A program made the position numbers and the translations under genes. The notes below the pieces were generated by a model, which was given only the letters and a program-made list of their open reading frames with translations, ran no database searches and was not told the DNA's origin. Source: Rhizobium rhododendri (lineage in GTDB: Bacteria > Pseudomonadota > Alphaproteobacteria > Rhizobiales > Rhizobiaceae). From it: DNA of 64,000 bases. The stretch is taken from NCBI RefSeq assembly GCF_007000325.2, contig NZ_CP117268.1:1054001-1118000 (forward strand), in the 5' to 3' direction. Of the stretch, positions 1 through 64,000 are shown piece after piece (position 1 is the first letter of the stretch; each line of letters begins with the position of its first letter).

Positions 1-4
1 GTCC

Positions 5-910
5 GTGGTGACAGCAAGCCGCTCTTTCCTCGCTCTTTTCAATGCCACCGCAAGCCAAGTTGTCGGGAGAAAGCTCGAAGCTCTCGGTCAGGGACAGTGG
101 GATACCTTTGCCCTGCGCAAATTATTGGAGCGAGTGGTTCCTCACCAAGAAGTAATGGACGGCTTCCTACTCGAGGACGATTTTCCCGGAATTGGTCGCC
201 GTATCTTCAAAGTGAACGCCCGCAAGGTATATCGTCCAGGCAATCATATGACACGGTTGCTGGTCGTGTTCGAAGACGCGACGGACGAGGTCCTGCTTGA
301 CCGTCACAGAGATATGTTGGCAGCCGAGCTGGCGCACCGGATCAAAAATAGTCTTCAGATCATTTCCGCGTTCGTTGCCTTTGAACTGAAGCGGGCAGGC
401 GAACCCTGTGTTCTAGGTTACCAGGCAATGCAGGCACGAATTTCAGCGGTCGCTCAGCTCTACGATGTAATCGCCCAATCGAGCAGGCTTGGGCCGGTGC
501 CGATGCCTTCCTACCTTGAGGGTATAAGTGCAAGTGTCCAATCCAGCCTGTTGGGACAATCATCCGACATTACCGTAACATCGGCGGCAGAGCCCCTCAG
601 CATTCTACCTGACCACGCTGTCGCCATTGGGTTGATTGCAAATGAACTCGCGACGAATGCAATAAAGCATGCTTTCCCCAAAGGTAGGGGCGAAATTAAT
701 CTCGGTTTTCACAGGAGAGACGGCGAAGTCACGCTCACCGTCAGCGATAATGGATCTGGCCTTGCGTCGAAGGTTGAAGGTTCTGGTCTCGGCTCCCGGT
801 TCGTTGAAGCCTTTGTAAAACAGCTTGGCGGTACGTTGGCGACCGCCAGTAGCCCGAAGGGGACGACTTTCACTGTTCGGTTACCGACCTCAATATTGGC
901 TGCTGCTTAA
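5..910 (+). CDS. PAS-HisKA_2 sensor histidine kinase, 5' end possibly beyond the window
   Basis: Cytoplasmic-type sensor kinase expected to autophosphorylate on His and pass phosphate to a response regulator not present here. Residues 1-95 look like the back half of a PAS domain. The dimerisation/phosphoacceptor segment of the HisKA_2 family follows, with LAAELAHRIKNSLQ and the acceptor at about H111. The HATPase part contains the N-box ANELATNAIKHAF near residue 220 and the G-box DNGSGL near 255. The frame is open to the first base and starts with two consecutive GTG codons, and PAS domains usually have more N-terminal sequence, so the true start is probably upstream of the window. No transmembrane segment is visible in the part present. 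Confidence 0.85.
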   Translation: MVTASRSFLALFNATASQVVGRKLEALGQGQWDTFALRKLLERVVPHQEVMDGFLLEDDFPGIGRRIFKVNARKVYRPGNHMTRLLVVFEDATDEVLLDRHRDMLAAELAHRIKNSLQIISAFVAFELKRAGEPCVLGYQAMQARISAVAQLYDVIAQSSRLGPVPMPSYLEGISASVQSSLLGQSSDITVTSAAEPLSILPDHAVAIGLIANELATNAIKHAFPKGRGEINLGFHRRDGEVTLTVSDNGSGLASKVEGSGLGSRFVEAFVKQLGGTLATASSPKGTTFTVRLPTSILAAA

Positions 911-1034
911 CCCCACTTGTCGACGATCCTCGACCAGCAGTCGGACCTGAAAAGGTCTTGGAATACTTTGCAAGAAATTCGAAAACTCTTTACCAGAGCC
1001 CTCAAATTGCGAAGGGAGGTCCGGGCGCTACCGC

Positions 1035-1490
1035 CCCACGCATTGAAAGTGGCCGGCCCTCCGGCAGGCGGATCCTAAGAGACGACACGGCCAGGGAATG
1101 GAGGAAAGTCGCCTTATCTTGTCGTTTTTATCCGGGTCATGCGGATCGGAATGGAAGGATTGATATCCAGTGACTCCGTGACTTCCTCAATGATGGGAAG
1201 AACCGTCTCGACCGTAACGGCGGCCCCACCGCTGACACCGTCACATATGCTCTTCCACAGGACAATATCCTTTTAATTTTATCGGCGGTCAGGATCTGGA
1301 TCTTCCGACCACTCGACGCCGAGGATGTCTTGACCGCTCGACCCGGAACACCGGGTTCGGACTGCCCCGCGACCACAGGGAAGACATCCAACCCTTTTGA
1401 TGTGTTGATGAACACGACGCGTAGACATTCCGATTCACAGCTGATCCTCGCCGATATGTTTCAGCATTTCCTTCACCTTGGGATGAGCAC
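1035..1490 (-). pseudogene. Decayed HD-GYP (DUF3391-type) c-di-GMP phosphodiesterase fragment
   Basis: Reading the minus strand in changing frames gives ordered pieces typical of HD-GYP proteins. They are VFINTSKGLDV (about 1390-1425), then SGGAAVTVETVLPIIEEVTE with INPSIPIRMTRIK (about 1128-1255), then TFLHSLAVSSL (about 1072-1110). Intact relatives read RMTRIK..YTFLHS.AV.ALM in one frame. Here at least two frameshifts and internal stops separate the pieces, and no HD or GYP motif follows. The catalytic half is therefore missing and the fragment should be inactive. The family assignment is from remembered motif patterns and was not checked by alignment. Confidence 0.6.
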
Positions 1491-1577
1491 AGCGCGCCAC
1501 CCTTATAGAAAATGCGGGGCTGCTGCTTGGTGCGGGCGGACACCGCTGAGCAAACGAGATGCCCAGCGGCAGTGATC

Positions 1578-3998
1578 TCAGAACTCCTTCCAGGACTGTT
1601 CCGCAGACGCGCCGAACGCATTGGCAATCTTGCGTCCGAGCACTTTTGCGGGCGACGCTACCGGGCGTGGGTTGTTCGAAGCCAGCCGCACCGGTTGATG
1701 AATCAGCCCATGACCACCAAGATTGAACTGCGAGATCAGCTTGTTCAGAGCGTCGGCTTCGCTGGCCAGACTGTGACTGGCAGCCGTGGACTCCTCGACC
1801 ATGGCGGCGTTCTGCTGCGTGCCCTGGTCAATCGTGTTGACGGCCGTGTTGATCTCCTGAATACCGACCGACTGCTCGCGCGCCGATTCCACGATGGCAC
1901 TGACGTGACTGTTGATCTTCTGAACCTCGCCGACCATGATTTCCAAGGATTTCCCCGTTTCCCCAACGAGGGTGACACCGGTACGCACCTGCTCTCCGGA
2001 TGTGATGATGAGCGCTTTGATCTCCTTGGCGGCAGCGGCAGAGCGCTGTGCAAGCTCCCGCACTTCCTGGGCGACGACCGCAAAGCCCTTGCCGGCATCT
2101 CCAGCGCGCGCGGCTTCCACGCCCGCATTCAGCGCGAGCAGATTGGTCTGGAAGGCGATTTCATCAATGACGCTAATGATATTGCTGATCTCGCCGGAGG
2201 ATTTCTCGATCTGATGCATGGCATGCACCGCGTTGCGCACGACTTCCCCGGCCTTCTCCGCACCAATTCTGGTGCGCGAGACGAGAACGCCTGCCTCTTC
2301 CGCCCTCTTCGTGGAATCACGCATCGTCGTCGTGATCTGTTCCAGGGCAGCCGCTGTTTCCTCGACGGAGGCCGCCTGTTGCTCGGTCCGCTTTGCCAGG
2401 TCATCTGCGGCGGATCGAATTTCATTCGCACCACCGTCGATGCCGCGAGCATTCTCCATGACTGCCTGTAGCGCCTCATGCAGTTTGGTCAGCGAGTTAT
2501 TGAAGTCGAGACGCAACGTGTCGAGATGGGCGGCGAAGGGTGTCGAAATCCGATAGGCGACGTCGCCGTCAGCCAGCCGCTGGAGCCCGGCTGCCAAGGA
2601 ATCGACGACGAACTGCGATTCCGCCGCTTCACGTGCCTTTTCCGCTTCACGTTCCAGGCGCTCCCGTTCGCTCATCGAGCGATTGGCCAGTGCTTCTTCT
2701 TCCATTGCTGTTTTTTGTATCGCGTTTTCTCGGAAGACAGAGACGGCGGCAGCCATTGCACCGATTTCGTCGACCCGGTCGAGGCCGGGGACTTCGATGG
2801 AGACATCGCTCTGCGCCAATCGGCCCATGGCGGTCGTCATTTGCTTGATGGGAGACGCGATGCTGCGGGCCACGAACCACATCGCCGCGATGCCGCCGGC
2901 TGCAATGATGAAGCCGACGATAATCTGGAACAGCGTGTCGGCATGGTTACGGTCTGCCAGCGATGATGTGAGGGCCTTGGCCTGCGCCATTGCTACCGAT
3001 CTCGGGACTTGAATAATAATGGACCATGGCGTTTTCGTCCGGCCGATGACGATGGGTGACAGAGCCGTAAACGTCTCGGCATTTCCCTCGACGGTATCGC
3101 GGCCGGCTTGTATCGATGGGAGTTGCGACATGGCCGCTGAGCTTATTTGGTCAAACGGGCGGCCAATTGCATCCGGATGATCACTGGATGCGACGACAAG
3201 GCCCTTGTAGCTGACAATGTCGACAGCGGCTTTGCCGTCGTAGATCGATGCCTTTACATTTTCCGCAAGCTTCTGGACGAAGGTGAGATCGAAATCGGCT
3301 CCGGCAACACCGACGAACTTGCCGTCGATGGTCATGGGAACCGACATCGTCGCCAGATAGACGTTCTTGCCCTGAACGACATAGGGCAATGGGTCCAGGA
3401 CGCTTTCGTCACCGCCGCCTTTCGGGCCAAGATACCATCCACCTTTCATGACGCCGTTGGGGTGAAGCGCTGTGCTGTCGTATTCGACAAGGGGTTGGAC
3501 AGCCAATTTGCCATCGGCGCTCCGTGTCCAGTAAGGCAGGAATCGCCCGGTCGCATCCGATCCGACATCCTGCTTGTTGCGAAAGAGTTGATCCTGCCCA
3601 TCAAGTGCATTGGGCTCCCAGGCGCTGTATGTGCCGTTGAAGCGTGGATTGTCCTTCAGCACGTTGAGAAGGATGGCATTGAATTCAGCGCGGCGTTTGC
3701 CAACCGGCGTCGCTGCTCCATTGTCGTTGCTCGCCGATATCTCGAACATCCGGGCCATGTTACGCGCCGAGTCGAATGCCATGTCGAGCGGCGACTTGAT
3801 CAACGCGGCCTGCGCAAGAGCTAATGTCTTGAGATGGTTCTTGGTGCTGTCTTCCGTCAGTGTATCGACGTGTTCACCGACGAATGCCTTACTGTTGGCG
3901 GCCGATATGATGCTATACCCTACCAATGCGCCGCTTGCCGCAACGACGCAGACGCCCGCGAGCAGGGCAATTTTAAGCTGGATTGATCGTATGCGCAC
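1578..3998 (-). CDS. Methyl-accepting chemotaxis protein with dCache-like sensor
   Basis: Membrane chemoreceptor of 806 aa that should signal through CheA/CheW. An N-terminal transmembrane helix (about residues 10-32) is followed by a periplasmic region of roughly 320 residues with dCache-like features (PYWTRSADGK, ATMSVPMTIDGKFVGVAGAD). A second helix lies at about 355-378 (IIVGFIIAAGGIAAMWFVA), then a HAMP domain (RSIASPIKQMTTAMGRL) and a long coiled-coil signalling domain. The hairpin tip reads EIAFQTNLLALNAGVEAARAG, one residue away from the usual NLLALNAAVEAARAG. Family length is normal. The C-terminus does not end in a clear CheR-binding pentapeptide. The gene stands alone; no che genes are nearby. 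Confidence 0.95.
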   Translation of the reverse strand: MRIRSIQLKIALLAGVCVVAASGALVGYSIISAANSKAFVGEHVDTLTEDSTKNHLKTLALAQAALIKSPLDMAFDSARNMARMFEISASNDNGAATPVGKRRAEFNAILLNVLKDNPRFNGTYSAWEPNALDGQDQLFRNKQDVGSDATGRFLPYWTRSADGKLAVQPLVEYDSTALHPNGVMKGGWYLGPKGGGDESVLDPLPYVVQGKNVYLATMSVPMTIDGKFVGVAGADFDLTFVQKLAENVKASIYDGKAAVDIVSYKGLVVASSDHPDAIGRPFDQISSAAMSQLPSIQAGRDTVEGNAETFTALSPIVIGRTKTPWSIIIQVPRSVAMAQAKALTSSLADRNHADTLFQIIVGFIIAAGGIAAMWFVARSIASPIKQMTTAMGRLAQSDVSIEVPGLDRVDEIGAMAAAVSVFRENAIQKTAMEEEALANRSMSERERLEREAEKAREAAESQFVVDSLAAGLQRLADGDVAYRISTPFAAHLDTLRLDFNNSLTKLHEALQAVMENARGIDGGANEIRSAADDLAKRTEQQAASVEETAAALEQITTTMRDSTKRAEEAGVLVSRTRIGAEKAGEVVRNAVHAMHQIEKSSGEISNIISVIDEIAFQTNLLALNAGVEAARAGDAGKGFAVVAQEVRELAQRSAAAAKEIKALIITSGEQVRTGVTLVGETGKSLEIMVGEVQKINSHVSAIVESAREQSVGIQEINTAVNTIDQGTQQNAAMVEESTAASHSLASEADALNKLISQFNLGGHGLIHQPVRLASNNPRPVASPAKVLGRKIANAFGASAEQSWKEF

Positions 3999-4580
3999 AG
4001 TCCGTCGCTCCTCTGTCTTGGCGCATTGTGCGCCTGGGAGTTTGAGCGTGGCCCGCGAAGGTTAATTGTCTCAGTATTGAATAAAACTGTATTTGTCCGC
4101 TGTCGCAAATATGCGACTAAAATTCTGCTTTAAACTACAATGCCTGCTTTAAAATGTCTTTTTTTGAAAATTCGGACGAATGTATTTGATTTAAATCAAT
4201 ATCGAACGGCATAGTATACTTGCCAACGCTCACGCAAGGGCTCCTTCGCCTGTGAGTTCCTTGGGCTTTCGCCGCAAAAAGGAGAGATTGGTGAACTTTG
4301 GCGCAGGCAGTTCCATTTCAAGACCGAATGCTGTCCTGCTTGTCGGAGCGAGATCTCGCACTCGTCATCGAATAGGCTGAACCGTCTGACTCATCTCAGA
4401 CAAGCGCTGGAGATTGCCCGTCAGAAAAACGAACGTCTTTTTTAGGATCTGAATTGGGTTTCGTCGTGACAGGCATCCGTTGCAGTGTCGAGTTCTACAC
4501 CATTTGGTGCTACGAGATAAGCGGCTGATGTTCAATCCGCCCAATCGCAAACCCTCCAAATAAGATCGCAGCCCGACCAC
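3999..4580. other. Intergenic region with a tiny Shine-Dalgarno-led ORF
   Basis: No convincing gene. The part next to the chemoreceptor is AT-rich (4080-4220) and probably carries its promoter. On the plus strand a GTG at 4291 sits behind AAAAGGAGA and opens a 29-codon frame that stops at 4380. In another frame, about 4374-4445, a short helical stretch ends in KNERLF and a stop. These may be remnants of a longer gene, but neither piece can be assigned. Confidence 0.4.
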
Positions 4581-5630
4581 TCACCCCACAATCGGCGCGG
4601 TACCGAGCGGTCGCTCACTGGGCAGACGGATTACCAGCGACAGGCCCTCAGTCCTCCAGTCGCGGCTGATGCTTCCTCGAAGCTGCTTTTCCACCAAAGC
4701 ATCAATTAAGGCTGTGCCAAATCCAGCAGCTCTGGTGGCGGCAGGAACGACGGGTCCTCTCTCCCGCCAATCAATTTCAAGACCACCTGGCTCAACCTTT
4801 CTCCAGTGAACTTCCACATTGCCAGCTTCGTTGGCTAGCGCGCCGTGGCTGGTCGCATTTGCCACCAGTTCGTGGAGAACAAGCGCAAGGGGCTGCGCAT
4901 CAGTCGCTTCAACACCGATGCCGGGTCCCTCAAGCTGGACCGCATGCGGTCCGAATGCCGTGAACTGCTGACGAACAATTTCTTCAAGTGAAATGGAATC
5001 CCATCCCTTCTCGGCGAGCAGGGTGTGGACGTCCGCCAACGCTTGAATGCGATCACGGACCGCGCTTGCATAACGACTTGGGTCGGTCGCCTTGCTCAGG
5101 CGAACAATGCTATTGACGACAGCGAGAACATTTTTCGCGCGGTGATCCACCTCTCTGAGCAGACGCCGCTCAGAGGCCTCCAGGCCAGCCACTCGACGCA
5201 ACTCAGTGACATCCATCTGGGAAGCGAAGAAGTATGCGATCTCGCCTTCGTCATTGCGGATCGGGCTAATGTGAAGCTCGTTCCAAAATTCGCTGCCGTC
5301 TTTTCGGTAATTCAACAGATTCGCTGCAACCTCGACGCCCGACCGGATGGACGCGCCTATAGTAGAGGTAACGCTTTTGGATGTCGCTGGACCCTGGAGA
5401 AAACGGCAGTCCCTGCCGACGACTTCAGACAAGGCGTAACCCGTGAGCTCGAGGAAAGCCTTATTGGCGAATAATATCGGGTTTTGCCCCTGGCCAGCAT
5501 CGGCCATCACCATGGGTGTCCGCGAGCGCTCGAACGCGATCGTGTAGAGTTCTCTTTGGTCAGCGCTCGGCGACAATGCACTCAAGCTGGAGACGTTTAT
5601 GTCGCCTGCGGGCTTCTCGTCGTTGGTCAA
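4581..5630 (-). CDS. LOV-domain HWE-family sensor histidine kinase
   Basis: Soluble blue-light sensor kinase of 349 aa, similar in architecture to the LOV-HK of Brucella and agrobacteria. Residues 25-140 form a LOV/PAS domain with GRDCRFLQG, whose Cys75 is placed to form the FMN adduct, and NYRKDGSEFWNELH around 107-120. The canonical LOV motif has Asn before the Cys; here it is Asp. The phosphoacceptor is H163 in REVDHRAKN. The HWE signature is present: HELVANATSHGAL at about 253-264 and WRE at 288-290 in IDWRERGP. There is no transmembrane helix. No partner response regulator is adjacent. Photochemistry is inferred from the motif only. Confidence 0.92.
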   Translation of the reverse strand: MTNDEKPAGDINVSSLSALSPSADQRELYTIAFERSRTPMVMADAGQGQNPILFANKAFLELTGYALSEVVGRDCRFLQGPATSKSVTSTIGASIRSGVEVAANLLNYRKDGSEFWNELHISPIRNDEGEIAYFFASQMDVTELRRVAGLEASERRLLREVDHRAKNVLAVVNSIVRLSKATDPSRYASAVRDRIQALADVHTLLAEKGWDSISLEEIVRQQFTAFGPHAVQLEGPGIGVEATDAQPLALVLHELVANATSHGALANEAGNVEVHWRKVEPGGLEIDWRERGPVVPAATRAAGFGTALIDALVEKQLRGSISRDWRTEGLSLVIRLPSERPLGTAPIVG

Positions 5631-5936
5631 TATGACACCATTTTTATTGTGACTACCTCAGCTCAACGTGACAGCTGCCATTTGTTTCCTTCGCTCTGCC
5701 TTTCGCGGCGCCTCTCTTAGAAAGACCATGGGTCGCACAACTCTTCTCGCCGTCCGAGGACCCACTTTGGATTCCAGAGAATAGACGGCGGTCCGGGTCA
5801 TAGTCCGGCCGACCTCAGAAGCTCTGCATTTACGGCTGCATCAATTGGGGTCGAGCCGCCGGCTGGAGGCCGAGGCGTCGCGCTTGATCAATGGCCGTCC
5901 GGAGCTATCTCCGAAGGGAACGGGAGAATGGCGCGA
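5631..5936. other. Divergent intergenic region, no gene seen
   Basis: Lies between the minus-strand LOV kinase and the plus-strand SRAP gene, so it should hold both promoters. I see no RNA gene, repeat or SOS box in it. The only useful signal is a GGGAGAATGGC stretch just before the SRAP ATG at 5937, which may serve as a ribosome-binding region. Confidence 0.35.
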
Positions 5937-6639
5937 TGTGTAACCTCTACAACCTTACCACCAACCAGGCGGCCATCCGCGACCTCATCTCGATTACCCA
6001 CTTCCGTGCGGGCAACCTCGAGCCGTCGCTACACATACACCCGACCGTCCTGGCCCAATCGTCCGCCTCGACGCCAGTGGCGAGCGCGAGCTGGCCATGA
6101 GCACATGGGGCATGCCGACGCCGGAGATCCATCGTGAGGACAAACCCGACAGAGGCGTGACCAATATTCGCAAGACATGGATACCGCATTGGCAGCAGTG
6201 GCTGGGCATAGGCAACCGCTGCCTGGTTCCGGCGACGGCGTTCTCAGAATATGAACAGGTTGCCGATCCGACCACGGGCAAGAAGCCGCTGCGCTGGTTC
6301 GTCGTCAACGAGGATCAACCCGTCTTTGCGTTAGCTGGCATTCACACGCGATGGAAGGGTGCCAGAGGGCCGATCAAGGCGCCCCGGCACGGCGAGCATG
6401 ACATCTACGCATTCCTGACGACCAGACCGAATGCGCTCGTTAAGCCGATACATCCGAAGGCAATGCCAGTCATGCTGACGACGCGAGAAGAGTGCGAACT
6501 CTGGCTGACCGCGCCGTGGTGGGAGGCGAAGAAGCTCCAGCGGCCCCTCCCCGAGGAAAGCATGATGGTCTTGCCGCCGTACACAGCCGTGGGAGGCCTT
6601 GGAGGACTGCCACCTAAGACAGCAGACCTGTTCGCTTGA
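5937..6639 (+). pseudogene. Frameshifted SOS-response-associated peptidase (SRAP/YedK family)
   Basis: SRAP proteins trap abasic sites in single-stranded DNA through a thiazolidine with Cys2. The start MCNLYNLTTN at 5937 matches the intact paralogue at 45095. The frame is lost near 6041: restoring one base after CACCCG would give HPDRPGPIVRLDASGERELAM and rejoin the second half, which runs from about 6097 to 6639. The second half keeps TAFSEYEQ (the catalytic Glu) and KPIHPKAMPV (the catalytic His). An ATG at 6097 could start the second half alone, but that product would lack Cys2. Either a one-base deletion inactivated the gene or the read has an error. Confidence 0.85.
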
Positions 6640-6684
6640 AAATGAAGACAGGAGATAAGACGAGCTGGGACGCGGTCGATGGTC

Positions 6685-7296
6685 CTAAGCGAGCTGCTTC
6701 CTGAGGAAGGCAAGGGCTATCTCCGCACCCTCAGGGGTTATCGTGTGGCCAACCCCTGGCAGAACTTCAAGTTCCACGTCGAAGCCAGCAGTCCGCAACT
6801 GCCCGGCGGCCGCCTTCGAGGCCTGGACTGGTATGCTGGAATCGTCTTGTCCGTGGATCAGAAGGATAGGCATACGATTCGACATCACCGCCGGACGAAG
6901 TGGTAGTAACCCCGCAAAGGACACGAGCGCTCCGATCTGCCACCTGCCGGAGGCCACCGCGTCTAGGGCCATAAGGGACCCCTGCGAGACGCTTACGAAC
7001 GCGACGCGGTCAAGCGCGCGTTCGAAGCCTTCGCGTGTTACCACTTCCGAGATCAGCTCGTCGAAAGCCTCACGGACGAAATCGACATGATCCGGGCGCA
7101 ACTCCTGACCATCCACTCGAAACCACTGATGTCCACCCTGTGCCCCAGGAAAGGGAGCGTCGGGAGCGGCGAACCGCGTATTCGGCAATGTCCGTCGCCA
7201 CGGGCCCGCAATGGGCATAATGGAGGAACCGCTTCCACCCATCCCATGCAGGAGGATGACGAGCCGCTGCTGGGATGACGCTAATGAGACGCTCAT
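6685..7296 (-). CDS. Alpha/beta hydrolase, phospholipase/carboxylesterase-like
   Basis: Small serine hydrolase of 203 aa in the carboxylesterase/dienelactone-hydrolase-like group, with no signal peptide. The oxyanion region is ILLHGMGGSGSS near residue 15, the nucleophile elbow is VSVSQGS near 105, the Asp lies in HGQDDSSIP near 152, and the His is in GVGHTITPEG near 180. The elbow usually reads G-x-S-x-G, but here the first Gly is Ser (SVSQG). Length is normal for the group. It converges with the SRAP pseudogene. The natural substrate is unknown. Confidence 0.85.
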   Translation of the reverse strand: MSVSLASSQQRLVILLHGMGGSGSSIMPIAGPWRRTLPNTRFAAPDAPFPGAQGGHQWFRVDGQELRPDHVDFVREAFDELISEVVTREGFERALDRVAFVSVSQGSLMALDAVASGRWQIGALVSFAGLLPLRPAVMSNRMPILLIHGQDDSSIPVQASKAAAGQLRTAGFDVELEVLPGVGHTITPEGAEIALAFLRKQLA

Positions 7297-7304
7297 CTTC
7301 TACG

Positions 7305-7426
7305 TCAGCCTATCGACGCCTTGGGGTCCTGCAGGCAAACGACATCGGGCGACGTCGTCTCCAGCCATCGAGGAGAACGTCGGGTCGACCGTTGACGCCG
7401 TTCACGTTGTAAGTCGCGATCTTCAC
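7305..7426 (-). pseudogene. 5' stub of exodeoxyribonuclease III (xthA-like)
   Basis: From a GTG at 7424-7426 the minus strand reads VKIATYNVNGVNGR, the start of ExoIII/AP endonucleases. A one-base shift then gives RWLETTSPDVVCLQDPKAS, which matches the next part of the family (W...PDVVCLQE.K). Only about 45 codons remain before sequence similarity ends next to the esterase. The stub lies about 380 bp from the Ku genes, so an AP endonuclease may once have been part of this repair block. Confidence 0.7.
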
Positions 7427-7746
7427 TTGCTGACTTTATGGTCACCTTAGTCTCCCTTTCCGAGTTGGGCGTCCCGCTTTTCCTTGTGCCACCCGTCTGC
7501 ACACAATGACTGGCCGACGCCGAGGGCTTTCCTTGAACCGACGGCCTTTATCGCAGCAGACGTTTCGCTTGTCGGCTTCGGCTTTGATCAAATCGCGCTT
7601 TGAGCATGAGGGACTCCACTGTGGTTGTAGTCGAGGCAAACGCACGTCGAGCCGAAAAGATGCATTGGATTCATGGGTCTAAGTTGTGGACGTCAAATTC
7701 TTCGCTGGACATGCTGCAAATCGCTGAAATTGATTCGTTTTGACGC

Positions 7747-7771
7747 GGAACGAATCATCCCGGATTCGATT
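7747..7771 (+). promoter_or_regulatory. Candidate RpoE2/EcfG-type promoter for the Ku pair
   Basis: GGAAC at 7747-7751, then 18 bases, then TT at 7770-7771, about 35 bases before the Ku ATG. This fits the published rhizobial general-stress pattern GGAAC-N18/19-TT, and tandem ku genes of Sinorhizobium are reported to be under RpoE2 control. The TT element is weak evidence by itself; the GGAAC carries most of the support. Confidence 0.4.
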
Positions 7772-7805
7772 GACTCGCGGAAGTTGTGAGTTGGAGTATC
7801 GCGTC

Positions 7806-8711
7806 ATGGCAGCACCTAGAGCCAACTGGAAGGGCTTTCTCAAATTCGGCGAAGTCGCTTGCGGGGTGGCGCTTTATACCGCCGCCTCTGCTTCCGACCG
7901 GATCGCCTTCAATACGTTGAACAGGAAGACGGGCAACCGCGTTCGGCGCGAGTTCATCGACAGCGAGACTGGCCAAACCGTAGAGCGCGACGACCAGGTC
8001 AAAGGCTACGAAATCGATAACGGCCAGTACATAGTGCTTGAGCCCGAGGAAGTGGCCGCTGCTGTCCACGAGAGCGACAAGACGCTGAAGATTACCTCGT
8101 TCATCCCGTGCCAGGAGATCGACGACGTCTATTTCGACAAGCCTTACTATCTCGCCCCCGACAAGATGGGAGCGGACGCGTTCGTCCTGCTGCGCGACGG
8201 CATGAAAGAGGCCAAGGTCGCCGCAATCGCGCAGACTGTCCTCTTCCGCCGGATGCGCACAGTCCTTATCCGCGCGCACGGCAAAGGACTGATCGCGACC
8301 ACGCTGAACTTCGATTACGAAGTACGCTCATCAAAGGAAGCCTTCGAGGACATGCCTGAGCTGGAGATTAAGGGAGAGATGCTGGAGTTAGCCTCCCACA
8401 TCATCGGCACCAAAAAGGGAACGTTTGACGTCAGCGAAGCTGACGATCGCTACGAGAGCGCGCTCGCCGAACTCGTAAAGGCCAAGATGGAGGGCCGCAC
8501 GCTACCGAAACCGAAAGTGGTCAAGGTATCTGAGCCGACCGATCTCCTCCAAGCGCTGCGAGAGAGCGCTGGTATGCTGGCAGCCGCCGGGAACGCGCCG
8601 AAGCGGACCGCCGCGAACGGCAATGCCGGCACCAAGCGCCCAAAGACGGCTACCCGTGCCACCGCACCGAAAGCCAAAGCTGCTTCCGCCTCACAACGTC
8701 GCGCCGGCTGA
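7806..8711 (+). CDS. ku: Ku protein (non-homologous end joining), first of a tandem pair
   Basis: Bacterial Ku, 301 aa. It binds DNA double-strand ends and recruits LigD. The family start is recognisable as APRANWKGFLKFG, so ATG 7806 is chosen over the upstream TTG in the same frame at 7740. Core segments include VKGYE(I)DNGQYIVLEPEE near residue 85, FDKPYYLAPD near 115 and the Ku bridge and pillar region up to about 225. The last 60 residues are a Lys/Ala/Thr-rich tail that probably binds DNA. The second ku begins 12 bases after the stop, so the two are co-transcribed and could form a heterodimer. No ligD is in the window. Confidence 0.95.
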   Translation: MAAPRANWKGFLKFGEVACGVALYTAASASDRIAFNTLNRKTGNRVRREFIDSETGQTVERDDQVKGYEIDNGQYIVLEPEEVAAAVHESDKTLKITSFIPCQEIDDVYFDKPYYLAPDKMGADAFVLLRDGMKEAKVAAIAQTVLFRRMRTVLIRAHGKGLIATTLNFDYEVRSSKEAFEDMPELEIKGEMLELASHIIGTKKGTFDVSEADDRYESALAELVKAKMEGRTLPKPKVVKVSEPTDLLQALRESAGMLAAAGNAPKRTAANGNAGTKRPKTATRATAPKAKAASASQRRAG

Positions 8712-8723
8712 TAGGGGACCGCC

Positions 8724-9542
8724 ATGGCATCGATACATCCTTACTGGAAAGGCTATCTCAAGCTCAGCCTGGTCACCTGCCCCGTGCAGATGATGCCCGC
8801 GACGACCGAGAGTGAGAAGGTTAAGTTCCATACCCTGTCGAGGACAACCCAGAACCGGGTCGTCAGCCACTATGTCGACGCAGTCACGGGCAAGGAAGTA
8901 GCCGATGGCGACGAGGTGAAGGGATACGAGCGCGGCGAGAACGAATACGTCATGCTCGAGGAAGACGAACTCGACGCCGTCGCCCTTGAGAGCACCAAGA
9001 CAATCGACATCAAGGTTTTTGCGCAGCGAGACACGATCCAGTGGGTGTGGCTGGAGACGCCCTACTACCTTTCGGTGGAAGACCCGGTCGGCCAGGAAGC
9101 TTTCTCGGTGATTAGGGACGCCATGGCGGCGCAAAAGATGGTTGGAATTTCAAAGCTGGTGATCTCTCGCAGGGAGAGGATGGTCATGCTCGAGCCCCGT
9201 GGCAAGGGCATCGTGCTTTGGACTCTACGCTACGGAGACGAAATCCGTGACGAAGACCTCTATTTCGTGAGCGTCGGGGAAGAGGTCGCCGATCCCGAGA
9301 TGATGCCTCTCGTCCAGCAATTTATCAAGCAGCAGACCAGACCATGGGACCCGAAGATGGTCGTCGATCCTGTGCAGGGCAAACTTTTGGAGTTGATCGC
9401 GCTCAAGAAGAAGGCGTTGAAAAAGACCGTGAAGGCGAAGCCTGCTGTGGCGACCCCTGCCCCTTCCGGCAATGTTATCAACATCATGGACGCCCTGAGA
9501 AACAGCATCAAGGCCAACGCCGATAGCGGCCGCCGCGCCTAA
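8724..9542 (+). CDS. ku: Ku protein (non-homologous end joining), second of the pair
   Basis: 272 aa, diverged from its neighbour but with the same layout: HPYWKGYLKLSLVTCPVQM at the start, VKGYERGENEYVMLEEDEL near residue 73, ETPYYLSVED near 112 and GKLLELIALKKK near 222, followed by a short basic tail. The sequence AGGGGACCGCC precedes the ATG. Tandem, non-identical ku genes are known from Sinorhizobium meliloti, where they act together in end joining; heterodimerisation here is inferred. Transcription may continue into the disrupted gene at 9560. Confidence 0.95.
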   Translation: MASIHPYWKGYLKLSLVTCPVQMMPATTESEKVKFHTLSRTTQNRVVSHYVDAVTGKEVADGDEVKGYERGENEYVMLEEDELDAVALESTKTIDIKVFAQRDTIQWVWLETPYYLSVEDPVGQEAFSVIRDAMAAQKMVGISKLVISRRERMVMLEPRGKGIVLWTLRYGDEIRDEDLYFVSVGEEVADPEMMPLVQQFIKQQTRPWDPKMVVDPVQGKLLELIALKKKALKKTVKAKPAVATPAPSGNVINIMDALRNSIKANADSGRRA

Positions 9543-9559
9543 CGTAAAGGAGAAGCGAG

Positions 9560-9917
9560 ATGACCCTGGAATTGAGCCACCAACCGATCGTCGTCGGCGA
9601 GAACGGTCATCTTCTCGCGACCGATGGCGAGCTTTTCTGGGTTGTCGTCGTAACACGTGAAGCTCTGGAGGCGGTAACCCACCAGTTCGATGCGACAGTC
9701 GAGAACCTGACAAGCCACGCCGGACTGTATCTCGCCATTGCTGAACAACACCTTTGCTCGCAAAGACTTTTCACACAATCGGATTTGGGTGCAGGAAGAA
9801 GATGTCGACCTGTGGTTGGTTTCGGAACCCATTCGCCAGGCATCGGGACGTGTGGCTCGCAATCTCGCTTCGGGATCACGCCACCTTTTGCCCCAATTTA
9901 CCGCCAATCCGGTTTGA
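9560..9917 (+). pseudogene. Frameshifted small conserved-type protein downstream of ku
   Basis: An ATG behind AAAGGAGAAG opens MTLELSHQPIVVGENG, a small soluble protein that looks like rhizobial DUF1488-type proteins (REALEAV, LAIAEQ). Near 9750 the frame changes: the continuation RKDFSHNRIWVQEEDVDL lies in another frame and ends at 9917. A single-base deletion or read error would explain this. Function is unknown. Spacing of 17 bases to ku suggests it was part of the same transcript. The family assignment is weak. Confidence 0.5.
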
Positions 9918-10009
9918 TCATCTCGGTACGAACTGGCTGGCATATGAGTGATGGCATCCGCCTTTCTTGTTCACGCCTGAGAAAAATGGTTCGAGGTTCC
10001 GCTCAGTGC

Positions 10010-10034
10010 GGAACATCCCACTCTCCCGCAAGTT
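10010..10034 (+). promoter_or_regulatory. Candidate RpoE2/EcfG-type promoter for the YciF-like gene
   Basis: GGAAC at 10010-10014, an 18-base spacer and TT at 10033-10034 (reading AGTTC), about 155 bases upstream of the DUF892 gene. DUF892 proteins are typical general-stress genes in alphaproteobacteria, which supports the match. Confidence 0.4.
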
Positions 10035-10189
10035 CAAATATCACGGACCTGTGATTGCGATCACAACGTCCGGCATAGTCGCCACCAGATCATCGAGAAC
10101 AGTATCATATTTGCCCGTTCCAATCGCACCTCTCAGCCGCCCGGCGACCCCGCAGCGGCGAGGCAACCCCATGTACCAGGAGCCCGACC

Positions 10190-10687
10190 ATGGCCAAAGC
10201 AGCAAAGACCCTAGACGTTCTGTTTCACGACACACTGAAGGACGTGTATTTCGCCGAGAACAAGATCGTCGAGACCCTCCCCAAGATGCATGACGCCGCC
10301 AAAAGCAAACAGCTCAAGGACGCTTTCACCAAACACCTCGCTGAAACCAAAATTCACGTCGAGCGCCTTGAAGAAGTCTTCAAGATTATCGGCAAGAAGC
10401 CGGAGCAAAAGACATGCGATGCGATGATGGGCATCACCGAGGAAGGTGCTGAGATCATGGAAGAATACGAAGGCTCCCCGGCACTCGATGCAGGCTTGCT
10501 CGCCGCGGCGCAGGCTGTCGAACATTATGAAATGTCGCGTTACGGCACGCTGCGCACCTGGGCGCTTGAACTCGGTATGAAGGACGCGGCGAAATTGCTT
10601 CAGACGACGCTCGATGAGGAGCAGGCGACAGACATCGCTCTGACCTCGATCGCGACTAAGGTCGTGAATCAGAACGCCGAAGCCTGA
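10190..10687 (+). CDS. YciF/YciE-like ferritin-fold stress protein (DUF892)
   Basis: 165 aa, all-helical ferritin-like protein of the DUF892 family, cytoplasmic. The sequence shows four long helices with carboxylate/His pairs suited to a di-metal site: E in DVYFAENKIVE near residue 22, ETKIHVERLEEVF near 52, EHYEMSRYG near 113 and DEEQATD near 145. The start MAKAAKTLDVLFHDTLKDVY fits the family and is preceded by CAGGAGC. Such genes are induced by osmotic and starvation stress in many bacteria; the biochemical role is not settled. Confidence 0.9.
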   Translation: MAKAAKTLDVLFHDTLKDVYFAENKIVETLPKMHDAAKSKQLKDAFTKHLAETKIHVERLEEVFKIIGKKPEQKTCDAMMGITEEGAEIMEEYEGSPALDAGLLAAAQAVEHYEMSRYGTLRTWALELGMKDAAKLLQTTLDEEQATDIALTSIATKVVNQNAEA

Positions 10688-10854
10688 CTTTTGTAGGCCG
10701 GGGATCAACTGCCACGGCTGATTTTGGCGGATTGGAAAGAATGCGGATAGCTGCGTATTGGACGGCCATCATACAGCCAAGCAAACATAGAACTATCCCG
10801 GGTCGCGGAAATCTCCGCGAGCCGGGGCGTGGACTGGCGAAGCGTACGAGCTGA

Positions 10855-13113
10855 TCACCAAGAGCTTGTTGCGCTTCGTATTTGTGACGCTTTCAATTCA
10901 TCCAACAGGGGTTGATGTACCTCACGACCCGTCGGCGTGACGTGCGACGACAGGAGACCGTTCTTGCAGGGTCGTTCGTCGTCCCACCCGGGGTGATTGA
11001 CAATAGGGTAAAGACAAAGACCTTCCAGAGGAACGCCCAACTGGCGTGCGCGTTGTGCCTCGTCCGACACATACTGGAACCACGATGCGCGCCGGTCATC
11101 CTCGATCCCGGTTTCCGCTATCAGGATAGGTCGTCCGTAGCGGGCGTAGGTCTCCGCCAAAAGCTTGCTGAGGGGCTTGTAAAGAGGATGGCCGTGATCG
11201 ATCGGCAGACCGCCGTGGATCCACTGGTTGTTGAAATAATAATTTACGCCGATGATATCGAGATAGCGTTCTGTTCCGCCGATCTGTGGCCACATGCGGC
11301 CCGAGATCAGGTCCCAGCCTTGGAATTGTGATTGGTGGTGACCGCCCGCCACACCGGCTTCCCAAGGTCGCGATGGGTCGGTGACGACGTTGATGATCGG
11401 ATCACAGTGGACGAAGCGGGCTCGAGGATCTACTGAGAGGATGGCATCCATGGCCGCGATAGCGGCGCGCGCGAGCTGTACTTTCAACTCGAACCCTCGA
11501 CCATTGCCAAATGGATTAAGGTATCCGGCGTCACCCCCGGCCCACGCAAAAAACGAGATTTCGTTGACTGGGCAGTAAAATGGTATTTCGTCGGTTTCCT
11601 CTCGAACGATGCGCGCGCATTCCCGAGAAAAACGTGCGAAACGGTCTACAAATGCTGGTGACCAGATGTTAACGTCGTCCGGCAGGCCGTAATGGAGCAG
11701 GTCCCAGATCACCTGGGTCTTTGTTGTCGCCGCCGCCTTGAGCATCGGCCGAATGCTTGACCAATCGTAACATCCGTGACTGTCGATGAGGTGCCAGCGA
11801 AAGCCGTCTCGCACGGTACGGATCCCGAAGCCGGCCAGCTGCCGGTAATCCTGTTCAGCATATCGGTCGTGTCCGATTGACTGGATCACGTCTAGCCGCC
11901 GGCCTGAAACCTCGCCTCCGCGTGGCCGCAATCTGTGAGTGGAGCACTCAAACCCGCCCTGCAGGAAGGATTTGAAGAGGCTCGTGGGTTCCGCTGGCCT
12001 GCGCTCGGCACGCACTTCCGCAAAAAGTTGCTCCCACTGCGGGAGTACCTTTGCGACGGAGTAGGTGTCCTCGACTTTACGGCGAAGAGCCGAGCCGAGC
12101 TGGCGGCGGATTTGGGAATTGGCGATCAGCTCGGCGATCTTTCTGGCCACGGAGGCGGGATCGCCGTAGGGTACGAAAAGGCCGGATATACCATCATCGA
12201 TCTGCTGCAGCGCGCCGTTGTCGGGCGTCGCAATGACAGGCAGCGAAGCAGCACCGGCTTCCGCGATCACATGCGGCATGCCCTCGCCCTTGGACAGCCA
12301 GACAAAGATATCGAATGCCGACAGCAGCTCGGCGATATCCTTGCGGTCGCCGAGAAAAACGAGCTTGCCGCCGAGACCGCGCTCAAGCGCCAAGTTGCTC
12401 AGATCATCGGCATAGTCCGGCATGAACGCATCGGGGCCGCCGACGATGACGAAGCGGGCGCTCAAATCTTCGGCCGAGACCAGTGCCGCGGCCTCGATGA
12501 AATCGGCGACATTTTTCTTTGGGTCCAGGCGCCCGACCCAGCCGGTCAGCGTCTGGCTGTCCGTAATCCCGAGGCCGGCGCGCAAGTGAGCGCGACGGGT
12601 CGTCTCGAACGCCGTCAGATCCACCATCGAAGGGATCTCGATGGCGTGCTGCTCACGCCCCGGCATGCTCGACGCTGCGGCGTCTCGGATCGACCGGCAC
12701 ACGCCGACATAGCGGCTTGTCAGGTGTTTCGGTCCGGCCAGCGCCTCCGATACCAGGCCGCCATGTTCGATCAGCAACGGTCGCAGGTGCATCCGCTCGA
12801 GCGCCGGATAGATGTCCGCGACATTCTGACAGGAGACGACGATGTCGTAGCCCGCTGCCTTTTCGGCGAGGTAGCCGACCGTATCATCGAACGACAACTG
12901 GTAAGGCGCGGTGTCGACGTCTACACCGAGGGCGCGCAGCTGATCATGGGTTTGCTCTGGCATCCCCTCCTTGCGGAAGCAGGCGACCACGTCGATGCGA
13001 TAGCGGCGCCGATCAAGGTGTTCGGCAAGGAGACGCACTTCCGTCTCCTCTCCGCCGACGACGAGCCAGGCGAAGACGAACAGGATCCTGGTTGGGGGCG
13101 CGCCCGCACTCAT
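10855..13113 (-). CDS. Fusion: GT4 glycosyltransferase + glycoside-hydrolase-like (clan GH-A) domain
   Basis: 752 aa with two enzymes in one chain. Residues 1-370 are a GT-B retaining glycosyltransferase of family 4, with GWVGRLDPKKN near 190 and a C-terminal segment SKGEGMPHVIAEAGAASLPVIATPDNG near 275-300. Residues 390-740 resemble a TIM-barrel glycosidase of the GH1/clan GH-A type: FCPVNE-like YCPVNEISFF near 515 would supply the acid/base Glu and LIAETGIED near 660 the nucleophile Glu. It is the last gene of the operon and its ATG overlaps the stop of the 1076-aa fusion (ATGA). Whether the second domain hydrolyses or transfers sugars cannot be told from sequence. No signal peptide is present, so both domains act in the cytoplasm. 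Confidence 0.85.
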   Translation of the reverse strand: MSAGAPPTRILFVFAWLVVGGEETEVRLLAEHLDRRRYRIDVVACFRKEGMPEQTHDQLRALGVDVDTAPYQLSFDDTVGYLAEKAAGYDIVVSCQNVADIYPALERMHLRPLLIEHGGLVSEALAGPKHLTSRYVGVCRSIRDAAASSMPGREQHAIEIPSMVDLTAFETTRRAHLRAGLGITDSQTLTGWVGRLDPKKNVADFIEAAALVSAEDLSARFVIVGGPDAFMPDYADDLSNLALERGLGGKLVFLGDRKDIAELLSAFDIFVWLSKGEGMPHVIAEAGAASLPVIATPDNGALQQIDDGISGLFVPYGDPASVARKIAELIANSQIRRQLGSALRRKVEDTYSVAKVLPQWEQLFAEVRAERRPAEPTSLFKSFLQGGFECSTHRLRPRGGEVSGRRLDVIQSIGHDRYAEQDYRQLAGFGIRTVRDGFRWHLIDSHGCYDWSSIRPMLKAAATTKTQVIWDLLHYGLPDDVNIWSPAFVDRFARFSRECARIVREETDEIPFYCPVNEISFFAWAGGDAGYLNPFGNGRGFELKVQLARAAIAAMDAILSVDPRARFVHCDPIINVVTDPSRPWEAGVAGGHHQSQFQGWDLISGRMWPQIGGTERYLDIIGVNYYFNNQWIHGGLPIDHGHPLYKPLSKLLAETYARYGRPILIAETGIEDDRRASWFQYVSDEAQRARQLGVPLEGLCLYPIVNHPGWDDERPCKNGLLSSHVTPTGREVHQPLLDELKASQIRSATSSW

Positions 13114-16100
13114 TGGGCCACCTGAAAGACGACCTGCAGGAAGTCTGGCCTGTTCTCGACAAGGTCGGTCAGAAAGCCCGGTGCGTCGTCCAGAGGGATG
13201 ACATGGGTGATCATATGCTCACGGATGTCGCCGCCCCGCGCCTTCAACAGGTCGATCGTTGCCAGAGCGAGCCGGCGTCTGTCCCACAAGGGGGCAAGGC
13301 CGCGCGGCACGCGATTGATCTGCGCGCAGACGATGTTGAGGCCGTTGTGGTGGAACTCCTCGCCGAGCCTCAGAGCATCCGCACCGCCCTGGTAGAAGGC
13401 AAGGTCGATGACAGTACCCTGCGGACGCAGCGCCTTCAGGGCCGTGTGCAAACTGTCCGAGTGGGCACGCGTCTGAAAGACGATATCGGCACCGCGCCCC
13501 ATAGTTCCATCATGCCAGCGGGCTTTCGCGTGGTTCCAGGCCTGGTCCTCGGTCATCGCCGTCAGGCCCATCGCCTCCGCTTTGCTTCGGCGAAAATCGG
13601 AGGGATCGGCGATAACGACGTCGGACGCCCCGAGCGCTTGCGCAAAGAGGGCCGTCATCAACCCGACGGTGCCAGCACCGATGACGAGAACCGGCCGGTC
13701 CTTAATGCCTGCCCCGAGCGCCGGGACATGGGCGCCATAGGACAATGCGTCGGCGTGCAGAATGCCATTGGCGGCGATCGGACCCATCTGGGCGACGAGG
13801 ACGCCGAGGAGAGGATCGATGCCGTCAGGCATTGGGATCAACACGTCGTGATAGGGGTTGGCCGTGTGGCCGGTCTTGTGGGCATAGGCGGAGGCGACGA
13901 TGGCGCCCTTGGCAAAACCCGTCGCGCGTGATTCGGATACCCGCGCGACTTCCATGTAGCCGAGGAACGGGACCGGATAGTGGAGATCTGCTTCGTTACC
14001 GACAAACACGCCACGATCACTGTCGAAGCGCGACCGAAAATAGGGGTTGGTGTTCTTGAGGAAGGTAAGCTCCGTCCCTGCGGACAGGCCGCTGAAAAGT
14101 GTCTCCAGCCTCACCTGGCCATCGGACGGTGGTCCCTCCTCGTATTCGAAGAAATAGGGCCGCCCTGGTCCCTCGACGCCGAGCGAGCGGATCATGCGGT
14201 GGCCGGGCGGCATTCCGTGATGCGCTTCCGGACGCGGCTGGAACTGCAGGGGCGCCGGCGCCGGCCGCGTGATCTCCGGCATGTCGAGACGGACGGGTTC
14301 GCCGCTCTCGGCAGATGCCATGACGGCGAGTGCCAGACGGTGCGTCGCCACGGCATCGCCATAGGGGCAACGGATGCGGTTTTCACCGCCGCTGACAGCA
14401 TCGATGAAATCGCGGTCCTCGCGCCAGACCGGGTCGCCGTCGGCGCCGCGGGTCGGCCGTCCTCGCCCGGTGTCGATCATGATGTCGCGGTCGGTCAATT
14501 CGATGGCGAGCCGGTCGGCAAAGATGTGCAGGCCGACACGGTGGTTCCAGCCGAGCAAGCACGTCGAGGCGATGTTGGCGATCACGCCGCTCTCGAAGGT
14601 CAGACTTGCCGTTGTCACCGTCGGCACGTCGAGGCCCGGAAATTCGGCCCTGTCGGTGTGTCCGACGCGGCCGTAGACCTCTCTGACGTCGCCGATCAGG
14701 AAGCGGATGAGGTCGAGGAGATGGGTTGTTTGCTCGACGATCTGTCCGCCGGACTTGTCCTGCTTCCACCACCATTGCGGCGGCGGCGTGGAATCGAGCC
14801 AGTAACCGGACAGCAGCTGCGCGGGGTTGTGTTCAAGCAACGTCCGCGCCTCGTCAACGGTGTCAAGATAGCGCCAGTGGTAGCCGACCGCCGTGATGAG
14901 GCCCTTTGCCGCCACTGCTGCCGAAATCGCCTCTGCCGTCTCAAGGTCGAGCGACACAGGTTTTTCGACGAAGAAGGGAATCCCGCGCGCGATCAGGTCA
15001 TGCTCGGGTTCGCCGTGCGCAAAAGGCGGTACGCAGACATAGACCGCGTCGGGGCGCTGCTCGTCGAGCATGTCCTTGTGGTGCCGGAAAGACCGTGTAC
15101 CGAAGCGCATGGCGGCACGGTCGGCGCGTTCGAGGTCGGGATCGGCAAAGCCCACCAATTCAACGTCTTCGAAAGTGGCGAGAATGTCCAGATGCCGTTG
15201 CGCAATGCCTCCGACGCCGATGAAGGCGAGACGCGTCTTTTTCATGGCTGTATCCTTTTGCTTAGCTATTGCAGGTTCCTGCAGAAGGCGGTCGTAGATT
15301 GCGGCCGTTTCCGCTCCCATCCGGGCTGCCGAAAAGTTGGTCGCGAAACGTGCGCGGCCCGCTCCGCCCGTGCGTGCTGCCCGGTCGGGGTCGGAAAGCG
15401 CCGCTTTAATGACCGCCGCGAGGGATATGGGGTCCCCCGCCGTGGCGAAGAGTTCGTGATGCTCGCCGAGTGCTTCTACGGTGCCGCCGACGCGTGTGGC
15501 TGCGACGGGGATGCCGAGCGACATGGCTTCGAGAACCGCCAGCGGCAGGCCTTCAAATCGCGATGGAAGCACGAAGAGATCGGCGATGTTCATAATGTCT
15601 GCGACATCCTGTCTCTGGCCGAGGAAGCGTACATGGCCCGAAATCCCAAGCGTCGAGACGAGCGCCTCGGTGGCCTCCTGCTCATCGCCGGAGCCAACGA
15701 GAAGCAGCGTGGCCGACGGATGAGCGGCGATAACGTCCGGCATGGCGCGCAACAGCGTCGCGTGATCCTTTTGGGTCGAAAACCGCGCCACCGTGAGGAG
15801 AACAGTGCGGCCATCCAGATCCATCTCTGATTTGACGTCGGTTGCAGATTCCTGCGGCTGAAGCGGGTATATGCCGTTCCTGACGACGCTCAGCCTGTCG
15901 CCAGCGATGTGACCGACAAAGCTCTCCTGGGAGGCGTCTGAGACGACGATGTGGTGGCCGATGGCTTCGATCTGTCGGCGGTATTCGTCCACTTGTTCGA
16001 CATCGGTGAGGAGGTAAGGAAGATGCTCGGTACGGACGACCGGGATGCCGCGCTCTATTCCCGCAGCGGTAAGCCAATGCCCCTCCCAACCGATGCCAGC

Positions 16101-16340
16101 GTGTACATGCAGGAGATCAAAGGGCTTTCCGCCCAGCCAGGTTGCAAAATCATCTTTCGAGTTGAGGCGTTTTACGCTCAGACCGTGCCGCAGGGCGCGG
16201 GTGAGTAACGGGCTTCGTTCTCCCGACAAGAGCGCCAGGGTCACGTCCCATCGCTTGTCCATGGCACGGCCAAGGGCAAGCATGTGCTCTCCCATTCCCG
16301 ACGGATCGAGACTGTCGGTTACCAGAAGAATGCGGGGCAT
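13110..16340 (-). CDS. Triple fusion: GT4 glycosyltransferase + Gfo/Idh/MocA oxidoreductase + MDR dehydrogenase
   Basis: 1076 aa, one uninterrupted frame. Residues 1-355 are a GT4 transferase (TVARFSTQKDHATLLRAMP near 205; PSRFEGLPLAVLEAMSLGIP near 285). Residues 366-695 are a Gfo/Idh/MocA NAD(P) oxidoreductase: Rossmann GVGGIAQRHLDIL near 375, FFVEKPVS near 460 and GGQIVEQTTHLLDL near 540. Residues 715-1076 are a medium-chain dehydrogenase with SAGTELTF in place of the classical zinc Cys segment and Rossmann VIGAGTVGLMTALFAQ near 895. Gfo+MDR 'bi-domain' oxidoreductases occur in glycan clusters, but a GT4 module in front is unusual. MKKTRLAFIG inside the chain (about residue 366) looks like the start of a formerly separate gene. 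Its ATG overlaps the upstream stop as TAATG. Confidence 0.85.
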   Translation of the reverse strand: MPRILLVTDSLDPSGMGEHMLALGRAMDKRWDVTLALLSGERSPLLTRALRHGLSVKRLNSKDDFATWLGGKPFDLLHVHAGIGWEGHWLTAAGIERGIPVVRTEHLPYLLTDVEQVDEYRRQIEAIGHHIVVSDASQESFVGHIAGDRLSVVRNGIYPLQPQESATDVKSEMDLDGRTVLLTVARFSTQKDHATLLRAMPDVIAAHPSATLLLVGSGDEQEATEALVSTLGISGHVRFLGQRQDVADIMNIADLFVLPSRFEGLPLAVLEAMSLGIPVAATRVGGTVEALGEHHELFATAGDPISLAAVIKAALSDPDRAARTGGAGRARFATNFSAARMGAETAAIYDRLLQEPAIAKQKDTAMKKTRLAFIGVGGIAQRHLDILATFEDVELVGFADPDLERADRAAMRFGTRSFRHHKDMLDEQRPDAVYVCVPPFAHGEPEHDLIARGIPFFVEKPVSLDLETAEAISAAVAAKGLITAVGYHWRYLDTVDEARTLLEHNPAQLLSGYWLDSTPPPQWWWKQDKSGGQIVEQTTHLLDLIRFLIGDVREVYGRVGHTDRAEFPGLDVPTVTTASLTFESGVIANIASTCLLGWNHRVGLHIFADRLAIELTDRDIMIDTGRGRPTRGADGDPVWREDRDFIDAVSGGENRIRCPYGDAVATHRLALAVMASAESGEPVRLDMPEITRPAPAPLQFQPRPEAHHGMPPGHRMIRSLGVEGPGRPYFFEYEEGPPSDGQVRLETLFSGLSAGTELTFLKNTNPYFRSRFDSDRGVFVGNEADLHYPVPFLGYMEVARVSESRATGFAKGAIVASAYAHKTGHTANPYHDVLIPMPDGIDPLLGVLVAQMGPIAANGILHADALSYGAHVPALGAGIKDRPVLVIGAGTVGLMTALFAQALGASDVVIADPSDFRRSKAEAMGLTAMTEDQAWNHAKARWHDGTMGRGADIVFQTRAHSDSLHTALKALRPQGTVIDLAFYQGGADALRLGEEFHHNGLNIVCAQINRVPRGLAPLWDRRRLALATIDLLKARGGDIREHMITHVIPLDDAPGFLTDLVENRPDFLQVVFQVAQ

Positions 16341-17578
16341 TACTTGCCCCCGACCGCGACTGTCGCGCCGAGCTCATCTGCGAGGGGATGATGCGTCAAC
16401 GGGTGGACCTGCCTCCTGGCGCTAGAGTAGATCGATTGTGCCACGATTTCCGACATGAGATCGAAGGTCTTGTCCCAGGAGGAGCGGACCAGCATCGCAT
16501 CCACGTCGCCGAGCCAGTCGCTGCTCTCGCCGGCCAGCGCAATCGCCCTGTCGCAGGCGTCAGCGAACTCCTTCGCGCCGTTGGCGAGAAAAACTCCCTC
16601 GAGGTTGCCATAGGCACGTGCAACATCTGTTACCCAGGTGCTGACCACCGGTCGTCCTGCTGCGAGATATTCCGGCGTCTTTGTCGGACTGATGAAGCGT
16701 GTCGCCTCGTTCAGCGCGAACGGCATGAGAGCGACGTCCCAGCCGGAAAGATAGGCCGGCAGGTCGGCATAGGACTTGAGACCGAGATAGTGGATATTGG
16801 CCGCGCGCGGCAGTTCTTCATCAGAGATCTTGACGACAGGACCGAGAAAGATGAGCGAGAGATCCGGTCGCGCCCTGGAGACCGCAGCAATGAGGCTCAG
16901 ATCAAGCCTTTCATCAACCACCCCGTAATAGCCGAGCTTCGGCCCCGAAATTGCTGCCTGATCCGCCGGTTCCGCCATGCCGTTGCGCGTGGCGCGGAAA
17001 TGCTCGATATCGACACTGGAGGGAAAGGCGTGGATGTTGTCATGCTTGTCCCGCTTTGCCTCATAAAGGCTCAAGCCGCCAGTGAACACGGCATCCGCAC
17101 GCGCCATCAGCGCCCTCTCGGCGTCTTTCAACTGCATGGGTGCGAACTTGAAATTAGCAAGTTCGTCCATGCAATCGTAAACCACAGCCGCAGCGTCGAT
17201 GTGCGCGGAAAAGGCGTACATCATCGGCGTGTAGTACCAGAGGATGGGTTTCACGCCACCATGCAGCTCGAGCAGTTCGTCCAGCAGGTTGCCAAGCGCT
17301 TCCTGCCGATCCGCCTCGGTCCACCAATGGGGGATCCTCGGACGGACCGCTTTGACGGTCGTGCCGGCAAACGGATGGATCTCGATATAGGCAAGATGAT
17401 GGTCGGTCGGGATGTATTCCTCGAAGAAGAAGACTTGGCGCTGCTGTGAAAATCGCTGCATCAGATGCTGCGGTCTCTGCAGCACGAAATCCCACCGGAG
17501 GTGAGAGAAACAGACAAGGGGGGCCTTGTCGAGAATGCGGGATTCCGAGGTGCGCGGTAGGGGATGCAGCAGGTTCAT
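16340..17578 (-). CDS. GT4-like glycosyltransferase
   Basis: 412 aa from ATG 17578, preceded by AAGAGGAA; a TTG five codons upstream is also in frame but less likely. GT-B fold transferase resembling those in exopolysaccharide clusters: CFSHLRWDFVLQRPQHLMQRF near residue 25, YDCMDELANFKFAP near 135 and FPSSVDIEHF near 185. The nucleotide-sugar-binding half has SPTKTPEYLAAGRPVVST near 320. No membrane helix. It is the second gene of the operon, 46 bases after the first and overlapping the third by one base. Donor and acceptor are unknown. Confidence 0.88.
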   Translation of the reverse strand: MNLLHPLPRTSESRILDKAPLVCFSHLRWDFVLQRPQHLMQRFSQQRQVFFFEEYIPTDHHLAYIEIHPFAGTTVKAVRPRIPHWWTEADRQEALGNLLDELLELHGGVKPILWYYTPMMYAFSAHIDAAAVVYDCMDELANFKFAPMQLKDAERALMARADAVFTGGLSLYEAKRDKHDNIHAFPSSVDIEHFRATRNGMAEPADQAAISGPKLGYYGVVDERLDLSLIAAVSRARPDLSLIFLGPVVKISDEELPRAANIHYLGLKSYADLPAYLSGWDVALMPFALNEATRFISPTKTPEYLAAGRPVVSTWVTDVARAYGNLEGVFLANGAKEFADACDRAIALAGESSDWLGDVDAMLVRSSWDKTFDLMSEIVAQSIYSSARRQVHPLTHHPLADELGATVAVGGK

Positions 17579-17624
17579 GGGGTTCCTCTTCAAGTAGTGA
17601 AACCTGCAACCAGCTAGTAATCCC

Positions 17625-18731
17625 TTAGTTCCAACGGTGGAAAGCCGCCCTGTCGAAATTCTGCAGCAATGGCGCGATCCTCCTGATGGTGTGAGGCCAT
17701 GTCCAGTTTGCCTGAACGATCTCGCGCGGAGTGAAGGTATCCAGGCGTGCCAGCATATCGGAAATGCCCTCGTGAAATCGGTCGCCGCTGGCTGTCGCCC
17801 CCGTCAGATCGGTGATGTATTGCAGTCCGCAGCTTAGCGCATCGTTGGCAAGCACCGGGATGCCGGCCAGCATATATTCCGTGAGGATGGCGGGCGCTCC
17901 GTCATCGATGCCGCACACGACACCTATGCGGGACTGGTTCATCAGCCGATTGACCTCCTCGAAGTCCACACCGGGTGGCCCGACGAAATCGACGTTCAGA
18001 CCCGATGTGTCGGCTCGGTGGCGCAGGTCGTCCGCAAGCTCTCCGTAGCCGAAGACGCACAGCGTCCGGATGCTGCGCGGCATCTTCTCCAGCGCATCGA
18101 ACAAGATGTCGTGACGCTTGTAAGCCTGTGCTGCCGCGACATAAATGACGTCGTAGACCTTTGGTAGGGGTAGCGGCCGAAACGTCAGATCGGATGCGAA
18201 TTCGGGGCCGACCGGCATGATTGCTGTCTGCATTTCCGGATGGCGGGCCAGCACTGCCTCGGACTGCCATTCGGCGCCGGTCAGCACGAGATCGAAATGG
18301 CGACTGACCTCAAATGGGATGCGAAGCGCCGGCGCATCGATGGAATTGTAGATCTTGAAACTGTCGCGGCAGGCGAGAAGAATGTCTTCGCTAACCCCAA
18401 GCCCCCAGACGCAAAGGATGTCCGGCGGTCCAAAGGCTTTTATGTGGGCAAGCATGTCGTTCGAGGCGAAAGGCGCATCCGGCCCATCCAGCCGAAAGGA
18501 CCGGCGGGTAAGCCAGGGGCTGTCGGCGTCCTCCCGATCAAGCGGCGGCGTCTCTCCGCGCCAGTGGGTCCAGATCTCCGCGCAGTCCACAAGGCCGCTG
18601 TGCAGGGCAGCGAGCGGCAACCTCTCGATATAGCCACCCTTTACCTCGACGTGATCCGGCCGACCGGTGCCTCTTGGGCTCTTCCCACGACTGCCCGAGA
18701 TCCATTGCTGGTAGAACTCTGAAACCGGCAC
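17625..18731 (-). CDS. Glycosyltransferase, GT-B/GT4-like, first gene of the glycan operon
   Basis: 368 aa. The N-terminal half has few recognisable motifs (WTHWRGETPP, LCVWGLGVSEDIL). The C-terminal half is GT4-like, with YVAAAQAYKRHDILFDAL near residue 195, NVDFVGPPGVDFEEVNRLMNQSRIGV near 245-270 and ILTEYMLAGIPVLANDAL near 280, which includes the family's E-x7-E-like segment. The start at ATG 18731 is the first in frame. Transcription would proceed through the three genes below it (to 10855), which together look like a route for building and modifying a glycan or glycoside. Confidence 0.8.
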   Translation of the reverse strand: MPVSEFYQQWISGSRGKSPRGTGRPDHVEVKGGYIERLPLAALHSGLVDCAEIWTHWRGETPPLDREDADSPWLTRRSFRLDGPDAPFASNDMLAHIKAFGPPDILCVWGLGVSEDILLACRDSFKIYNSIDAPALRIPFEVSRHFDLVLTGAEWQSEAVLARHPEMQTAIMPVGPEFASDLTFRPLPLPKVYDVIYVAAAQAYKRHDILFDALEKMPRSIRTLCVFGYGELADDLRHRADTSGLNVDFVGPPGVDFEEVNRLMNQSRIGVVCGIDDGAPAILTEYMLAGIPVLANDALSCGLQYITDLTGATASGDRFHEGISDMLARLDTFTPREIVQANWTWPHTIRRIAPLLQNFDRAAFHRWN

Positions 18732-19452
18732 AACCTATCCACCGAGATATTCGCCACTTTGAAAGTCACTTATAACAACCAGACGTCTTGGCCTCATATT
18801 TTGGCCGTTCCTTCATTGGATTGGAGAGGGCAACGCCGCAGCCGCGCCAGCAATACGACCGAACGATCCTACAGTGCCGAGACATCAGCCGCGACCGAAG
18901 CACCCGGACGCATTCCACGATTGCTGGCCCTCATGGCTGTGTTGCTCTCAAAACAACTTTTAGAATGATTAGTTCCGGGACATTATCTGTTGAGCAATTA
19001 TCTACTGAGTAATGGAATTAAGGTTTATTACAGCCACCATGTCTCCTACTCCCGACGATCGTCACGTAAGACGCGGAAGATAAGCTACCCCCTGCGTTGC
19101 AGTTCTCCACAAGCATAAAATCTGTCGATCTCGGAACCCCGCGTTCAGATCGTTGTTAACTCGAGATGGATCATTCATCGAGGTGGATAGGCATGTCAGT
19201 AATCTTTCCCAAAGTTTTCAACCGTGAAAAGACAAACAATCCGAGCGACCAAGCACCGGCTGATGTTGATGTCTGCGTTAAGCCGTCGCAAGCATCCGAC
19301 AACGCGCTCCTGATCATTCGTCTTCGAGCGTTACAACGGATGGACTGGCCATCGACGACAACGCGGTCATAAATTCTTCACCTACGGCAACAGGCCTACG
19401 AGCGCATTCCTGGCCGCAAGTACGAGCCCAAAGTCGCGGGCAAATTACCTGC
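18732..19452. other. AT-rich intergenic region, no assignable gene
   Basis: Base composition drops relative to the flanks (18960-19160 is notably AT-rich), as expected at a promoter and at the edge of acquired DNA. On the plus strand a short frame around 19383-19481 ends in YEPKVAGKLPAYLWFKRILS and a stop. It looks like the tail of a real protein but I cannot place it. No RNA gene or inverted repeat was recognised. Confidence 0.35.
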
Positions 19453-20300
19453 CTATCTCTGGTTCAAGCGTATACTTTCATGAAGAATTCTGGTGTCGAT
19501 CGTGTTCCCGGTGGCGAGGGTAATCGGTATGGTTTGCTCGAATGTCTGGCCGCACGGGGTAGTCTTCGTGGACACCGCCGTTGCAGGATCGAACCGTAGC
19601 TGGGGAGCCAAGTCTTGCCAATTGCTTTGATCAAACCCTAGGGTCTGACTGAACCAGTTTGCCTTGCCCTGGTTTTGCGGATGAGTCGAATCGAGCAGGT
19701 AGCTCTTCAGCTTGCTCTCAAGATTTGAGGTGTCGAAGCCAACATCGACAGCGATATTTTCTGCAGCAGCCTTCGTCAACGCTTGATCAACAGCCTCCTT
19801 ATCTAGCGCGCTGATGCCGGCGAGTCCGACGCCAGTGCCGCCAAGCTCAAGAATTGAGGCGACGATGTCTTGGAAGATTACATTAGCCTGTGCGGCACAG
19901 GCCTGAACTCCCAAGCTGCACATGGCGGCGAGATCTTGCGCCACCGGAAGCGCTGCGGCGGCTCCGACCGCGATCATGTATTCAACCTGGATGAGCTTGC
20001 CGACCGATTGCGTGAAGGCGGTATTTGCCATCAGTCCGTCGACGAGTGCGGCGTTTTGAATTGCAAACTGCCGGAGCGCAGACCCGTTGGTGCCCGCCGT
20101 CCTCGAGATGGCGTCGGTGAGACTTTGGAGAAGTTGGAGATAGGTCGGTTCCGAACCGGTCAGCGCGTTTTCGAGACCTGTGGCGTTCCCCTGGCCCTGC
20201 TCGACCACGCCGATAGCGTCCTTCAGGCCGTTCAGAACCGCTGATGGCTGGGCTGGCGTGGCGTTCTTGAGATCGTCGGTGTCGTTTGCGGCCGAGACCA
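19453..20300 (-). pseudogene. Fragment of a polymorphic-toxin/hemagglutinin-like protein with DUF6883-type end
   Basis: The frame is open from about 20300 and has no convincing start codon, so its N-terminus is missing. The first 150 residues are Ala/Gln/Leu-rich and helical (VVEQGQGNATGLENALTG, QVEYMIAVGAAAALPVAQD). The last 90 residues resemble the DUF6883 module found at the ends of secreted polymorphic toxins: LKSYLLDSTHPQNQGKANWF, LGFDQSNWQDLAPQL, TPCGQTFEQTIPI and GNTIDTRI. Intact members continue with a hydrophobic strand and a LVT-Y-P type ending; here the sequence switches to HESIRLNQR and stops, so the C-terminus is also truncated. Neither a secretion partner nor an immunity gene is adjacent. 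Confidence 0.5.
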
Positions 20301-20572
20301 GTGCTCGGTGGGGCTGTCTCCCGTTGCGCCCTCGATCCGAAGGCCGTCAATGATATCGTCAAGCACCGGGCCGCGCTGGCTGGGCTGGAGGCTGGGGAGT
20401 TTTCGGCGCATTGCTTGCGATCGGGTTATCTGACCGAGGCGGCCAATCGTGGCGTTCCCCTTCCCGAGGCCATGGAGCAGTCGAGGTACCAATCCGTTCA
20501 GCAAGCGTCCAGCTATTGCGCTATCACAACAACCCTACGCGGCGAACATGTAAGGTGGCACGACTACTTTAA
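20300..20572 (+). pseudogene. C-terminal fragment of a tyrosine recombinase (integrase)
   Basis: The plus strand encodes CALDPKAVNDIVKHRAALAG, then FSAHCLRSGYLTEAANRGV (the H-x-x-R catalytic pair) and MEQSRYQSVQQASSY. The frame breaks at the segment that should carry the nucleophilic Tyr; the expected end NNPTRR...KVARLL is found in the next frame, stopping at 20572. Only the last third of the enzyme remains and it abuts the toxin-like fragment in opposite orientation. It is a scar of an integrated element and should not be active. Confidence 0.75.
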
Positions 20573-20605
20573 CGATTAAGTGACTTTCGATCAGCCTAGA
20601 GGGCT

Positions 20606-21484
20606 TCATTGCTCCTCCAAGAGCCGCCGTGCGGCAATATCGGCCAAAACCGAGAGCGCCAGAGACTGTGAATCTCTGGCCTTATTAAAAAGGCCTATCG
20701 GAGATTTGATCCGGGCAATCTCGCCGCGGCTATACCCGAGTTCTTCCAGCCGTTGAACACGTCTGGCATGTGTGCGCGCACTCCCGAGCGCACCGACGTA
20801 GAACGGCCTAGAACGCAGCACCGCCTCGAAGACCGGGATTTCAAAATCGATATCGTGATAGAGGAGCGATACAGCCGTGTCGGCATCGATAATTTCTGGT
20901 GAAAGCGCCGGCCCGCTACCGTCGTAGCAATAGATGTCATACCCTGCAGCCGTCGCGACTCTGGCGGTGACATCGGCCTCGACCGACCGGCCGGCGAGAA
21001 CTACCCGGACACGCGGGCGATGGTGCGTGATGAACGTCTGTCCCCTCCAGCCTGTCGGCTCGAACGTCTCTGTCGCAATCAGCCGCTGGGTGTCAGGTTG
21101 ATAGCAGAGGCTTGCCGTTAGCCGCTTTCCAAGCCTGGCGAGAATGGACCATAAGGCCACGCTCTCACGAAGGACATGGATTGCAACCGTAATGCCGCCA
21201 CCGCAGGGAAGGACGATATCGAAAAACGGCGATCCTTCCCCCAGCAGAAGGTTGCGATCGCAACCTCTCGAAATCGCCTCCATCGCCTCCGATGCAACCG
21301 CCGCCTCCGTACATCCGCCGGACACGAAACCGCAATAAAAGCCGTCATCGCGGATCGCCATGTGGGATCCGAGCGGGTGCGCGGATCCTCCGCGAATATC
21401 AACAAGCGTGGCAAAGGCCACTCCGTGTCCAGCATCGAAGGATTGAGCAGCAAACTCCATTATTTTGATGGCGTCATCGGTCAT
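20606..21484 (-). CDS. XdhC-family molybdenum cofactor chaperone
   Basis: 292 aa from ATG 21484, preceded by AGAAAGG; an upstream ATG in frame (21562) adds a poor N-terminus. XdhC/CoxI proteins receive molybdopterin cofactor, help its sulfuration and insert it into xanthine-dehydrogenase-type enzymes. XdhC N-terminal module: GVAFATLVDIRGGSAHPLGS near 27-46, GFVSGGCTEAAVA near 60. The C-terminal Rossmann-like XdhC_C module has VVLAGRSVEADVTARVATAAGY near 180 and FYVGALGSARTHARRVQRL near 235. It follows the Mo subunit by 122 bp in the same direction and is the fourth gene of the operon. Confidence 0.9.
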   Translation of the reverse strand: MTDDAIKIMEFAAQSFDAGHGVAFATLVDIRGGSAHPLGSHMAIRDDGFYCGFVSGGCTEAAVASEAMEAISRGCDRNLLLGEGSPFFDIVLPCGGGITVAIHVLRESVALWSILARLGKRLTASLCYQPDTQRLIATETFEPTGWRGQTFITHHRPRVRVVLAGRSVEADVTARVATAAGYDIYCYDGSGPALSPEIIDADTAVSLLYHDIDFEIPVFEAVLRSRPFYVGALGSARTHARRVQRLEELGYSRGEIARIKSPIGLFNKARDSQSLALSVLADIAARRLLEEQ

Positions 21485-21606
21485 AAGAGCCTTTCTAGGC
21501 ACGATTGGCGCAGTGACGCTGCATGAGCTCAACATCTGCAGACCTTTCATCGAATTGAGCAACCGCTGGATTTGCGTCCGGCATCGCTTGGACTGACAAT
21601 CTGAAA

Positions 21607-23892
21607 CTAGAGCAACTTTTCCAAGGTGATGGGGAGATCACGAACTCGTTTTCCCGTCGCGTGGAAGACAGCATTTGCAATCGCGGGCGCCACGCCGACG
21701 ATACCAACTTCACCGACCCCCTTTCCTCCCAACGCGGACGCATCCAGATCGGGGACACCGACAGAGATCACTTGGATATCCGGGACATCCGAATTGGTCG
21801 GCACGAGGTAATCGGCAACATTATTGTTGACGAGCCTGCCGTTGCGCCGATCGACAAGGCCCTCTTCGAGCAAAGCTTGGCCGATGCCCATGATGATCCC
21901 GCCGCGCCATTGGCTCTCCACAAGTCGTGGATTGTAGAGACGACCGCAATCGAAGGCCGATACGATGCGAGAAACGCGAACCGTGCCGAAATCCTCGTCG
22001 ATTTTCACCTCGACGAAATGCGCGCACCAACTGTGCATGGAATGGTCGCCCATGGTCGGCCCTTGGACGCCGGCCATTGTCGTCCAAGCTCGCTTGTGGT
22101 CGGCGGCCGATTGTGTGGCGTCATCGAGCGTGTTGCGGAGAACTTCCAAATGTTCTTTTCCAAGGGCCGACATCAATTCCGAAAGCGTGTATTCGCCGCC
22201 TCGCGCGGAGCCGAGCCGTCCGTTGATGAGCGTCAACGTGTTTGCGCCGGTATCGCGGAGGGGTGAATTGGCGTCATTGAGTGCAAGTTCGATGAGCTCG
22301 TCACGCGCAGCGATCGCTGCTTTGTGGACGGCACCAGTGATCGACCCAGCAAGCATTGATCCGCCGGCAATCGCCGATCCCGGCATCCGCGAATCGCCAA
22401 GCAGGACATCGATCTGGCTGACGGGAACGCCCAGCGCGTCGGACGCTGTCTGGGCAAGGATCGTATAGGTTCCCTGCCCCATATCGATGGCGCTACTGAT
22501 CACCTCCACGCGGCCGTTGCCAAGGATGCGTATCATCGCCGAGCTTGGCGCCCGGATAACAGGAAACGTGCCGCACCCGATTCCCCAGCCGACCCATGTC
22601 CTGCCCTCTCGCATGGACCGAGGCTGATGGCTGCGTCCCGACCAGCCGAAAGCGTCCGCGCCCTCCGTCAGGGCCTCTCGCAGGCGACGCGTCGACCAGG
22701 GTTTTCCGGACTGGTAATCGTGGTCGGCATAGTTCTTAAGGCGCAGTTCGAGCGGATCCATACCGATCTCATAGGCAAGTTCCTCCATGGCGCATTCGAT
22801 GCCGTATGCGCTGGGGTTCTTGCCTGGGCCGCGGAGCGCGCCGGGCGTCACAGTGTTGACGGGGACTACCCGATGTTCGGAGCTGAAGTTTTCCACCTTG
22901 TAAAGCACTGCCGTTGCTGCGCCCGTCTGCTCGGGATAGTCGACATAAACTGACGTTTCGCTCGCACCGCGATGGATGATCGCTTGCAGCAGCCCGTCGT
23001 TGGTCGCTCCTAGCGAAATCTGCTGGCGCGTCGCCGCCCGTCCACCGTAGCTTGTGAAGTTCTGCGGTCGGGTCACCGCGAGCTTTACCGGACGGCCGAG
23101 TTTTCTTGCTGCGACAGCCGCAACAGCACCGTAGGCAAGCGCTGCACCTTTCGAGCCGAACCCGCCGCCAATGAATGGGGATATGATCCGGACGTCTTCA
23201 AGCGGCAAGCCGAACCACTCGGCATAGCTGCGCGCCATTCCCTGGGCCCACTGGCTTGGCTCCCACACAGTCAGCGTATTGCCGTCCCATTTCGCCGTCA
23301 GCCCATGCGGCTCCATGGCAACGTGGAATTCCCGTGGCGTTCGGTACACGACGTCGATCTTGACCTGTGCGCTGGCGAACGCCGACTCTGCGTCTCCCCA
23401 CTTGCACGTCAGATTATCCATGACTTTGCCCTGACCGGCATTGGGGTCGTCGAGGCCCATCACTGCGGGCGTTTCTTCGTAGGTAACCCGTATCAGCTTG
23501 ACTGCCTCCGACGCTTGCTCCCGCGTCTCTGCCACAACAGCGCAGATGGTCTCGCCATTGAAGCGAACTTGGCGTGGCAGGGGATTGTAGTTCTGGTTTT
23601 CCGGGCGATTCCCGTACCAGTCGGAGGCGACCTTCAGTCCAAAATCATCCTCAGGCGTGAGAACCAGCAGAACGCCAGGCATCGCCTTCGCCTGTGCAGT
23701 GTCAACCGCAAGGACCCGACCCGCCGGAATTGTGCTCTGCAGTAGTACTGCATGCGCTAGATTTTCAAACGGATATTCAAGCGCGTAGGTGGCGGCTCCG
23801 GTAACCTTCACCGTGCCCTCGAAACGCGAATGCCGTCCGCCGATCATGCCGTCGGAAGCATCGCCATGCTTGCGGGGTTCCATTATCGTCAT
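21607..23892 (-). CDS. Molybdenum hydroxylase, large (Mo-binding) subunit
   Basis: 761 aa of the xanthine dehydrogenase/aldehyde oxidase family; it hydroxylates an aldehyde or N-heterocycle at the Mo centre. The start MTIMEPRKHG is set by the ATGA overlap with the FAD subunit, although the frame is open further upstream. Motifs: FIGGGFGSKG (Mo cofactor) near 240, GALRGPGKNPSAYGIE near 350 as substrate/cofactor loop, DMGQGTYTILAQ near 465 and GGKGVGEVGIVG near 725 with the catalytic Glu. The AYRCSFR active-site loop of CO dehydrogenases is absent, so a CO dehydrogenase is unlikely. No signal peptide; unlike the 49-53 kb operon this complex is probably cytoplasmic. Substrate unknown. Confidence 0.93.
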   Translation of the reverse strand: MTIMEPRKHGDASDGMIGGRHSRFEGTVKVTGAATYALEYPFENLAHAVLLQSTIPAGRVLAVDTAQAKAMPGVLLVLTPEDDFGLKVASDWYGNRPENQNYNPLPRQVRFNGETICAVVAETREQASEAVKLIRVTYEETPAVMGLDDPNAGQGKVMDNLTCKWGDAESAFASAQVKIDVVYRTPREFHVAMEPHGLTAKWDGNTLTVWEPSQWAQGMARSYAEWFGLPLEDVRIISPFIGGGFGSKGAALAYGAVAAVAARKLGRPVKLAVTRPQNFTSYGGRAATRQQISLGATNDGLLQAIIHRGASETSVYVDYPEQTGAATAVLYKVENFSSEHRVVPVNTVTPGALRGPGKNPSAYGIECAMEELAYEIGMDPLELRLKNYADHDYQSGKPWSTRRLREALTEGADAFGWSGRSHQPRSMREGRTWVGWGIGCGTFPVIRAPSSAMIRILGNGRVEVISSAIDMGQGTYTILAQTASDALGVPVSQIDVLLGDSRMPGSAIAGGSMLAGSITGAVHKAAIAARDELIELALNDANSPLRDTGANTLTLINGRLGSARGGEYTLSELMSALGKEHLEVLRNTLDDATQSAADHKRAWTTMAGVQGPTMGDHSMHSWCAHFVEVKIDEDFGTVRVSRIVSAFDCGRLYNPRLVESQWRGGIIMGIGQALLEEGLVDRRNGRLVNNNVADYLVPTNSDVPDIQVISVGVPDLDASALGGKGVGEVGIVGVAPAIANAVFHATGKRVRDLPITLEKLL

Positions 23893-24869
23893 AGAAGACC
23901 TCCCACGGTCAGAATGGCGCGCGCGACCACACGCGGCGCGAGTTTGATCTTGTACTGATTGCCGCCGTGCGGAAGCGCATTCTCCATTGTAAGCCGGCTG
24001 GCGGCTTCCACGGATGCAACATCGAGAACCTTGCCGATGAGTGCGGCCTCTATCGCGCGTGCGCGCCAGGGCCTTGTTGCAACACCGCCGAGCGCGATAC
24101 GAATATCGCGCACCGTCTTGCCGTCCGCTTCCAGTTCGATACCGACGGCCGCGCTCGATGCGGCAAACTCGTAAGATTGGCGATCGCGGACTTTCAGATA
24201 GGTCGAATTTCGTGCTGCCGGAGAGGCGGGGATCGTCACGGCCGTAATCATCTCGCCGGTTTCCAGCAAAGTCTCCCTTTGCGGCGTCGAGCCTGGCAGC
24301 AGAAAGAATTCGTCTATCGCCACGCTTCGCTCGCCGATCTTGATCTCGGCGTCGAAGGCCACGAGGGCGATTGCCAGATCGCCCGGATAGCTGGCAATGC
24401 AATTTGGGCTCGTGCCGAGCACCGCGTGGTTGCGGGTCACGCCGCCGATGGCCGAGCAGCCTGACCCGGGATTCCGCTTGTTGCACGCGGTAAAGGCGCC
24501 CGGCTCTCGGAAGTATGAACAGCGGGTCCGCTGAAGAAGATTGCCGCCGATCGTCGCCATGTTTCTGAGCTGTGCGGAGGCGGCAAGCGAGAGAGACTGT
24601 GCCACGGCCGGAAAATGGGAAAGGATGTGGGGATGGTCTGCGACGGCCGCCATCCTAGCAAGAGCGCCGATGCTGACACCCGTGTCATCGGCGTCGATCC
24701 CGTCCAGCCCAGCAAGGTGCGTGATGTCGACCACGCGCTCCGGCTCGGCCACGCCGCACTTGGCGAGGTCCAGAAGCGTGGTGCCCCCTGCAAGGAAGAC
24801 CGCACCGCTTTGGACTTCCTGTTGCGCCTCGTCGATGGAGGTCGCACGTACGTAGGAAAAGTCTCTCAT
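23889..24869 (-). CDS. Molybdenum hydroxylase, FAD-binding (medium) subunit
   Basis: 326 aa. FAD-binding PCMH-type N-terminus with VFLAGGTTLLDLAK near residue 25 and [15 protein letters not shown] near 103. The stretch after it holds four cysteines (RTRC, TACNK, GSGC, NCIAS) in the arrangement [15 protein letters not shown]. This matches the extra iron-sulfur loop described for the FAD subunit of E. coli PaoABC, so a 4Fe-4S cluster is inferred. C-terminal CO_deh_flav_C-type domain from about residue 210. It overlaps both neighbours by ATGA junctions, which implies translational coupling. Confidence 0.93.
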   Translation of the reverse strand: MRDFSYVRATSIDEAQQEVQSGAVFLAGGTTLLDLAKCGVAEPERVVDITHLAGLDGIDADDTGVSIGALARMAAVADHPHILSHFPAVAQSLSLAASAQLRNMATIGGNLLQRTRCSYFREPGAFTACNKRNPGSGCSAIGGVTRNHAVLGTSPNCIASYPGDLAIALVAFDAEIKIGERSVAIDEFFLLPGSTPQRETLLETGEMITAVTIPASPAARNSTYLKVRDRQSYEFAASSAAVGIELEADGKTVRDIRIALGGVATRPWRARAIEAALIGKVLDVASVEAASRLTMENALPHGGNQYKIKLAPRVVARAILTVGGLL

Positions 24870-25342
24870 GCGCCAGTCTCCGCTGCTTTGCGCACGGCGG
24901 CGACGATGCTATTGTAGGCACCGCATCGACAGAGATTGCCGGACATGTATTCTCGGATCTCGGTGTCGGATCTGGCTCGGCCTTCGCGGATGCAGGCGAC
25001 AGCCGACATGATCTGGCCAGGGGTACAGTATCCGCATTGAAACGCATCCTGATCCACGAAAGCTGCCTGAACTGGGTGAAGTTCACCATTTTTCCCAGCC
25101 AGCCCCTCGATCGTCGAGATCTGCCGACCTTCCACCTGGGCGGCGAGCGTCAGACAGGAGAGCACCCTTTGGCCGTCCACATGAACCGTGCAAGCACCGC
25201 ACTGCCCCTGGTCGCAGCCCTTCTTGGTGCCTGTCAGGCAGAGATGGTCGCGAAGCGCGTCGAGCAAAGTGACGCGCGGCTCTATGGAGAGTTCGCGTGA
25301 TTGTCCGTTGATGTCCAATGAAATTTGAAGCGTTCCGGCCAT
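24866..25342 (-). CDS. Molybdenum hydroxylase, 2Fe-2S (small) subunit
   Basis: 158 aa, first gene of the operon. The plant-type ferredoxin cluster has C-x4-C-x2-C in [18 protein letters not shown] with the fourth Cys in RVLSCLTLAA. The second, helical cluster domain has [12 protein letters not shown] and NLCRCGAYNSIV. It passes electrons from the Mo centre to FAD. There is no Tat or Sec signal, in contrast to the paralogue at 52806. A TetR-type regulator is transcribed away from it across 163 bp. Confidence 0.95.
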   Translation of the reverse strand: MAGTLQISLDINGQSRELSIEPRVTLLDALRDHLCLTGTKKGCDQGQCGACTVHVDGQRVLSCLTLAAQVEGRQISTIEGLAGKNGELHPVQAAFVDQDAFQCGYCTPGQIMSAVACIREGRARSDTEIREYMSGNLCRCGAYNSIVAAVRKAAETGA

Positions 25343-25435
25343 GATGGGTTCTCACTGTCGTCGTGGTGAAGCAATCGATAGAACTTTCGACCTGACAGAC
25401 AGGCCGGCGTGCATTACAAGAGGAAGAGACGCGTA

Positions 25436-25455
25436 AAATGGAGGCGCCTCCGTTT
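25436..25455. promoter_or_regulatory. Palindromic candidate TetR operator
   Basis: A perfect 12-base palindrome, GGAGGCGCCTCC (25440-25451), flanked by AAA on the left and TTT on the right with one mismatched position each side, lies between the molybdenum hydroxylase operon and the divergent TetR gene. Position and symmetry fit an operator controlling both promoters. Binding is inferred. Confidence 0.5.
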
Positions 25456-25505
25456 AATCTAGGGACTTCCTGGTCATCGTCAAGTGCAAAATGATGGAGT
25501 AGCCT

Positions 25506-26099
25506 TTGGCCTCGGCCGAGCCAAAAAAAGAGCCGACCAGCGAACCTCCGTTGCGGGCAGACGCGCGCCGGAACAAGGAGCGGCTGATCGAGGTTGCAGC
25601 GGACGCGTTCGCCGAGAATGGTGTCGAGACCTCACTTGAGGACATCGCTCGCCGGGCCAGCGTCGGGATCGGTACACTGTATCGACATTTTCCGACCCGT
25701 GAGCACTTGGTGGAGGTTGTTTACCGACGCGAATTGGAAATGTTGGCTGCTGCTGCCGGCGGCTTGGCAAAAACCCATGCACCCGATGCGGCGCTTGAGG
25801 AATGGATGCGCAGGTTCGTGGGCTATATCGCTACAAAACGCGGCATGGCCAACAGCTTGCGGATATTGATGACCTCGAACTCGGCGCTGTTTGCCGAAGG
25901 CTCTGGTGTTCTGAGATCTGCATTAGACGATCTCTTGAAGAGTGCAGCCCAATCGCGGGCGGTGCGCAGTGATATTGACACGACGGACCTTTTGCATGCT
26001 CTCTCAAGCATTTACTCCATCCCCGACGCACCTGATTGGCGTGATCGGTCCCATCGACTAATCGGTCTGTTAATGGATGGCCTGCGGTGCAACAGGTAA
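25506..26099 (+). CDS. TetR/AcrR-family transcriptional regulator
   Basis: 197 aa. The N-terminal helix-turn-helix is clear: AADAFAENGVETSLEDIARRASVGIGTLYRHFPTREHLVE in residues 30-70 (given here in pieces: AFAENGVETS, IARRASVGIGTLYRHFPTR). The rest is a helical ligand-binding domain of the usual size. It probably starts at TTG 25506, six bases after GGAG; no in-frame ATG gives a complete HTH. Divergent orientation suggests it represses the molybdenum hydroxylase operon and perhaps itself. The ligand is unknown. Confidence 0.9.
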   Translation: MASAEPKKEPTSEPPLRADARRNKERLIEVAADAFAENGVETSLEDIARRASVGIGTLYRHFPTREHLVEVVYRRELEMLAAAAGGLAKTHAPDAALEEWMRRFVGYIATKRGMANSLRILMTSNSALFAEGSGVLRSALDDLLKSAAQSRAVRSDIDTTDLLHALSSIYSIPDAPDWRDRSHRLIGLLMDGLRCNR

Positions 26100-26257
26100 A
26101 AAATCGTCCAGTGCCGCTGTTTCCCTATCCGCCTGTCACGCTCACATGCTGTAAATCGGCGAGGGATCCCGATGCCGATACCCATGATCGACGCTTCTAT
26201 TCCTCACGTTGATAGGGTCATCTCTGTAAACGGCTTAATGTCTCGCTACAGCGTCGG

Positions 26258-28240
26258 TCAGCCGCGATGCAAGACCTTTCCGATTTCCGCCGCGAGCTGT
26301 GCCTGAGTGTAAGGCTTGCCGAGGCGCGGAAGATCCATCCCGCTACCAGCTGGGAGGTCGGCGTATCCAGTTGCTATGAGAATTGGCATCCCCGGCACCT
26401 TTTCCCGTACCGCCATGGCCAGCTCAGCACCGGTCATACCAGGCATGGAATAATCGGTGATCATTAGGTCGAACGTGTTGCCTGATTCCAGATACTTCAG
26501 GGCATCAGCACCAGAATTTGCTTCCACGACTTCGTGACCGAGATCTTCAAGCATGTCCACCGAGGCCATGGCGATAAGAGCATCATCGTCCACCATAAGG
26601 ATCCGTATCGCCCGAGTGACGCCAATGCCACCCGGCTCGAGAGCGTCATCGATAGATATCGGCCGGAAAGTTTCGGGGAGCCACAGCTCCGCAAAAGTTC
26701 CGTGACCGACAGCACTGGTGAGACGCAGGCTTCCCTTCAGCTGCAGAGCAAGCCCGTGGACCATCGACAAGCCAAGGCCTGTTCCCTTTCCAAGTTCCTT
26801 TGTAGAAAAGAACGGATCGACTGCCTTCATCAGCGTCTGTTCGCTCATTCCGGTTCCGGTGTCTTCTACCGATAAAACGAGGTAGCGCCCTGACGTGAGA
26901 TCCTTGGAAACTTCTCGTATTTCTTCGCCGCGAACGCGAACCTTGATTACTCCGCCGGAGGGCATGGCGTCCCGCGCGTTGACAACGAGATTGAGGAGTG
27001 CGAGTTCGACCTGGTTTGAATCGATCATTGCAGGCAGCAGGTTGTCTTCAAGCAGAACCTCGATTGCTATCGTCGTGCCGACCGATCGCTTGAGCAAATC
27101 CTCCATTCCGGTCACCAGCTTGCCGAGGTCTGTCGGTTCGACGCTCAGATCCTGACGTCGCGCAAAGGCAAGCAAGCGTTGTGTCAGCGCCGCGCCACGC
27201 TTTGCGCCCTGGATAGCACCGTCAATCAGGCGACATGCCTTCGGATCGTGCTGGAAATGCTTGCGAAGGAGATCAAGGTTTCCAAGCACGGCCATCAACA
27301 GGTTGTTGAAGTCGTGGGCGACACCGCCGGTGAGCTGGCCGATGACCTCCATCTTCTGAGCCTGCCTGAGTTGCTCTTCCGCCCTCTCCCGCTGGGCCAC
27401 CTGTTCGATCAACCCCGCATTGGCTGCTTTCAACTCGGCTGTTCGCAGAGATACGCGCTCTTCCAGCAGATCGTTGACGCTCTTTAGCGTATCCTCGGCC
27501 ACGCGGCGTTCGGTAATATCGGATGCAATGCCGACGAGTTTTTGCGCTCCACCGTTCCTGTCCCGGTAAAGCTGCGCGCGCACATCGACCCAGTGCTGGG
27601 TGGCATCGGGCCAGATGCAGCGGAAGTCGATCTCGCAGTCCCTGCCAGTCTCCACTGTCAGAGATATTGCACGTTTCAGTCGCGGCAGGTCGTCCTCGTG
27701 AATAGTCGCCAACCAATGTTCGTAAGAGAGCGGGCCGTCTTTAGGCTGTCCGAAAGTTGTGCGGAATAATTCAGAAGTCGTGAGCCGGTTTGCCTTGAGT
27801 TCCAGTTCCCAAGAGCCCAGACGCCCCGCTTCGAGCGCGGCCTGCAAACGCCGTTCGCCATCTGCAAGGTCGTTTAGGCGCGCACGCGCTTCATATTGCC
27901 TTTGCCGGCCCTTCATGGCAGTGCGCGCCACGCTGATAAAGGTGGTGGCGTGAAACGGCCTTTCCAGAAAGGTTACATTGCCGAGAATTTCAGAAAGACG
28001 CGCCGCAGCCGGATTTTTTTCTGGGCCGCCGCCTCTCTGCGTTAACACTATGAACGGCATGTCCGACCAGCTCGGCTGGTTTGCAATCCAGCTGGCGAGC
28101 GGCTTCAAGTCGCCCGATCGTACCGTCTCCTCTGTCAGCACTCCAAAGGCAACTTTGTCGCCAAGGGCTGCAACGAAGGAAGGAAGGTCTCCAGCCGACC
28201 GGCACACAATCTTTGCGGCAGAAAGGAGCGAAGAAGCCAC
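26258..28240 (-). CDS. Hybrid histidine kinase (degenerate REC-like, PAS, HisKA, HATPase, REC)
   Basis: 660 aa, soluble. Residues 1-110 look like a receiver-like domain that does not begin at its usual start. A PAS fold with PAC segment follows (about 135-255), a coiled coil, then HisKA with GGVAHDFNNLL near 305 and HATPase with NLVVNARDAMPSGG and DTGTGM, GKGTGLGLSMVHG. The receiver at about 545-655 has phosphoacceptor Asp in LMITDYSMPGMTG. The annotated start is GTG 28240, but the frame stays open upstream to near 28310 with in-frame text RFADAIILAPGGRDAD that fits a receiver-like fold. No ATG lies in that stretch, so the true start may be a rare codon or depend on coupling to the KaiC gene 49 bases upstream. 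Confidence 0.9.
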   Translation of the reverse strand: MASSLLSAAKIVCRSAGDLPSFVAALGDKVAFGVLTEETVRSGDLKPLASWIANQPSWSDMPFIVLTQRGGGPEKNPAAARLSEILGNVTFLERPFHATTFISVARTAMKGRQRQYEARARLNDLADGERRLQAALEAGRLGSWELELKANRLTTSELFRTTFGQPKDGPLSYEHWLATIHEDDLPRLKRAISLTVETGRDCEIDFRCIWPDATQHWVDVRAQLYRDRNGGAQKLVGIASDITERRVAEDTLKSVNDLLEERVSLRTAELKAANAGLIEQVAQRERAEEQLRQAQKMEVIGQLTGGVAHDFNNLLMAVLGNLDLLRKHFQHDPKACRLIDGAIQGAKRGAALTQRLLAFARRQDLSVEPTDLGKLVTGMEDLLKRSVGTTIAIEVLLEDNLLPAMIDSNQVELALLNLVVNARDAMPSGGVIKVRVRGEEIREVSKDLTSGRYLVLSVEDTGTGMSEQTLMKAVDPFFSTKELGKGTGLGLSMVHGLALQLKGSLRLTSAVGHGTFAELWLPETFRPISIDDALEPGGIGVTRAIRILMVDDDALIAMASVDMLEDLGHEVVEANSGADALKYLESGNTFDLMITDYSMPGMTGAELAMAVREKVPGMPILIATGYADLPAGSGMDLPRLGKPYTQAQLAAEIGKVLHRG

Positions 28241-28289
28241 ATCTGCATCCCGCCCGCCAGGGGCAAGTATGATCGCGTCTGCAAAACGA

Positions 28290-29798
28290 TCAGGAATTGC
28301 CCAGCCCTCCGGTGGTCATGACCATGAGAGGCTCGGAAACATCGGTGAGGACTGGCACGCCGCGCAACACACCTTGGAACCCGGAGAGCGGCGCACCGAG
28401 GCTCAGACCTGTATTGTCGATCCGGTATTCTCGGATCGTGTCCTCATGCCTACCGGCACGCTTCTTGATCACGGAGACCGCGCGGCGGACGCGCCCGGCA
28501 GCCTCGAAATAACGCAACAGTATGACGGTGTCGGCCAGATAGGTGACATCCACCGGAGATTTCATGTCGCCGAAAAGTCCATGCTGGGCAACCGTGATGA
28601 ACGTATTTGCTCCCTGTCTGTTCAAGTACTGCAGAAGCTCGTGCAAATGAAGGATGAGGGCGTTTTCATCGGGCATCGCAGACTGGTAGCCGTTGATGCT
28701 GTCGATGATCACAGTCTTTGCATTGGCTTCTGTGACCCGGTCCATAACCCGACGAGTAAACTCCCCCGGCGACAGCTCAGCGGCGTCCAGCTGCTCTATG
28801 TGAACAAAGCCTTGATCGCTCAACCCCTCGAGATCCAGGCCCATCGCTTTCATGCGTGCGAAAAGTAGGCCAAGCTCCTCGTCGAAGATGAAAACTGCAG
28901 CCTTTTCACCACGGGCGACGGCGGCCTTGACGAACTCGAAGGTAAACGTGCTCTTTCCCGTGCCGGCAGGGCCAATGAGGAGCGTGCTCGATCCGCGTTC
29001 GATCCCGCCCCCAAGCAGGCTGTCAAACTCAGCGTTGCCGGTCGGCAAAATATTACGGGCGAAATCAGTTCGATGCTCGGCGGCACGCAGTCGCGGAAAC
29101 ACCTCTACTCCACCTGTCTTGATGGCAAGGTCATGATATCCGCCGCGGAATGCCCGTCCGCGGTATTTGATGATCCGCAGCCGCCGGCGCTCGGAGCCAT
29201 AATCTGGAGCTAGTTCCTCAAGGTGGATGACCCCGTGGACCACACTGTGGACAGTTTTATCCATCATCTCGGTCGTCATGTCATCGAGCAGCAGCACCGT
29301 TGCACCCTGCCGGGCAAAGAAATGCTTGAGAGCCAGGATCTGACGACGATAGCGAAGCGAACTCTGCGCCAGAAGCCTGATTTCGGAAAGGCTATCAAGG
29401 ACAACTCTGCTCGGCTTGATGCGCTCGAAAGCGTCAAAGATTAGCTTAGTCGTTTCACCGAGTTCGAGATCCGAAGAATACAAAAGGCTCTGCTGCTGAT
29501 CCGGATCGAGCAGGCTTTCCGGCGGGACGAGCTCGAAGAGCTCAATGGTATCATCTATAACCATCCCGTGCGAGGCGGCGCTCGCCCGCAGCTCTGAATC
29601 CGTTTCGGAGAGTGTGATGTAGAGACACTTTTCTCCAAGTTTGGCGCCTTCGAGGAGAAATTGCAGTGCGATTGTCGTCTTGCCTGTGCCGGGATTTCCT
29701 TCCAGCAGAAACACATGATCGCGTGAAAGTCCTCCTGAAAGTACATCGTCCAATCCGGCCACGCCCGTCAGGGCGTTGGTTTCAAGCCCTACGGCCAT
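28290..29798 (-). CDS. KaiC-like double-domain ATPase
   Basis: 502 aa of the KaiC/RadA branch of RecA-fold ATPases, with two tandem domains. Domain 1 has Walker A GNPGTGKTT at 34-42 and Walker-B-like SRVVLDSLSEIRLL near 135. Domain 2 has Walker A GPAGTGKST near 277 and TVIIDSINGYQ near 355. This is the cyanobacterial KaiC layout, but KaiA and KaiB are absent from the window. In non-photosynthetic bacteria such genes are commonly followed by a hybrid histidine kinase, as here, and are thought to work in stress or timing responses; that role is inference. It is the first gene of a two-gene minus-strand operon. Confidence 0.92.
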   Translation of the reverse strand: MAVGLETNALTGVAGLDDVLSGGLSRDHVFLLEGNPGTGKTTIALQFLLEGAKLGEKCLYITLSETDSELRASAASHGMVIDDTIELFELVPPESLLDPDQQQSLLYSSDLELGETTKLIFDAFERIKPSRVVLDSLSEIRLLAQSSLRYRRQILALKHFFARQGATVLLLDDMTTEMMDKTVHSVVHGVIHLEELAPDYGSERRRLRIIKYRGRAFRGGYHDLAIKTGGVEVFPRLRAAEHRTDFARNILPTGNAEFDSLLGGGIERGSSTLLIGPAGTGKSTFTFEFVKAAVARGEKAAVFIFDEELGLLFARMKAMGLDLEGLSDQGFVHIEQLDAAELSPGEFTRRVMDRVTEANAKTVIIDSINGYQSAMPDENALILHLHELLQYLNRQGANTFITVAQHGLFGDMKSPVDVTYLADTVILLRYFEAAGRVRRAVSVIKKRAGRHEDTIREYRIDNTGLSLGAPLSGFQGVLRGVPVLTDVSEPLMVMTTGGLGNS

Positions 29799-30933
29799 GT
29801 CAGCTCCTACGTTTGCGTGGATTAAAATATGTCGTCAAATAAAAATTTCAATCAGGTGAACTTCAGATCGCTACTTGCCGCAAGAGTTGACAACAAACAA
29901 AATTATCCGAAGTCGGCGCTAGGGCCGGTGGGATGGTGTTCGACCACGAAGCCGAGCATCCATCCGGCTGGGCTGCCGTTTCATCTTTCGTTATCAAGAT
30001 TGGCTGCTCGCCATCCACGCCACACGAATAGGTCAGAACCGCGATCGACAGCGGTCAACGAGCAGGACTGGCGAGCGATATAGCCGCGAAGATGAAGGCT
30101 GCACCTGCCCTAGTTACCAACAGCGAGCGCGAAGTCTCCAGCTACCTGACTGCGGATATAAAACTGGGCACGCTCTCGTTAGTCGCCCTGATGAGGTTGG
30201 ATCATGCGCCTTGATATGACAGTCCCATGTGTTTAGGCGCTGCCAGCCACTTTGTGTGTGATGCAGCAAGCAGACATGACCCCGTCGAACTGAGCAACGC
30301 AAAAGCATTTTCACGCGTATCGGCAGTGGGACCCCTCGCCCACGCACGAGATTTGCTCACCCGTGTCAGGAAAAAGGGACGAGCCAGCTAGTTTTGTATC
30401 GGGTGGACCTGAAGCCCGATTATGACGCATAGCGGCCGAAATGCTGGAATTCTCCCAACACCCGCCATATCGCAAGTCTCGTCGCACAATTCGCGCGGGC
30501 AACCTTGGAATCTCACCACCGACCACCGCTCGTCGCGCGAGACTGCCTTCTTGCGCAGACGGCCGCACTACTTAGAGGCTGCCTCAAAAAGAGGTGGGTG
30601 ATTTTAACAGGTGCTAGCGGTGCTCAGCTAGCTCGTGCCAGGGGCGTCTACTTTGATACATGCTTTGACCACACCCTTGACCAAATGCTGCGGGTTGCCG
30701 TCAGAGGCGGCCCCGGCTATCATTGCATGGTTGCCGGCGCTCATGCCTCCAGTAAAACCCTCTGGGCCGCCAGTTAGTCTAGGCGCCTTATAGAGGATAT
30801 ACAACCATTTCTGGTCGCGAGGACAGGCGATTGCAAAGTAGTGGACGCTTATCTTCTCCTCTTGGTCTAAGTGCCATATCCGTTCTATAGATACAAGCAT
30901 TGAGAGTACTTCGCGCCCGAAAGGATATTTGCC
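29799..30933. other. Long region without an intact gene
   Basis: Apart from the IS3-type remnant at 29933-30105, this 1.1-kb stretch contains only short frames without start signals or family features. It includes AT-rich upstream sequence of the KaiC-like gene (29800-29900). The mixture suggests degraded insertion-sequence DNA. No RNA gene or CRISPR repeat was seen. Confidence 0.4.
29933..30105 (+). pseudogene. Remnant of an IS3-family transposase OrfA
   Basis: The plus strand reads MVFDHEAEHPSGWAAVSSF, then KIGCSPSTPHE and a stop, then SGQRAGLASDIAAKMKA. IS3-type OrfA proteins read MVFEHE.EH.S.WAAI.SIA.KIGC...TL..WV...E.D.G.R.G......E..K.LE, so order and spacing match. A stop replaces the Trp of the helix-turn-helix and at least one frameshift is present. 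The downstream OrfB is not recognisable. Confidence 0.65.
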
Positions 30934-31251
30934 ATGCCTGAACCTATGGTTGTGTGGGCATTTCCAATTAGCCCCTCGAATACTACGCTCCTCGCGTACT
31001 GCGACACGCTGGACAAGGCGTTTCAAGAGGCAGGTCAACATCGGCGCGATTTGTGCGAAAGTGGCTCTTTAGAAGAGCCTTGGCCGGAGACATCAATTTT
31101 CAAATTGACGCTTGAACCGCTCGATCGTCATTTGGTTTTGAACTTGCTCAATGAGCGCGAACCCGACTGGAGCGCCACGATTGCACTGCAGGAAACGGTC
31201 GGAATTGTCACAGACGAAGGCGCGCGCCTTTTCGGTGAGGCGGAACACTAA
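30934..31251 (+). CDS. Small hypothetical protein
   Basis: 105 aa, acidic, no membrane helix or signal peptide, no family recognised. The ATG sits eight bases after GAAAGGA, a good ribosome-binding site, and composition is protein-like (FKLTLEPLDRHLVLNLLNEREPDW), so I treat it as a real gene. It stands alone between degraded DNA and a convergent GGDEF-EAL gene. Function cannot be inferred. Confidence 0.5.
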   Translation: MPEPMVVWAFPISPSNTTLLAYCDTLDKAFQEAGQHRRDLCESGSLEEPWPETSIFKLTLEPLDRHLVLNLLNEREPDWSATIALQETVGIVTDEGARLFGEAEH

Positions 31252-31446
31252 GCTGGGGGACCGGAAGCTAGTCTGACAATGGGCCCGCCGAACGCGCTGG
31301 TTGGAGCTGGTGTTTTGCGTCAATCGATGTCAGTAACCCGTCCTCGCGAGGCAGGATGGGGGTCATTATCCCCAAAGTTCTTTCAGGACTGCGCGTTGTG
31401 ACGCTTCATGAGGCGCAAAGGAATGCAGCCTCGATCATCTCGTAAC

Positions 31447-34254
31447 CTAGGCCGCCATTTCGGGCGTTATTGTCTGATCGGCGTCCGCGTCCTCGTGCAT
31501 TGGCTTTGGTCGGCCAAGGAAGTAGCCCTGTGCTTCGTTGCATCCCTCCGACAAAAGAATGTCGAGCTGGACTCGCGTCTCCACGCCTTCCGCAAGGACA
31601 GGTACTTCGAGGCTCTGACCTAGGGCAAGAATGGCGCGAACAATTGCCTTGGCCTGCGGACTTGTCTCCACTTGGTCCATAAAGCTGCGATCAAGCTTGA
31701 TCTTATCGAAAGGAAAGGCCCGAAGGGTTTCAAGCGACGAATAGCCTGTGCCGAAATCGTCGATGGCGATTGAGACACCGAGTTGCTTGATTTGTCGAAG
31801 CGCGTGTAGCGCGCGATCCTTGTCCGTTATAATCGATGTTTCGGTGATCTCAAGTTCGAGGCGTGCCGGGTTCAGACCCGTGTCGAGCAAAACAGTATGA
31901 ACCAGTGCGGCGATATCGGTGTTCATCAGTTGCACCGGCGAGAGGTTGACAGCAATCTTGTGCGGCTGCTGCCAACGAGCCGCTTCACGGCAAGCTTCGC
32001 GCAGCACCCATTCGCCGATCGGAAGGATTGCACCGCACTCCTCAGCCAGAACAATGAAGTCCATCGGCGGCACGTTCCCTCGGTCCGGATGGTTCCAGCG
32101 CAACAGGGCCTCGTAACCAGTAACGGCGCCTGTCATAACCGATTTCTGCACTTGATAATGCAGGTGGAACTGTTTCTTCTCAACGGCCGCCCATAGATCA
32201 TTTGCCAGTGCGCGGCGGCCGCGCGCCGCCTCATCCATTGCCGTTTCGTAGAAGCAGACCGACTGCCTCAAAGCGCCTTTCGCCCTGTACATCGCCAGAT
32301 CGGCATTACCAAGCAACAACTCAGCGCTGTCAGCATCCTGTGGATAAAGCGCGATCCCCATGCTCGCACCGGGCTTGATCTCAAAACCTTCGACGTGGAT
32401 CTCGGCGCACAGGCAGGCTTCCAGCCGAGCGAGAAAGTCATGCAGTTCGACCATCTCAGTAAAGCGCTTGACCGCTGCAAATTCGTCGCCTCCGAAACGA
32501 GCAACAAATTCGTCGTCGTCGAGCATTGCAGTCATGCGGTCGGCAAGCACGCTCAGAACCTGATCGCCTGTCGCATGTCCATGCTGGTCATTGATTTCCT
32601 TGAACTTGTCGAGATCGATAACGATGACCGCAAGCTGGGCCGCGGTTCGACGGGCAAGAACAAGCTCCTGCGCGAGAGATGCGTTGAATTCTGCACGATT
32701 GGCCAGACCGGTCAGGCCGTCATGGCTGGCCATGAAAGAGATCTTTTCTTCGGACAATAGCCGCGCAGTGATGTCCTCGAATGTGACGACCCAAGCGCCG
32801 CTCTCCATAGTATTGTAATTTGCCTGCACCGAGGTGCCGCTCGAAAGTCTATGGATTATGGCGCCGTGCTCGCCACCCCGTACGACGGCCATATTTCGGT
32901 CGTAATGGTGCGACGCTTTCGGACCGTAGACGTCAGGCGAAGCATCGGTCAGGGAATAGCCACGCTCGACGATGTCGCGATAGCGAAGGCCCGGGACGAT
33001 AAAACCGGGAGGGAAGCCGAATATCTCGCTATAGCGCTCATTGGCCAGTACCAGGCACTCATTCGCATCGAATAGGCAAATTCCCTGGGACATATTTTGC
33101 AGGGCGACATCAAGGTTTCTCATAACCGCGGCAAGGCGATCTGCGTCGGCCTTGTGAATAGTCTTGTCCCTGATAATCTTGGCATAACCAGCCAGTTCGC
33201 CATTGTCCGCAAAAATTGGATTGATGACAACATGTGCCCAGAAACACGTGCCGTCCTTGCGATAGTACCAATACTCTCCCTCGAATTTGTCTCTGGTTCT
33301 TGCGATGTCCAGCGCGGTCGCCGGGATCCCGTTGTGCCGATCCTTCTGTGAATAGAAAATTGCAAAATGCTTACCGACGATCTCCGCGGCGGTATATCCG
33401 CTGGCGCGTTCGGCGCCAGCGTTCCAGCTGCTGACATGACCCTGAAGACCGAGCATGTAGATAGCGTAATCGGTAACGCCCTCAATCAGCATCTTGAAGT
33501 TTGCGTTGCTCGCAGATGCGGCGTTCTCCGCACGAACAGCAAAAAGAGCTGCTGCAAGGCCGGATGCCAAAAGTGAAAGTGAGACACTGGCGATCGTCAC
33601 AATCATCACGATTGGCGACAGAAGATTGAAACGATCCAGCTGTACTGCGGCCGGGACGATATTGACCCCACCCATTGCAGTGAAATGCAGGCTAACGACG
33701 CCAAGCGTCAGCATGCTTGCCGAGAGCAGCTTGCTTCTAAGGCTATTTCCGCATTGGTAGGCGACGGAGAAGCCGGCCATCGAAAATAGGCATCCTAAGA
33801 GCAGCGAGGCGGCGATGAGGTCACGGTCCCACGTGATCTTGCCGGGGAATTCAATCGCCGACATCCCGAGGAAGTGCATTGCGCCGACACCGAGCGCAAA
33901 AAGGCTGCCTCCAGCCAGAAAACCGGCACGACTGCGCAAGTAGGTTGCTGTGGCGACGCTGGCTCCAGTCGTCGCAACGGCAATTAGCAGGGATAGGAAA
34001 GTGCGGTAGGCCTCGTAGCCGACGACGACGCCGGGATCATAGGCGAGCATGGCAATAAAATGCGTCGACCAGATGCCAAAACCACCGGCGACGCCAGCAG
34101 TCGCCAACCAGATTCCTCGGGCAATACCGCCGGTTTTCTGCGCTCTCTGGAGCAACATCATCGCGACATAGCTCGACAGGAAGCACAAAATCCCAGCCAA
34201 CACTACCAGACGAAGATCGTGTTCACCCGAAAGACACGTCAATACCCTGAACAT
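31447..34254 (-). CDS. MHYT-PAS-PAS-GGDEF-EAL c-di-GMP protein
   Basis: 935-aa membrane protein. Residues 1-240 form a seven-helix MHYT-type sensor: WSTHFIAML near 63, GAMHFLGMSA near 123 and LHFTAMG near 190 are its metal/gas-binding motifs. Two PAS domains follow (about 250-370 and 385-495; the second of PAS_7 type with LQNMSQGICLFDA). GGDEF spans about 515-665 with intact FGGDEF and no RxxD inhibitory site in front. EAL spans about 680-930 with YEALLRWNH, LELEITETS and DDFGTGYSSLE. Both the cyclase and the phosphodiesterase motif are intact, so net activity cannot be predicted. The gene is monocistronic. Confidence 0.95.
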   Translation of the reverse strand: MFRVLTCLSGEHDLRLVVLAGILCFLSSYVAMMLLQRAQKTGGIARGIWLATAGVAGGFGIWSTHFIAMLAYDPGVVVGYEAYRTFLSLLIAVATTGASVATATYLRSRAGFLAGGSLFALGVGAMHFLGMSAIEFPGKITWDRDLIAASLLLGCLFSMAGFSVAYQCGNSLRSKLLSASMLTLGVVSLHFTAMGGVNIVPAAVQLDRFNLLSPIVMIVTIASVSLSLLASGLAAALFAVRAENAASASNANFKMLIEGVTDYAIYMLGLQGHVSSWNAGAERASGYTAAEIVGKHFAIFYSQKDRHNGIPATALDIARTRDKFEGEYWYYRKDGTCFWAHVVINPIFADNGELAGYAKIIRDKTIHKADADRLAAVMRNLDVALQNMSQGICLFDANECLVLANERYSEIFGFPPGFIVPGLRYRDIVERGYSLTDASPDVYGPKASHHYDRNMAVVRGGEHGAIIHRLSSGTSVQANYNTMESGAWVVTFEDITARLLSEEKISFMASHDGLTGLANRAEFNASLAQELVLARRTAAQLAVIVIDLDKFKEINDQHGHATGDQVLSVLADRMTAMLDDDEFVARFGGDEFAAVKRFTEMVELHDFLARLEACLCAEIHVEGFEIKPGASMGIALYPQDADSAELLLGNADLAMYRAKGALRQSVCFYETAMDEAARGRRALANDLWAAVEKKQFHLHYQVQKSVMTGAVTGYEALLRWNHPDRGNVPPMDFIVLAEECGAILPIGEWVLREACREAARWQQPHKIAVNLSPVQLMNTDIAALVHTVLLDTGLNPARLELEITETSIITDKDRALHALRQIKQLGVSIAIDDFGTGYSSLETLRAFPFDKIKLDRSFMDQVETSPQAKAIVRAILALGQSLEVPVLAEGVETRVQLDILLSEGCNEAQGYFLGRPKPMHEDADADQTITPEMAA

Positions 34255-34445
34255 TCACAACACCCCCGAAACATACCAATCACATATGTGGGATATCGAA
34301 TGTACGAAATGCTAATGGCGGGAGATACAACCGGACAATATCATCTGCTTCCAACGGCGTAGTTAATACAAGCGTAAAGTCCATGGTTTGGCTACAGCGA
34401 AGGCCGGCCTATGTGGCTTGGCCATCTTGCTTTTGTTCACTGATT

Positions 34446-35138
34446 TCAAATCTCAGGGTCATACTGGCGTGGACTATCGTCTGTTGAAAACAGAACGCAA
34501 TGACCCTGCGAACCCCTTGGATCATAGGCATAGCCCTTGAGCGCCAACGCATGCGTAATGTCGCGGATACCGGACAACCCGTATAGATGGTCATGAAGTT
34601 CCAAGAAGATGCGTTCGATCCCTGGCAGCTCGGCGTTCTGTAGGAGATCCCGTTCTGCTCCTTCTATGTCCATAACGAGGGCGTTGATACGATTGCGCAT
34701 GATGAATGTGTCAATGTTGGCAGATGTAAGCTCTATTTCGTGCTCGTAGGCCCCTTGGTTTTCATCCATAGATGACATCCAAAGGTCCTTGCGTACGTAA
34801 AACCTGCAGGTTTTTGGTTCTCCGTTTGTGAGAAGCCCCTGCGAAAAGATGACATTGTCGAGACCATTAGCCCTTATGACTCGTTGTGCCAGCAGTGCAG
34901 TGGTTGGGTTGGCTTCAAACGCCCACACCGATACCCCTTCGATTTTCGCGATGATCGACGTGATGATGCCAATGCCTGACCCAAGTTCAAGTACCCGGTC
35001 TCCCGGTTTAACAGCCCTGAAAACCGCCCGTGCTTCTTTTGCTTCATAACTGCCGCTGGTAAGCGCCAACCATATGACAGGAGAAACCTCGCAGGGTGCC
35101 AGCGGCACGTCAATTCCATGTATGGTCAATAGCTCCAT
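34446..35138 (-). CDS. FkbM-family methyltransferase
   Basis: 230 aa, SAM-dependent methyltransferase. The SAM-binding motif I is VLELGSGIGIITSII near residue 48, followed by VWAFEANPTTALLAQRVIRANGL near 72-95. The FkbM hallmark DTFIMRNRINALVMDIEGAERDLL lies around 145-170 (in pieces: INALVMDIEGAE). FkbM enzymes O-methylate sugars or polyketides; here a surface sugar is plausible but unproven. The ATG is preceded by GGGAGTG and lies only 21 bases after the stop of the GGDEF-EAL gene, so the two are probably co-transcribed. Confidence 0.85.
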   Translation of the reverse strand: MELLTIHGIDVPLAPCEVSPVIWLALTSGSYEAKEARAVFRAVKPGDRVLELGSGIGIITSIIAKIEGVSVWAFEANPTTALLAQRVIRANGLDNVIFSQGLLTNGEPKTCRFYVRKDLWMSSMDENQGAYEHEIELTSANIDTFIMRNRINALVMDIEGAERDLLQNAELPGIERIFLELHDHLYGLSGIRDITHALALKGYAYDPRGSQGHCVLFSTDDSPRQYDPEI

Positions 35139-35159
35139 GCCGGCACACTCCCAATTCCA

Positions 35160-37124
35160 CTATAAAGCCTTGCCTACCAATCTTTGCCCTTCTACGTGAT
35201 CGGCGTGCAGGTACGCAAGTTCCGAAGCAGGCATGGGCCGTCCAGTCAGGTAGCCTTGGGCCTGTTCACATCCAAGCCGCCTCAGCAACTCGAATTGTTC
35301 CTCCGTTTCAATGCCTTCCACGATTGTGGTCATGCTCAGGCTGCGGCCTACCCCTATCGCTAGTTCAACGATCGTCAAAGCACTCGGCGATGTCGTAACG
35401 TCGCGGACGAAAGATCGATCGATTTTCATCTTGTCGAAGGGAAAGCTGCTGAGGCTACCAAGCGACGAATAACCGGTACCGAAATCGTCCATTGCGATGT
35501 GGATCCCGAGCGCCTTTATTTGCCGTAGCGTTTCAAGCGTCTGTTCATTTTTGTCAAGCATCACAGATTCTGTGATTTCCAATTCCAGCCGGTCGGGGGA
35601 AAGCCCAGTCTGGTCGAGGGTGGCCGCAAGCTTTTGGATGAGGTTCACCCCACGAAACTGAACTGGAGAAAGGTTGACGGAAATCTTGGAGAGGCGTCCC
35701 CACGCCGCAGCTTCAACACACGCTGTCTTGAGAACCCACGCCCCCAGTTCGTGGATTAATCCGATCCTCTCAGCGACCGGAATGAATAGCGTGGGCGAGA
35801 CGAAGCCGCGTGTCGGGTGTTTCCATCGCAGCAGCGCCTCATAGCCGCAAATGTCGCGGGTCGCCATTATGACCTGGGGCTGATAGTAGACCTCCATCTC
35901 GCCCTGTTCCAGAGCCCGTGACAAGTCGATCTCAAAGGATTTCGTCTCCTGCAAGCGTACTTGCATCTGAGGATCGAATAGGCATGCATGCCCCGCTCCG
36001 AGCGCCTTGGCTTCATAGAGGGCAAGATCTGCTTGCTTCAACAGTTCCTCTGTCGTCGACACATCATCCGAAAAAGCAATACCGACACATGTATTGATTT
36101 TGATTCGCAGTTGATCGATCTGATACGGTTCGGCGATCTTTGTGATTATGCTATTGGCGAGATCAAATGCCTTTTCCCGGGTCAAGCCTGTGGACAATAC
36201 GGCAAACTCATCCCCACCCAGACGGCAAGCTGTATCGCCGCCATGGCTCAAACGGTTCAACCTCGCCGCGACAGCCTGGAGGAGCACGTCACCCATATCG
36301 TGCCCGAGCGTATCGTTGACATCCTTGAACCCATCGAGATCAAGAAGAAGAATAGAAGATACTTCGTTATGCGCTGTTGCCCGCCGTAGCTCCAGGTCTT
36401 GTCTGAGCAGGACGCGATTGGGAAGACCGGTGAGTGCATCGTGATGAGCATCGTGTTCAAGACGAAGGTTCTGATTTTGCAGTTCTTCCGTTGCCTGGCG
36501 AAGATCGGTTGCCAATCGCTCCGTGCGGGTGTGGGCGCGACCGAGCAGCCGGTTTTGACGAAGCAGAAAGATCACCAGCACGACGCCACATAGAATAAGT
36601 CCTGACGCAAGTCCGATATGAATGAAATAAAGATGACGCATTTGTGCCTGCGCGTCGTTAAGAAGGGTTGCGCCATACTCGGTTGCCGCAACGCCAAGGC
36701 CCATCAAAGGCGAATCGAGCCTGCCCATCGACTGAAGAGCAGCTTGCACACCTGCCCTGTCCAGATGCTCCAACCGTTCATCCAAGCTCAGAAGCGTTGC
36801 TCTGAACGCCTCGAACACGGCTCTGTTGTGTCGGTCGCCTTCAATGAGAACGCGTAGACTGCCCTGCTGGAGAAGCTGAATACGACCAATCGCAATCTCG
36901 AGGCGGAGGCGGGCGTCTGCTCTATTTGCATCTGTCATATCTAAAGCATAAGCAGCCAGACTGCGTTCGAGCCTCAAATACTCGACAGACGCTTGGTTGA
37001 CGGTCCAAGAATCGTTGTACCGGGTAAATTTTTGCAAACCTGTTTGCTGCGCAGCGATAATGGTGGCGATGTAGCACGTTGCTACTATCAGGCCGCAGAT
37101 GACGGCTCCCAGGATCCATCTCAC
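35160..37124 (-). CDS. Membrane GGDEF-EAL protein with periplasmic sensor loop
   Basis: 654 aa. Transmembrane helix at about residues 4-24, a helical periplasmic loop (about 30-165, 4-helix-bundle-like with many Leu/Arg), a second helix near 170-190, then GGDEF (about 225-380) with CRLGGDEFAVL and EAL (about 400-645) with YEALLRWKH, LELEITESV and DDFGTGYSSLGS. The RxxD product-inhibition site is absent. It begins 10 bases after the stop of a secreted SUOX-fold protein, suggesting that the periplasmic partner modulates c-di-GMP turnover. Confidence 0.95.
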   Translation of the reverse strand: MRWILGAVICGLIVATCYIATIIAAQQTGLQKFTRYNDSWTVNQASVEYLRLERSLAAYALDMTDANRADARLRLEIAIGRIQLLQQGSLRVLIEGDRHNRAVFEAFRATLLSLDERLEHLDRAGVQAALQSMGRLDSPLMGLGVAATEYGATLLNDAQAQMRHLYFIHIGLASGLILCGVVLVIFLLRQNRLLGRAHTRTERLATDLRQATEELQNQNLRLEHDAHHDALTGLPNRVLLRQDLELRRATAHNEVSSILLLDLDGFKDVNDTLGHDMGDVLLQAVAARLNRLSHGGDTACRLGGDEFAVLSTGLTREKAFDLANSIITKIAEPYQIDQLRIKINTCVGIAFSDDVSTTEELLKQADLALYEAKALGAGHACLFDPQMQVRLQETKSFEIDLSRALEQGEMEVYYQPQVIMATRDICGYEALLRWKHPTRGFVSPTLFIPVAERIGLIHELGAWVLKTACVEAAAWGRLSKISVNLSPVQFRGVNLIQKLAATLDQTGLSPDRLELEITESVMLDKNEQTLETLRQIKALGIHIAMDDFGTGYSSLGSLSSFPFDKMKIDRSFVRDVTTSPSALTIVELAIGVGRSLSMTTIVEGIETEEQFELLRRLGCEQAQGYLTGRPMPASELAYLHADHVEGQRLVGKAL

Positions 37125-37133
37125 GCTTAATCT

Positions 37134-37640
37134 CTATTCGACTCTTAGCTTGGCGACCTGCCAGGCCGACCGTGTGTAATAAAGCTGGTTTTGCAGCTGA
37201 GAATCACTGTCGTAGGGATACACGATAAACAATGGCCCCTTGTCTCGAATCGCCATGTATTTTCCATCTCGTTTCAGGGCGAGAATGACATGATATTTTT
37301 TAAAGTCTTCGAGCGGAATTACGCAGCTATAGTCATTAAGTGCGATTGCAGTTACAGTCGATCCTTTGGCGCCGACAAGGGTCATCAGCTTTTGGAGTGA
37401 CACTCCTTCGAAGCGAACTTTGCCATCATACCACGGCGTTGACGTTTCGACAGTTTCTAGGCCCAGCGTTTCAAGCATATCGCGGTCGAATTGAGCATCC
37501 AGCCCTGCATTTGTGTTTTCGATGTTTCCGGAGATGGTCAGGATCGTCTCGTTCTTTGCCTCTGGAAGGGATCCTGCGTTTGCACTGGAAAACCAGATGA
37601 ACGTTAAAGTCACACAGGCTATGACACGGGCGAGGTTCAT
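37134..37640 (-). CDS. Secreted SUOX-fold (oxidoreductase molybdopterin-like) protein
   Basis: 168 aa from ATG 37640. Residues 1-22 are a Sec signal peptide (VIACVTLTFIWFSSANA followed by G). The mature part resembles the molybdopterin-binding domain of sulfite-oxidase-like proteins: WYDGKVRFEGVSLQKLMTLVGA near 70 and YPYDSDSQLQNQLYYTRSAWQVAKLRV at the C-terminus. There is no cofactor-ligating Cys at the usual place, so it probably senses rather than catalyses. Such proteins are often encoded beside diguanylate cyclases; here the next gene is a GGDEF-EAL protein 10 bases on. Confidence 0.75.
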   Translation of the reverse strand: MNLARVIACVTLTFIWFSSANAGSLPEAKNETILTISGNIENTNAGLDAQFDRDMLETLGLETVETSTPWYDGKVRFEGVSLQKLMTLVGAKGSTVTAIALNDYSCVIPLEDFKKYHVILALKRDGKYMAIRDKGPLFIVYPYDSDSQLQNQLYYTRSAWQVAKLRVE

Positions 37641-38238
37641 TATTCTTCTCCAGACGCAACAATTTGACAAATACAAGACATTGCCTAATTTTCGGTGACG
37701 ATAAGAACGCCTTTTCAGCGTTTGTACCCGACGGCGAGCAACTATTTTTGGTATCAGATGAACGCCGTTGTCCTTGGCCGCTTTTTCGGCCAAACGAGGT
37801 TGTCTAAAAACACGGAGGCGCCTTTAATTCTGTGTCAGATAGATCGGAGTTTTGGATATAGAGCCCGCTCTTCCGCTCCAATAGGAAGGTCACAGCGTAG
37901 AGATGCGGAAGACACCTGCAAAATTGGCGATGGCAGCGGCTTTCCATGTTTGATGTTCAAGAGCTTTTAGCGCTTAAATGCACAGAATTCCTTGACCTAG
38001 CGTGCGCATCGAACGGCATTTCGTACTGTTGCACGATATAGGCCGGGACGACAAACGCGGTGGAATCGCTGAGCTTGGTATGTGCCACCTGCAACTTTGT
38101 TCGCTCATTGCAGCCACATACACACAAGCTGCATACCGCATGAATTGCTCTCCAAACCTGTTATTCTTGTAATTATCATCAGTATATTAGGAATGATTTT
38201 ACGCGAAGCTGCCATCTTCATCTAAAAATGAGGATGCC
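37641..38238. other. Divergent intergenic region, no gene seen
   Basis: About 600 bases between the minus-strand secreted-protein operon and the plus-strand GGDEF-EAL gene. It should contain both promoters; the right end (38150-38230) is AT-rich. I find no convincing frame, RNA gene or repeat. Confidence 0.4.
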
Positions 38239-40158
38239 ATGCTTAGCTATATGCGATTATTTCGTTGGCTCACCTTGCGCGAACAGCAGCCCGAGCTAGC
38301 GATCGCCCAATGCCGCGAGCTCCAGGGCCAAATTCCTCTGCTTTATGCTCTGCTAAGCTTGAACGCAGTTGCGGTCGCCTACACTCATCTTGACGTTGCC
38401 CCTGCCTGGATGACGTTATGGATTCCGCTGGTTCTGGTATCCGCCAGCATTCTGCGCCTTCTTGCTTGGCTGAAAAAGCCTGATGCGCCTATAAATGGGG
38501 ACGAAGCAATCCAGACGCTCAGAAGGACCACAGTCCTTGGCGGTGTGATGGCCTCGGTCTACATCTCCTGGTCTTTGGGATTGGGCAGCTACGGGGGTGA
38601 CCACCAACAGGCACACGTTGCGATCTTTATCGCAATTACTGTCATTGGATGTATCTTTTGCCTGATCCACCTTCCCCAGGCAGCTCTGGCCGTGACTGCC
38701 ATCGTGACTATTCCCTATCTCATTTATTATTTTTCGCTTGGCGATGCGGTGTACATCGCCATCGCCCTGAATATCCTGCTTGTGACCATCGTGATGATCC
38801 GCGTCCTACTTAACAGTCATCGCGGCTTCGTTCGACTGGTCCGCTCGGAGGCCGAGACGCAACGGTTAAACCGTGAGGTGACGGTTCTCGCGCATACGGA
38901 TCCCCTTACTCGACTTCCAAACCGTCGGCTGTTCTTCTCGGAGTTGTCGGGCCGTATCGGACTGGATGGTAACAGGGGCGGCAGGATCTGCGTGGGAATT
39001 ATTGATCTTGACCGCTTCAAAGCGGTCAACGACACCTATGGCCACATCGTCGGAGACCAGTTGCTCGAAGCCGCCGGAGAGCGACTTCGGGTGGCTTTCG
39101 GATCTGAAGCAATGGTGGCACGTCTTGGAGGCGATGAATTCGCTTTCTTTCTGGGAATGGACGGAGAAGCGGCGACGGTATTTGCGAACCGGATGTGCGC
39201 AGCTCTTTTGGTGCCTTTCAAGCTTGGCGATATCGTCATCTCTATCGGAGCATCTTGTGGTCTTTCTACGTCGACGTCCGAGGTCGTCAGCGCCATGACA
39301 CTCTACGACCAAGCTGATTATGCCCTCTACAGAGCGAAGAGCGAGCAACGCGGTTTTGCCGTGCTCTATTCAAGCGAGCACGAGCGGCTCATTCGGTCGG
39401 ACCGCGCCGTGGAAGCGGCACTGCAGGCCGCCGATCTCGAGACCGAAATGGAGCTCGACCTTCAGCCAATCGTCAGTGGGCCGAATTTCGAGATGAGGGC
39501 AGTGGAGGCGCTGGCCAGATGGACCAGTCCGACTCTTGGCCCTGTCCGCCCTGATATCTTTATTCCACTTGCCGAGCGGGCAGGCATCATCCACCGGCTG
39601 ACCTTGACGCTCCTGCGCAAGGCGCTCGCGCATCTCACACGGCTTCCCGCCGGAATAAAGTTATCGTTCAACCTGTCTGCCCATGACCTCACGTCCTCAG
39701 AGACCGTGCTTGGCATCATTGCAATGATCCTCGAATCCGGCACTGAGCCCTCCCGCATCATCATGGAACTGACGGAAACCGCCGTCATGCGTGACTTCGA
39801 TGCTGCAGAGCAATCAATCCGCCTTCTTCGCGGCCTCGGCATCAAAATCGCGCTCGACGACTTCGGTACGGGTCAATCCAGCCTGAGCTATCTTCACAGG
39901 CTGCCGATCGATAAGGTGAAGATCGACCGAAGCTTCGTGATTGGGACAGCGAGCGAGTCGGGATGCGAAATACTGGCGGCGGTCGTTGCGCTATGCCGAT
40001 CGATGAAGATGCAATGTATCGCGGAAGGTGTCGAAGACACTCGCCAGCTTGACATCCTGCGCGGCATCGGGTGCGATACATTTCAAGGCTATTTATTCGC
40101 CAGGCCGATGGCGATCGATAGCCTCATGGAATGGATGACGTTGCGCGTCGCAGCGTAA
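38239..40158 (+). CDS. Multi-spanning membrane GGDEF-EAL protein
   Basis: 639 aa. About five hydrophobic segments occupy residues 30-200 (for example ATLWIPLVLVSASILRLLAW-like, HVAIFIAITVIGCIFCLI and VYIAIALNILLVTIVMIRVL). GGDEF spans about 220-375 with VARLGGDEFAFF; EAL spans about 395-635 with VEALARW, IIMELTETAVM and LDDFGTGQSSLSYL. Gly-Asp-Glu-Phe and the EAL loop residues are kept, the RxxD site is missing. The ATG follows GAGGATGCC. Monocistronic; nothing indicates the signal it senses. Confidence 0.94.
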   Translation: MLSYMRLFRWLTLREQQPELAIAQCRELQGQIPLLYALLSLNAVAVAYTHLDVAPAWMTLWIPLVLVSASILRLLAWLKKPDAPINGDEAIQTLRRTTVLGGVMASVYISWSLGLGSYGGDHQQAHVAIFIAITVIGCIFCLIHLPQAALAVTAIVTIPYLIYYFSLGDAVYIAIALNILLVTIVMIRVLLNSHRGFVRLVRSEAETQRLNREVTVLAHTDPLTRLPNRRLFFSELSGRIGLDGNRGGRICVGIIDLDRFKAVNDTYGHIVGDQLLEAAGERLRVAFGSEAMVARLGGDEFAFFLGMDGEAATVFANRMCAALLVPFKLGDIVISIGASCGLSTSTSEVVSAMTLYDQADYALYRAKSEQRGFAVLYSSEHERLIRSDRAVEAALQAADLETEMELDLQPIVSGPNFEMRAVEALARWTSPTLGPVRPDIFIPLAERAGIIHRLTLTLLRKALAHLTRLPAGIKLSFNLSAHDLTSSETVLGIIAMILESGTEPSRIIMELTETAVMRDFDAAEQSIRLLRGLGIKIALDDFGTGQSSLSYLHRLPIDKVKIDRSFVIGTASESGCEILAAVVALCRSMKMQCIAEGVEDTRQLDILRGIGCDTFQGYLFARPMAIDSLMEWMTLRVAA

Positions 40159-40176
40159 ATTTTCCCTGCTTTGGTC

Positions 40177-40554
40177 TCAGCTAGACAGGCTTTTGGATGC
40201 GAGCTGTGTCGCTTCCCCTACCCTACTCCTGAGCAATAGGGACGATCTTGGTCGTGACGAAAAGTGAATCAGGCTCCGATCTTCCCACTTTTCCAAAAGT
40301 CCACGCGGTTTGATCTCCTTCCCGGCCGGTTTTGGTTCCGCATAGAACCGGGCCGCGTCTACATTTTTCTGACCGTCGACCTCTAACGTATAGTAGCTTA
40401 CTTTGGCCTTTCCAAAGCACAGCTCGACTTGGTGTCGGGGGGCCCCAAGGCCGAAAAAGAAGATCTCTGAAGAGGCACCCGTCGTGGGAGAGCCGGTATA
40501 GAGGCTCGCCGCGCTACCGTAGATCGATGAAGGGTTCACCGAAATTGGAAGCAT
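40177..40554 (-). CDS. Hypothetical protein, possibly frameshifted
   Basis: A 125-codon frame, MLPISVNPSSIYGSAASLYTG, then VSYYTLEVDGQKNVDAARFYAEPKPAGKEI, looks like protein in its first 90 codons. After about 40300 the adjacent frame reads more naturally (SEPDSLFVTTKIVPIAQE, stop near 40223), so a frameshift is possible. No family is recognised and no good ribosome-binding site is seen. It could also be non-coding. Confidence 0.3.
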   Translation of the reverse strand: MLPISVNPSSIYGSAASLYTGSPTTGASSEIFFFGLGAPRHQVELCFGKAKVSYYTLEVDGQKNVDAARFYAEPKPAGKEIKPRGLLEKWEDRSLIHFSSRPRSSLLLRSRVGEATQLASKSLSS

Positions 40555-40955
40555 TCGCCGAGGACCGCAGGTTCAGCTTTTCTTGCGCGATCGGCGCTTC
40601 CACTTTGCGGCCAGAGCCTCGACGTTTTTTCTCGTTCATCGTGGCCAAAATTACCAATACGCCACACTTGAACTTGACGAGGGCAAAGTGACGACAATCG
40701 CGAGCGCTCAAAGACTTGGGACAGATGCGTTATAATGCTGAATCCGAAAGAAAAAATTCTGCAACCGCCGAACCTCAGATCGAATTTGATGCAATGATGG
40801 TCTTCGCACCCTGGTTGGATCTCACTGACTGGTAGAGGCGCTTCAAAAAGTAGTGTACTACCGAATTGACTCGGATCGCGCGGGAGGAGACTGCGCGAAA
40901 GGTCGCGCTACTAAAATCGGGCCGGGGCGAGCAGCGCCTGCTGGGAGGAGATGAA
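40555..40955. other. Intergenic region upstream of the KdgT-like permease
   Basis: No gene recognised. Lys/Arg-rich short frames on the minus strand lack start signals. The right end holds GGGAGGAGATGA directly before the permease ATG at 40956, a strong ribosome-binding site. No regulator of the KdgR/GntR type is adjacent. Confidence 0.4.
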
Positions 40956-42014
40956 ATGAAGATCAAAGACGCGGTTGACCGCATACCCGGCGGTCTGATG
41001 CTCGTACCCCTGCTGCTGGGCGCGGTATGCAAAACCTTTGCGCCCGAGGCAGCCGGCTATTTCAAGGGCTTTACGCAAGGCATCATGACCGGTGTCATCC
41101 CGATTCTGGCGGTCTGGTTCTTCTGCATGGGGGCATCGATCAAATTAAGCTCGACCGGAACGGTCTTGCGCAAGTCGGGCACGATTGTGCTGACCAAATT
41201 CGTTGCCGCGGCGATCGTCACCTTCATCGCATCCCTGATTCTTCCCCCCGAGGGTGTTCAGAGCGGCATATTTGCGGGACTGTCCGTGCTTGCCATTGTT
41301 TGCGCCATGGATATGACCAATGGCGGTCTTTATGCCTCGTTGATGCAGACCTACGGTACCAAGGAAGAAGCAGGAGCCTTCGTCTTGACGTCCATCGAAT
41401 CCGGACCGCTCATGAGCATGATCATTCTCGGTGCATCCGGCGTCGCACACTTTGAGCCGCAGATATTTATCGGTGCCATCTTGCCGTTTGTCGTCGGTTT
41501 CGCTTTGGGCAATCTGGATGCAAAGCTCAGGGTGCTGTTTGCGCCGGGCAGCGTCTTGATGATTCCGTTTTTTGCGTTTGCTCTGGGCAACACCATTGAT
41601 TTGCACACCCTGCTGTCGCCACTAGCCGGCCTCGGTATCGCTCTCGCGCTCGCCGTCATTGTCCTAACCGGGATCCCGCTTATCCTCGCAGATAAATATT
41701 TAGGGGGTGGAAACGGCACCGCCGGCCTTGCTGCCTCTTCCACTGCCGGTGCTGCCGCAGCCAACCCGATCGCAATCGTCGCCGTCGCGCCGCAATTTGC
41801 GCCGGCTGCGCCAAGCGCGACTGCACTTGTTGCGATCTGCATTATCGTGACGTCCATCGTCGTGCCAATTCTAACCGGCTTCTGGTTTAAGAAGTTCGGC
41901 AACAATGCGGAAGCTGCAAACCGCGGCGTCGACGAAGTTGCAGCCAAACACCTTGACTCGCGGATTGATCCGGTCGGTAACCGAGACCAGCCTTGCGTCT
42001 TGCCGGCAGACTAA
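40956..42014 (+). CDS. kdgT: 2-keto-3-deoxygluconate permease (KdgT family)
   Basis: 352 aa inner-membrane permease that imports 2-keto-3-deoxygluconate, a product of pectin and alginate breakdown, by proton symport. The start [23 protein letters not shown] and the segments [47 protein letters not shown] and [23 protein letters not shown] are typical of the family; about ten membrane spans are visible. ATG 40956 is set by GGGAGGAG. The C-terminus runs about 25 residues past the family's usual end ([18 protein letters not shown]), which may be a shifted tail. No KDG kinase or aldolase gene is near. Confidence 0.92.
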
Positions 42015-42129
42015 AGCATAAGCGTCAGATGTCGGCGTTTCATTTGTCTGTATGTCATTATAGACGGAAACTTGCTCGCGTAGTGTACTTGGACGCACCG
42101 ATGATGCCCGGGACCACTCCTTGGCGGCT

Positions 42130-42424
42130 AAGACGCCAGTCCTTTGAAGAGTTTGACTATCCCGTCCTGCGACCGCTCCGGTCGAACGATATGTCTTCGC
42201 TGAGTGGTAGATACGCCGGGCTGGCCTCGATTAACATGTCGATATCGACAAGCACTTTTACTTCGTGCCCTACCGTTTTGCCCGTGAGCAGGTTGGAGCA
42301 TGGATCACTGCCTACAGACTCGAGATATTCTAAAAGGGCGAACGGATGGCAGTCCAAAGGCGCTCGAGTGGTAACGGCCAGCACACGACGACACCGGTGC
42401 ACAGGCGCCATTGACCTCCCCAAC
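42130..42424 (+). pseudogene. Remnant of an IS21-family transposase IstA
   Basis: One frame with several stops reads VERYVFAEW, stop, IRRAGLD, stop, HVDIDKHFYFVPYRFAREQV, then ITAYRLEIF, stop, KGERMAVQRRSSGNGQHTT. IstA proteins end with RY.FAEW.. .R...DYHV...HYYSVPYR......V..R.TA..VEIF..G.RIA.H.R..G...HTT, the same order and spacing. FEEFDYPVLRPL upstream lies in another frame. The copy has at least three stops and one frameshift, and no IstB follows. Confidence 0.75.
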
Positions 42425-42541
42425 GACGTGCCGTCTTCGAGGTTTGAGGCTGACATCTGCGAAGAGAGGGGTGACATTCTCCTAAGCTAGGACTACCTAC
42501 CCGTATGAATAGATAGGTCGATATTTGCAAGGCAGAGGCAA

Positions 42542-43411
42542 TTGGTTACGTCATTGGAAAAAAGTCATGGTGCCATTTTTCAGTTCAGAGCACGCAGGAT
42601 AGTTAGGAAGGCGCTCCGCTTGCCGAATTATGGAGCTGGGAGCTTGTCGAGATTCAGTGACGCCGTGGACGGCGACCTACCCGACCCTGCGATGGGCAAG
42701 GACGTGATCCTTGCAGCCTGCGACGGCAATTACTTCAATTTATTCGCAGTCGATTTAATTGGATCAATGGAAAAGTTGGGCGTACGCCAGGCTCTTCATA
42801 TCCATCTCCTCGAGCCCCCTAAAAGCGTCATTGCGGCTGCGGAAAAGCTGCGGGCAAGCCTCAAATGGGTCAGACTGACTGTGACGATAGACCGTTGCGA
42901 ACTGGCTGCAGGCCTGCAACATCGCCAAGTCTACTACACAGCGGCTCGGTTTTTGGTTGCTCCCTTAATTCTTGATAGAGGAATTGAGAGGCTTCTGGTG
43001 ATAGACGTTGATGCGGTGATGAACAAGTCTCCATGGGATATGTTCACCTCTTCCTCGAGACTATGCGACGGTGGCTTTATTTTCCGCCCTCAGAAGAAGA
43101 GACCTTGGTACCGAGTGCTGGCATCTGCCGTTTTCTACAGCGCGGACGCTGGCTCTCGCCGCCTGGCTTCGGCCATCGCTCGCAGCCTCACGTCCACTCT
43201 GCTTCTGAAGCCTTCGTATCATATCGATCAGCTCATTCCCTATTACGCCTGCTCGTTTGCGCCTGACTATAACGAGGCGTTCAAAGTCTTTGATATGCCC
43301 CCTGAAGTTATGGGCTACAACTACGAGGCCGAGGCATCTTTCTGGACGGTCAAAGGCAAGTCTGACATCGAGAAGTTTATTTCAGAGAAGAAAGTGCTGC
43401 TAGACACCTAA
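42542..43411 (+). CDS. Glycosyltransferase-like protein (GT-A, family 8-like)
   Basis: 289 aa. A DxD-like metal site, RLLVIDVDAVMNKSPWDMF near residue 150, follows a GT-A-type start (VILAACDGNYFNLFAVDLIGSMEKLG near 55-80). The region IDQLIPYYACSFAPDYNEAF near 230 could form the acceptor side. The best start is TTG 42542 after CAGAGG; no ATG occurs before residue 52. No membrane helix. It stands alone beside insertion-sequence remnants; the family call is tentative. Confidence 0.5.
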   Translation: MVTSLEKSHGAIFQFRARRIVRKALRLPNYGAGSLSRFSDAVDGDLPDPAMGKDVILAACDGNYFNLFAVDLIGSMEKLGVRQALHIHLLEPPKSVIAAAEKLRASLKWVRLTVTIDRCELAAGLQHRQVYYTAARFLVAPLILDRGIERLLVIDVDAVMNKSPWDMFTSSSRLCDGGFIFRPQKKRPWYRVLASAVFYSADAGSRRLASAIARSLTSTLLLKPSYHIDQLIPYYACSFAPDYNEAFKVFDMPPEVMGYNYEAEASFWTVKGKSDIEKFISEKKVLLDT

Positions 43412-43648
43412 GAGTGGCTTTTCATGCTTTCCGGACATCGATAACAGTGTCTGGATCTGGCGCTGTCCTTGCGTGTAAAGTCCATGTCTACCTGTTGCTC
43501 ATAATCTGGCTTCATCGAGCACGAGGCCAGAGCTTTTAAAGCCTCAGGAATAGACATCATTCACGCTTGGACGGGCTGATCAGCACCTTTTACTTAGGCG
43601 AGAAAAGCTGTATTTCCAGTCGCGACACAGTTTCACGAGCGGCTTCCC

Positions 43649-44278
43649 ATGGTCATTCACGCCTATCTGCAAGCAAGCACCACGGATGAGGATGCAAAGC
43701 GCGCCTGCAAACGTCTGACGGAATTTGCATCCCGAAAAAAATGGAAGATAGCATCCACATCCATCGAGAATGGAAGTGGGGTGTCACATCAGCGGCCCGA
43801 GCTCTTCCGACTTTTGTCAGGTTGCGAGCCGGGCGACATTCTTCTTATCGGCGAAATCGATAGTCTCACGCGCTTAAACATGGGGGTATGGGATCGTTTG
43901 CGTGCCGAGATTACCGCCCGTGACGTGCTGATCGTGTCTGTCGACCTGCCGACCTCTTGGAAGATGGTGTCGACAGAGCGGGACGAAATGCACGGACTGG
44001 TAGTCCACGCTATCAACAGCACTGTTCTGGATGCTCTGGCCACGACCGCGCGCACGAGGCATGAACATAGGCGGTTGCGGCAGCAACAGGGCATTGCGAA
44101 TGCAAAGACTGCAGGACGATACCCTGGCAGGCCCGAAAACACTCGCAGGAACGAGGAAATCATGGCGATGCTTCGGGGTGGCAAGAGCTGGGAAAGCATC
44201 CGCTACAAGACCCACTGTTCGAGTTCGACGATCGCGCGCATGGCAAAACGCATCAAAGCCAAAGAACAGGCAGAATAG
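43649..44278 (+). CDS. Serine recombinase (resolvase/invertase family)
   Basis: 209 aa, complete small serine recombinase. The catalytic Ser is in HAYLQASTTDEDAKRAC at about residue 10, GDILLIGEIDSLTRL near 68-82 holds the ID.L.R motif, and a long helix (LDALATTARTRHEHRRLRQQQGI) leads to a C-terminal helix-turn-helix near 160-205 (MLRGGKSWESIRYKTHCSSSTIARMAKRI). The N-terminal domain is diverged from Tn3-type resolvases. No res site was located. It may come from the same acquired DNA as the neighbouring IS fragments. Confidence 0.85.
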   Translation: MVIHAYLQASTTDEDAKRACKRLTEFASRKKWKIASTSIENGSGVSHQRPELFRLLSGCEPGDILLIGEIDSLTRLNMGVWDRLRAEITARDVLIVSVDLPTSWKMVSTERDEMHGLVVHAINSTVLDALATTARTRHEHRRLRQQQGIANAKTAGRYPGRPENTRRNEEIMAMLRGGKSWESIRYKTHCSSSTIARMAKRIKAKEQAE

Positions 44279-44608
44279 GCCGCAACTGCGGTCCCGGTCC
44301 GGTTGCTAGATCAGACGCTCAATCGTCACGTCGCCAGCCAGGCAGAGCATGGATGGCATCTCGCACAACTGCTCGAGACCATTCGAGGTGACCGCCGGCC
44401 TCCCCTGGAATGTTCGTCCGAAATACGTTCAACCGGCCAGGCGCTAGGGGGGCAAATCCACTGCCCATTGGGTGTTGTCAATGAGCGCGACAGCGCCTAG
44501 GTTGTGGTCGTGGCGTGCACGCCCGCTTGGCCTAACGCGGCGTGTGGACGCTACTTCAAGCGCCTGTCGATTTGCGGAGATCAGCGTGCCCAGTCAGGAG
44601 AGTTTGCC
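44279..44608. other. Intergenic region, no gene seen
   Basis: Between the recombinase and a small protein gene. Short frames lack start signals. The only clear signal is CAGGAGA at 44595-44601, the ribosome-binding site of the next gene. Confidence 0.4.
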
Positions 44609-44785
44609 GTGGGTTGGAAAACGCCAGAAATCGAATATGTGAACGGCTATAAGATCGTTGAGGTCGCCGGACCGGCCTTCAAAATTTATGACGGCAACCG
44701 TCAAGTTGGTGACGATTTTCCCTATTCGGGAGAAGCTGCGCATTATGCGAACTCGCTACCGAAGCCTGACCAAACCCGTAAGTAG
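44609..44785 (+). CDS. Small conserved-type protein
   Basis: 58 aa from GTG 44609, eight bases after CAGGAG; a longer frame upstream adds a non-protein-like N-terminus. The sequence TPEIEYVNGYKIVEVAGPAF and GDDFPYSGEAAHYANSLPK has the feel of a compact beta-strand protein seen in rhizobia, but I cannot name a domain. Soluble, acidic. Function unknown. Confidence 0.55.
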   Translation: MGWKTPEIEYVNGYKIVEVAGPAFKIYDGNRQVGDDFPYSGEAAHYANSLPKPDQTRK

Positions 44786-45094
44786 GAGTACGGATCCGCC
44801 TTCGGCCGAACGCTCTCGACGAGATGAGAACGGCGACCCAGCAGTTTCACTGTCTATGCGGGGCGGCTGTGATGAGCGGAATGACCGTCGGATTGGTCAA
44901 TAGAAACCGTAGTGCCGAGAAAGATCTGGAAGCGAGCCGATTGAACCTCGCCGAACCAAAGCGGCTCAAGGACATTTAAGCTCAGCACGGGAGGGCCTAT
45001 CTGCTGACGGCAAAACGAGAGGATCGCGCTTGTTCATCCTTGGTTGCCGAACATAACTCTTGGACTATCTTCAGGATGACACCGGGGTAGCATA
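44786..45094. other. Intergenic region upstream of the intact SRAP gene
   Basis: A 35-codon frame at 44872-44979 (GLVNRNRSAEKDLEASRLN) may be a gene fragment. No GTTC-N7-GTTC SOS box was found before the SRAP start at 45095; the nearest GAAC (45050) has no partner at the right distance. Confidence 0.4.
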
Positions 45095-45808
45095 ATGTGC
45101 AATCTGTACAATCTGACGAGCAACCAGCAAGCCATCCGCGATTTTATCGATGTCACCCGATATCGCGAGGGCAATTTGCCTCCGTCCCTCAACGTCCACC
45201 CAGACCGTCCCGGCCCGATCATCCGTATCGATCCCGACGGCAAACGGGAGCTGGTCATGTCAGTCTGGGGCATGCCAACCCCGGACGTCCACCTTGGCGG
45301 CAAGCCGGACAAGGGGGTGACCAATGTTCGCAAGACATGGATCCCGCATTGGCAGCAGTGGCTTGGCGTTGAAAACCGTTGTCTTGTTCTCGCAACCGCG
45401 TTCAGCGAATATGAACAGGTGTCCGATCCAGAAACGGGCAGGAAGTGCTTGCGTTGGTTCGCCGTGAACGAGGCCCAGCCGGTGTTCGCCCTTGCAGGCA
45501 TTCATACGCGATGGACCGGTGCCCGTGGTCCGATCAAAGCGCCGCGCGAAGGCGAGCACGACATCTTTGCGTTTCTGACGACCGACCCCAACGATATCGT
45601 CAAACCGATCCATCCCAAAGCCATGCCCGTGCTTTTGACGACACGAGAAGAATGCGAGATCTGGATGACGGCAGACTGGAAAGAGGCCAAGAAACTCCAG
45701 CGACCGCTTCCGGAAGAGAGAATGACGGTCCTGCCGCGATACACGGCAGTCGGCGGACTGGGCGGGCATCCCGGCCAAACCGCAGACCTGTTGCCGGCGC
45801 CCCTTTGA
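45095..45808 (+). CDS. SOS-response-associated peptidase (SRAP/YedK), intact copy
   Basis: 237 aa. SRAP proteins protect abasic sites in single-stranded DNA by forming a DNA-protein crosslink through Cys2 and can later reverse it. All key residues are visible: Cys2 (MCNLYNLTSN), Asn77 (GVTNVRKTW), Glu105 (TAFSEYEQ) and His173 (KPIHPKAMPV). Length is normal. The next gene begins directly after its stop. It is closely similar to the frameshifted copy at 5937, so this one likely supplies the activity. It belongs logically with the DNA-damage genes at 53-61 kb. Confidence 0.95.
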   Translation: MCNLYNLTSNQQAIRDFIDVTRYREGNLPPSLNVHPDRPGPIIRIDPDGKRELVMSVWGMPTPDVHLGGKPDKGVTNVRKTWIPHWQQWLGVENRCLVLATAFSEYEQVSDPETGRKCLRWFAVNEAQPVFALAGIHTRWTGARGPIKAPREGEHDIFAFLTTDPNDIVKPIHPKAMPVLLTTREECEIWMTADWKEAKKLQRPLPEERMTVLPRYTAVGGLGGHPGQTADLLPAPL

Positions 45809-46135
45809 ATGGCGAAAAACGAGCGCGCCTATCCAGACACGCCGGATGGTCGGTATTTCGTGGTGCGGGGCAGGCTCTGGCGCAAAAGCAATCCCTGTCT
45901 GGAGGAGACAAGGCGCGTCCAACTTGTGGGCGAGCTGATGGCGGCCCGTCGGGCCGTTCGGGATGCCAAAGGGGAAAAGGACGCAACGACTGCCGCGCGC
46001 AGTCTGGTCGATGAGGCCAAAATCGCCCTTGGAGAGCGAGGGCCCGTCTGGTGGGAGGATGGCGCGCCGGATTACAATCGCAAGCTCGCCAAGAACACAC
46101 CCTATGCCGACTGGTGGGCCGCTTCCTGCAACTGA
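45809..46135 (+). CDS. Hypothetical protein co-transcribed with SRAP
   Basis: 108 aa, basic and Trp-rich, soluble. The ATG immediately follows the TGA of the SRAP gene, so translation is coupled. Visible features are RYFVVRGRLWRKSNPCLEE near 15, ELMAARRAVRDAKG near 42 and GPVWWEDGAPDYNR near 78. Proteins of this appearance are common beside DNA-damage genes in rhizobia (from memory), but no domain is known to me. A DNA-associated role is a guess from context. Confidence 0.75.
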   Translation: MAKNERAYPDTPDGRYFVVRGRLWRKSNPCLEETRRVQLVGELMAARRAVRDAKGEKDATTAARSLVDEAKIALGERGPVWWEDGAPDYNRKLAKNTPYADWWAASCN

Positions 46136-46178
46136 AGAGGTCGCTGCCGGTCGAATGGCAGGTTCAGGGCGCGATCCG

Positions 46179-46481
46179 CTACGAGACTGCTGCCGTCGAT
46201 GCCGATGGTCCCGTGACAAAGCCGAGCACGAAGGTCACGACCTTGTCGGATGACATCTCGCACGGCTTCAGTGTCAGCCCTGCGTCATTCAGACGATAGA
46301 GATTGAAACTGACCATGTCGGATCCGGCCAGGTCTTCGGCATAGAGCCAGACGCGTTTGCGATCGGCGGAGCGGTTGACGGTCACCCCCCATCGTCGCCC
46401 CTCGAACATGCCTTCCGCATAGCCATCGGCAAATCGCTCTAGGGCGTGCCAGAAGGCATCGTGTGGCGGATCGGTTATCAT
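46179..46481 (-). CDS. Hypothetical protein
   Basis: 100 aa from ATG 46481. Visible features are DAFWHALERFADGYAEGMFEGRRWGV near residue 7-32, VWLYAEDLAGSDMVSFNLYRL near 45 and SDKVVTFVLGF near 80. Soluble, with alternating hydrophobic strands. Converges with the gene ending at 46135. A longer start at 46547 is possible but less protein-like. Function unknown. Confidence 0.7.
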   Translation of the reverse strand: MITDPPHDAFWHALERFADGYAEGMFEGRRWGVTVNRSADRKRVWLYAEDLAGSDMVSFNLYRLNDAGLTLKPCEMSSDKVVTFVLGFVTGPSASTAAVS

Positions 46482-46569
46482 GGCAGCACGATAGGGTGAG
46501 ACCCAATGACAGACAAGCGGATCACGTTCACTGGAATGTTCCGGCATTCCCGGTCAGCGGTGCGCTGAG

Positions 46570-46715
46570 CCACTTCGCCTTGGTTACCTGTGCCAAAATC
46601 GGCCATGGCAATCGGGACGCTGCGTTGCTTGATCTGGCGCAGCGCGTCACGCGCGCGTTCTTGTCTGTCAGAAGAGAGGTTTCGGTCATCTCGAGTTCGA
46701 GGCGCGCCGATTGGG
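46570..46715 (-). pseudogene. Fragment of an EAL-domain gene
   Basis: The minus strand reads ARLELEMTETSLLTDKNAR in one frame and DALRQIKQRSVPIAMADFGTGNQGEV in the next. This is the LE.TE...D...A...L..IK..GV.IA.DDFGTG core of EAL phosphodiesterases. The first catalytic Asp of DDFGTG is Ala and a frameshift splits the two parts; nothing else of the gene remains. It is probably a leftover of a GGDEF-EAL gene. Confidence 0.75.
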
Positions 46716-46777
46716 CCTGTTTCGCGGAATTAGGTAGCAGATGCCACCACTTCCTTGAAGTTCATGGGCGACGCAAA

Positions 46778-47350
46778 TCATCTCCGTCTTATGTAGACAG
46801 GGTCCTCTTCCTCGCCCTCGTCGGCGGTGCCCGCCATTGCCATACGTATGCCTTGCCAAGCTGTCGCCGCTGACTCGATGCCAAAGTCTTCTTCCATCCA
46901 ACGGATGAACGTTCTTGTGCCCATCAGTGCGATATCGGCTCGGATCGCTCTCACAGCGTCACGACCGCCACGATCGTCCATGATCACGACGATTTCCTCC
47001 GTTTGCGCTAACGCAGCTTTGAGATCTTGGACGGCGGAAAAGACACTTCGTTCCCCGCGGTCGCTCCAGTCGGGGTGTAGGTCATCCGGCCTCCCAGCCA
47101 TTTCCCAAAGGAGCATCTCGCGTTCGTGTCGCTGGCCTCCGACTGTTTTGAGAACCGTAATTTTGTCTCGCTTGCTTTGCAGCCACTCAACCACGTAAGC
47201 TCAAGCGTTTCGTCTCTGATCCCAGCCTTCGCCTGGCTCACGAATGGCTTCGGCAGTCACCATGTCGGTGATCATCACCTCGCATCCCGGCTCGAAGAGC
47301 CAGTTCAGCGCTTCGATCGTGCCAAGAAGATATAATGGAGTGTTGTCCAT
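46778..47350 (-). pseudogene. PIN-domain-like nuclease gene interrupted by one stop codon
   Basis: From ATG 47350 the frame reads MDNTPLYLLGTIEALNWLFEPG, VMITDMVTAEAI, then TGA at 47203-47201 (codon 50), and continues without shift as YVVEWLQSKRDKITVLKT, EEIVVIMDDRGGRDAVRAI and MGTRTFIRWMEEDFG to 46778. The pattern DNTPL...TD.V..E...MDDR...GT...L resembles PIN-fold RNases of the DUF3368 kind, often toxins. A single nonsense change is the only lesion. Alternatively a 138-aa product could start after the stop. No antitoxin gene was found upstream. Confidence 0.6.
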
Positions 47351-47584
47351 GATTAAGAAGCGGGGTGTCCCTTGGATGCTCTCGCTGTAACTCTCTCCCG
47401 AAGATAAGGTCCATTACCATCCGTCAGGTTTTCGCCCGTTGATTGCATCGAGTCTGGTGGCAGTTGTTAACTAAGTTCGGAATTCTCCGAGGGCTGAGAC
47501 AGCTGCTCGATTGGGCGGAAGGCTTCGGGAACAAATCCGGACGCAGACTGTTGCCCTATCCAGCAACCATCACCTAGGTGCGCG

Positions 47585-48106
47585 ATGTTCGAAAACGAAA
47601 CCGATTGGAAGTCAGCTACCACGGTAATCTGCGACATCCTGCGAGGGAGTTCATCGCTGGCGGTACAGACCCGATCGTCGCAAGCTGAGAACGGAAGACA
47701 GCGGTCACAGTCTTTAAGCTGGCGCTACGAGCAGACACAGCCCTATCACGTCGGCCCGGATCCCGCATCGGCGCTTTTCTCGTCGGGACATCTTCGCGAC
47801 GTCCTGACACGAATGTCGGCTTCGGACTTCTTTTTCGCCTATGAGGCCGTTCCAGACCTGGAGCTCACTGCGCATATCGACGCAGCACTTTCCGAGTTCT
47901 CTTCGATAGACCTGACGCTGGTGAAGCTGACGGTCGGCTCGGTTGCACTTACATGGCTGCTTGTGTCGCTTGGGTCACCGCGCGATCTCGTACTTTGGAA
48001 GATGAAGTATCATCTGCGCAAGGCGCAACTATTCGATCCCAGTTCCTCCAATGACGCGGGTCCGAAAGCAGACCTGGGAGCGCCGGCACAAAACTTCGAT
48101 CGTTAA
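47585..48106 (+). CDS. Hypothetical protein with one membrane segment
   Basis: 173 aa. The N-terminal 80 residues are Ser/Gln-rich and look disordered. Residues 80-150 are more ordered: DFFFAYEAVPDLELTAHIDAAL, then a hydrophobic stretch LTVGSVALTWLLVSLG near 118-133 that could cross the membrane, then a basic segment WKMKYHLRKAQLF. Codon use in the second half is coding-like. No family recognised and the ribosome-binding site is weak. Confidence 0.5.
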   Translation: MFENETDWKSATTVICDILRGSSSLAVQTRSSQAENGRQRSQSLSWRYEQTQPYHVGPDPASALFSSGHLRDVLTRMSASDFFFAYEAVPDLELTAHIDAALSEFSSIDLTLVKLTVGSVALTWLLVSLGSPRDLVLWKMKYHLRKAQLFDPSSSNDAGPKADLGAPAQNFDR

Positions 48107-48293
48107 AATCGACCTTTACGAAGATTTTATCCTGAACTCTGCTTTGGCTGCATTTGAACCTAAGTCGCTAAATGGAAGTCTGTCGAGGCGCGGCGCAGGG
48201 AGTTTCGTCCAGTTCCGGACAGACAGAAAAGGGACGAAACCATAATCTGCCTTTTGCATTTTCCTCGGTCCATTATTCGAGCGGAGACATACG

Positions 48294-48476
48294 ATGGAAG
48301 AGAAGAAGCGCCGGGTTCAATTGACGAAAGAGCAGAAGCGAAGGCTTGCCGAGAAATCCACGGAAATTGCCTTCGCGGAGGAGGAAAGGCGGCGACGGGA
48401 AGCACAGGCGAAGTCGGCCCGCCTTCGAAGTCTCCGGGAGGAGCGGTCGTCGGGATCGATCTCCAGACCGAGCTAA
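48294..48476 (+). CDS. Small charged coiled-coil protein
   Basis: 60 aa, about half Lys/Arg/Glu, predicted to be one long helix (KKRRVQLTKEQKRRLAEKS, AEEERRRREAQAKSARLRSL). The ATG is preceded by GCGGAGAC. No domain known. Such proteins often bind nucleic acid, but that is a guess. Confidence 0.5.
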   Translation: MEEKKRRVQLTKEQKRRLAEKSTEIAFAEEERRRREAQAKSARLRSLREERSSGSISRPS

Positions 48477-48857
48477 CCATCGCGTAGGAGAATGTGAAGC
48501 AGTCGGCCTGCCTGATCTTCACACTCAGTGCCCCGGCGGAAGCCGCATCGATGCATCGCGAATTTGCGCCAGGCCCGCTGCCACGGCCATTCTGGGCCGT
48601 TTACAATGCCTCGCCCTTGACGAACAGCGATTGCCATTACCACCCTTTCGCCAGGCGTATCAGAATACGCACCACTCCTAGATGGAGAGGTTAGGGAACG
48701 ATTCACGCGCCACTCGGAAGCCACCAATTCTCGAGGCGCGCCTTTTTTTAGTTCAGACGGAAAGCATGTGATCGTCGATAGCCGTCGGCAATGTCCTGTT
48801 AGGAGAAATGCATTATTGGCACTCATCGAACGAGTTGACGATCGCATAGGGAAGGCA
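48477..48857. other. Intergenic region with a possible terminator
   Basis: No gene recognised. The region ends with GGGAAGG before the ATG at 48858. It contains a hairpin followed by seven T residues, listed separately. Confidence 0.4.
48706..48749 (+). terminator. Possible Rho-independent terminator
   Basis: CGCGCC (48706-48711) can pair with GGCGCG (48735-48740) across a 23-base loop, followed by seven T residues (48743-48749). The loop is longer than usual, so confidence is moderate. Confidence 0.4.
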
Positions 48858-49181
48858 ATGGGTTTGAACGAGGAAAATGAACCTTCGCTAACGGAAAGAC
48901 GTCGCGCTGCCTATGAGCGCGCTGTTGACAGATATCGTGCTCGGGGGACGCCGATCGACCGCGACCCGGTCTTTGTCGCCCTCATTTCGCAGTGGATAGA
49001 AGGCAGCATCGAGATGTCTGACGTGGCAGCGCGGTCGTCACCAAGCGGGCGGAACGTTGTTCTGAAATCCGAGATATTAGCAACTGGAAAGACCAACGAA
49101 ATCCCGATGTCAAACGATCAGCTCCTGTCCGAATTGAACAGAATGATAGGACTTCACGACACCTCAATGTCCCAGCCTTAG
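48858..49181 (+). CDS. Hypothetical protein
   Basis: 107 aa from ATG 48858 with GGGAAGG upstream; a longer frame from 48768 is less likely. The N-terminal half has TERRRAAYERAVDRYRARGTPIDRDPVF followed by ISQWIEGSIEMSDV, a helical layout; the last 40 residues are Ser/Asn-rich. No family recognised. A good terminator follows 27 bases after the stop, which supports a real transcription unit. Confidence 0.6.
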   Translation: MGLNEENEPSLTERRRAAYERAVDRYRARGTPIDRDPVFVALISQWIEGSIEMSDVAARSSPSGRNVVLKSEILATGKTNEIPMSNDQLLSELNRMIGLHDTSMSQP

Positions 49182-49207
49182 GTTTCCACAGTGAAAAGAA
49201 TGCCGAG

Positions 49208-49233
49208 ACGGGTCCGCTCGGGGTCCGTTTTTT
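49208..49233 (+). terminator. Rho-independent terminator
   Basis: ACGGGTCC (49208-49215) pairs with GGGTCCGT (49221-49228), with two G-T wobbles, across the 5-base loop GCTCG. Six T residues follow. It lies just downstream of the hypothetical gene ending at 49181. Confidence 0.65.
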
Positions 49234-49439
49234 CACCGCTCGCCATTCAGGCACGCGGAACATACGTCGCTGTCGATGCGCGAACGCTTGCAGCCTGTTC
49301 CAACCGGCCGGCTGAGACCCTTGGTAAATCGCTTGGCGCGTGGTTCGCAGCTCAGCGATCATGGCCGGCTCTCCTTGGGCTGCGGGCCATTCGCCCAGGT
49401 TTTAACGCTTGCCTAAGGCTGGCATATCTGACCACCGTG

Positions 49440-49652
49440 CTCACGACCATCGTTTTGCCGCCCCCGCCGCCGATTTCAAGGAGAGTTGCCAGCGCCACCG
49501 GCCTCATGGAACCACTGTTCGGCGAGGCGCAGGGCTTGCCCGGGATCATCCGTGCGTGCCGCGCTTACAGGCAGCGGCATCTGAAGCTCGGCGACATTCA
49601 CCCAGGACCTATACTCCGCAGTTCCACGGCTCCAGTCGACCACCACCAGCAT
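49440..49652 (-). pseudogene. XdhC stub at the end of the PaoABC-like operon
   Basis: From ATG 49652, just past the stop of the Mo subunit, the frame gives VVVDWSRGTAEYRSW and DPGQALRLAEQWFHEAGG, then shifts to the next frame as VALATLLEIGGG. XdhC proteins begin with ...A..W...G..VALATV.E..GS.P. The rest of the gene is missing. An intact XdhC at 20606 might serve both enzymes. Confidence 0.6.
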
Positions 49653-49653
49653 G

Positions 49654-51855
49654 TCAGGCGACCTCCGGAAGACCGCCGATCAGTCTGTCGAGCGTGATCG
49701 GATAGTCCCGGACCCGGATGCCAGTTGCGTTGTAGACGGCGTTGGCGATGGCAGCGGACACGCCACAGAGACCAAGCTCGCCAACGCCCTTAGCCTTCAT
49801 CGGCGAAGACATAGGATCCGTCTCATCCATGAAGATAACCTCCTGGTGCGGGATGTCGGCATGGACCGGCACTTCGTAGCCCGCCAGATCATGATTGACG
49901 AAGAACCCTTTGCGGGTGTCCACAGCCAGTTCTTCCAACAGCGCGCCGCCTGCGCCCATCGTCATTGCGCCGATGACCTGGCTGCGTGCGGTGATGGGAT
50001 TGAGGATGCGGCCCGCAGCACAGACGGCGAGCATGCGCCGGATACGGGTCTCCCCCGTCGCGACATCGACGCCGACTTCGACAAAATGCGCGCCGAACGT
50101 CGATTGCTGATGCGTTTTCGACAGATCGCCCCACGTCATCGTGTCTTCCCCGACAAGTCCGTCGGAGCCTGCGGCCTCGGCCAGCGAAACCGATCTGTCG
50201 CCAGAGCGCACCATACCGTTTTCGAAGGCGACGTCATTGGCATTCAGCCCGAGCTTCTGGGCAATCGCCTCACGCAGCTTGATGCAGGCCGCATAGACGC
50301 CGGACGTGGCGGAATTGGCCCCGAACTGACCGCCCGAACCGGCCGAGACGGGAAAACGGCTGTCACCGAGATGGACGCCCACCTTGTCCATCGTCACGCC
50401 CATCATCTCGGCGGCAGTCTGGGCGATGATCGTATAGCTGCCTGTGCCGATGTCGGTCATATCTGTTTCGACCGTCACGATCCCGTCCTTGTCGAGGCGG
50501 ACCCTCGCTCCAGACGGAACTGTCTGGTTGTTGCGAAATGCCGCAGCAACGCCCATGCCGACCAGCCAATTGCCGTCGCGCCTCGATCCCGGCCTTGCGC
50601 GGGCATCCCAGCCGAAGCGTTCTGCCCCCCGTTTCAGGCAGCCGATCAGATTGCGGTGCGAAAAGGGTCGTTCGGGTTTTTCGGGGTCGACCTGGGTGTC
50701 GTTGACGATCCGAAACTTTATCGGGTCCATGCCGACCTTCTCGGCAATCTCGTCGATGGCAATCTCGAGCGCCATCAGTCCAGGCGCTTCTCCCGGCGCA
50801 CGCATGGCGTTGCCTTCCGGCAGGTCCAGCGTTGCCAGCCGCATGGCAGTCATACGATTGGCGCCGGCGTAGAGAAGCCGGGACTGCATCACGGCCGTCT
50901 CCGGCTTTCCATCTTTAAGGTTTCCGGACCAGCTTTCATGGCCGATGGCCGTGATCTTGCCGTCACGCCCGGCCCCGATCCGGATGCGCTGGATGGTCGC
51001 CGGACGATGCGTGGCATTGTTGGCCATCATTGGCCGCGGCAACGTCACCTTCACCGGGCGCTTCGCAGCCTTCGCTGCAAAAGCCGCAAGAACGGTATCG
51101 GCGCGCAGGAACAGCTTGCCCCCGAAACCGCCGCCGATGAAGGGCGACATAACGTGAATTTTCTCCTTGTCGACACCGAGAGTGGTTGCAAGGTCGGTGC
51201 GCCACCAGTTGATCATCTGGCTTGAGGTCCAGACCGTCAGCTCATCGCCGCTCCATGCGGCGATCGAAGCGAATGGCTCCATCATCGAATGCGACTGGTC
51301 GGGCGTCGTATAGCGTTCGTCAAGACTGACGGCGGCCGCCTTGAAGGCCCCCTCGAAGTCCCCGACCGCCGTATCCTGCTCGTCCTTGGACTCCTTCGGT
51401 TCGACCGCGCCGGCCATAGCGTCCTTCAGGTCGAAGGAACCCTTCCCTTCGGTGTAATCGACCTTGATCAAGGCGGCCGCTGACCGCGCCTGTTCGAAGG
51501 TCTCGGCAACCACGACCGCGACCGCCTGATGGTAATGCTGGATTTCCTCGCCGCCAAATAGATTGGCGATGTTGAATTTGCCTTTCTTGCGTTTGCCGAC
51601 GTCAAGCGCAGTGACGACGGCGATGACGCCCGGCGCGGCCTTCGCGGCGTCCGCGTCCACCGATTTGATGCGACCCATGGCGATGGCCGCGCCCACCGGA
51701 TAGCCATAGGCATAGCGGATCGCGGGATCGTGCCACTCATAGGCATAGATCGCACGACCGGTGGTCTTGAGCTGGCCGTCGATGCGCGGGATCGGCTGGC
51801 CCACCACCTTCAACTGGTCGATTGGATTGGTCGTTGCTGGCGTATCGAACTGCAT
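49654..51855 (-). CDS. paoC: Aldehyde oxidoreductase, Mo-binding subunit (PaoC-like)
   Basis: 733 aa, xanthine oxidase family, close in layout to E. coli PaoC (YagR), the subunit that oxidises aromatic aldehydes in the periplasm. Motifs: FIGGGFGGKLFLRADT near 243, NAMRAPGEAPGLMALEIA near 350, DIGTGSYTIIAQTAAEMMG near 470 and KAKGVGELGLCGVSAAIANAV near 690 with the catalytic Glu. Its own signal peptide is absent; it would be exported as a complex with the Tat-tagged small subunit. It follows the FAD subunit by three bases. Shows only moderate resemblance to the cytoplasmic-type enzyme at 21607. Confidence 0.93.
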   Translation of the reverse strand: MQFDTPATTNPIDQLKVVGQPIPRIDGQLKTTGRAIYAYEWHDPAIRYAYGYPVGAAIAMGRIKSVDADAAKAAPGVIAVVTALDVGKRKKGKFNIANLFGGEEIQHYHQAVAVVVAETFEQARSAAALIKVDYTEGKGSFDLKDAMAGAVEPKESKDEQDTAVGDFEGAFKAAAVSLDERYTTPDQSHSMMEPFASIAAWSGDELTVWTSSQMINWWRTDLATTLGVDKEKIHVMSPFIGGGFGGKLFLRADTVLAAFAAKAAKRPVKVTLPRPMMANNATHRPATIQRIRIGAGRDGKITAIGHESWSGNLKDGKPETAVMQSRLLYAGANRMTAMRLATLDLPEGNAMRAPGEAPGLMALEIAIDEIAEKVGMDPIKFRIVNDTQVDPEKPERPFSHRNLIGCLKRGAERFGWDARARPGSRRDGNWLVGMGVAAAFRNNQTVPSGARVRLDKDGIVTVETDMTDIGTGSYTIIAQTAAEMMGVTMDKVGVHLGDSRFPVSAGSGGQFGANSATSGVYAACIKLREAIAQKLGLNANDVAFENGMVRSGDRSVSLAEAAGSDGLVGEDTMTWGDLSKTHQQSTFGAHFVEVGVDVATGETRIRRMLAVCAAGRILNPITARSQVIGAMTMGAGGALLEELAVDTRKGFFVNHDLAGYEVPVHADIPHQEVIFMDETDPMSSPMKAKGVGELGLCGVSAAIANAVYNATGIRVRDYPITLDRLIGGLPEVA

Positions 51856-51858
51856 GGC

Positions 51859-52809
51859 TCAACCCCTGGCTTCGGTGATGACAGCACCGAGCGCGCGCTC
51901 GACGAGGTTCACCTTGAAACGGTTCTGGTCGGACGGGCGGGCGTCTGCGAGGAGGACCGCAGTGGTGGCCCGCGCGCCCTTCGGCAATTGCACCTCGGCG
52001 GCGTCCATCCGCCACGGCTTGTGGGCGACACCGCCGACGGCGACGCGCCCGGTCCCATCGGGCTGAATAATCGCTCCGACGGAGATCAGCGCGAAGGCAT
52101 AGGAGGCGCGGTCGCGAACCTTGCGGTAGATGTGCTTACCCCCGATCGGCGCGGGCAGGGTGACGGCCGTGACGAACTCGCCAGGCTCGAGCACGGTCTC
52201 GATATGGGGCGTGGCGCCCGGCAGACGATGGAAATCGGCGATCGGAATGGCGCGGGTCTGCCCGCTCTCCTTCACGGTCTCGACGACCGCATCCAGGGCG
52301 CGCATGGCGATTGCCATGTCGCTTGGATGCGTGGCGATGCAGGCGTCGCTGGCGCCGACAATCGCCAGTTGGCGGGTGACGCCGCCGATGGCCGAGCATC
52401 CGCTGCCCGGCTGGCGTTTGTTGCAGGGCTGGTTGGTGTCATAAAAGTAGGGACAGCGTGTCCGCTGAAGGAGGTTTCCTGCGGTCGTGGCCTTATTTCG
52501 CAATTGCCCGGAGGCACCGGCCAGCAGCGCGCGGGATAGAAGTCCGTAGTCGCGCCGCACGGTCTGGTCGGCGGCAAGGTCCGTGTTGCGCACAAGCGCC
52601 CCTATGCGCAAGCCGCCCTCGCCCGTGGCTTCGATTTTATCGAGACCGAGACCGTTGACGTCGATCAGGTGGCCCGGTGTCTCGATCTGCAGCTTCATCA
52701 GGTCGAGAAGATTGGTGCCACCGGCGATGAACTTGGCGTTCGGATTGCTGGCTGCAGCCTTGGCGGCGGCCTCGACAGAGTTGGCGCGTTCGAAGGTAAA
52801 GGGTCTCAT
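51859..52809 (-). CDS. paoB: Aldehyde oxidoreductase, FAD/4Fe-4S subunit (PaoB-like)
   Basis: 316 aa from ATG 52809, which overlaps the stop of the small subunit (ATGA); the frame is open upstream but that part is not coding. FAD-binding segments [16 protein letters not shown] near 25 and [15 protein letters not shown] near 105. Four cysteines in RTRC, QPCNK, GSGC and DACIA match the extra cluster loop described for PaoB (CNKR-x-PGSGCSA). Transfers electrons from the FeS subunit to the external acceptor. Confidence 0.93.
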
Positions 52810-53444
52810 GCTTCTGTCCCCGCAACGTCCCTGATGGCATCGACGATGTTGGAGTAAGCGCCGCAGCGACAGATATTGCCGCTCATGCGTTCGCGGATCT
52901 CGGCGAGCGTCGCCTTTCCGTCCGCCGTCAGATCGCCCGTGACATGGCTCGGGACATTCGCCTTGATCTCCTCCAACATCGCCACGGAGGAACAGATTTG
53001 TCCCGGCGTGCAGTAGCCGCACTGGAACCCGTCATGCTTGACAAAGGCGGCCTGCATGGGATGGAGATCGCCGGGCTTGCCGAGGCCTTCGATCGTGACG
53101 ACCTGGTCGCCCTCGTGCATCAGGGCGAGCGTCAGGCAGGAATTGATCCTGCGCCCGTCGACGATGACAGTACAAGCGCCGCACTGGCCGTGGTCGCAGC
53201 CTTTCTTCGTGCCGGTCAGATGAAGATGCTCCCGCAGGGCGTCGAGGAGGGTCGTCCTGTTGTCGACGTCCAGCTCGCGGTGTTCTCCGTTTACGCTCAG
53301 CGAGACCTTGGAGGTGAAGGTCGCTTCGCTCCCCACCGGTTCAGTCGCCACCGCCTTGCCCGCTATCCCGGACACCACCACGGTCGCGGCAGATGAGATG
53401 AGGAGGTCGCGGCGGGACAGTTCCAGATCGATTGGGCTTGGCAT
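52806..53444 (-). CDS. paoA: Aldehyde oxidoreductase, 2Fe-2S subunit with Tat signal (PaoA-like)
   Basis: 212 aa. The N-terminus has a twin-arginine signal ([21 protein letters not shown]), so the complex should be exported folded to the periplasm, as PaoABC is. Cluster [17 protein letters not shown] with SCLTLAL; cluster [14 protein letters not shown] and [13 protein letters not shown] 20-residue insertion ([20 protein letters not shown]) separates the two Cys pairs of cluster II, typical of PaoA. First gene of the operon; no regulator is adjacent. Confidence 0.95.
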
Positions 53445-53681
53445 GGTCGGCTCCGCTTCGTTGGAAAAGATCGGGGCGCAAAGTGCTCACACAGCGCCCC
53501 TTGTCTTTCCAAGCTAGGGCTATGGGCGGCGACAAATAGGGGGCGTCGTCGCATGCCGCTATCGTCCCCGATCATATATCTGTGATGGTGCGCCGCATCA
53601 TATCGACCGATCAGATCCTCGTTCCTGCATGGACAAGGGCGCACACCAACACTTCACCTTACCGGATCGATCCGGGACGGG

Positions 53682-56600
53682 TCATTTGCCTTCCATGCGG
53701 GCTTTGGGGATTTGGCTCGGCTGAGGATCGGGCTCGGCATGGACCGGGCCATGCGGAATTCGAAAGGGGCGTACAAAAATGTCCCGCGGTTTGGGTGGCG
53801 GTGCCCGATCGCGTGAATCTCCACCGCCAGCAGAACCATGGCCAAACTCGTCTCCACGACCCGCCGGCAATTTGAACTCGATCTCCCGGTCTGCAAGGCC
53901 GGAAAGATCCCCCGTCAGGTCGAACAATTGCTGGGCAACCAGATGGACGACATCGCCTTCCCGCTGGATTCGCCCGTTGATCGCCATCATCGAGGCTCCC
54001 AGCACCACCCGACGCCGCTTTTCGAACAGCTTCGGCCAGACGACGATGTTGGCGGGACCGGTCTCGTCCTCGATCGTGATGAACATCACGCCTTTGGCCG
54101 AGCCCGGTTTTTGCCGCACCAGCACCAGGCCCGCCGTCATGACCCATCGTCCGTCCCGGGCGGTCATGGCCTCCTCGCAGGTCACGATGCTGCGCTTTGC
54201 CAGATCGTTTCTGAGAAAGGCGATTGGGTGGTCGCGAAGCGTGAGCCCGGTATGGCCATAGTCCTCCACCACGTTATGGCCTTCGGTCATCTGCCTGAGC
54301 GCGACCTCAGGCTCGCGCTGCTCAGCGATGGCCTGCATGTCGCGTGCAGCGGCAGCGGCAAACAAGGGTAGCGGCTCGTCGCGCAGCGCCTTTATCGCCC
54401 AGAGCGCATCGCGTCTCTCGAGCTTCAGGGCCGGCCGGAACGCATCGGCCTGCGCAAGCTCGACCAGCGAGGCGGCGGGCACGCCAGACCGGCGCCACAG
54501 GTCATCGACGGAACCAAACTCTGCGTTCATGCGCGCGGCAACGATCCGGGCGGCGTCGGCGACAGCCAGGCCTCTCACGATCCGCATGCCCAGCCGGACA
54601 GCATGGCGACACGTATCGCCAATCCGTTCCAGCGTGCAGTCCCAGCGCGACTGGTTGATGCAGACGGGGCGGATCTCGACGCCATGGGCACGCGCACAGC
54701 CGACGATCTGGGCGGGCGCATAAAAGCCCATGGGCTGACTGTTCAAAAGGGCCGCGCAAAAAACGTCCGGGAAGTGGCACTTCACAAAATTGGACGCATA
54801 GGCGATCAGCGCGAAGGAAGCCGCATGCGATTCCGGAAAGCCATAGGATCCGAACCCCTCGAGCTGGCTGAAGGTCTTTTCGGCGAACGCGGCGGTGTAG
54901 CCGTTTCGCACCATGCCCGAGACCAGTTTGTCCTTGAACCTCGACACGCCCCCGGTGAACTTGAAGGTCGCCATGCTCTTGCGCAATTGGTCGGCCTCCC
55001 CGCCGGTAAACCCGGCACAGACCATCGCGACCCGCATCGCCGATTCTTGAAACAGCGGCACGCCCAGCGTTTTGCCGAGCACGGCTTCCAGTTCCGGGGT
55101 GGGATATTCGACCTTTTCCTTGCCTTCGCGACGGCGCAGATAGGGATGGACCATATCGCCCTGGATCGGCCCCGGGCGCACGATGGCAACCTGGACGACC
55201 AAATCGTAAAATGTCCTCGGCTTCAGACGCGGCAGCATCGCCATCTGGGCCCTGGACTCAATCTGAAACGTCCCGAGCGTGTCGGCCTTGCGGATCATCG
55301 CATAGGTCGCCGGATCCTCCTGGCGGATCGTCGACAGATCCAGGTCTTCGTCCTTGTGCTCGCGGATGAGATCGAAGGCCTTGCTCATGCAGGTCAGCAT
55401 GCCGAGCGCCAGGACGTCGACCTTCATCATCTTCAAGGCTTCAACATCGTCCTTGTCCCATTCGATGATCTGCCGGTCTTTCATGCTGGCCGGCTCGATG
55501 GGGACGAGATCGTCGAGGCGGTCACGCGTCAGCACGAAGCCGCCGGGATGCTGTCCGAGGTGGCGGGGCGCTCCCATCAACTGCTGAGCCAGCTGCAGGG
55601 TCAGCACCAGCCGGCGATCGTCTGGATTGAGATTGAGCTCTTTCACGTTTCGGGCGCTCACCTCTTGCGACCACGACCACATGCCGGACGACAGCGCCTT
55701 GATCAGATCTTCCGGCAGGCCCAGCGCCTTGCCGACATCGCGGATCGCCCCCTTGGCGCGGTAGCGTGTCACGGTCGCGCAAAGGGCCGCCTTCTCCCGG
55801 CCATAGGTCCTGTAAATCCACTGGATGACCTCCTCGCGCCGCTCGTGCTCGAAATCGACATCGATGTCCGGCGGTTCGTCCCGCTCCTGGCTGACGAAGC
55901 GCTCAAACAGCAGATCGTTGGTTTCGGGATCGATGGAGGTGACGCCAAGAATGTAGCAGACGGCCGAATTTGCAGCCGAGCCGCGCCCCTGACAAAGGAT
56001 GCCCTGGCTTCGTGCAAACCGCACGATCGAGAAGACCGTCAGGAAATACGGCGCGTATTCCATCGTCCGGATAAGATCGAGCTCATGGCGGACGATCTGC
56101 AGCGTCTTTGGCGGCAGGCCTTCCGGATAGCGATCCGGCACGCATTGCCAGACATAGTGCTCGAGGGATAGCTGCGCCGACTTTCCAGGAACGATGGCCT
56201 CCAGCGGATACTGGTAGGTCAGTTCCTCCAGCGAAAATCGACAGCGCTCGACGATCTCCATGGTTCGCCGCAGCGCTTGCGGGTAGCGCGGGAACAGACG
56301 CGCCATCTCTTCCGGCGGCTTGAGGAACCTGTCGGCATGACGCTCCCGCTCGAACCCGACCGCGTCGATGGTGGTGTTGTTGCGGATGCAGGTAACGATA
56401 TCCTGCAGTTGCCGCCTGCCCGGCTCGTGGAACAGCACGTCATTGGTAACGACGGTCTTGACCTTGAAGCGTTCGGCCATGTTGGACAGCTCATGCAGGC
56501 GAAGCTGGTCGTTGGGGCGGCGCCTCAGCGACAGGGAGAGGTAAGCGCCATCCCCAAAGACGTCGCCCATCTTGCGCAGCTGGACGGCGCACGTCTCGTC

Positions 56601-56981
56601 GGCAAGGTCCGGGACCAGGATACCGAGCAGGCCATCGGCATACATCGCGACGTCGTCCAGATGCAGAACGCAGTTGTTCTTTCCGCCCCTTGCCTTTCCC
56701 AGGGTGATGAGCCGCGTCAGCCGGGCATAGGCGGCGCGGTCGGTCGGATAGACGAGGATCGACATGCCGTCCGCCAGATCGAGGCGACATCCGACCACCA
56801 GCCGCACGCCTGTTTCGCGCGAGGCTATGAGCGCACGGACGATGCCGGCAAGCGAGTTGCGATCGACGACCCCGATCGCATCGATGCCCAGGTCCTTGGC
56901 GGTCGCAAACAACTCGTGGGCGGAACTTGCGCCCCTTAGAAAACTGAAATGCGTGGTCACCTGCAGCTCGGCATATCTCAT
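53682..56981 (-). CDS. dnaE2: Error-prone DNA polymerase DnaE2
   Basis: 1099 aa C-family polymerase used for damage-induced mutagenesis together with ImuA and ImuB. The start [20 protein letters not shown] is fixed by the ATGA overlap with imuB. An N-terminal PHP domain (to about 270) is followed by the polymerase palm: [18 protein letters not shown] near 330, [20 protein letters not shown] near 375 with the catalytic Asp pair, and [17 protein letters not shown] near 560. A helix-hairpin-helix region and an OB fold ([25 protein letters not shown] near 1000) end the protein. No beta-clamp motif was searched for. Last gene of the SOS-controlled operon. Confidence 0.97.
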
Positions 56982-58492
56982 GCGAAAATTCCGTGGACAT
57001 ACCATGCGTGGGATCCGGTCCCGCCATCGACACCGTCGCCGGAGCGGAAAATCCAGAGACGCTCGCCTGCCTCGTCCTCGACGGTGAAGTAGTCGCGAAC
57101 CGCCGCCCATTCGGACGTGTGCTGCCACCATTCGCCGAAGATGCGCTCGGGCCCGTCGGCGCGTTTGACCCGCCGGCGCTTGCCCCGCCACGTCACCGAT
57201 ACCGGCGGATGGTCGGGCAGCAGCGCGATCACCTCGACCTCTTCCGGATGGGCAAGCAAGCGGACCGGACGCGGCCACTGATGCGACCAGAAGACGTCGA
57301 TATCGTCAGCGGTCGCAGCAATACGCCGGACGCTGCGCTCCGGGACGTCGGATGCGACCGGTGCCAGACGGTAGACCCGCTGGCCGCGATTGCCGAAGAT
57401 GTCCACAAGCGGCGTGATATCGCCGTCACCGTCCTCGACAAACGACGATGCCGTCTGGGTCTCCTCGAGCGGCTGCGACAGGACGGCGACCAGGGTCAGC
57501 CTCTCGATGCCGAAACCGGGATCGATCCTTTCGGTGCGGTCCTTGAACAGCTTGGTGAGCCACGCCACGTCCCTTGCGGGCTTTGCCGTTCCGGCACGAA
57601 TGGCCTGGCGGGCATTGTCGACCGTGTCGACGATCAGGTCCGCGCGCCGGACCCCCAGCCCTTGTCTTTGAAGTTCGCCGCAGAGCTCGACGACCAGGCG
57701 CCCGACATATTTGTCGATCGTCTCTGCCGCACCGATCGGGTCCTGGAAAGAGCGAGCGACCGCAATCTGCCCAGGGCTCCTGATGGGCTCGATCGGCTCG
57801 CGGACACGACCGAACATCTGGTCAAGGCGTCGCCCGATCTCGGGCCCGAAGCGAAGCGTCAGCGGCGCGCGCGGCGTCACGGAGAGCTCCCCGATCGTGC
57901 GAAAGCCGAGGGTCCTGAGATCCCCGACGATCTTGTCCGGGAGCCGCAACAGGCAGACGGGCAAGCGCTCGACGGCGCGCAGGGTCTCGCCTCTGGGTAT
58001 GATGACCGTCTCCCTTTTTATCGCCCGTGCGCAGGCGTGCGCGGCACCCCATGTGTCGGCAATGGCGACACGCGTCGTCAGACCCCTGGCGGCGAACCGA
58101 TTGGCGATGCCCGTCAGCATCGCACGCTCCCCACCCTTCAGATGGTCGGCACCCTCCGTGTCCATGACGATGCCGTTTTCGGCATCGACGGCGACGATGG
58201 GCGAATATTGGGTCAATGCCCACAACGCGATCCGCTCCAGAGCCGCAGCGTCGGCCCGCGGGTCGGCCTCGATCGTCAGCAATCCCTGGAACAGGGCCTG
58301 GGCCTTTGCGGCCGCCATGCCGACGCGCACGCCTGCCCGTCTTGCCGGATCGTCGGCGGCCGACACCCAGCGTTTCGATCCGCTTTTTGCAATCACGGCA
58401 ATGGCCTGGTCAACCGGAATGGCGGGATCGGCCGCGCGACGAATGCGATCCGTCGACAGATCCGGAAGGTAGATCGATACGACCCTGGTCAT
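56978..58492 (-). CDS. imuB: ImuB, Y-family polymerase-like mutagenesis protein
   Basis: 504 aa from ATG 58492 ([19 protein letters not shown]). The fold is that of Y-family polymerases but catalytic acids are missing: the DxD that reads HVDMDAF in DinB is SIYLPDL here. ImuB is thus a clamp-binding adaptor that brings DnaE2 to stalled forks. Other segments are [16 protein letters not shown] near 165, [12 protein letters not shown] near 205 and [15 protein letters not shown] near 228. It overlaps imuA by 83 bases and dnaE2 by four, so all three are translated together. Confidence 0.95.
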
Positions 58493-59165
58493 CACACGCT
58501 CCAACGACAAATTCGGCACAGGCGCCGGCCCGCGATCGCATCAGCTCCAGCAACCAGGTTGCCCGCCCGACGCCGGGTACAGGCATTGAAACCGACGGCA
58601 GCACGCTGACGCGCCATCGCGTGGTCGAGGCGGTCGGCTGGCCAAAGTCGTTGGCTTCCGTCTGCCGGCGCCACCTGCGAACGACGAGTGCCAAGGTCCC
58701 CTTCTGTTCGGCGGCCAGCTGCAGGCGCCTGCTTTCCAGCATCGGCAGTCGGACGAGCTCCCCCACGACCGCGCCGAGGCCGCCATAGGACAAGGCCTCC
58801 TCCATGGACGCAAGCACATCCTCTTGCCGATCACCCTCGACAAAGATGACCCGGTTTGCATTGAGGCCCACTTGGGCCAGCGCCGGGAAGAACAGGTCTG
58901 GACGCGTCAGACACCAGACGATCTTGCCTTTGGTGCGCGCCGCAATCCCGGCAACGAACAGGGCGGCGGCGGCACCATCGACGACGCCGGCCCCACCGCC
59001 TGCGAACTCATGAAGAGCCCCGCGCGCAAGACCGCCTCCCGGCAGCACGGCATCGATCTCGCCAACACCGAAGGGCAGGCTTTCCATTGGCGTCGCAGGG
59101 CCACGCGCAAGGGCGGAGATGCGGCGGCGCAGATCGGCTATGACGTGCTCGCGTGCAGCCGTCAT
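58410..59165 (-). CDS. imuA: ImuA, RecA-like mutagenesis accessory protein
   Basis: 251 aa, related to RecA/SulA-like proteins; promotes DnaE2-ImuB mutagenesis, in part by interacting with RecA. The start HVIADLRRRISALARG and LPFGVGEIDAVLPGGGLARGALHEF near 30-55 are typical; the Walker A position lacks the GKT sequence. C-terminal residues 195-250 hold RATWLLELMRSRAGACAEFVVGAC and a Ser/Arg-rich tail overlapping imuB. An SOS box lies 65 bases upstream of its start. Confidence 0.93.
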   Translation of the reverse strand: MTAAREHVIADLRRRISALARGPATPMESLPFGVGEIDAVLPGGGLARGALHEFAGGGAGVVDGAAAALFVAGIAARTKGKIVWCLTRPDLFFPALAQVGLNANRVIFVEGDRQEDVLASMEEALSYGGLGAVVGELVRLPMLESRRLQLAAEQKGTLALVVRRWRRQTEANDFGQPTASTTRWRVSVLPSVSMPVPGVGRATWLLELMRSRAGACAEFVVGACDDQGRIDLPSGSVDGSHSSRGRSRHSG

Positions 59166-59525
59166 CGTTCACGCAATCCTCTCGGTTCGTGGGTCATCAG
59201 AACGACGTCATGCCGTTTTATCGATTGAAGTTCACGTTCTGTTCCGGCGAACGGCGAGAGTCAAGCCGGTACAAAATAGGAATATCCTCCTCCAATTTTA
59301 GCAAAGGAGAAGATTCTTGAGCCAAATCAGCGCCGTACCCCCGTTTGCGCCGTGTTTGGCCTCAGGAAAAAAAACGGTGGGTGCGTGCCTGGACGAAACG
59401 CCGGGCGCGGCCTGTCGCGGCATGGATGCGACCGGGAGGCGGTTGATCTTTCGGGGGAAAGGCTCGATGTGGCCCGCTCCCCATTCGAAGAGCCACTCGC
59501 CACGGTCATGCAAAGGCTTGGGCGC
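59166..59525. other. Intergenic region with SOS box and an unresolved plus-strand start
   Basis: Holds the imuA SOS box (59230-59244). On the plus strand AAAGGAGA at 59304-59311 precedes a TTG at 59317 that opens a 145-codon frame (ISAVPPFAPCLASGKKT, RLIFRGKGSMWPAPHSK). The frame runs into the antisense of the gene at 59526 and has no recognised domain, so I do not call a gene. Confidence 0.35.
59230..59244 (-). promoter_or_regulatory. Alphaproteobacterial LexA (SOS) box of imuA-imuB-dnaE2
   Basis: GTTCACGTTCTGTTC on the plus strand fits the direct-repeat box GTTC-N7-GTTC (GAAC-N7-GAAC on the coding strand) of alphaproteobacteria. It ends 65 bases before the imuA start codon. LexA repression of this operon is well established in the group. 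Confidence 0.85.
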
Positions 59526-59834
59526 CTATTGGCCCGAGACGCGAATGGCACCCGCCTCGCCCAGACTGCGCTGGACAACCGCAACTTGGCTGGAGGCGAT
59601 ATTGGCGGACACCTCGATTTCGCCGCCAAGCGGCGCATCGTCTCGCGCGCCCTCATTGTGTGAAAGGTCTCCGCCCGATGGCGACGTGCCGACGGTGTTT
59701 TCATTGGTGGTCGATTGGATGAAGATGTCAGGCCTTGCGATGCCGTGCTGCTGAACCAAATGCTCGACTGCAAGATCGGCTGCGGCCCGGGTCGCGAAGG
59801 TGGCTCGGATCTTCAGGGTGCTGTCGTCGGCCAT
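59526..59834 (-). CDS. Small hypothetical protein
   Basis: 102 aa from ATG 59834, preceded by AGGAGATAG. The first half (STLKIRATFATRAAADLAVEHLVQQHGI) predicts a ferredoxin-like beta-alpha-beta fold; the second half is acidic and Gly/Ser-rich (GTSPSGGDLSHNEGARDDAPLGG), ending in VSANIASSQVAVVQRSLGEAGA. No known domain. It lies between two damage-response genes, but no SOS box precedes it. Confidence 0.7.
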   Translation of the reverse strand: MADDSTLKIRATFATRAAADLAVEHLVQQHGIARPDIFIQSTTNENTVGTSPSGGDLSHNEGARDDAPLGGEIEVSANIASSQVAVVQRSLGEAGAIRVSGQ

Positions 59835-59948
59835 GCGGCTATCTCCTGTTGCTGATGTCACCTGGCTCAACGTCCCTTAGGCCCACAGGTTGCCTCAAGC
59901 GGGCAAGTCACCGTCAATCGCCTTGGATATCGGTCGAAACGCTGCTAT

Positions 59949-59963
59949 GTTCTCTTTTTGTTT
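59949..59963 (+). promoter_or_regulatory. Degenerate SOS box candidate before dinB
   Basis: GTTCTCTTTTTGTTT fits GTTC-N7-GTTC except for the last base (T for C), 30 bases before the dinB ATG at 59979. Plausible because dinB is often LexA-controlled, but the mismatch lowers confidence. Confidence 0.35.
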
Positions 59964-59978
59964 CGCCGACAATCCCAG

Positions 59979-61076
59979 ATGGCCGCCATGAACGACGTGA
60001 CGTTACCCCCAACCCGCAAAATCATTCATGTCGACATGGATGCCTTCTATGCCTCGGTCGAGCAGCGCGACAATCCCGACCTGCGCGGACGGCCGCTGGC
60101 CGTTGGCGGATCGGCGGCCCGGGGTGTCGTGGCGGCGGCAAGTTACGAAGCGCGAACCTTCGGTGTCCACTCGGCCATGCCGTCGGTGACCGCCAAGCGG
60201 AAATGTCCACAGCTGATCTTCGTGCCGCCGCGCTTCGACGTCTATCGGCAGGTATCGCAGCAAATCCGGGACATCTTTGCTGAGTACACACCCCTCATCG
60301 AGCCCCTGTCGCTCGACGAGGCCTATCTCGACGTGACCGAAAACCTGAAAGACATGGAGATTGCCACCGAGATTGCGCTGGAGATCCGCGCGAAGATCAA
60401 GGCTGTCACCGGCCTCAATGCATCCGCCGGCATCTCCTACAACAAGTTTCTGGCCAAGATGGCAAGCGACCTCAACAAGCCGAATGGCCAGGCGGTGATC
60501 ACGCCGAAGAATGGCCCAGGCTTTGTAGAAACCCTCCCCGTCAAGAAATTCCATGGTGTCGGGCCTGCGACGGCCGAGCGCATGAAACGGCACGGCATCG
60601 AGACCGGCCTCGACCTCAAATCGAAGTCGCTTGCCTTCCTCCAGCAGACTTTCGGCAAGTCCGGACCCTATTTCTACGGGATTGCCCGCGGCATCGACGA
60701 ACGCCGGGTCAGGCCCGACCGGATCCGGAAATCCGTTGGCGCCGAGGATACGTTCGCCGAGGACATCGACGATCTCGATCTGGCCAAGGCCGAGCTCAGG
60801 CCGTTGGCCGAAAAGGTCTGGCGCTCTTGCGAGGCCAACGACATCACGGGAAAGACGGTGACTGTCAAAATCAAATATTCGGATTTCAGCCAGGCGACCC
60901 GCAGCAAAACCCTGTCCGGGCCTGTCTCGGATATCGACATGGTGCTGGAGGCCGCAGAAATCCTGCTTGCCTCGGTGTTCCCGTTCAAACGTCCGGTGCG
61001 ACTGCTGGGCGTGACCCTCTCATCGCTGAATACGGAAGACCACCTGGCAGAACCGCAACTCGCTCTAGGCCTCTGA
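59979..61076 (+). CDS. dinB: DNA polymerase IV (DinB)
   Basis: 365 aa Y-family translesion polymerase. The catalytic carboxylates are all present: HVDMDAFYASVEQRDNP near 20 and LSLDEAYLDVTEN near 115. A DNA-binding helix-hairpin-helix (KKFHGVGPATAERMKRHGI) is near 190 and the little-finger domain follows. The start is ATG 59979 or 59988 (MNDVTLPPTRK); neither has a strong ribosome-binding site. The C-terminus lacks an obvious QL-x-LF clamp motif. Transcribed divergently from the gene at 59526 and followed by the bidirectional terminator hairpin at 61100. Confidence 0.95.
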   Translation: MAAMNDVTLPPTRKIIHVDMDAFYASVEQRDNPDLRGRPLAVGGSAARGVVAAASYEARTFGVHSAMPSVTAKRKCPQLIFVPPRFDVYRQVSQQIRDIFAEYTPLIEPLSLDEAYLDVTENLKDMEIATEIALEIRAKIKAVTGLNASAGISYNKFLAKMASDLNKPNGQAVITPKNGPGFVETLPVKKFHGVGPATAERMKRHGIETGLDLKSKSLAFLQQTFGKSGPYFYGIARGIDERRVRPDRIRKSVGAEDTFAEDIDDLDLAKAELRPLAEKVWRSCEANDITGKTVTVKIKYSDFSQATRSKTLSGPVSDIDMVLEAAEILLASVFPFKRPVRLLGVTLSSLNTEDHLAEPQLALGL

Positions 61077-61094
61077 CGCGTTGGTCCCAAAACG

Positions 61095-61275
61095 AAAAAG
61101 CCTGCCGCGGGAGGAGGTGCGGCAGGCTTTTCGAAAAGAACCGAACAGCGGCCTAGGAGGAGGAGCGCCGCTATTCCGACAGGCGTCCCCGGGAGGAGGA
61201 GTGGGCCGCCTGAATTCGAAGCTCTGCGGGAGGAGGTGCATCGCTTCGATGACCAGAAGATAGCCGATCTTCCCG
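61095..61275 (-). ncRNA. Probable small RNA with four anti-Shine-Dalgarno hairpins
   Basis: On the minus strand four hairpins follow each other, each with a CCTCCTCC-type loop complementary to the Shine-Dalgarno sequence: 61249-61216 (stem TCGAAGC/GCTTCGA), 61210-61182 (stem GGCG/CGCC), 61172-61147 (stem AGCGGC/GCCGCT) and 61127-61100 (stem GCCTGCCGC/GCGGCAGGC). The last ends in TTTTTCGTTTT and is a Rho-independent terminator. Repeated CUCCUCCC loops are the hallmark of the alphaproteobacterial 'cuckoo' sRNAs (also alpha-r14/NfeR1 of Sinorhizobium, CcsR of Rhodobacter). The region 61250-61330 should hold the promoter; the 5' end is an estimate. Family membership is from remembered motif, not a covariance search. 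Confidence 0.7.
61100..61137. terminator. Bidirectional Rho-independent terminator, also last hairpin of the sRNA
   Basis: GCCTGCCGC (61100-61108) pairs with GCGGCAGGC (61119-61127), a nine-base-pair stem with a ten-base loop GGGAGGAGGT on the plus strand. The minus strand continues with TTTTTCG and TTTT; the plus strand with TTTTC. It would end the minus-strand sRNA strongly and dinB transcription weakly. Confidence 0.8.
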
Positions 61276-61587
61276 CACATTAAATAGACTTTGTTGCAGC
61301 GCAGCCATGCGAAAAGTGACGAGCTCGTTTGGGGAGGGAAAATTGTCTCGCCGCCCTGATCGAAGCCGGTCCGGAAATTCGATCTCAGCGCGAAGGCAGG
61401 ACCTGACAAGGCATAGCGCGGTTCTTGGTTCAAAGCGCCACAATGGCTTATCTCCTCCACCCGGCTCTTTTTAAGGGTTGAACGGTCCTTGAGTCTAAAA
61501 AGGGTGACCGGAGATTTGTGATTCGATAGAAGTCGCTTGCAAACCGGTCTCGGAAATTACAAAGGATCGAGTGGAACAGATAGGTGT
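61250..61587. other. Region between sRNA and rfbC, no protein gene seen
   Basis: Contains the expected minus-strand sRNA promoter (an AT-rich patch TCTATTTAAT at about 61282-61291 read on the minus strand) and the plus-strand promoter of rfbC. No convincing reading frame. Confidence 0.4.
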
Positions 61588-62157
61588 ATGATGAAGATCG
61601 ACCGATTGCCGCTTGCCGGCCTCACAAAAATTACCCCTAACAGACTTGGTGATCATCGCGGGTACTTTTCCGAGACGTTCAAGGAGGGTTGGTTCCGCGA
61701 GAATGTGGCCGACGTCACATTTGTACAGGAAAACGAGTCTCTCTCGGCTTCGGTCGGAACGGTGCGTGGGTTGCACTTCCAGCTGGAGCCATTTGCGCAA
61801 GGTAAATTGGTGCGGTGTATCGCAGGAAGGATCTTCGATGTCGCCGTCGATATCCGCGTGGGATCGGCAACCTACGGACAATGGTACGGGCTCGAACTCT
61901 CAAAGGAAAACGGCGAGCAGCTCTGGATCCCGGCAGGATTTGCCCACGGCTTTGCGACCCTGGTTCCCGATTGCGTGATCTCATACAAGGTGACAGCGCC
62001 CTACAGCGCGCAGAACGACCGCGGCCTTCTGTGGAACGATCCAAGCATCGGTATCGCGTGGCCGCTGCCGCTCCAGGACGCCATCCTGTCCAACAAGGAC
62101 AAGGAACAGCCGACTTTGGCGGAGCTGCCCGCATACTTTCAGATGATCAACGAATAA
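61588..62157 (+). CDS. rfbC: dTDP-4-dehydrorhamnose 3,5-epimerase
   Basis: 189 aa cupin-fold enzyme, third step of dTDP-L-rhamnose synthesis. Motifs: RGYFSETF near 25, [11 protein letters not shown] near 60 with the catalytic His, FDVAVDIR near 85, [13 protein letters not shown] near 113 and the Tyr in [13 protein letters not shown] near 138. Two adjacent ATG codons (61588, 61591) are possible starts; the ribosome-binding site is weak. First gene of a run rfbC-rfbB-rfbD with gaps of 20 and 16 bases, so one transcript. Confidence 0.97.
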
Positions 62158-62177
62158 AGCCACGGAGACAGAACAAC

Positions 62178-63227
62178 ATGCGCATTCTTGTCACAGGCGG
62201 AGCAGGGTTTATCGGGTCAGCACTCGTCCGGCATCTCGTGAAAAACGTCGGTGCCGAGGTCTTGAACGTCGACAAACTGACCTATGCCGGCAATCTTGCA
62301 TCGCTCAGGGATGTCGACGGCGCCGAGAATTACAGGTTCCTTCGGGCCGATATCTGCGACCTGCAGAAGATGTCGGAGGCCATGGCCTCCTTCCAGCCGG
62401 ATCGTATCATGCATCTGGCGGCCGAAAGCCATGTCGATCGTTCGATCAGTGGCGCCGCTGACTTCGTGCAGACCAATGTCATGGGAACCTTCAGTCTTCT
62501 GGAAGCGGCACGGCATTATTGGAACGATCTTCCAGCCGACCGTAAAGCGTCCTTCCGTTTCCTCCATGTTTCGACCGATGAGGTCTACGGCTCGCTCGGC
62601 GAAGAAGGCTTGTTCGAAGAGATCACGCCTTACGATCCGTCCTCACCCTATTCCGCTTCGAAGGCAGCAAGCGACCACTTGGCGGTCGCATGGCACCGCA
62701 CCTATGGCCTGCCCGTCGTGGTGTCAAACTGCTCCAACAATTACGGTCCCTATCACTTTCCGGAAAAGTTGATCCCGCTCATCATCCTCAATGCCATGGA
62801 TGGCAAGCCGCTCCCGGTCTATGGAAAGGGCGTCAATATTCGCGACTGGCTTTATGTCGAGGACCACGCGCGCGCCCTCGATCTGATCGCAGGGCATGGC
62901 CGGCTGGGCGAGAAGTATAACGTCGGCGGTCGCAACGAGCGCCGCAACATCGACGTCGTCACCCGTGTCTGCGAACTGATGGACCAGCTGCGTCCCAAGG
63001 CAAGGCCTCATGCCGAGCTGATCACGTATGTTACCGACCGCCCCGGCCATGACGCGCGCTACGCCATCGACGCCACCAAGTTGGAGAGAGAGTTGGGCTG
63101 GAAAGCGCAAGAGAATTTCGACAGCGGTATCGAGCGCACCGTGCGCTGGTATCTCGACAATGAATGGTGGTGGCAGCCGCTGCGTCAGGGTGTTTATTCT
63201 GGCGAGCGTCTCGGCGTACTGAAATAG
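62178..63227 (+). CDS. rfbB: dTDP-glucose 4,6-dehydratase
   Basis: 349 aa extended short-chain dehydrogenase, second step of dTDP-L-rhamnose synthesis. NAD-binding GGAGFIG at residues 7-13, [12 protein letters not shown] near 80, [10 protein letters not shown] near 132, the catalytic YSASK at 159-163 region and [14 protein letters not shown] near 190. The ATG follows CGGAGA. Length is normal. Confidence 0.97.
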
Positions 63228-63243
63228 GTTCGGGAACAGAAAC

Positions 63244-64000
63244 ATGCGGATAGCCGTCACAGGAAAACGTGGACAGGTGGTGAGCGCGCTCATCGAGCGC
63301 GGGCCGTTTGCCGGTGTCGAGATTGTCGCTGTCGGCCGCCCGGAACTTGATTTGGCCGACAAGGAGTCCATCCGAACAGCTCTCGTCGCCCTTAAACCCG
63401 ATGCGATCGTTTCGGCCGCCGCCTACACGGCGGTTGACAAGGCCGAGAGCGAGGCGGCGGCGGCCTTTGCCATCAATGCTGACGGTCCGGCAGCAATCGC
63501 AGCCGTTGCCGAGGAACTCGGCATTCCAGTCGTGCACCTGTCGACCGACTACGTGTTTCCCGGCGACAAGAACGGTTTCTATGTCGAGACAGACGAGACA
63601 GGGCCTACCTCTGTCTACGGCAAATCCAAGCTGGCAGGCGAGCAGGCGATTGCAGCAGCGACCGCAAACCATGCAATCCTTCGAACCGCCTGGGTCTATT
63701 CGCCTTACGGTGCCAATTTCGTCAAGACGATGCTACGGCTGGCTGAAACGCGCGACGCCATAAACGTCGTTGCCGATCAGCAGGGTACGCCGACCAGCGC
63801 TCTCGACATCGCCGATGCGGTGATCGCCATCGCTCAGCGGCTGGTCAAGGATGCCGATCCGAAGTTGCGCGGTGTCTTTCATCTGACCGGCAGCGGCGAG
63901 GCGACCTGGGCGGAATTCGCCGAAGAGATTTTTGCCAATCTGCATCAGAAAACCGGCAAGGCGGTAACTGTCGGGCGCATCACCACCGCGGACTATCCGA
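63244..64000 (+). CDS. rfbD: dTDP-4-dehydrorhamnose reductase, 3' end cut by the window
   Basis: About 252 codons visible. SDR-fold reductase, last step to dTDP-L-rhamnose. Rossmann start MRIAVTGKRGQVVSAL, AAAYTAVDKAES near 60, VVHLSTDYVFPGDK near 95, the YGKSKLAGE catalytic motif near 123 and RTAWVYSPYGANFV near 145. The usual Gly-x-x-Gly reads GKRGQV. The remaining 40 or so codons lie past 64000; rfbA is not in the window and may follow. Confidence 0.96.
   Translation, partial: MRIAVTGKRGQVVSALIERGPFAGVEIVAVGRPELDLADKESIRTALVALKPDAIVSAAAYTAVDKAESEAAAAFAINADGPAAIAAVAEELGIPVVHLSTDYVFPGDKNGFYVETDETGPTSVYGKSKLAGEQAIAAATANHAILRTAWVYSPYGANFVKTMLRLAETRDAINVVADQQGTPTSALDIADAVIAIAQRLVKDADPKLRGVFHLTGSGEATWAEFAEEIFANLHQKTGKAVTVGRITTADYP

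Follow-up and report, generated by a model that had tools for sequence, protein, structure and literature searches.

The 64,000-nt stretch of Rhizobium rhododendri contig NZ_CP117268.1 analyzed here (positions 1,054,001 to 1,118,000; hereafter the window) carries on its plus strand, at 59958..61076, a gene for a dinB-type Y-family DNA polymerase (Pfam IMS and IMS_C) that converges with four hairpins arranged in a row on the minus strand (61249-61093), each of which holds the core CCTCCTCC in its loop. Only 16 bases separate the dinB stop codon from the last of these hairpins. Adjoining dinB are three minus-strand open reading frames that we take, from their protein sequences, to encode a dnaE2-like polymerase (53682-57278), an imuB-like protein (56978-58519) and an imuA-like protein (58410-59165), the last of which returned no Pfam match. 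Genes for SOS-type mutagenesis thus seem to be clustered at window positions 53682-61076.

In the direction of the minus strand, the array comprises hairpin 1 (61216..61249, loop core 61236-61229), hairpin 2 (61180..61212, loop core 61199-61192), hairpin 3 (61143..61176, loop core 61163-61156) and hairpin 4 with its U run (61093..61133, loop core 61117-61110), so that four CCTCCTCC cores, all on the same strand, fall within 127 nt (61110-61236). Over both strands of the 64-kb window this core occurs seven times, against 2.10 expected and a maximum of six in 100 shuffles. Loops 1, 2 and 4 read CCUCCUCCC, and loop 3 reads CCUCCUCCU, ending in U. Carrying over the ends of the listed 160-nt S. meliloti SmelA099 transcript yields a predicted mature sRNA of the same length on the minus strand (61092..61251), whose fold consists of four hairpins that each leave the motif unpaired in the loop (-72.1 kcal/mol; z -4.92; none of 200 shuffles equally stable). 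Hairpin 4 consists of a G+C-rich 15-pair stem with one bulge, the inner nine pairs being GCCTGCCGC/GCGGCAGGC, followed by UUUUU, and is a probable intrinsic terminator; a simple terminator scan reported no site at the array because it allows loops of up to 8 bases and that of hairpin 4 has 10. With the loop cores located and the fold well below its shuffles, the four consecutive minus-strand hairpins with anti-Shine-Dalgarno loops proposed in the original prediction are real. Their proposed extent of 61095..61275 stands for the hairpins, which lie at 61249-61093, but not for 61252-61275, a segment upstream of the likely start that holds the probable -10 element.

A covariance search with Rfam models bears out the assignment of the array to the ar14/cuckoo family. 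The ar14 model (RF02344) matched the minus strand at 61093..61218 over its whole length (model positions 1-123 of 123) with 100.1 bits, well above the gathering score of 58.8, and the match spans hairpins 2-4, leaving hairpin 1 outside the model. The four hairpins do exceed the three of the Rfam model, as had been suspected, and since the model fits hairpins 2-4 of a four-hairpin RNA, we filed the locus as a four-hairpin subtype instead of a standard ar14 RNA, for which three hairpins are the rule. All other candidate families fell short of their Rfam cut-offs and were rejected: ar7 (37.6 bits against 60), CcsR1 (RF02791; 28.4 against a gathering score of 65.3), mraW (26.6 against 50), RNAI (23.5 against 47), sX13 (20 against 50) and anti-hemB (18.1 against 49.5).

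Four ar14 loci score above the cut-off in the R. rhododendri genome: the window locus and L002, with four loops each, and L001 and L003, with three (the third loop of L003 having one mismatch). The paralog L002 (C1:3421656) is identical to the window RNA at 138 of 170 positions overall, differing at one of 34 bases in hairpin 1, solely in the outer A run in hairpin 4, and possessing other stems in hairpins 2 and 3. The same genome also contains, in locus L005 (C1:1630546 on), three hairpins (locus positions 1501-1615) with degenerate C-rich loops that score 57.1 bits against ar14, just below the 58.8 cut-off, with a fold z-score of -9.67 for positions 1500-1620. They lie about 300 bases upstream of a gene for a 48-aa DUF1127 protein (locus positions 1921-2067). 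This arrangement resembles that of Rhodobacter sphaeroides, where CcsR RNAs are co-transcribed with a DUF1127 gene, with the difference that in L005 the RNA precedes the gene. The R. sphaeroides RNAs CcsR1-4 (RF02791), presumably the same as the RSs0680 RNAs, also carry the CCUCCUCCC motif in their loops according to the model consensus, but the CcsR1 model has two hairpins where the window RNA has four.

The form with four hairpins had been put forward as possibly new. It is not: Reinkensmeier et al. 2011 (PMC3927594) report rhizobial RNAs whose loops carry CCUCCUCCC in two forms, SmelA075 with three hairpins and SmelA099 with four, and the 'cuckoo' motif is given elsewhere as comprising two to four hairpins (PMC4504443); with the four-hairpin form already in print, the suggested novelty falls. 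SmelA099 is listed in a 2010 deep-sequencing survey (PMC2873474) as a 160-nt RNA at positions 1328175-1328334 of S. meliloti pSymA, minus strand. As listed, that RNA runs from the base of hairpin 1 to just past hairpin 4, and all four hairpins therefore belong to one transcript. We extracted pSymA 1328166-1328337 (L119) and aligned it with the window locus. The two show the same loop spacing (37, 36 and 46) and are identical at 139 of 171 aligned positions (81%); hairpin 1 is identical over 34 bases, hairpin 4 differs at one of 41, the stems of hairpins 2 and 3 differ, and the third loop of the window RNA ends in U. This alignment establishes the homology to S. meliloti SmelA099 on which the RFMSmelA099 family is defined, and the four hairpins with similar CCUCCUCCC loops (loop 3 deviating here as noted) agree with that family as published. 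The window RNA likewise conforms to the published cuckoo definition in hairpin number and loop, with stems that, within this lineage, are variable in hairpins 2 and 3 and almost constant in hairpins 1 and 4. In short, the locus adds a further member, of the SmelA099 subtype, to a family of four-hairpin anti-Shine-Dalgarno sRNAs already described, although SmelA099 (smrA6) is listed as a transcript and the window RNA is known here from sequence. Names for SmelA099-related sRNAs occur in PMC7143759, PMC3927594 and PMC2873474, and in what we consulted of the literature on SmelA099, smrA6, SMa6570 and Smr14A1 we came across no work on the function of an RNA with four hairpins.

A studied relative does exist in the ar14 family. 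As described, NfeR1 (Smr14C2) shares the loop motif and a similar upstream box with the window RNA; it has three hairpins, to which the window RNA adds one at the 5' end, and the terminator stems of the two differ. The promoter region of the window locus was read against the transferred transcript start. A probable -10 element, CTATCT, lies at 61258..61263 (minus strand) as positioned from that start, and several dinB-linked relatives have GTATCT or GTACCT aligned at the -10 position; a simple scan of the locus for a sigma-70 consensus promoter returned none. Further upstream, the conserved box GCATGGCTGCGCTGC (61296..61310, minus strand) follows the shared pattern GCATNNCTG-N2-3-TGC, which recurs at almost the same distance in 48 of the 54 distinct upstream regions of four-hairpin loci. 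It is also present in 28 of 34 distinct three-hairpin upstream regions, with the four-hairpin locus L034 left out, or in 28 of 33 if L031, which has an extra loop-like match 139 bases on, is also dropped. In 100 shuffles of each set the count never exceeds 1, the sets being taken as first composed, with L034 among the three-hairpin regions. Six four-hairpin regions (L123, L139, L145, L160, L167 and L168) have no box as defined, and that of L145 contains nothing box-like by eye. In the NfeR1 promoter, a TGCA-N6-GCAT sequence is reported as an LsrB-type box (PMC10746234). The upstream box of the window is similar to it, and LsrB may bind there.

To characterize selection on the array, 69 loci were put through one extraction, giving 59 RNAs, of which 55 are distinct (those of the window and L002 included); these were aligned and a consensus was obtained with RNAalifold. 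All 37 loci chosen for four exact loops (L120-L128, L130-L157) passed the extraction rule. The ten that yielded no RNA were L129 (three loops), L159 (shortened hairpin 4 loop), L177 (contig end) and seven three-hairpin loci (L171-L176 and L179). Standard pairs occupy 98.4% of the pair cells of the four-hairpin consensus. Changes on both sides of a pair were detected at 18 of 39 pairs, compared with a mean of 7.2 in shuffles (none of 500 as high) and 3-8 in slid controls, and they are distributed very unevenly, with 0 of 8 pairs in hairpin 1, 8 of 9 in hairpin 2, 8 of 10 in hairpin 3 and 2 of 12 in hairpin 4. Compensatory changes thus affect 16 of the 19 pairs of hairpins 2 and 3 taken together, and in hairpin 4 six of the 12 pairs never vary. 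Mean stem column entropy across hairpins 1 to 4 is 0.05, 0.63, 0.54 and 0.07 bits, figures obtained under an extraction rule by which hairpin 1 had to begin with CGAAG or TGAAG and hairpin 4 with GCCTG...GC, and which so favors conserved hairpins 1 and 4. Mean apical-loop column entropy is 0.08, 0.37, 0.14 and 0.04 bits.

The original prediction had stated that the stems differ completely while the loops are kept, and had read this as selection on the loops. As regards the stems, this is accurate when the four hairpins of a single RNA are compared and also, from homolog to homolog, for hairpins 2 and 3, but it does not apply to hairpins 1 and 4, whose stems scarcely change across the 55 distinct RNAs. 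As regards the loops, conservation among relatives supports the proposal without being absolute. All four hairpins keep CCTCCTCCC in 42 of the 55 distinct RNAs, and imperfect versions occur in hairpin 1 of eight, in hairpin 3 of three (the window RNA among them), in hairpin 4 of two and in hairpin 2 of none. The third loop is degenerate (CCUCCUCUU) in the dinB-linked close relatives L040 and L041 and deviates in the window RNA itself, indicating that not every loop is under strict selection.

Searches across genomes revealed a wide distribution of this kind of RNA. In a set of 61 genomes made up of R. rhododendri, 36 others of its genus and 24 of its order, ar14 matches at E <= 0.001 were found in 46 genomes and matches above the cut-off in 38; every one of the 37 genomes of the genus has an ar14 match, and every one also matches the pattern of three exact loops. 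Four-loop arrays, counted by eye from overlapping matches, number at least 39 in at least 25 of these 37 genomes, which means that the Rfam ar14 model omits hairpin 1 of a widespread subtype. Three or more exact loops are present in 43 of 61 genomes sampled across the family, most listed arrays having three by eye. For these loop-pattern scans the reversed-pattern control is uninformative, with identical counts, because CCTCCTCC reads the same backwards. Outside the genus, G246 and G278 contain four-hairpin arrays with the same type of hairpins 1 and 4, and G241 and G279 contain variants. The hairpin 1 sequence, searched with up to two mismatches, matched 12 of 199 genomes of the order, a weak test of its range since just seven of the 199 belong to the same family; three matches, all in the genus itself (G000, G017 and G029), are exact and the other nine have one or two mismatches. 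In a plasmid collection, 493 of 72,556 records gave a blastn match to the array region, including weaker matches that may be three-hairpin relatives, and in 64 of them one place covers at least 80% of the region. By the first word of the record name, 332 are Rhizobium, 85 Sinorhizobium and 41 Agrobacterium.

The fold, the match to the family, the compensatory changes, the conservation among relatives, the homology to SmelA099 and the common upstream box are the observations that support our reading of the locus, which we hold with considerable confidence: a trans-acting ar14/'cuckoo' sRNA of the four-hairpin SmelA099 subtype, whose anti-Shine-Dalgarno loops would block ribosome-binding sites. 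From these we infer its transcription in R. rhododendri, its regulator, its targets and the block to translation. The RNA would be made from its own promoter, with the LysR/LsrB-like box upstream, and would probably end at hairpin 4 after 160 nt. Every hairpin displays an anti-Shine-Dalgarno 8-9-mer in its loop, any of which could pair with a GGAGGAG-type ribosome-binding site and so prevent translation, possibly followed by decay of the mRNA. By analogy, the RNA most likely works as its relative NfeR1 does, through pairing of its loops with the ribosome-binding sites of mRNAs. For the three-hairpin NfeR1, a block to translation is in print: its induction is reported to lower expression of an ntrB::eGFP fusion, a version mutated in the three anti-Shine-Dalgarno motifs is reported not to, and the three motifs are called functionally redundant (PMC10746234). 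Additional loops may make pairing more likely or allow one RNA to engage several mRNAs. Within the R. rhododendri genome, GGAGGAG-N4-11-ATG sites number 141, against 29 for the reversed pattern, and GGGAGGAGG-N4-10-ATG sites five, against one. Any genome that uses Shine-Dalgarno sequences would be expected to have such a surplus of GGAGGAG before ATG; sites abound, and the surplus identifies no target.

The same loops could act less selectively. The sequence CACCUCCU, found in loops 1 and 4, is also that of the 3' tail of 16S rRNA, and each molecule offers four loops, features that would suit a soluble mimic of the 16S anti-Shine-Dalgarno tail titrating ribosomes or initiation globally and not acting on chosen mRNAs. 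We consider such global titration improbable. A weak counterpoint is the effect of NfeR1 on one target, which is described as seed-dependent and called modest (PMC10746234).

The position of the array points to another, still less probable role, in which it would act mainly in cis as a bidirectional terminator separating dinB from the opposite strand and would have little activity in trans. Hairpin 4, so close to the dinB stop, presents a G+C-rich stem with a T run after it whichever strand is read, and an array lies convergently downstream of dinB at six (L039, L040, L041, L042, L047 and L073) of 80 DinB loci among the matches listed, of 587 confirmed. No chain of exact loops was seen at the other 74, many of which are from distant organisms and two of which extend 105 (L052) and 212 (L072) bases beyond the DinB match. 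With the array seen at just six of the 80 loci listed, a cis role beside dinB was rejected. The same kind of RNA, moreover, occurs elsewhere, as in the paralog L002, which sits among other open reading frames, none of them dinB-like by eye, and in the 493 plasmid records that match the region. A terminator also needs neither four conserved loops nor compensatory changes in hairpins 2 and 3. That the hairpins are incidental to a minus-strand small protein has next to no chance of being correct, even though open frames of 131 and 90 aa span all or part of the array, because indels among homologs are not multiples of three (the extracted stretches are 167 to 175 long, and the distances between loops differ by single bases), and the changes in hairpins 2 and 3 preserve base pairs.

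Read as a trans-acting sRNA of the SmelA099 subtype, the locus is ordinary in all respects save the near-invariance of its hairpin 1 stem, for which nothing that we found accounts. The near-frozen stem of hairpin 4 can be explained by a function as terminator; that of hairpin 1 is nearly frozen although hairpin 1 is no terminator and the three-hairpin lineage does without it, and it does vary in a more distant genus (G241). It is conceivable, if rather unlikely, that the four-hairpin lineage is functionally distinct from NfeR1 and that hairpin 1 is more than a fourth seed. Were this so, hairpin 1 might be, for instance, a 5' element read by a protein or an RNase, or a part of promoter clearance, and it might govern how stable the RNA is or how it is processed, with the stems of hairpins 2 and 3 evolving freely. 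The alignment of 55 RNAs, with two covarying and two near-frozen stems, could serve to explore which roles hairpins 1 and 4 have beyond pairing.

The survey also brought to light variation in the number and arrangement of hairpins. Compared with L138 (G011:C148), L129 (G026:C4) is a derivative with three loops, the 5' arm of its hairpin 1 continuing at the loop into the 3' arm of hairpin 2; this looks like the loss of the stretch between two loop repeats, a possible way for hairpin number to change. Six anti-Shine-Dalgarno loops lie in a row in L199 (G244:C5:17950-18550), where two whole-model ar14 matches are 7 bases apart, and arrays starting 157-307 bases apart were found in ten further genomes (G240, G243, G247, G262, G267, G271, G276, G285, G288 and G290), so that tandem copies look common. 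Finally, the four-hairpin RNA extracted from L158, L169, L170 and L178 is identical in four genomes (G034, G017, G009 and G023), which may reflect recent transfer, and the loop of its hairpin 1 reads CTTCCTCCC.
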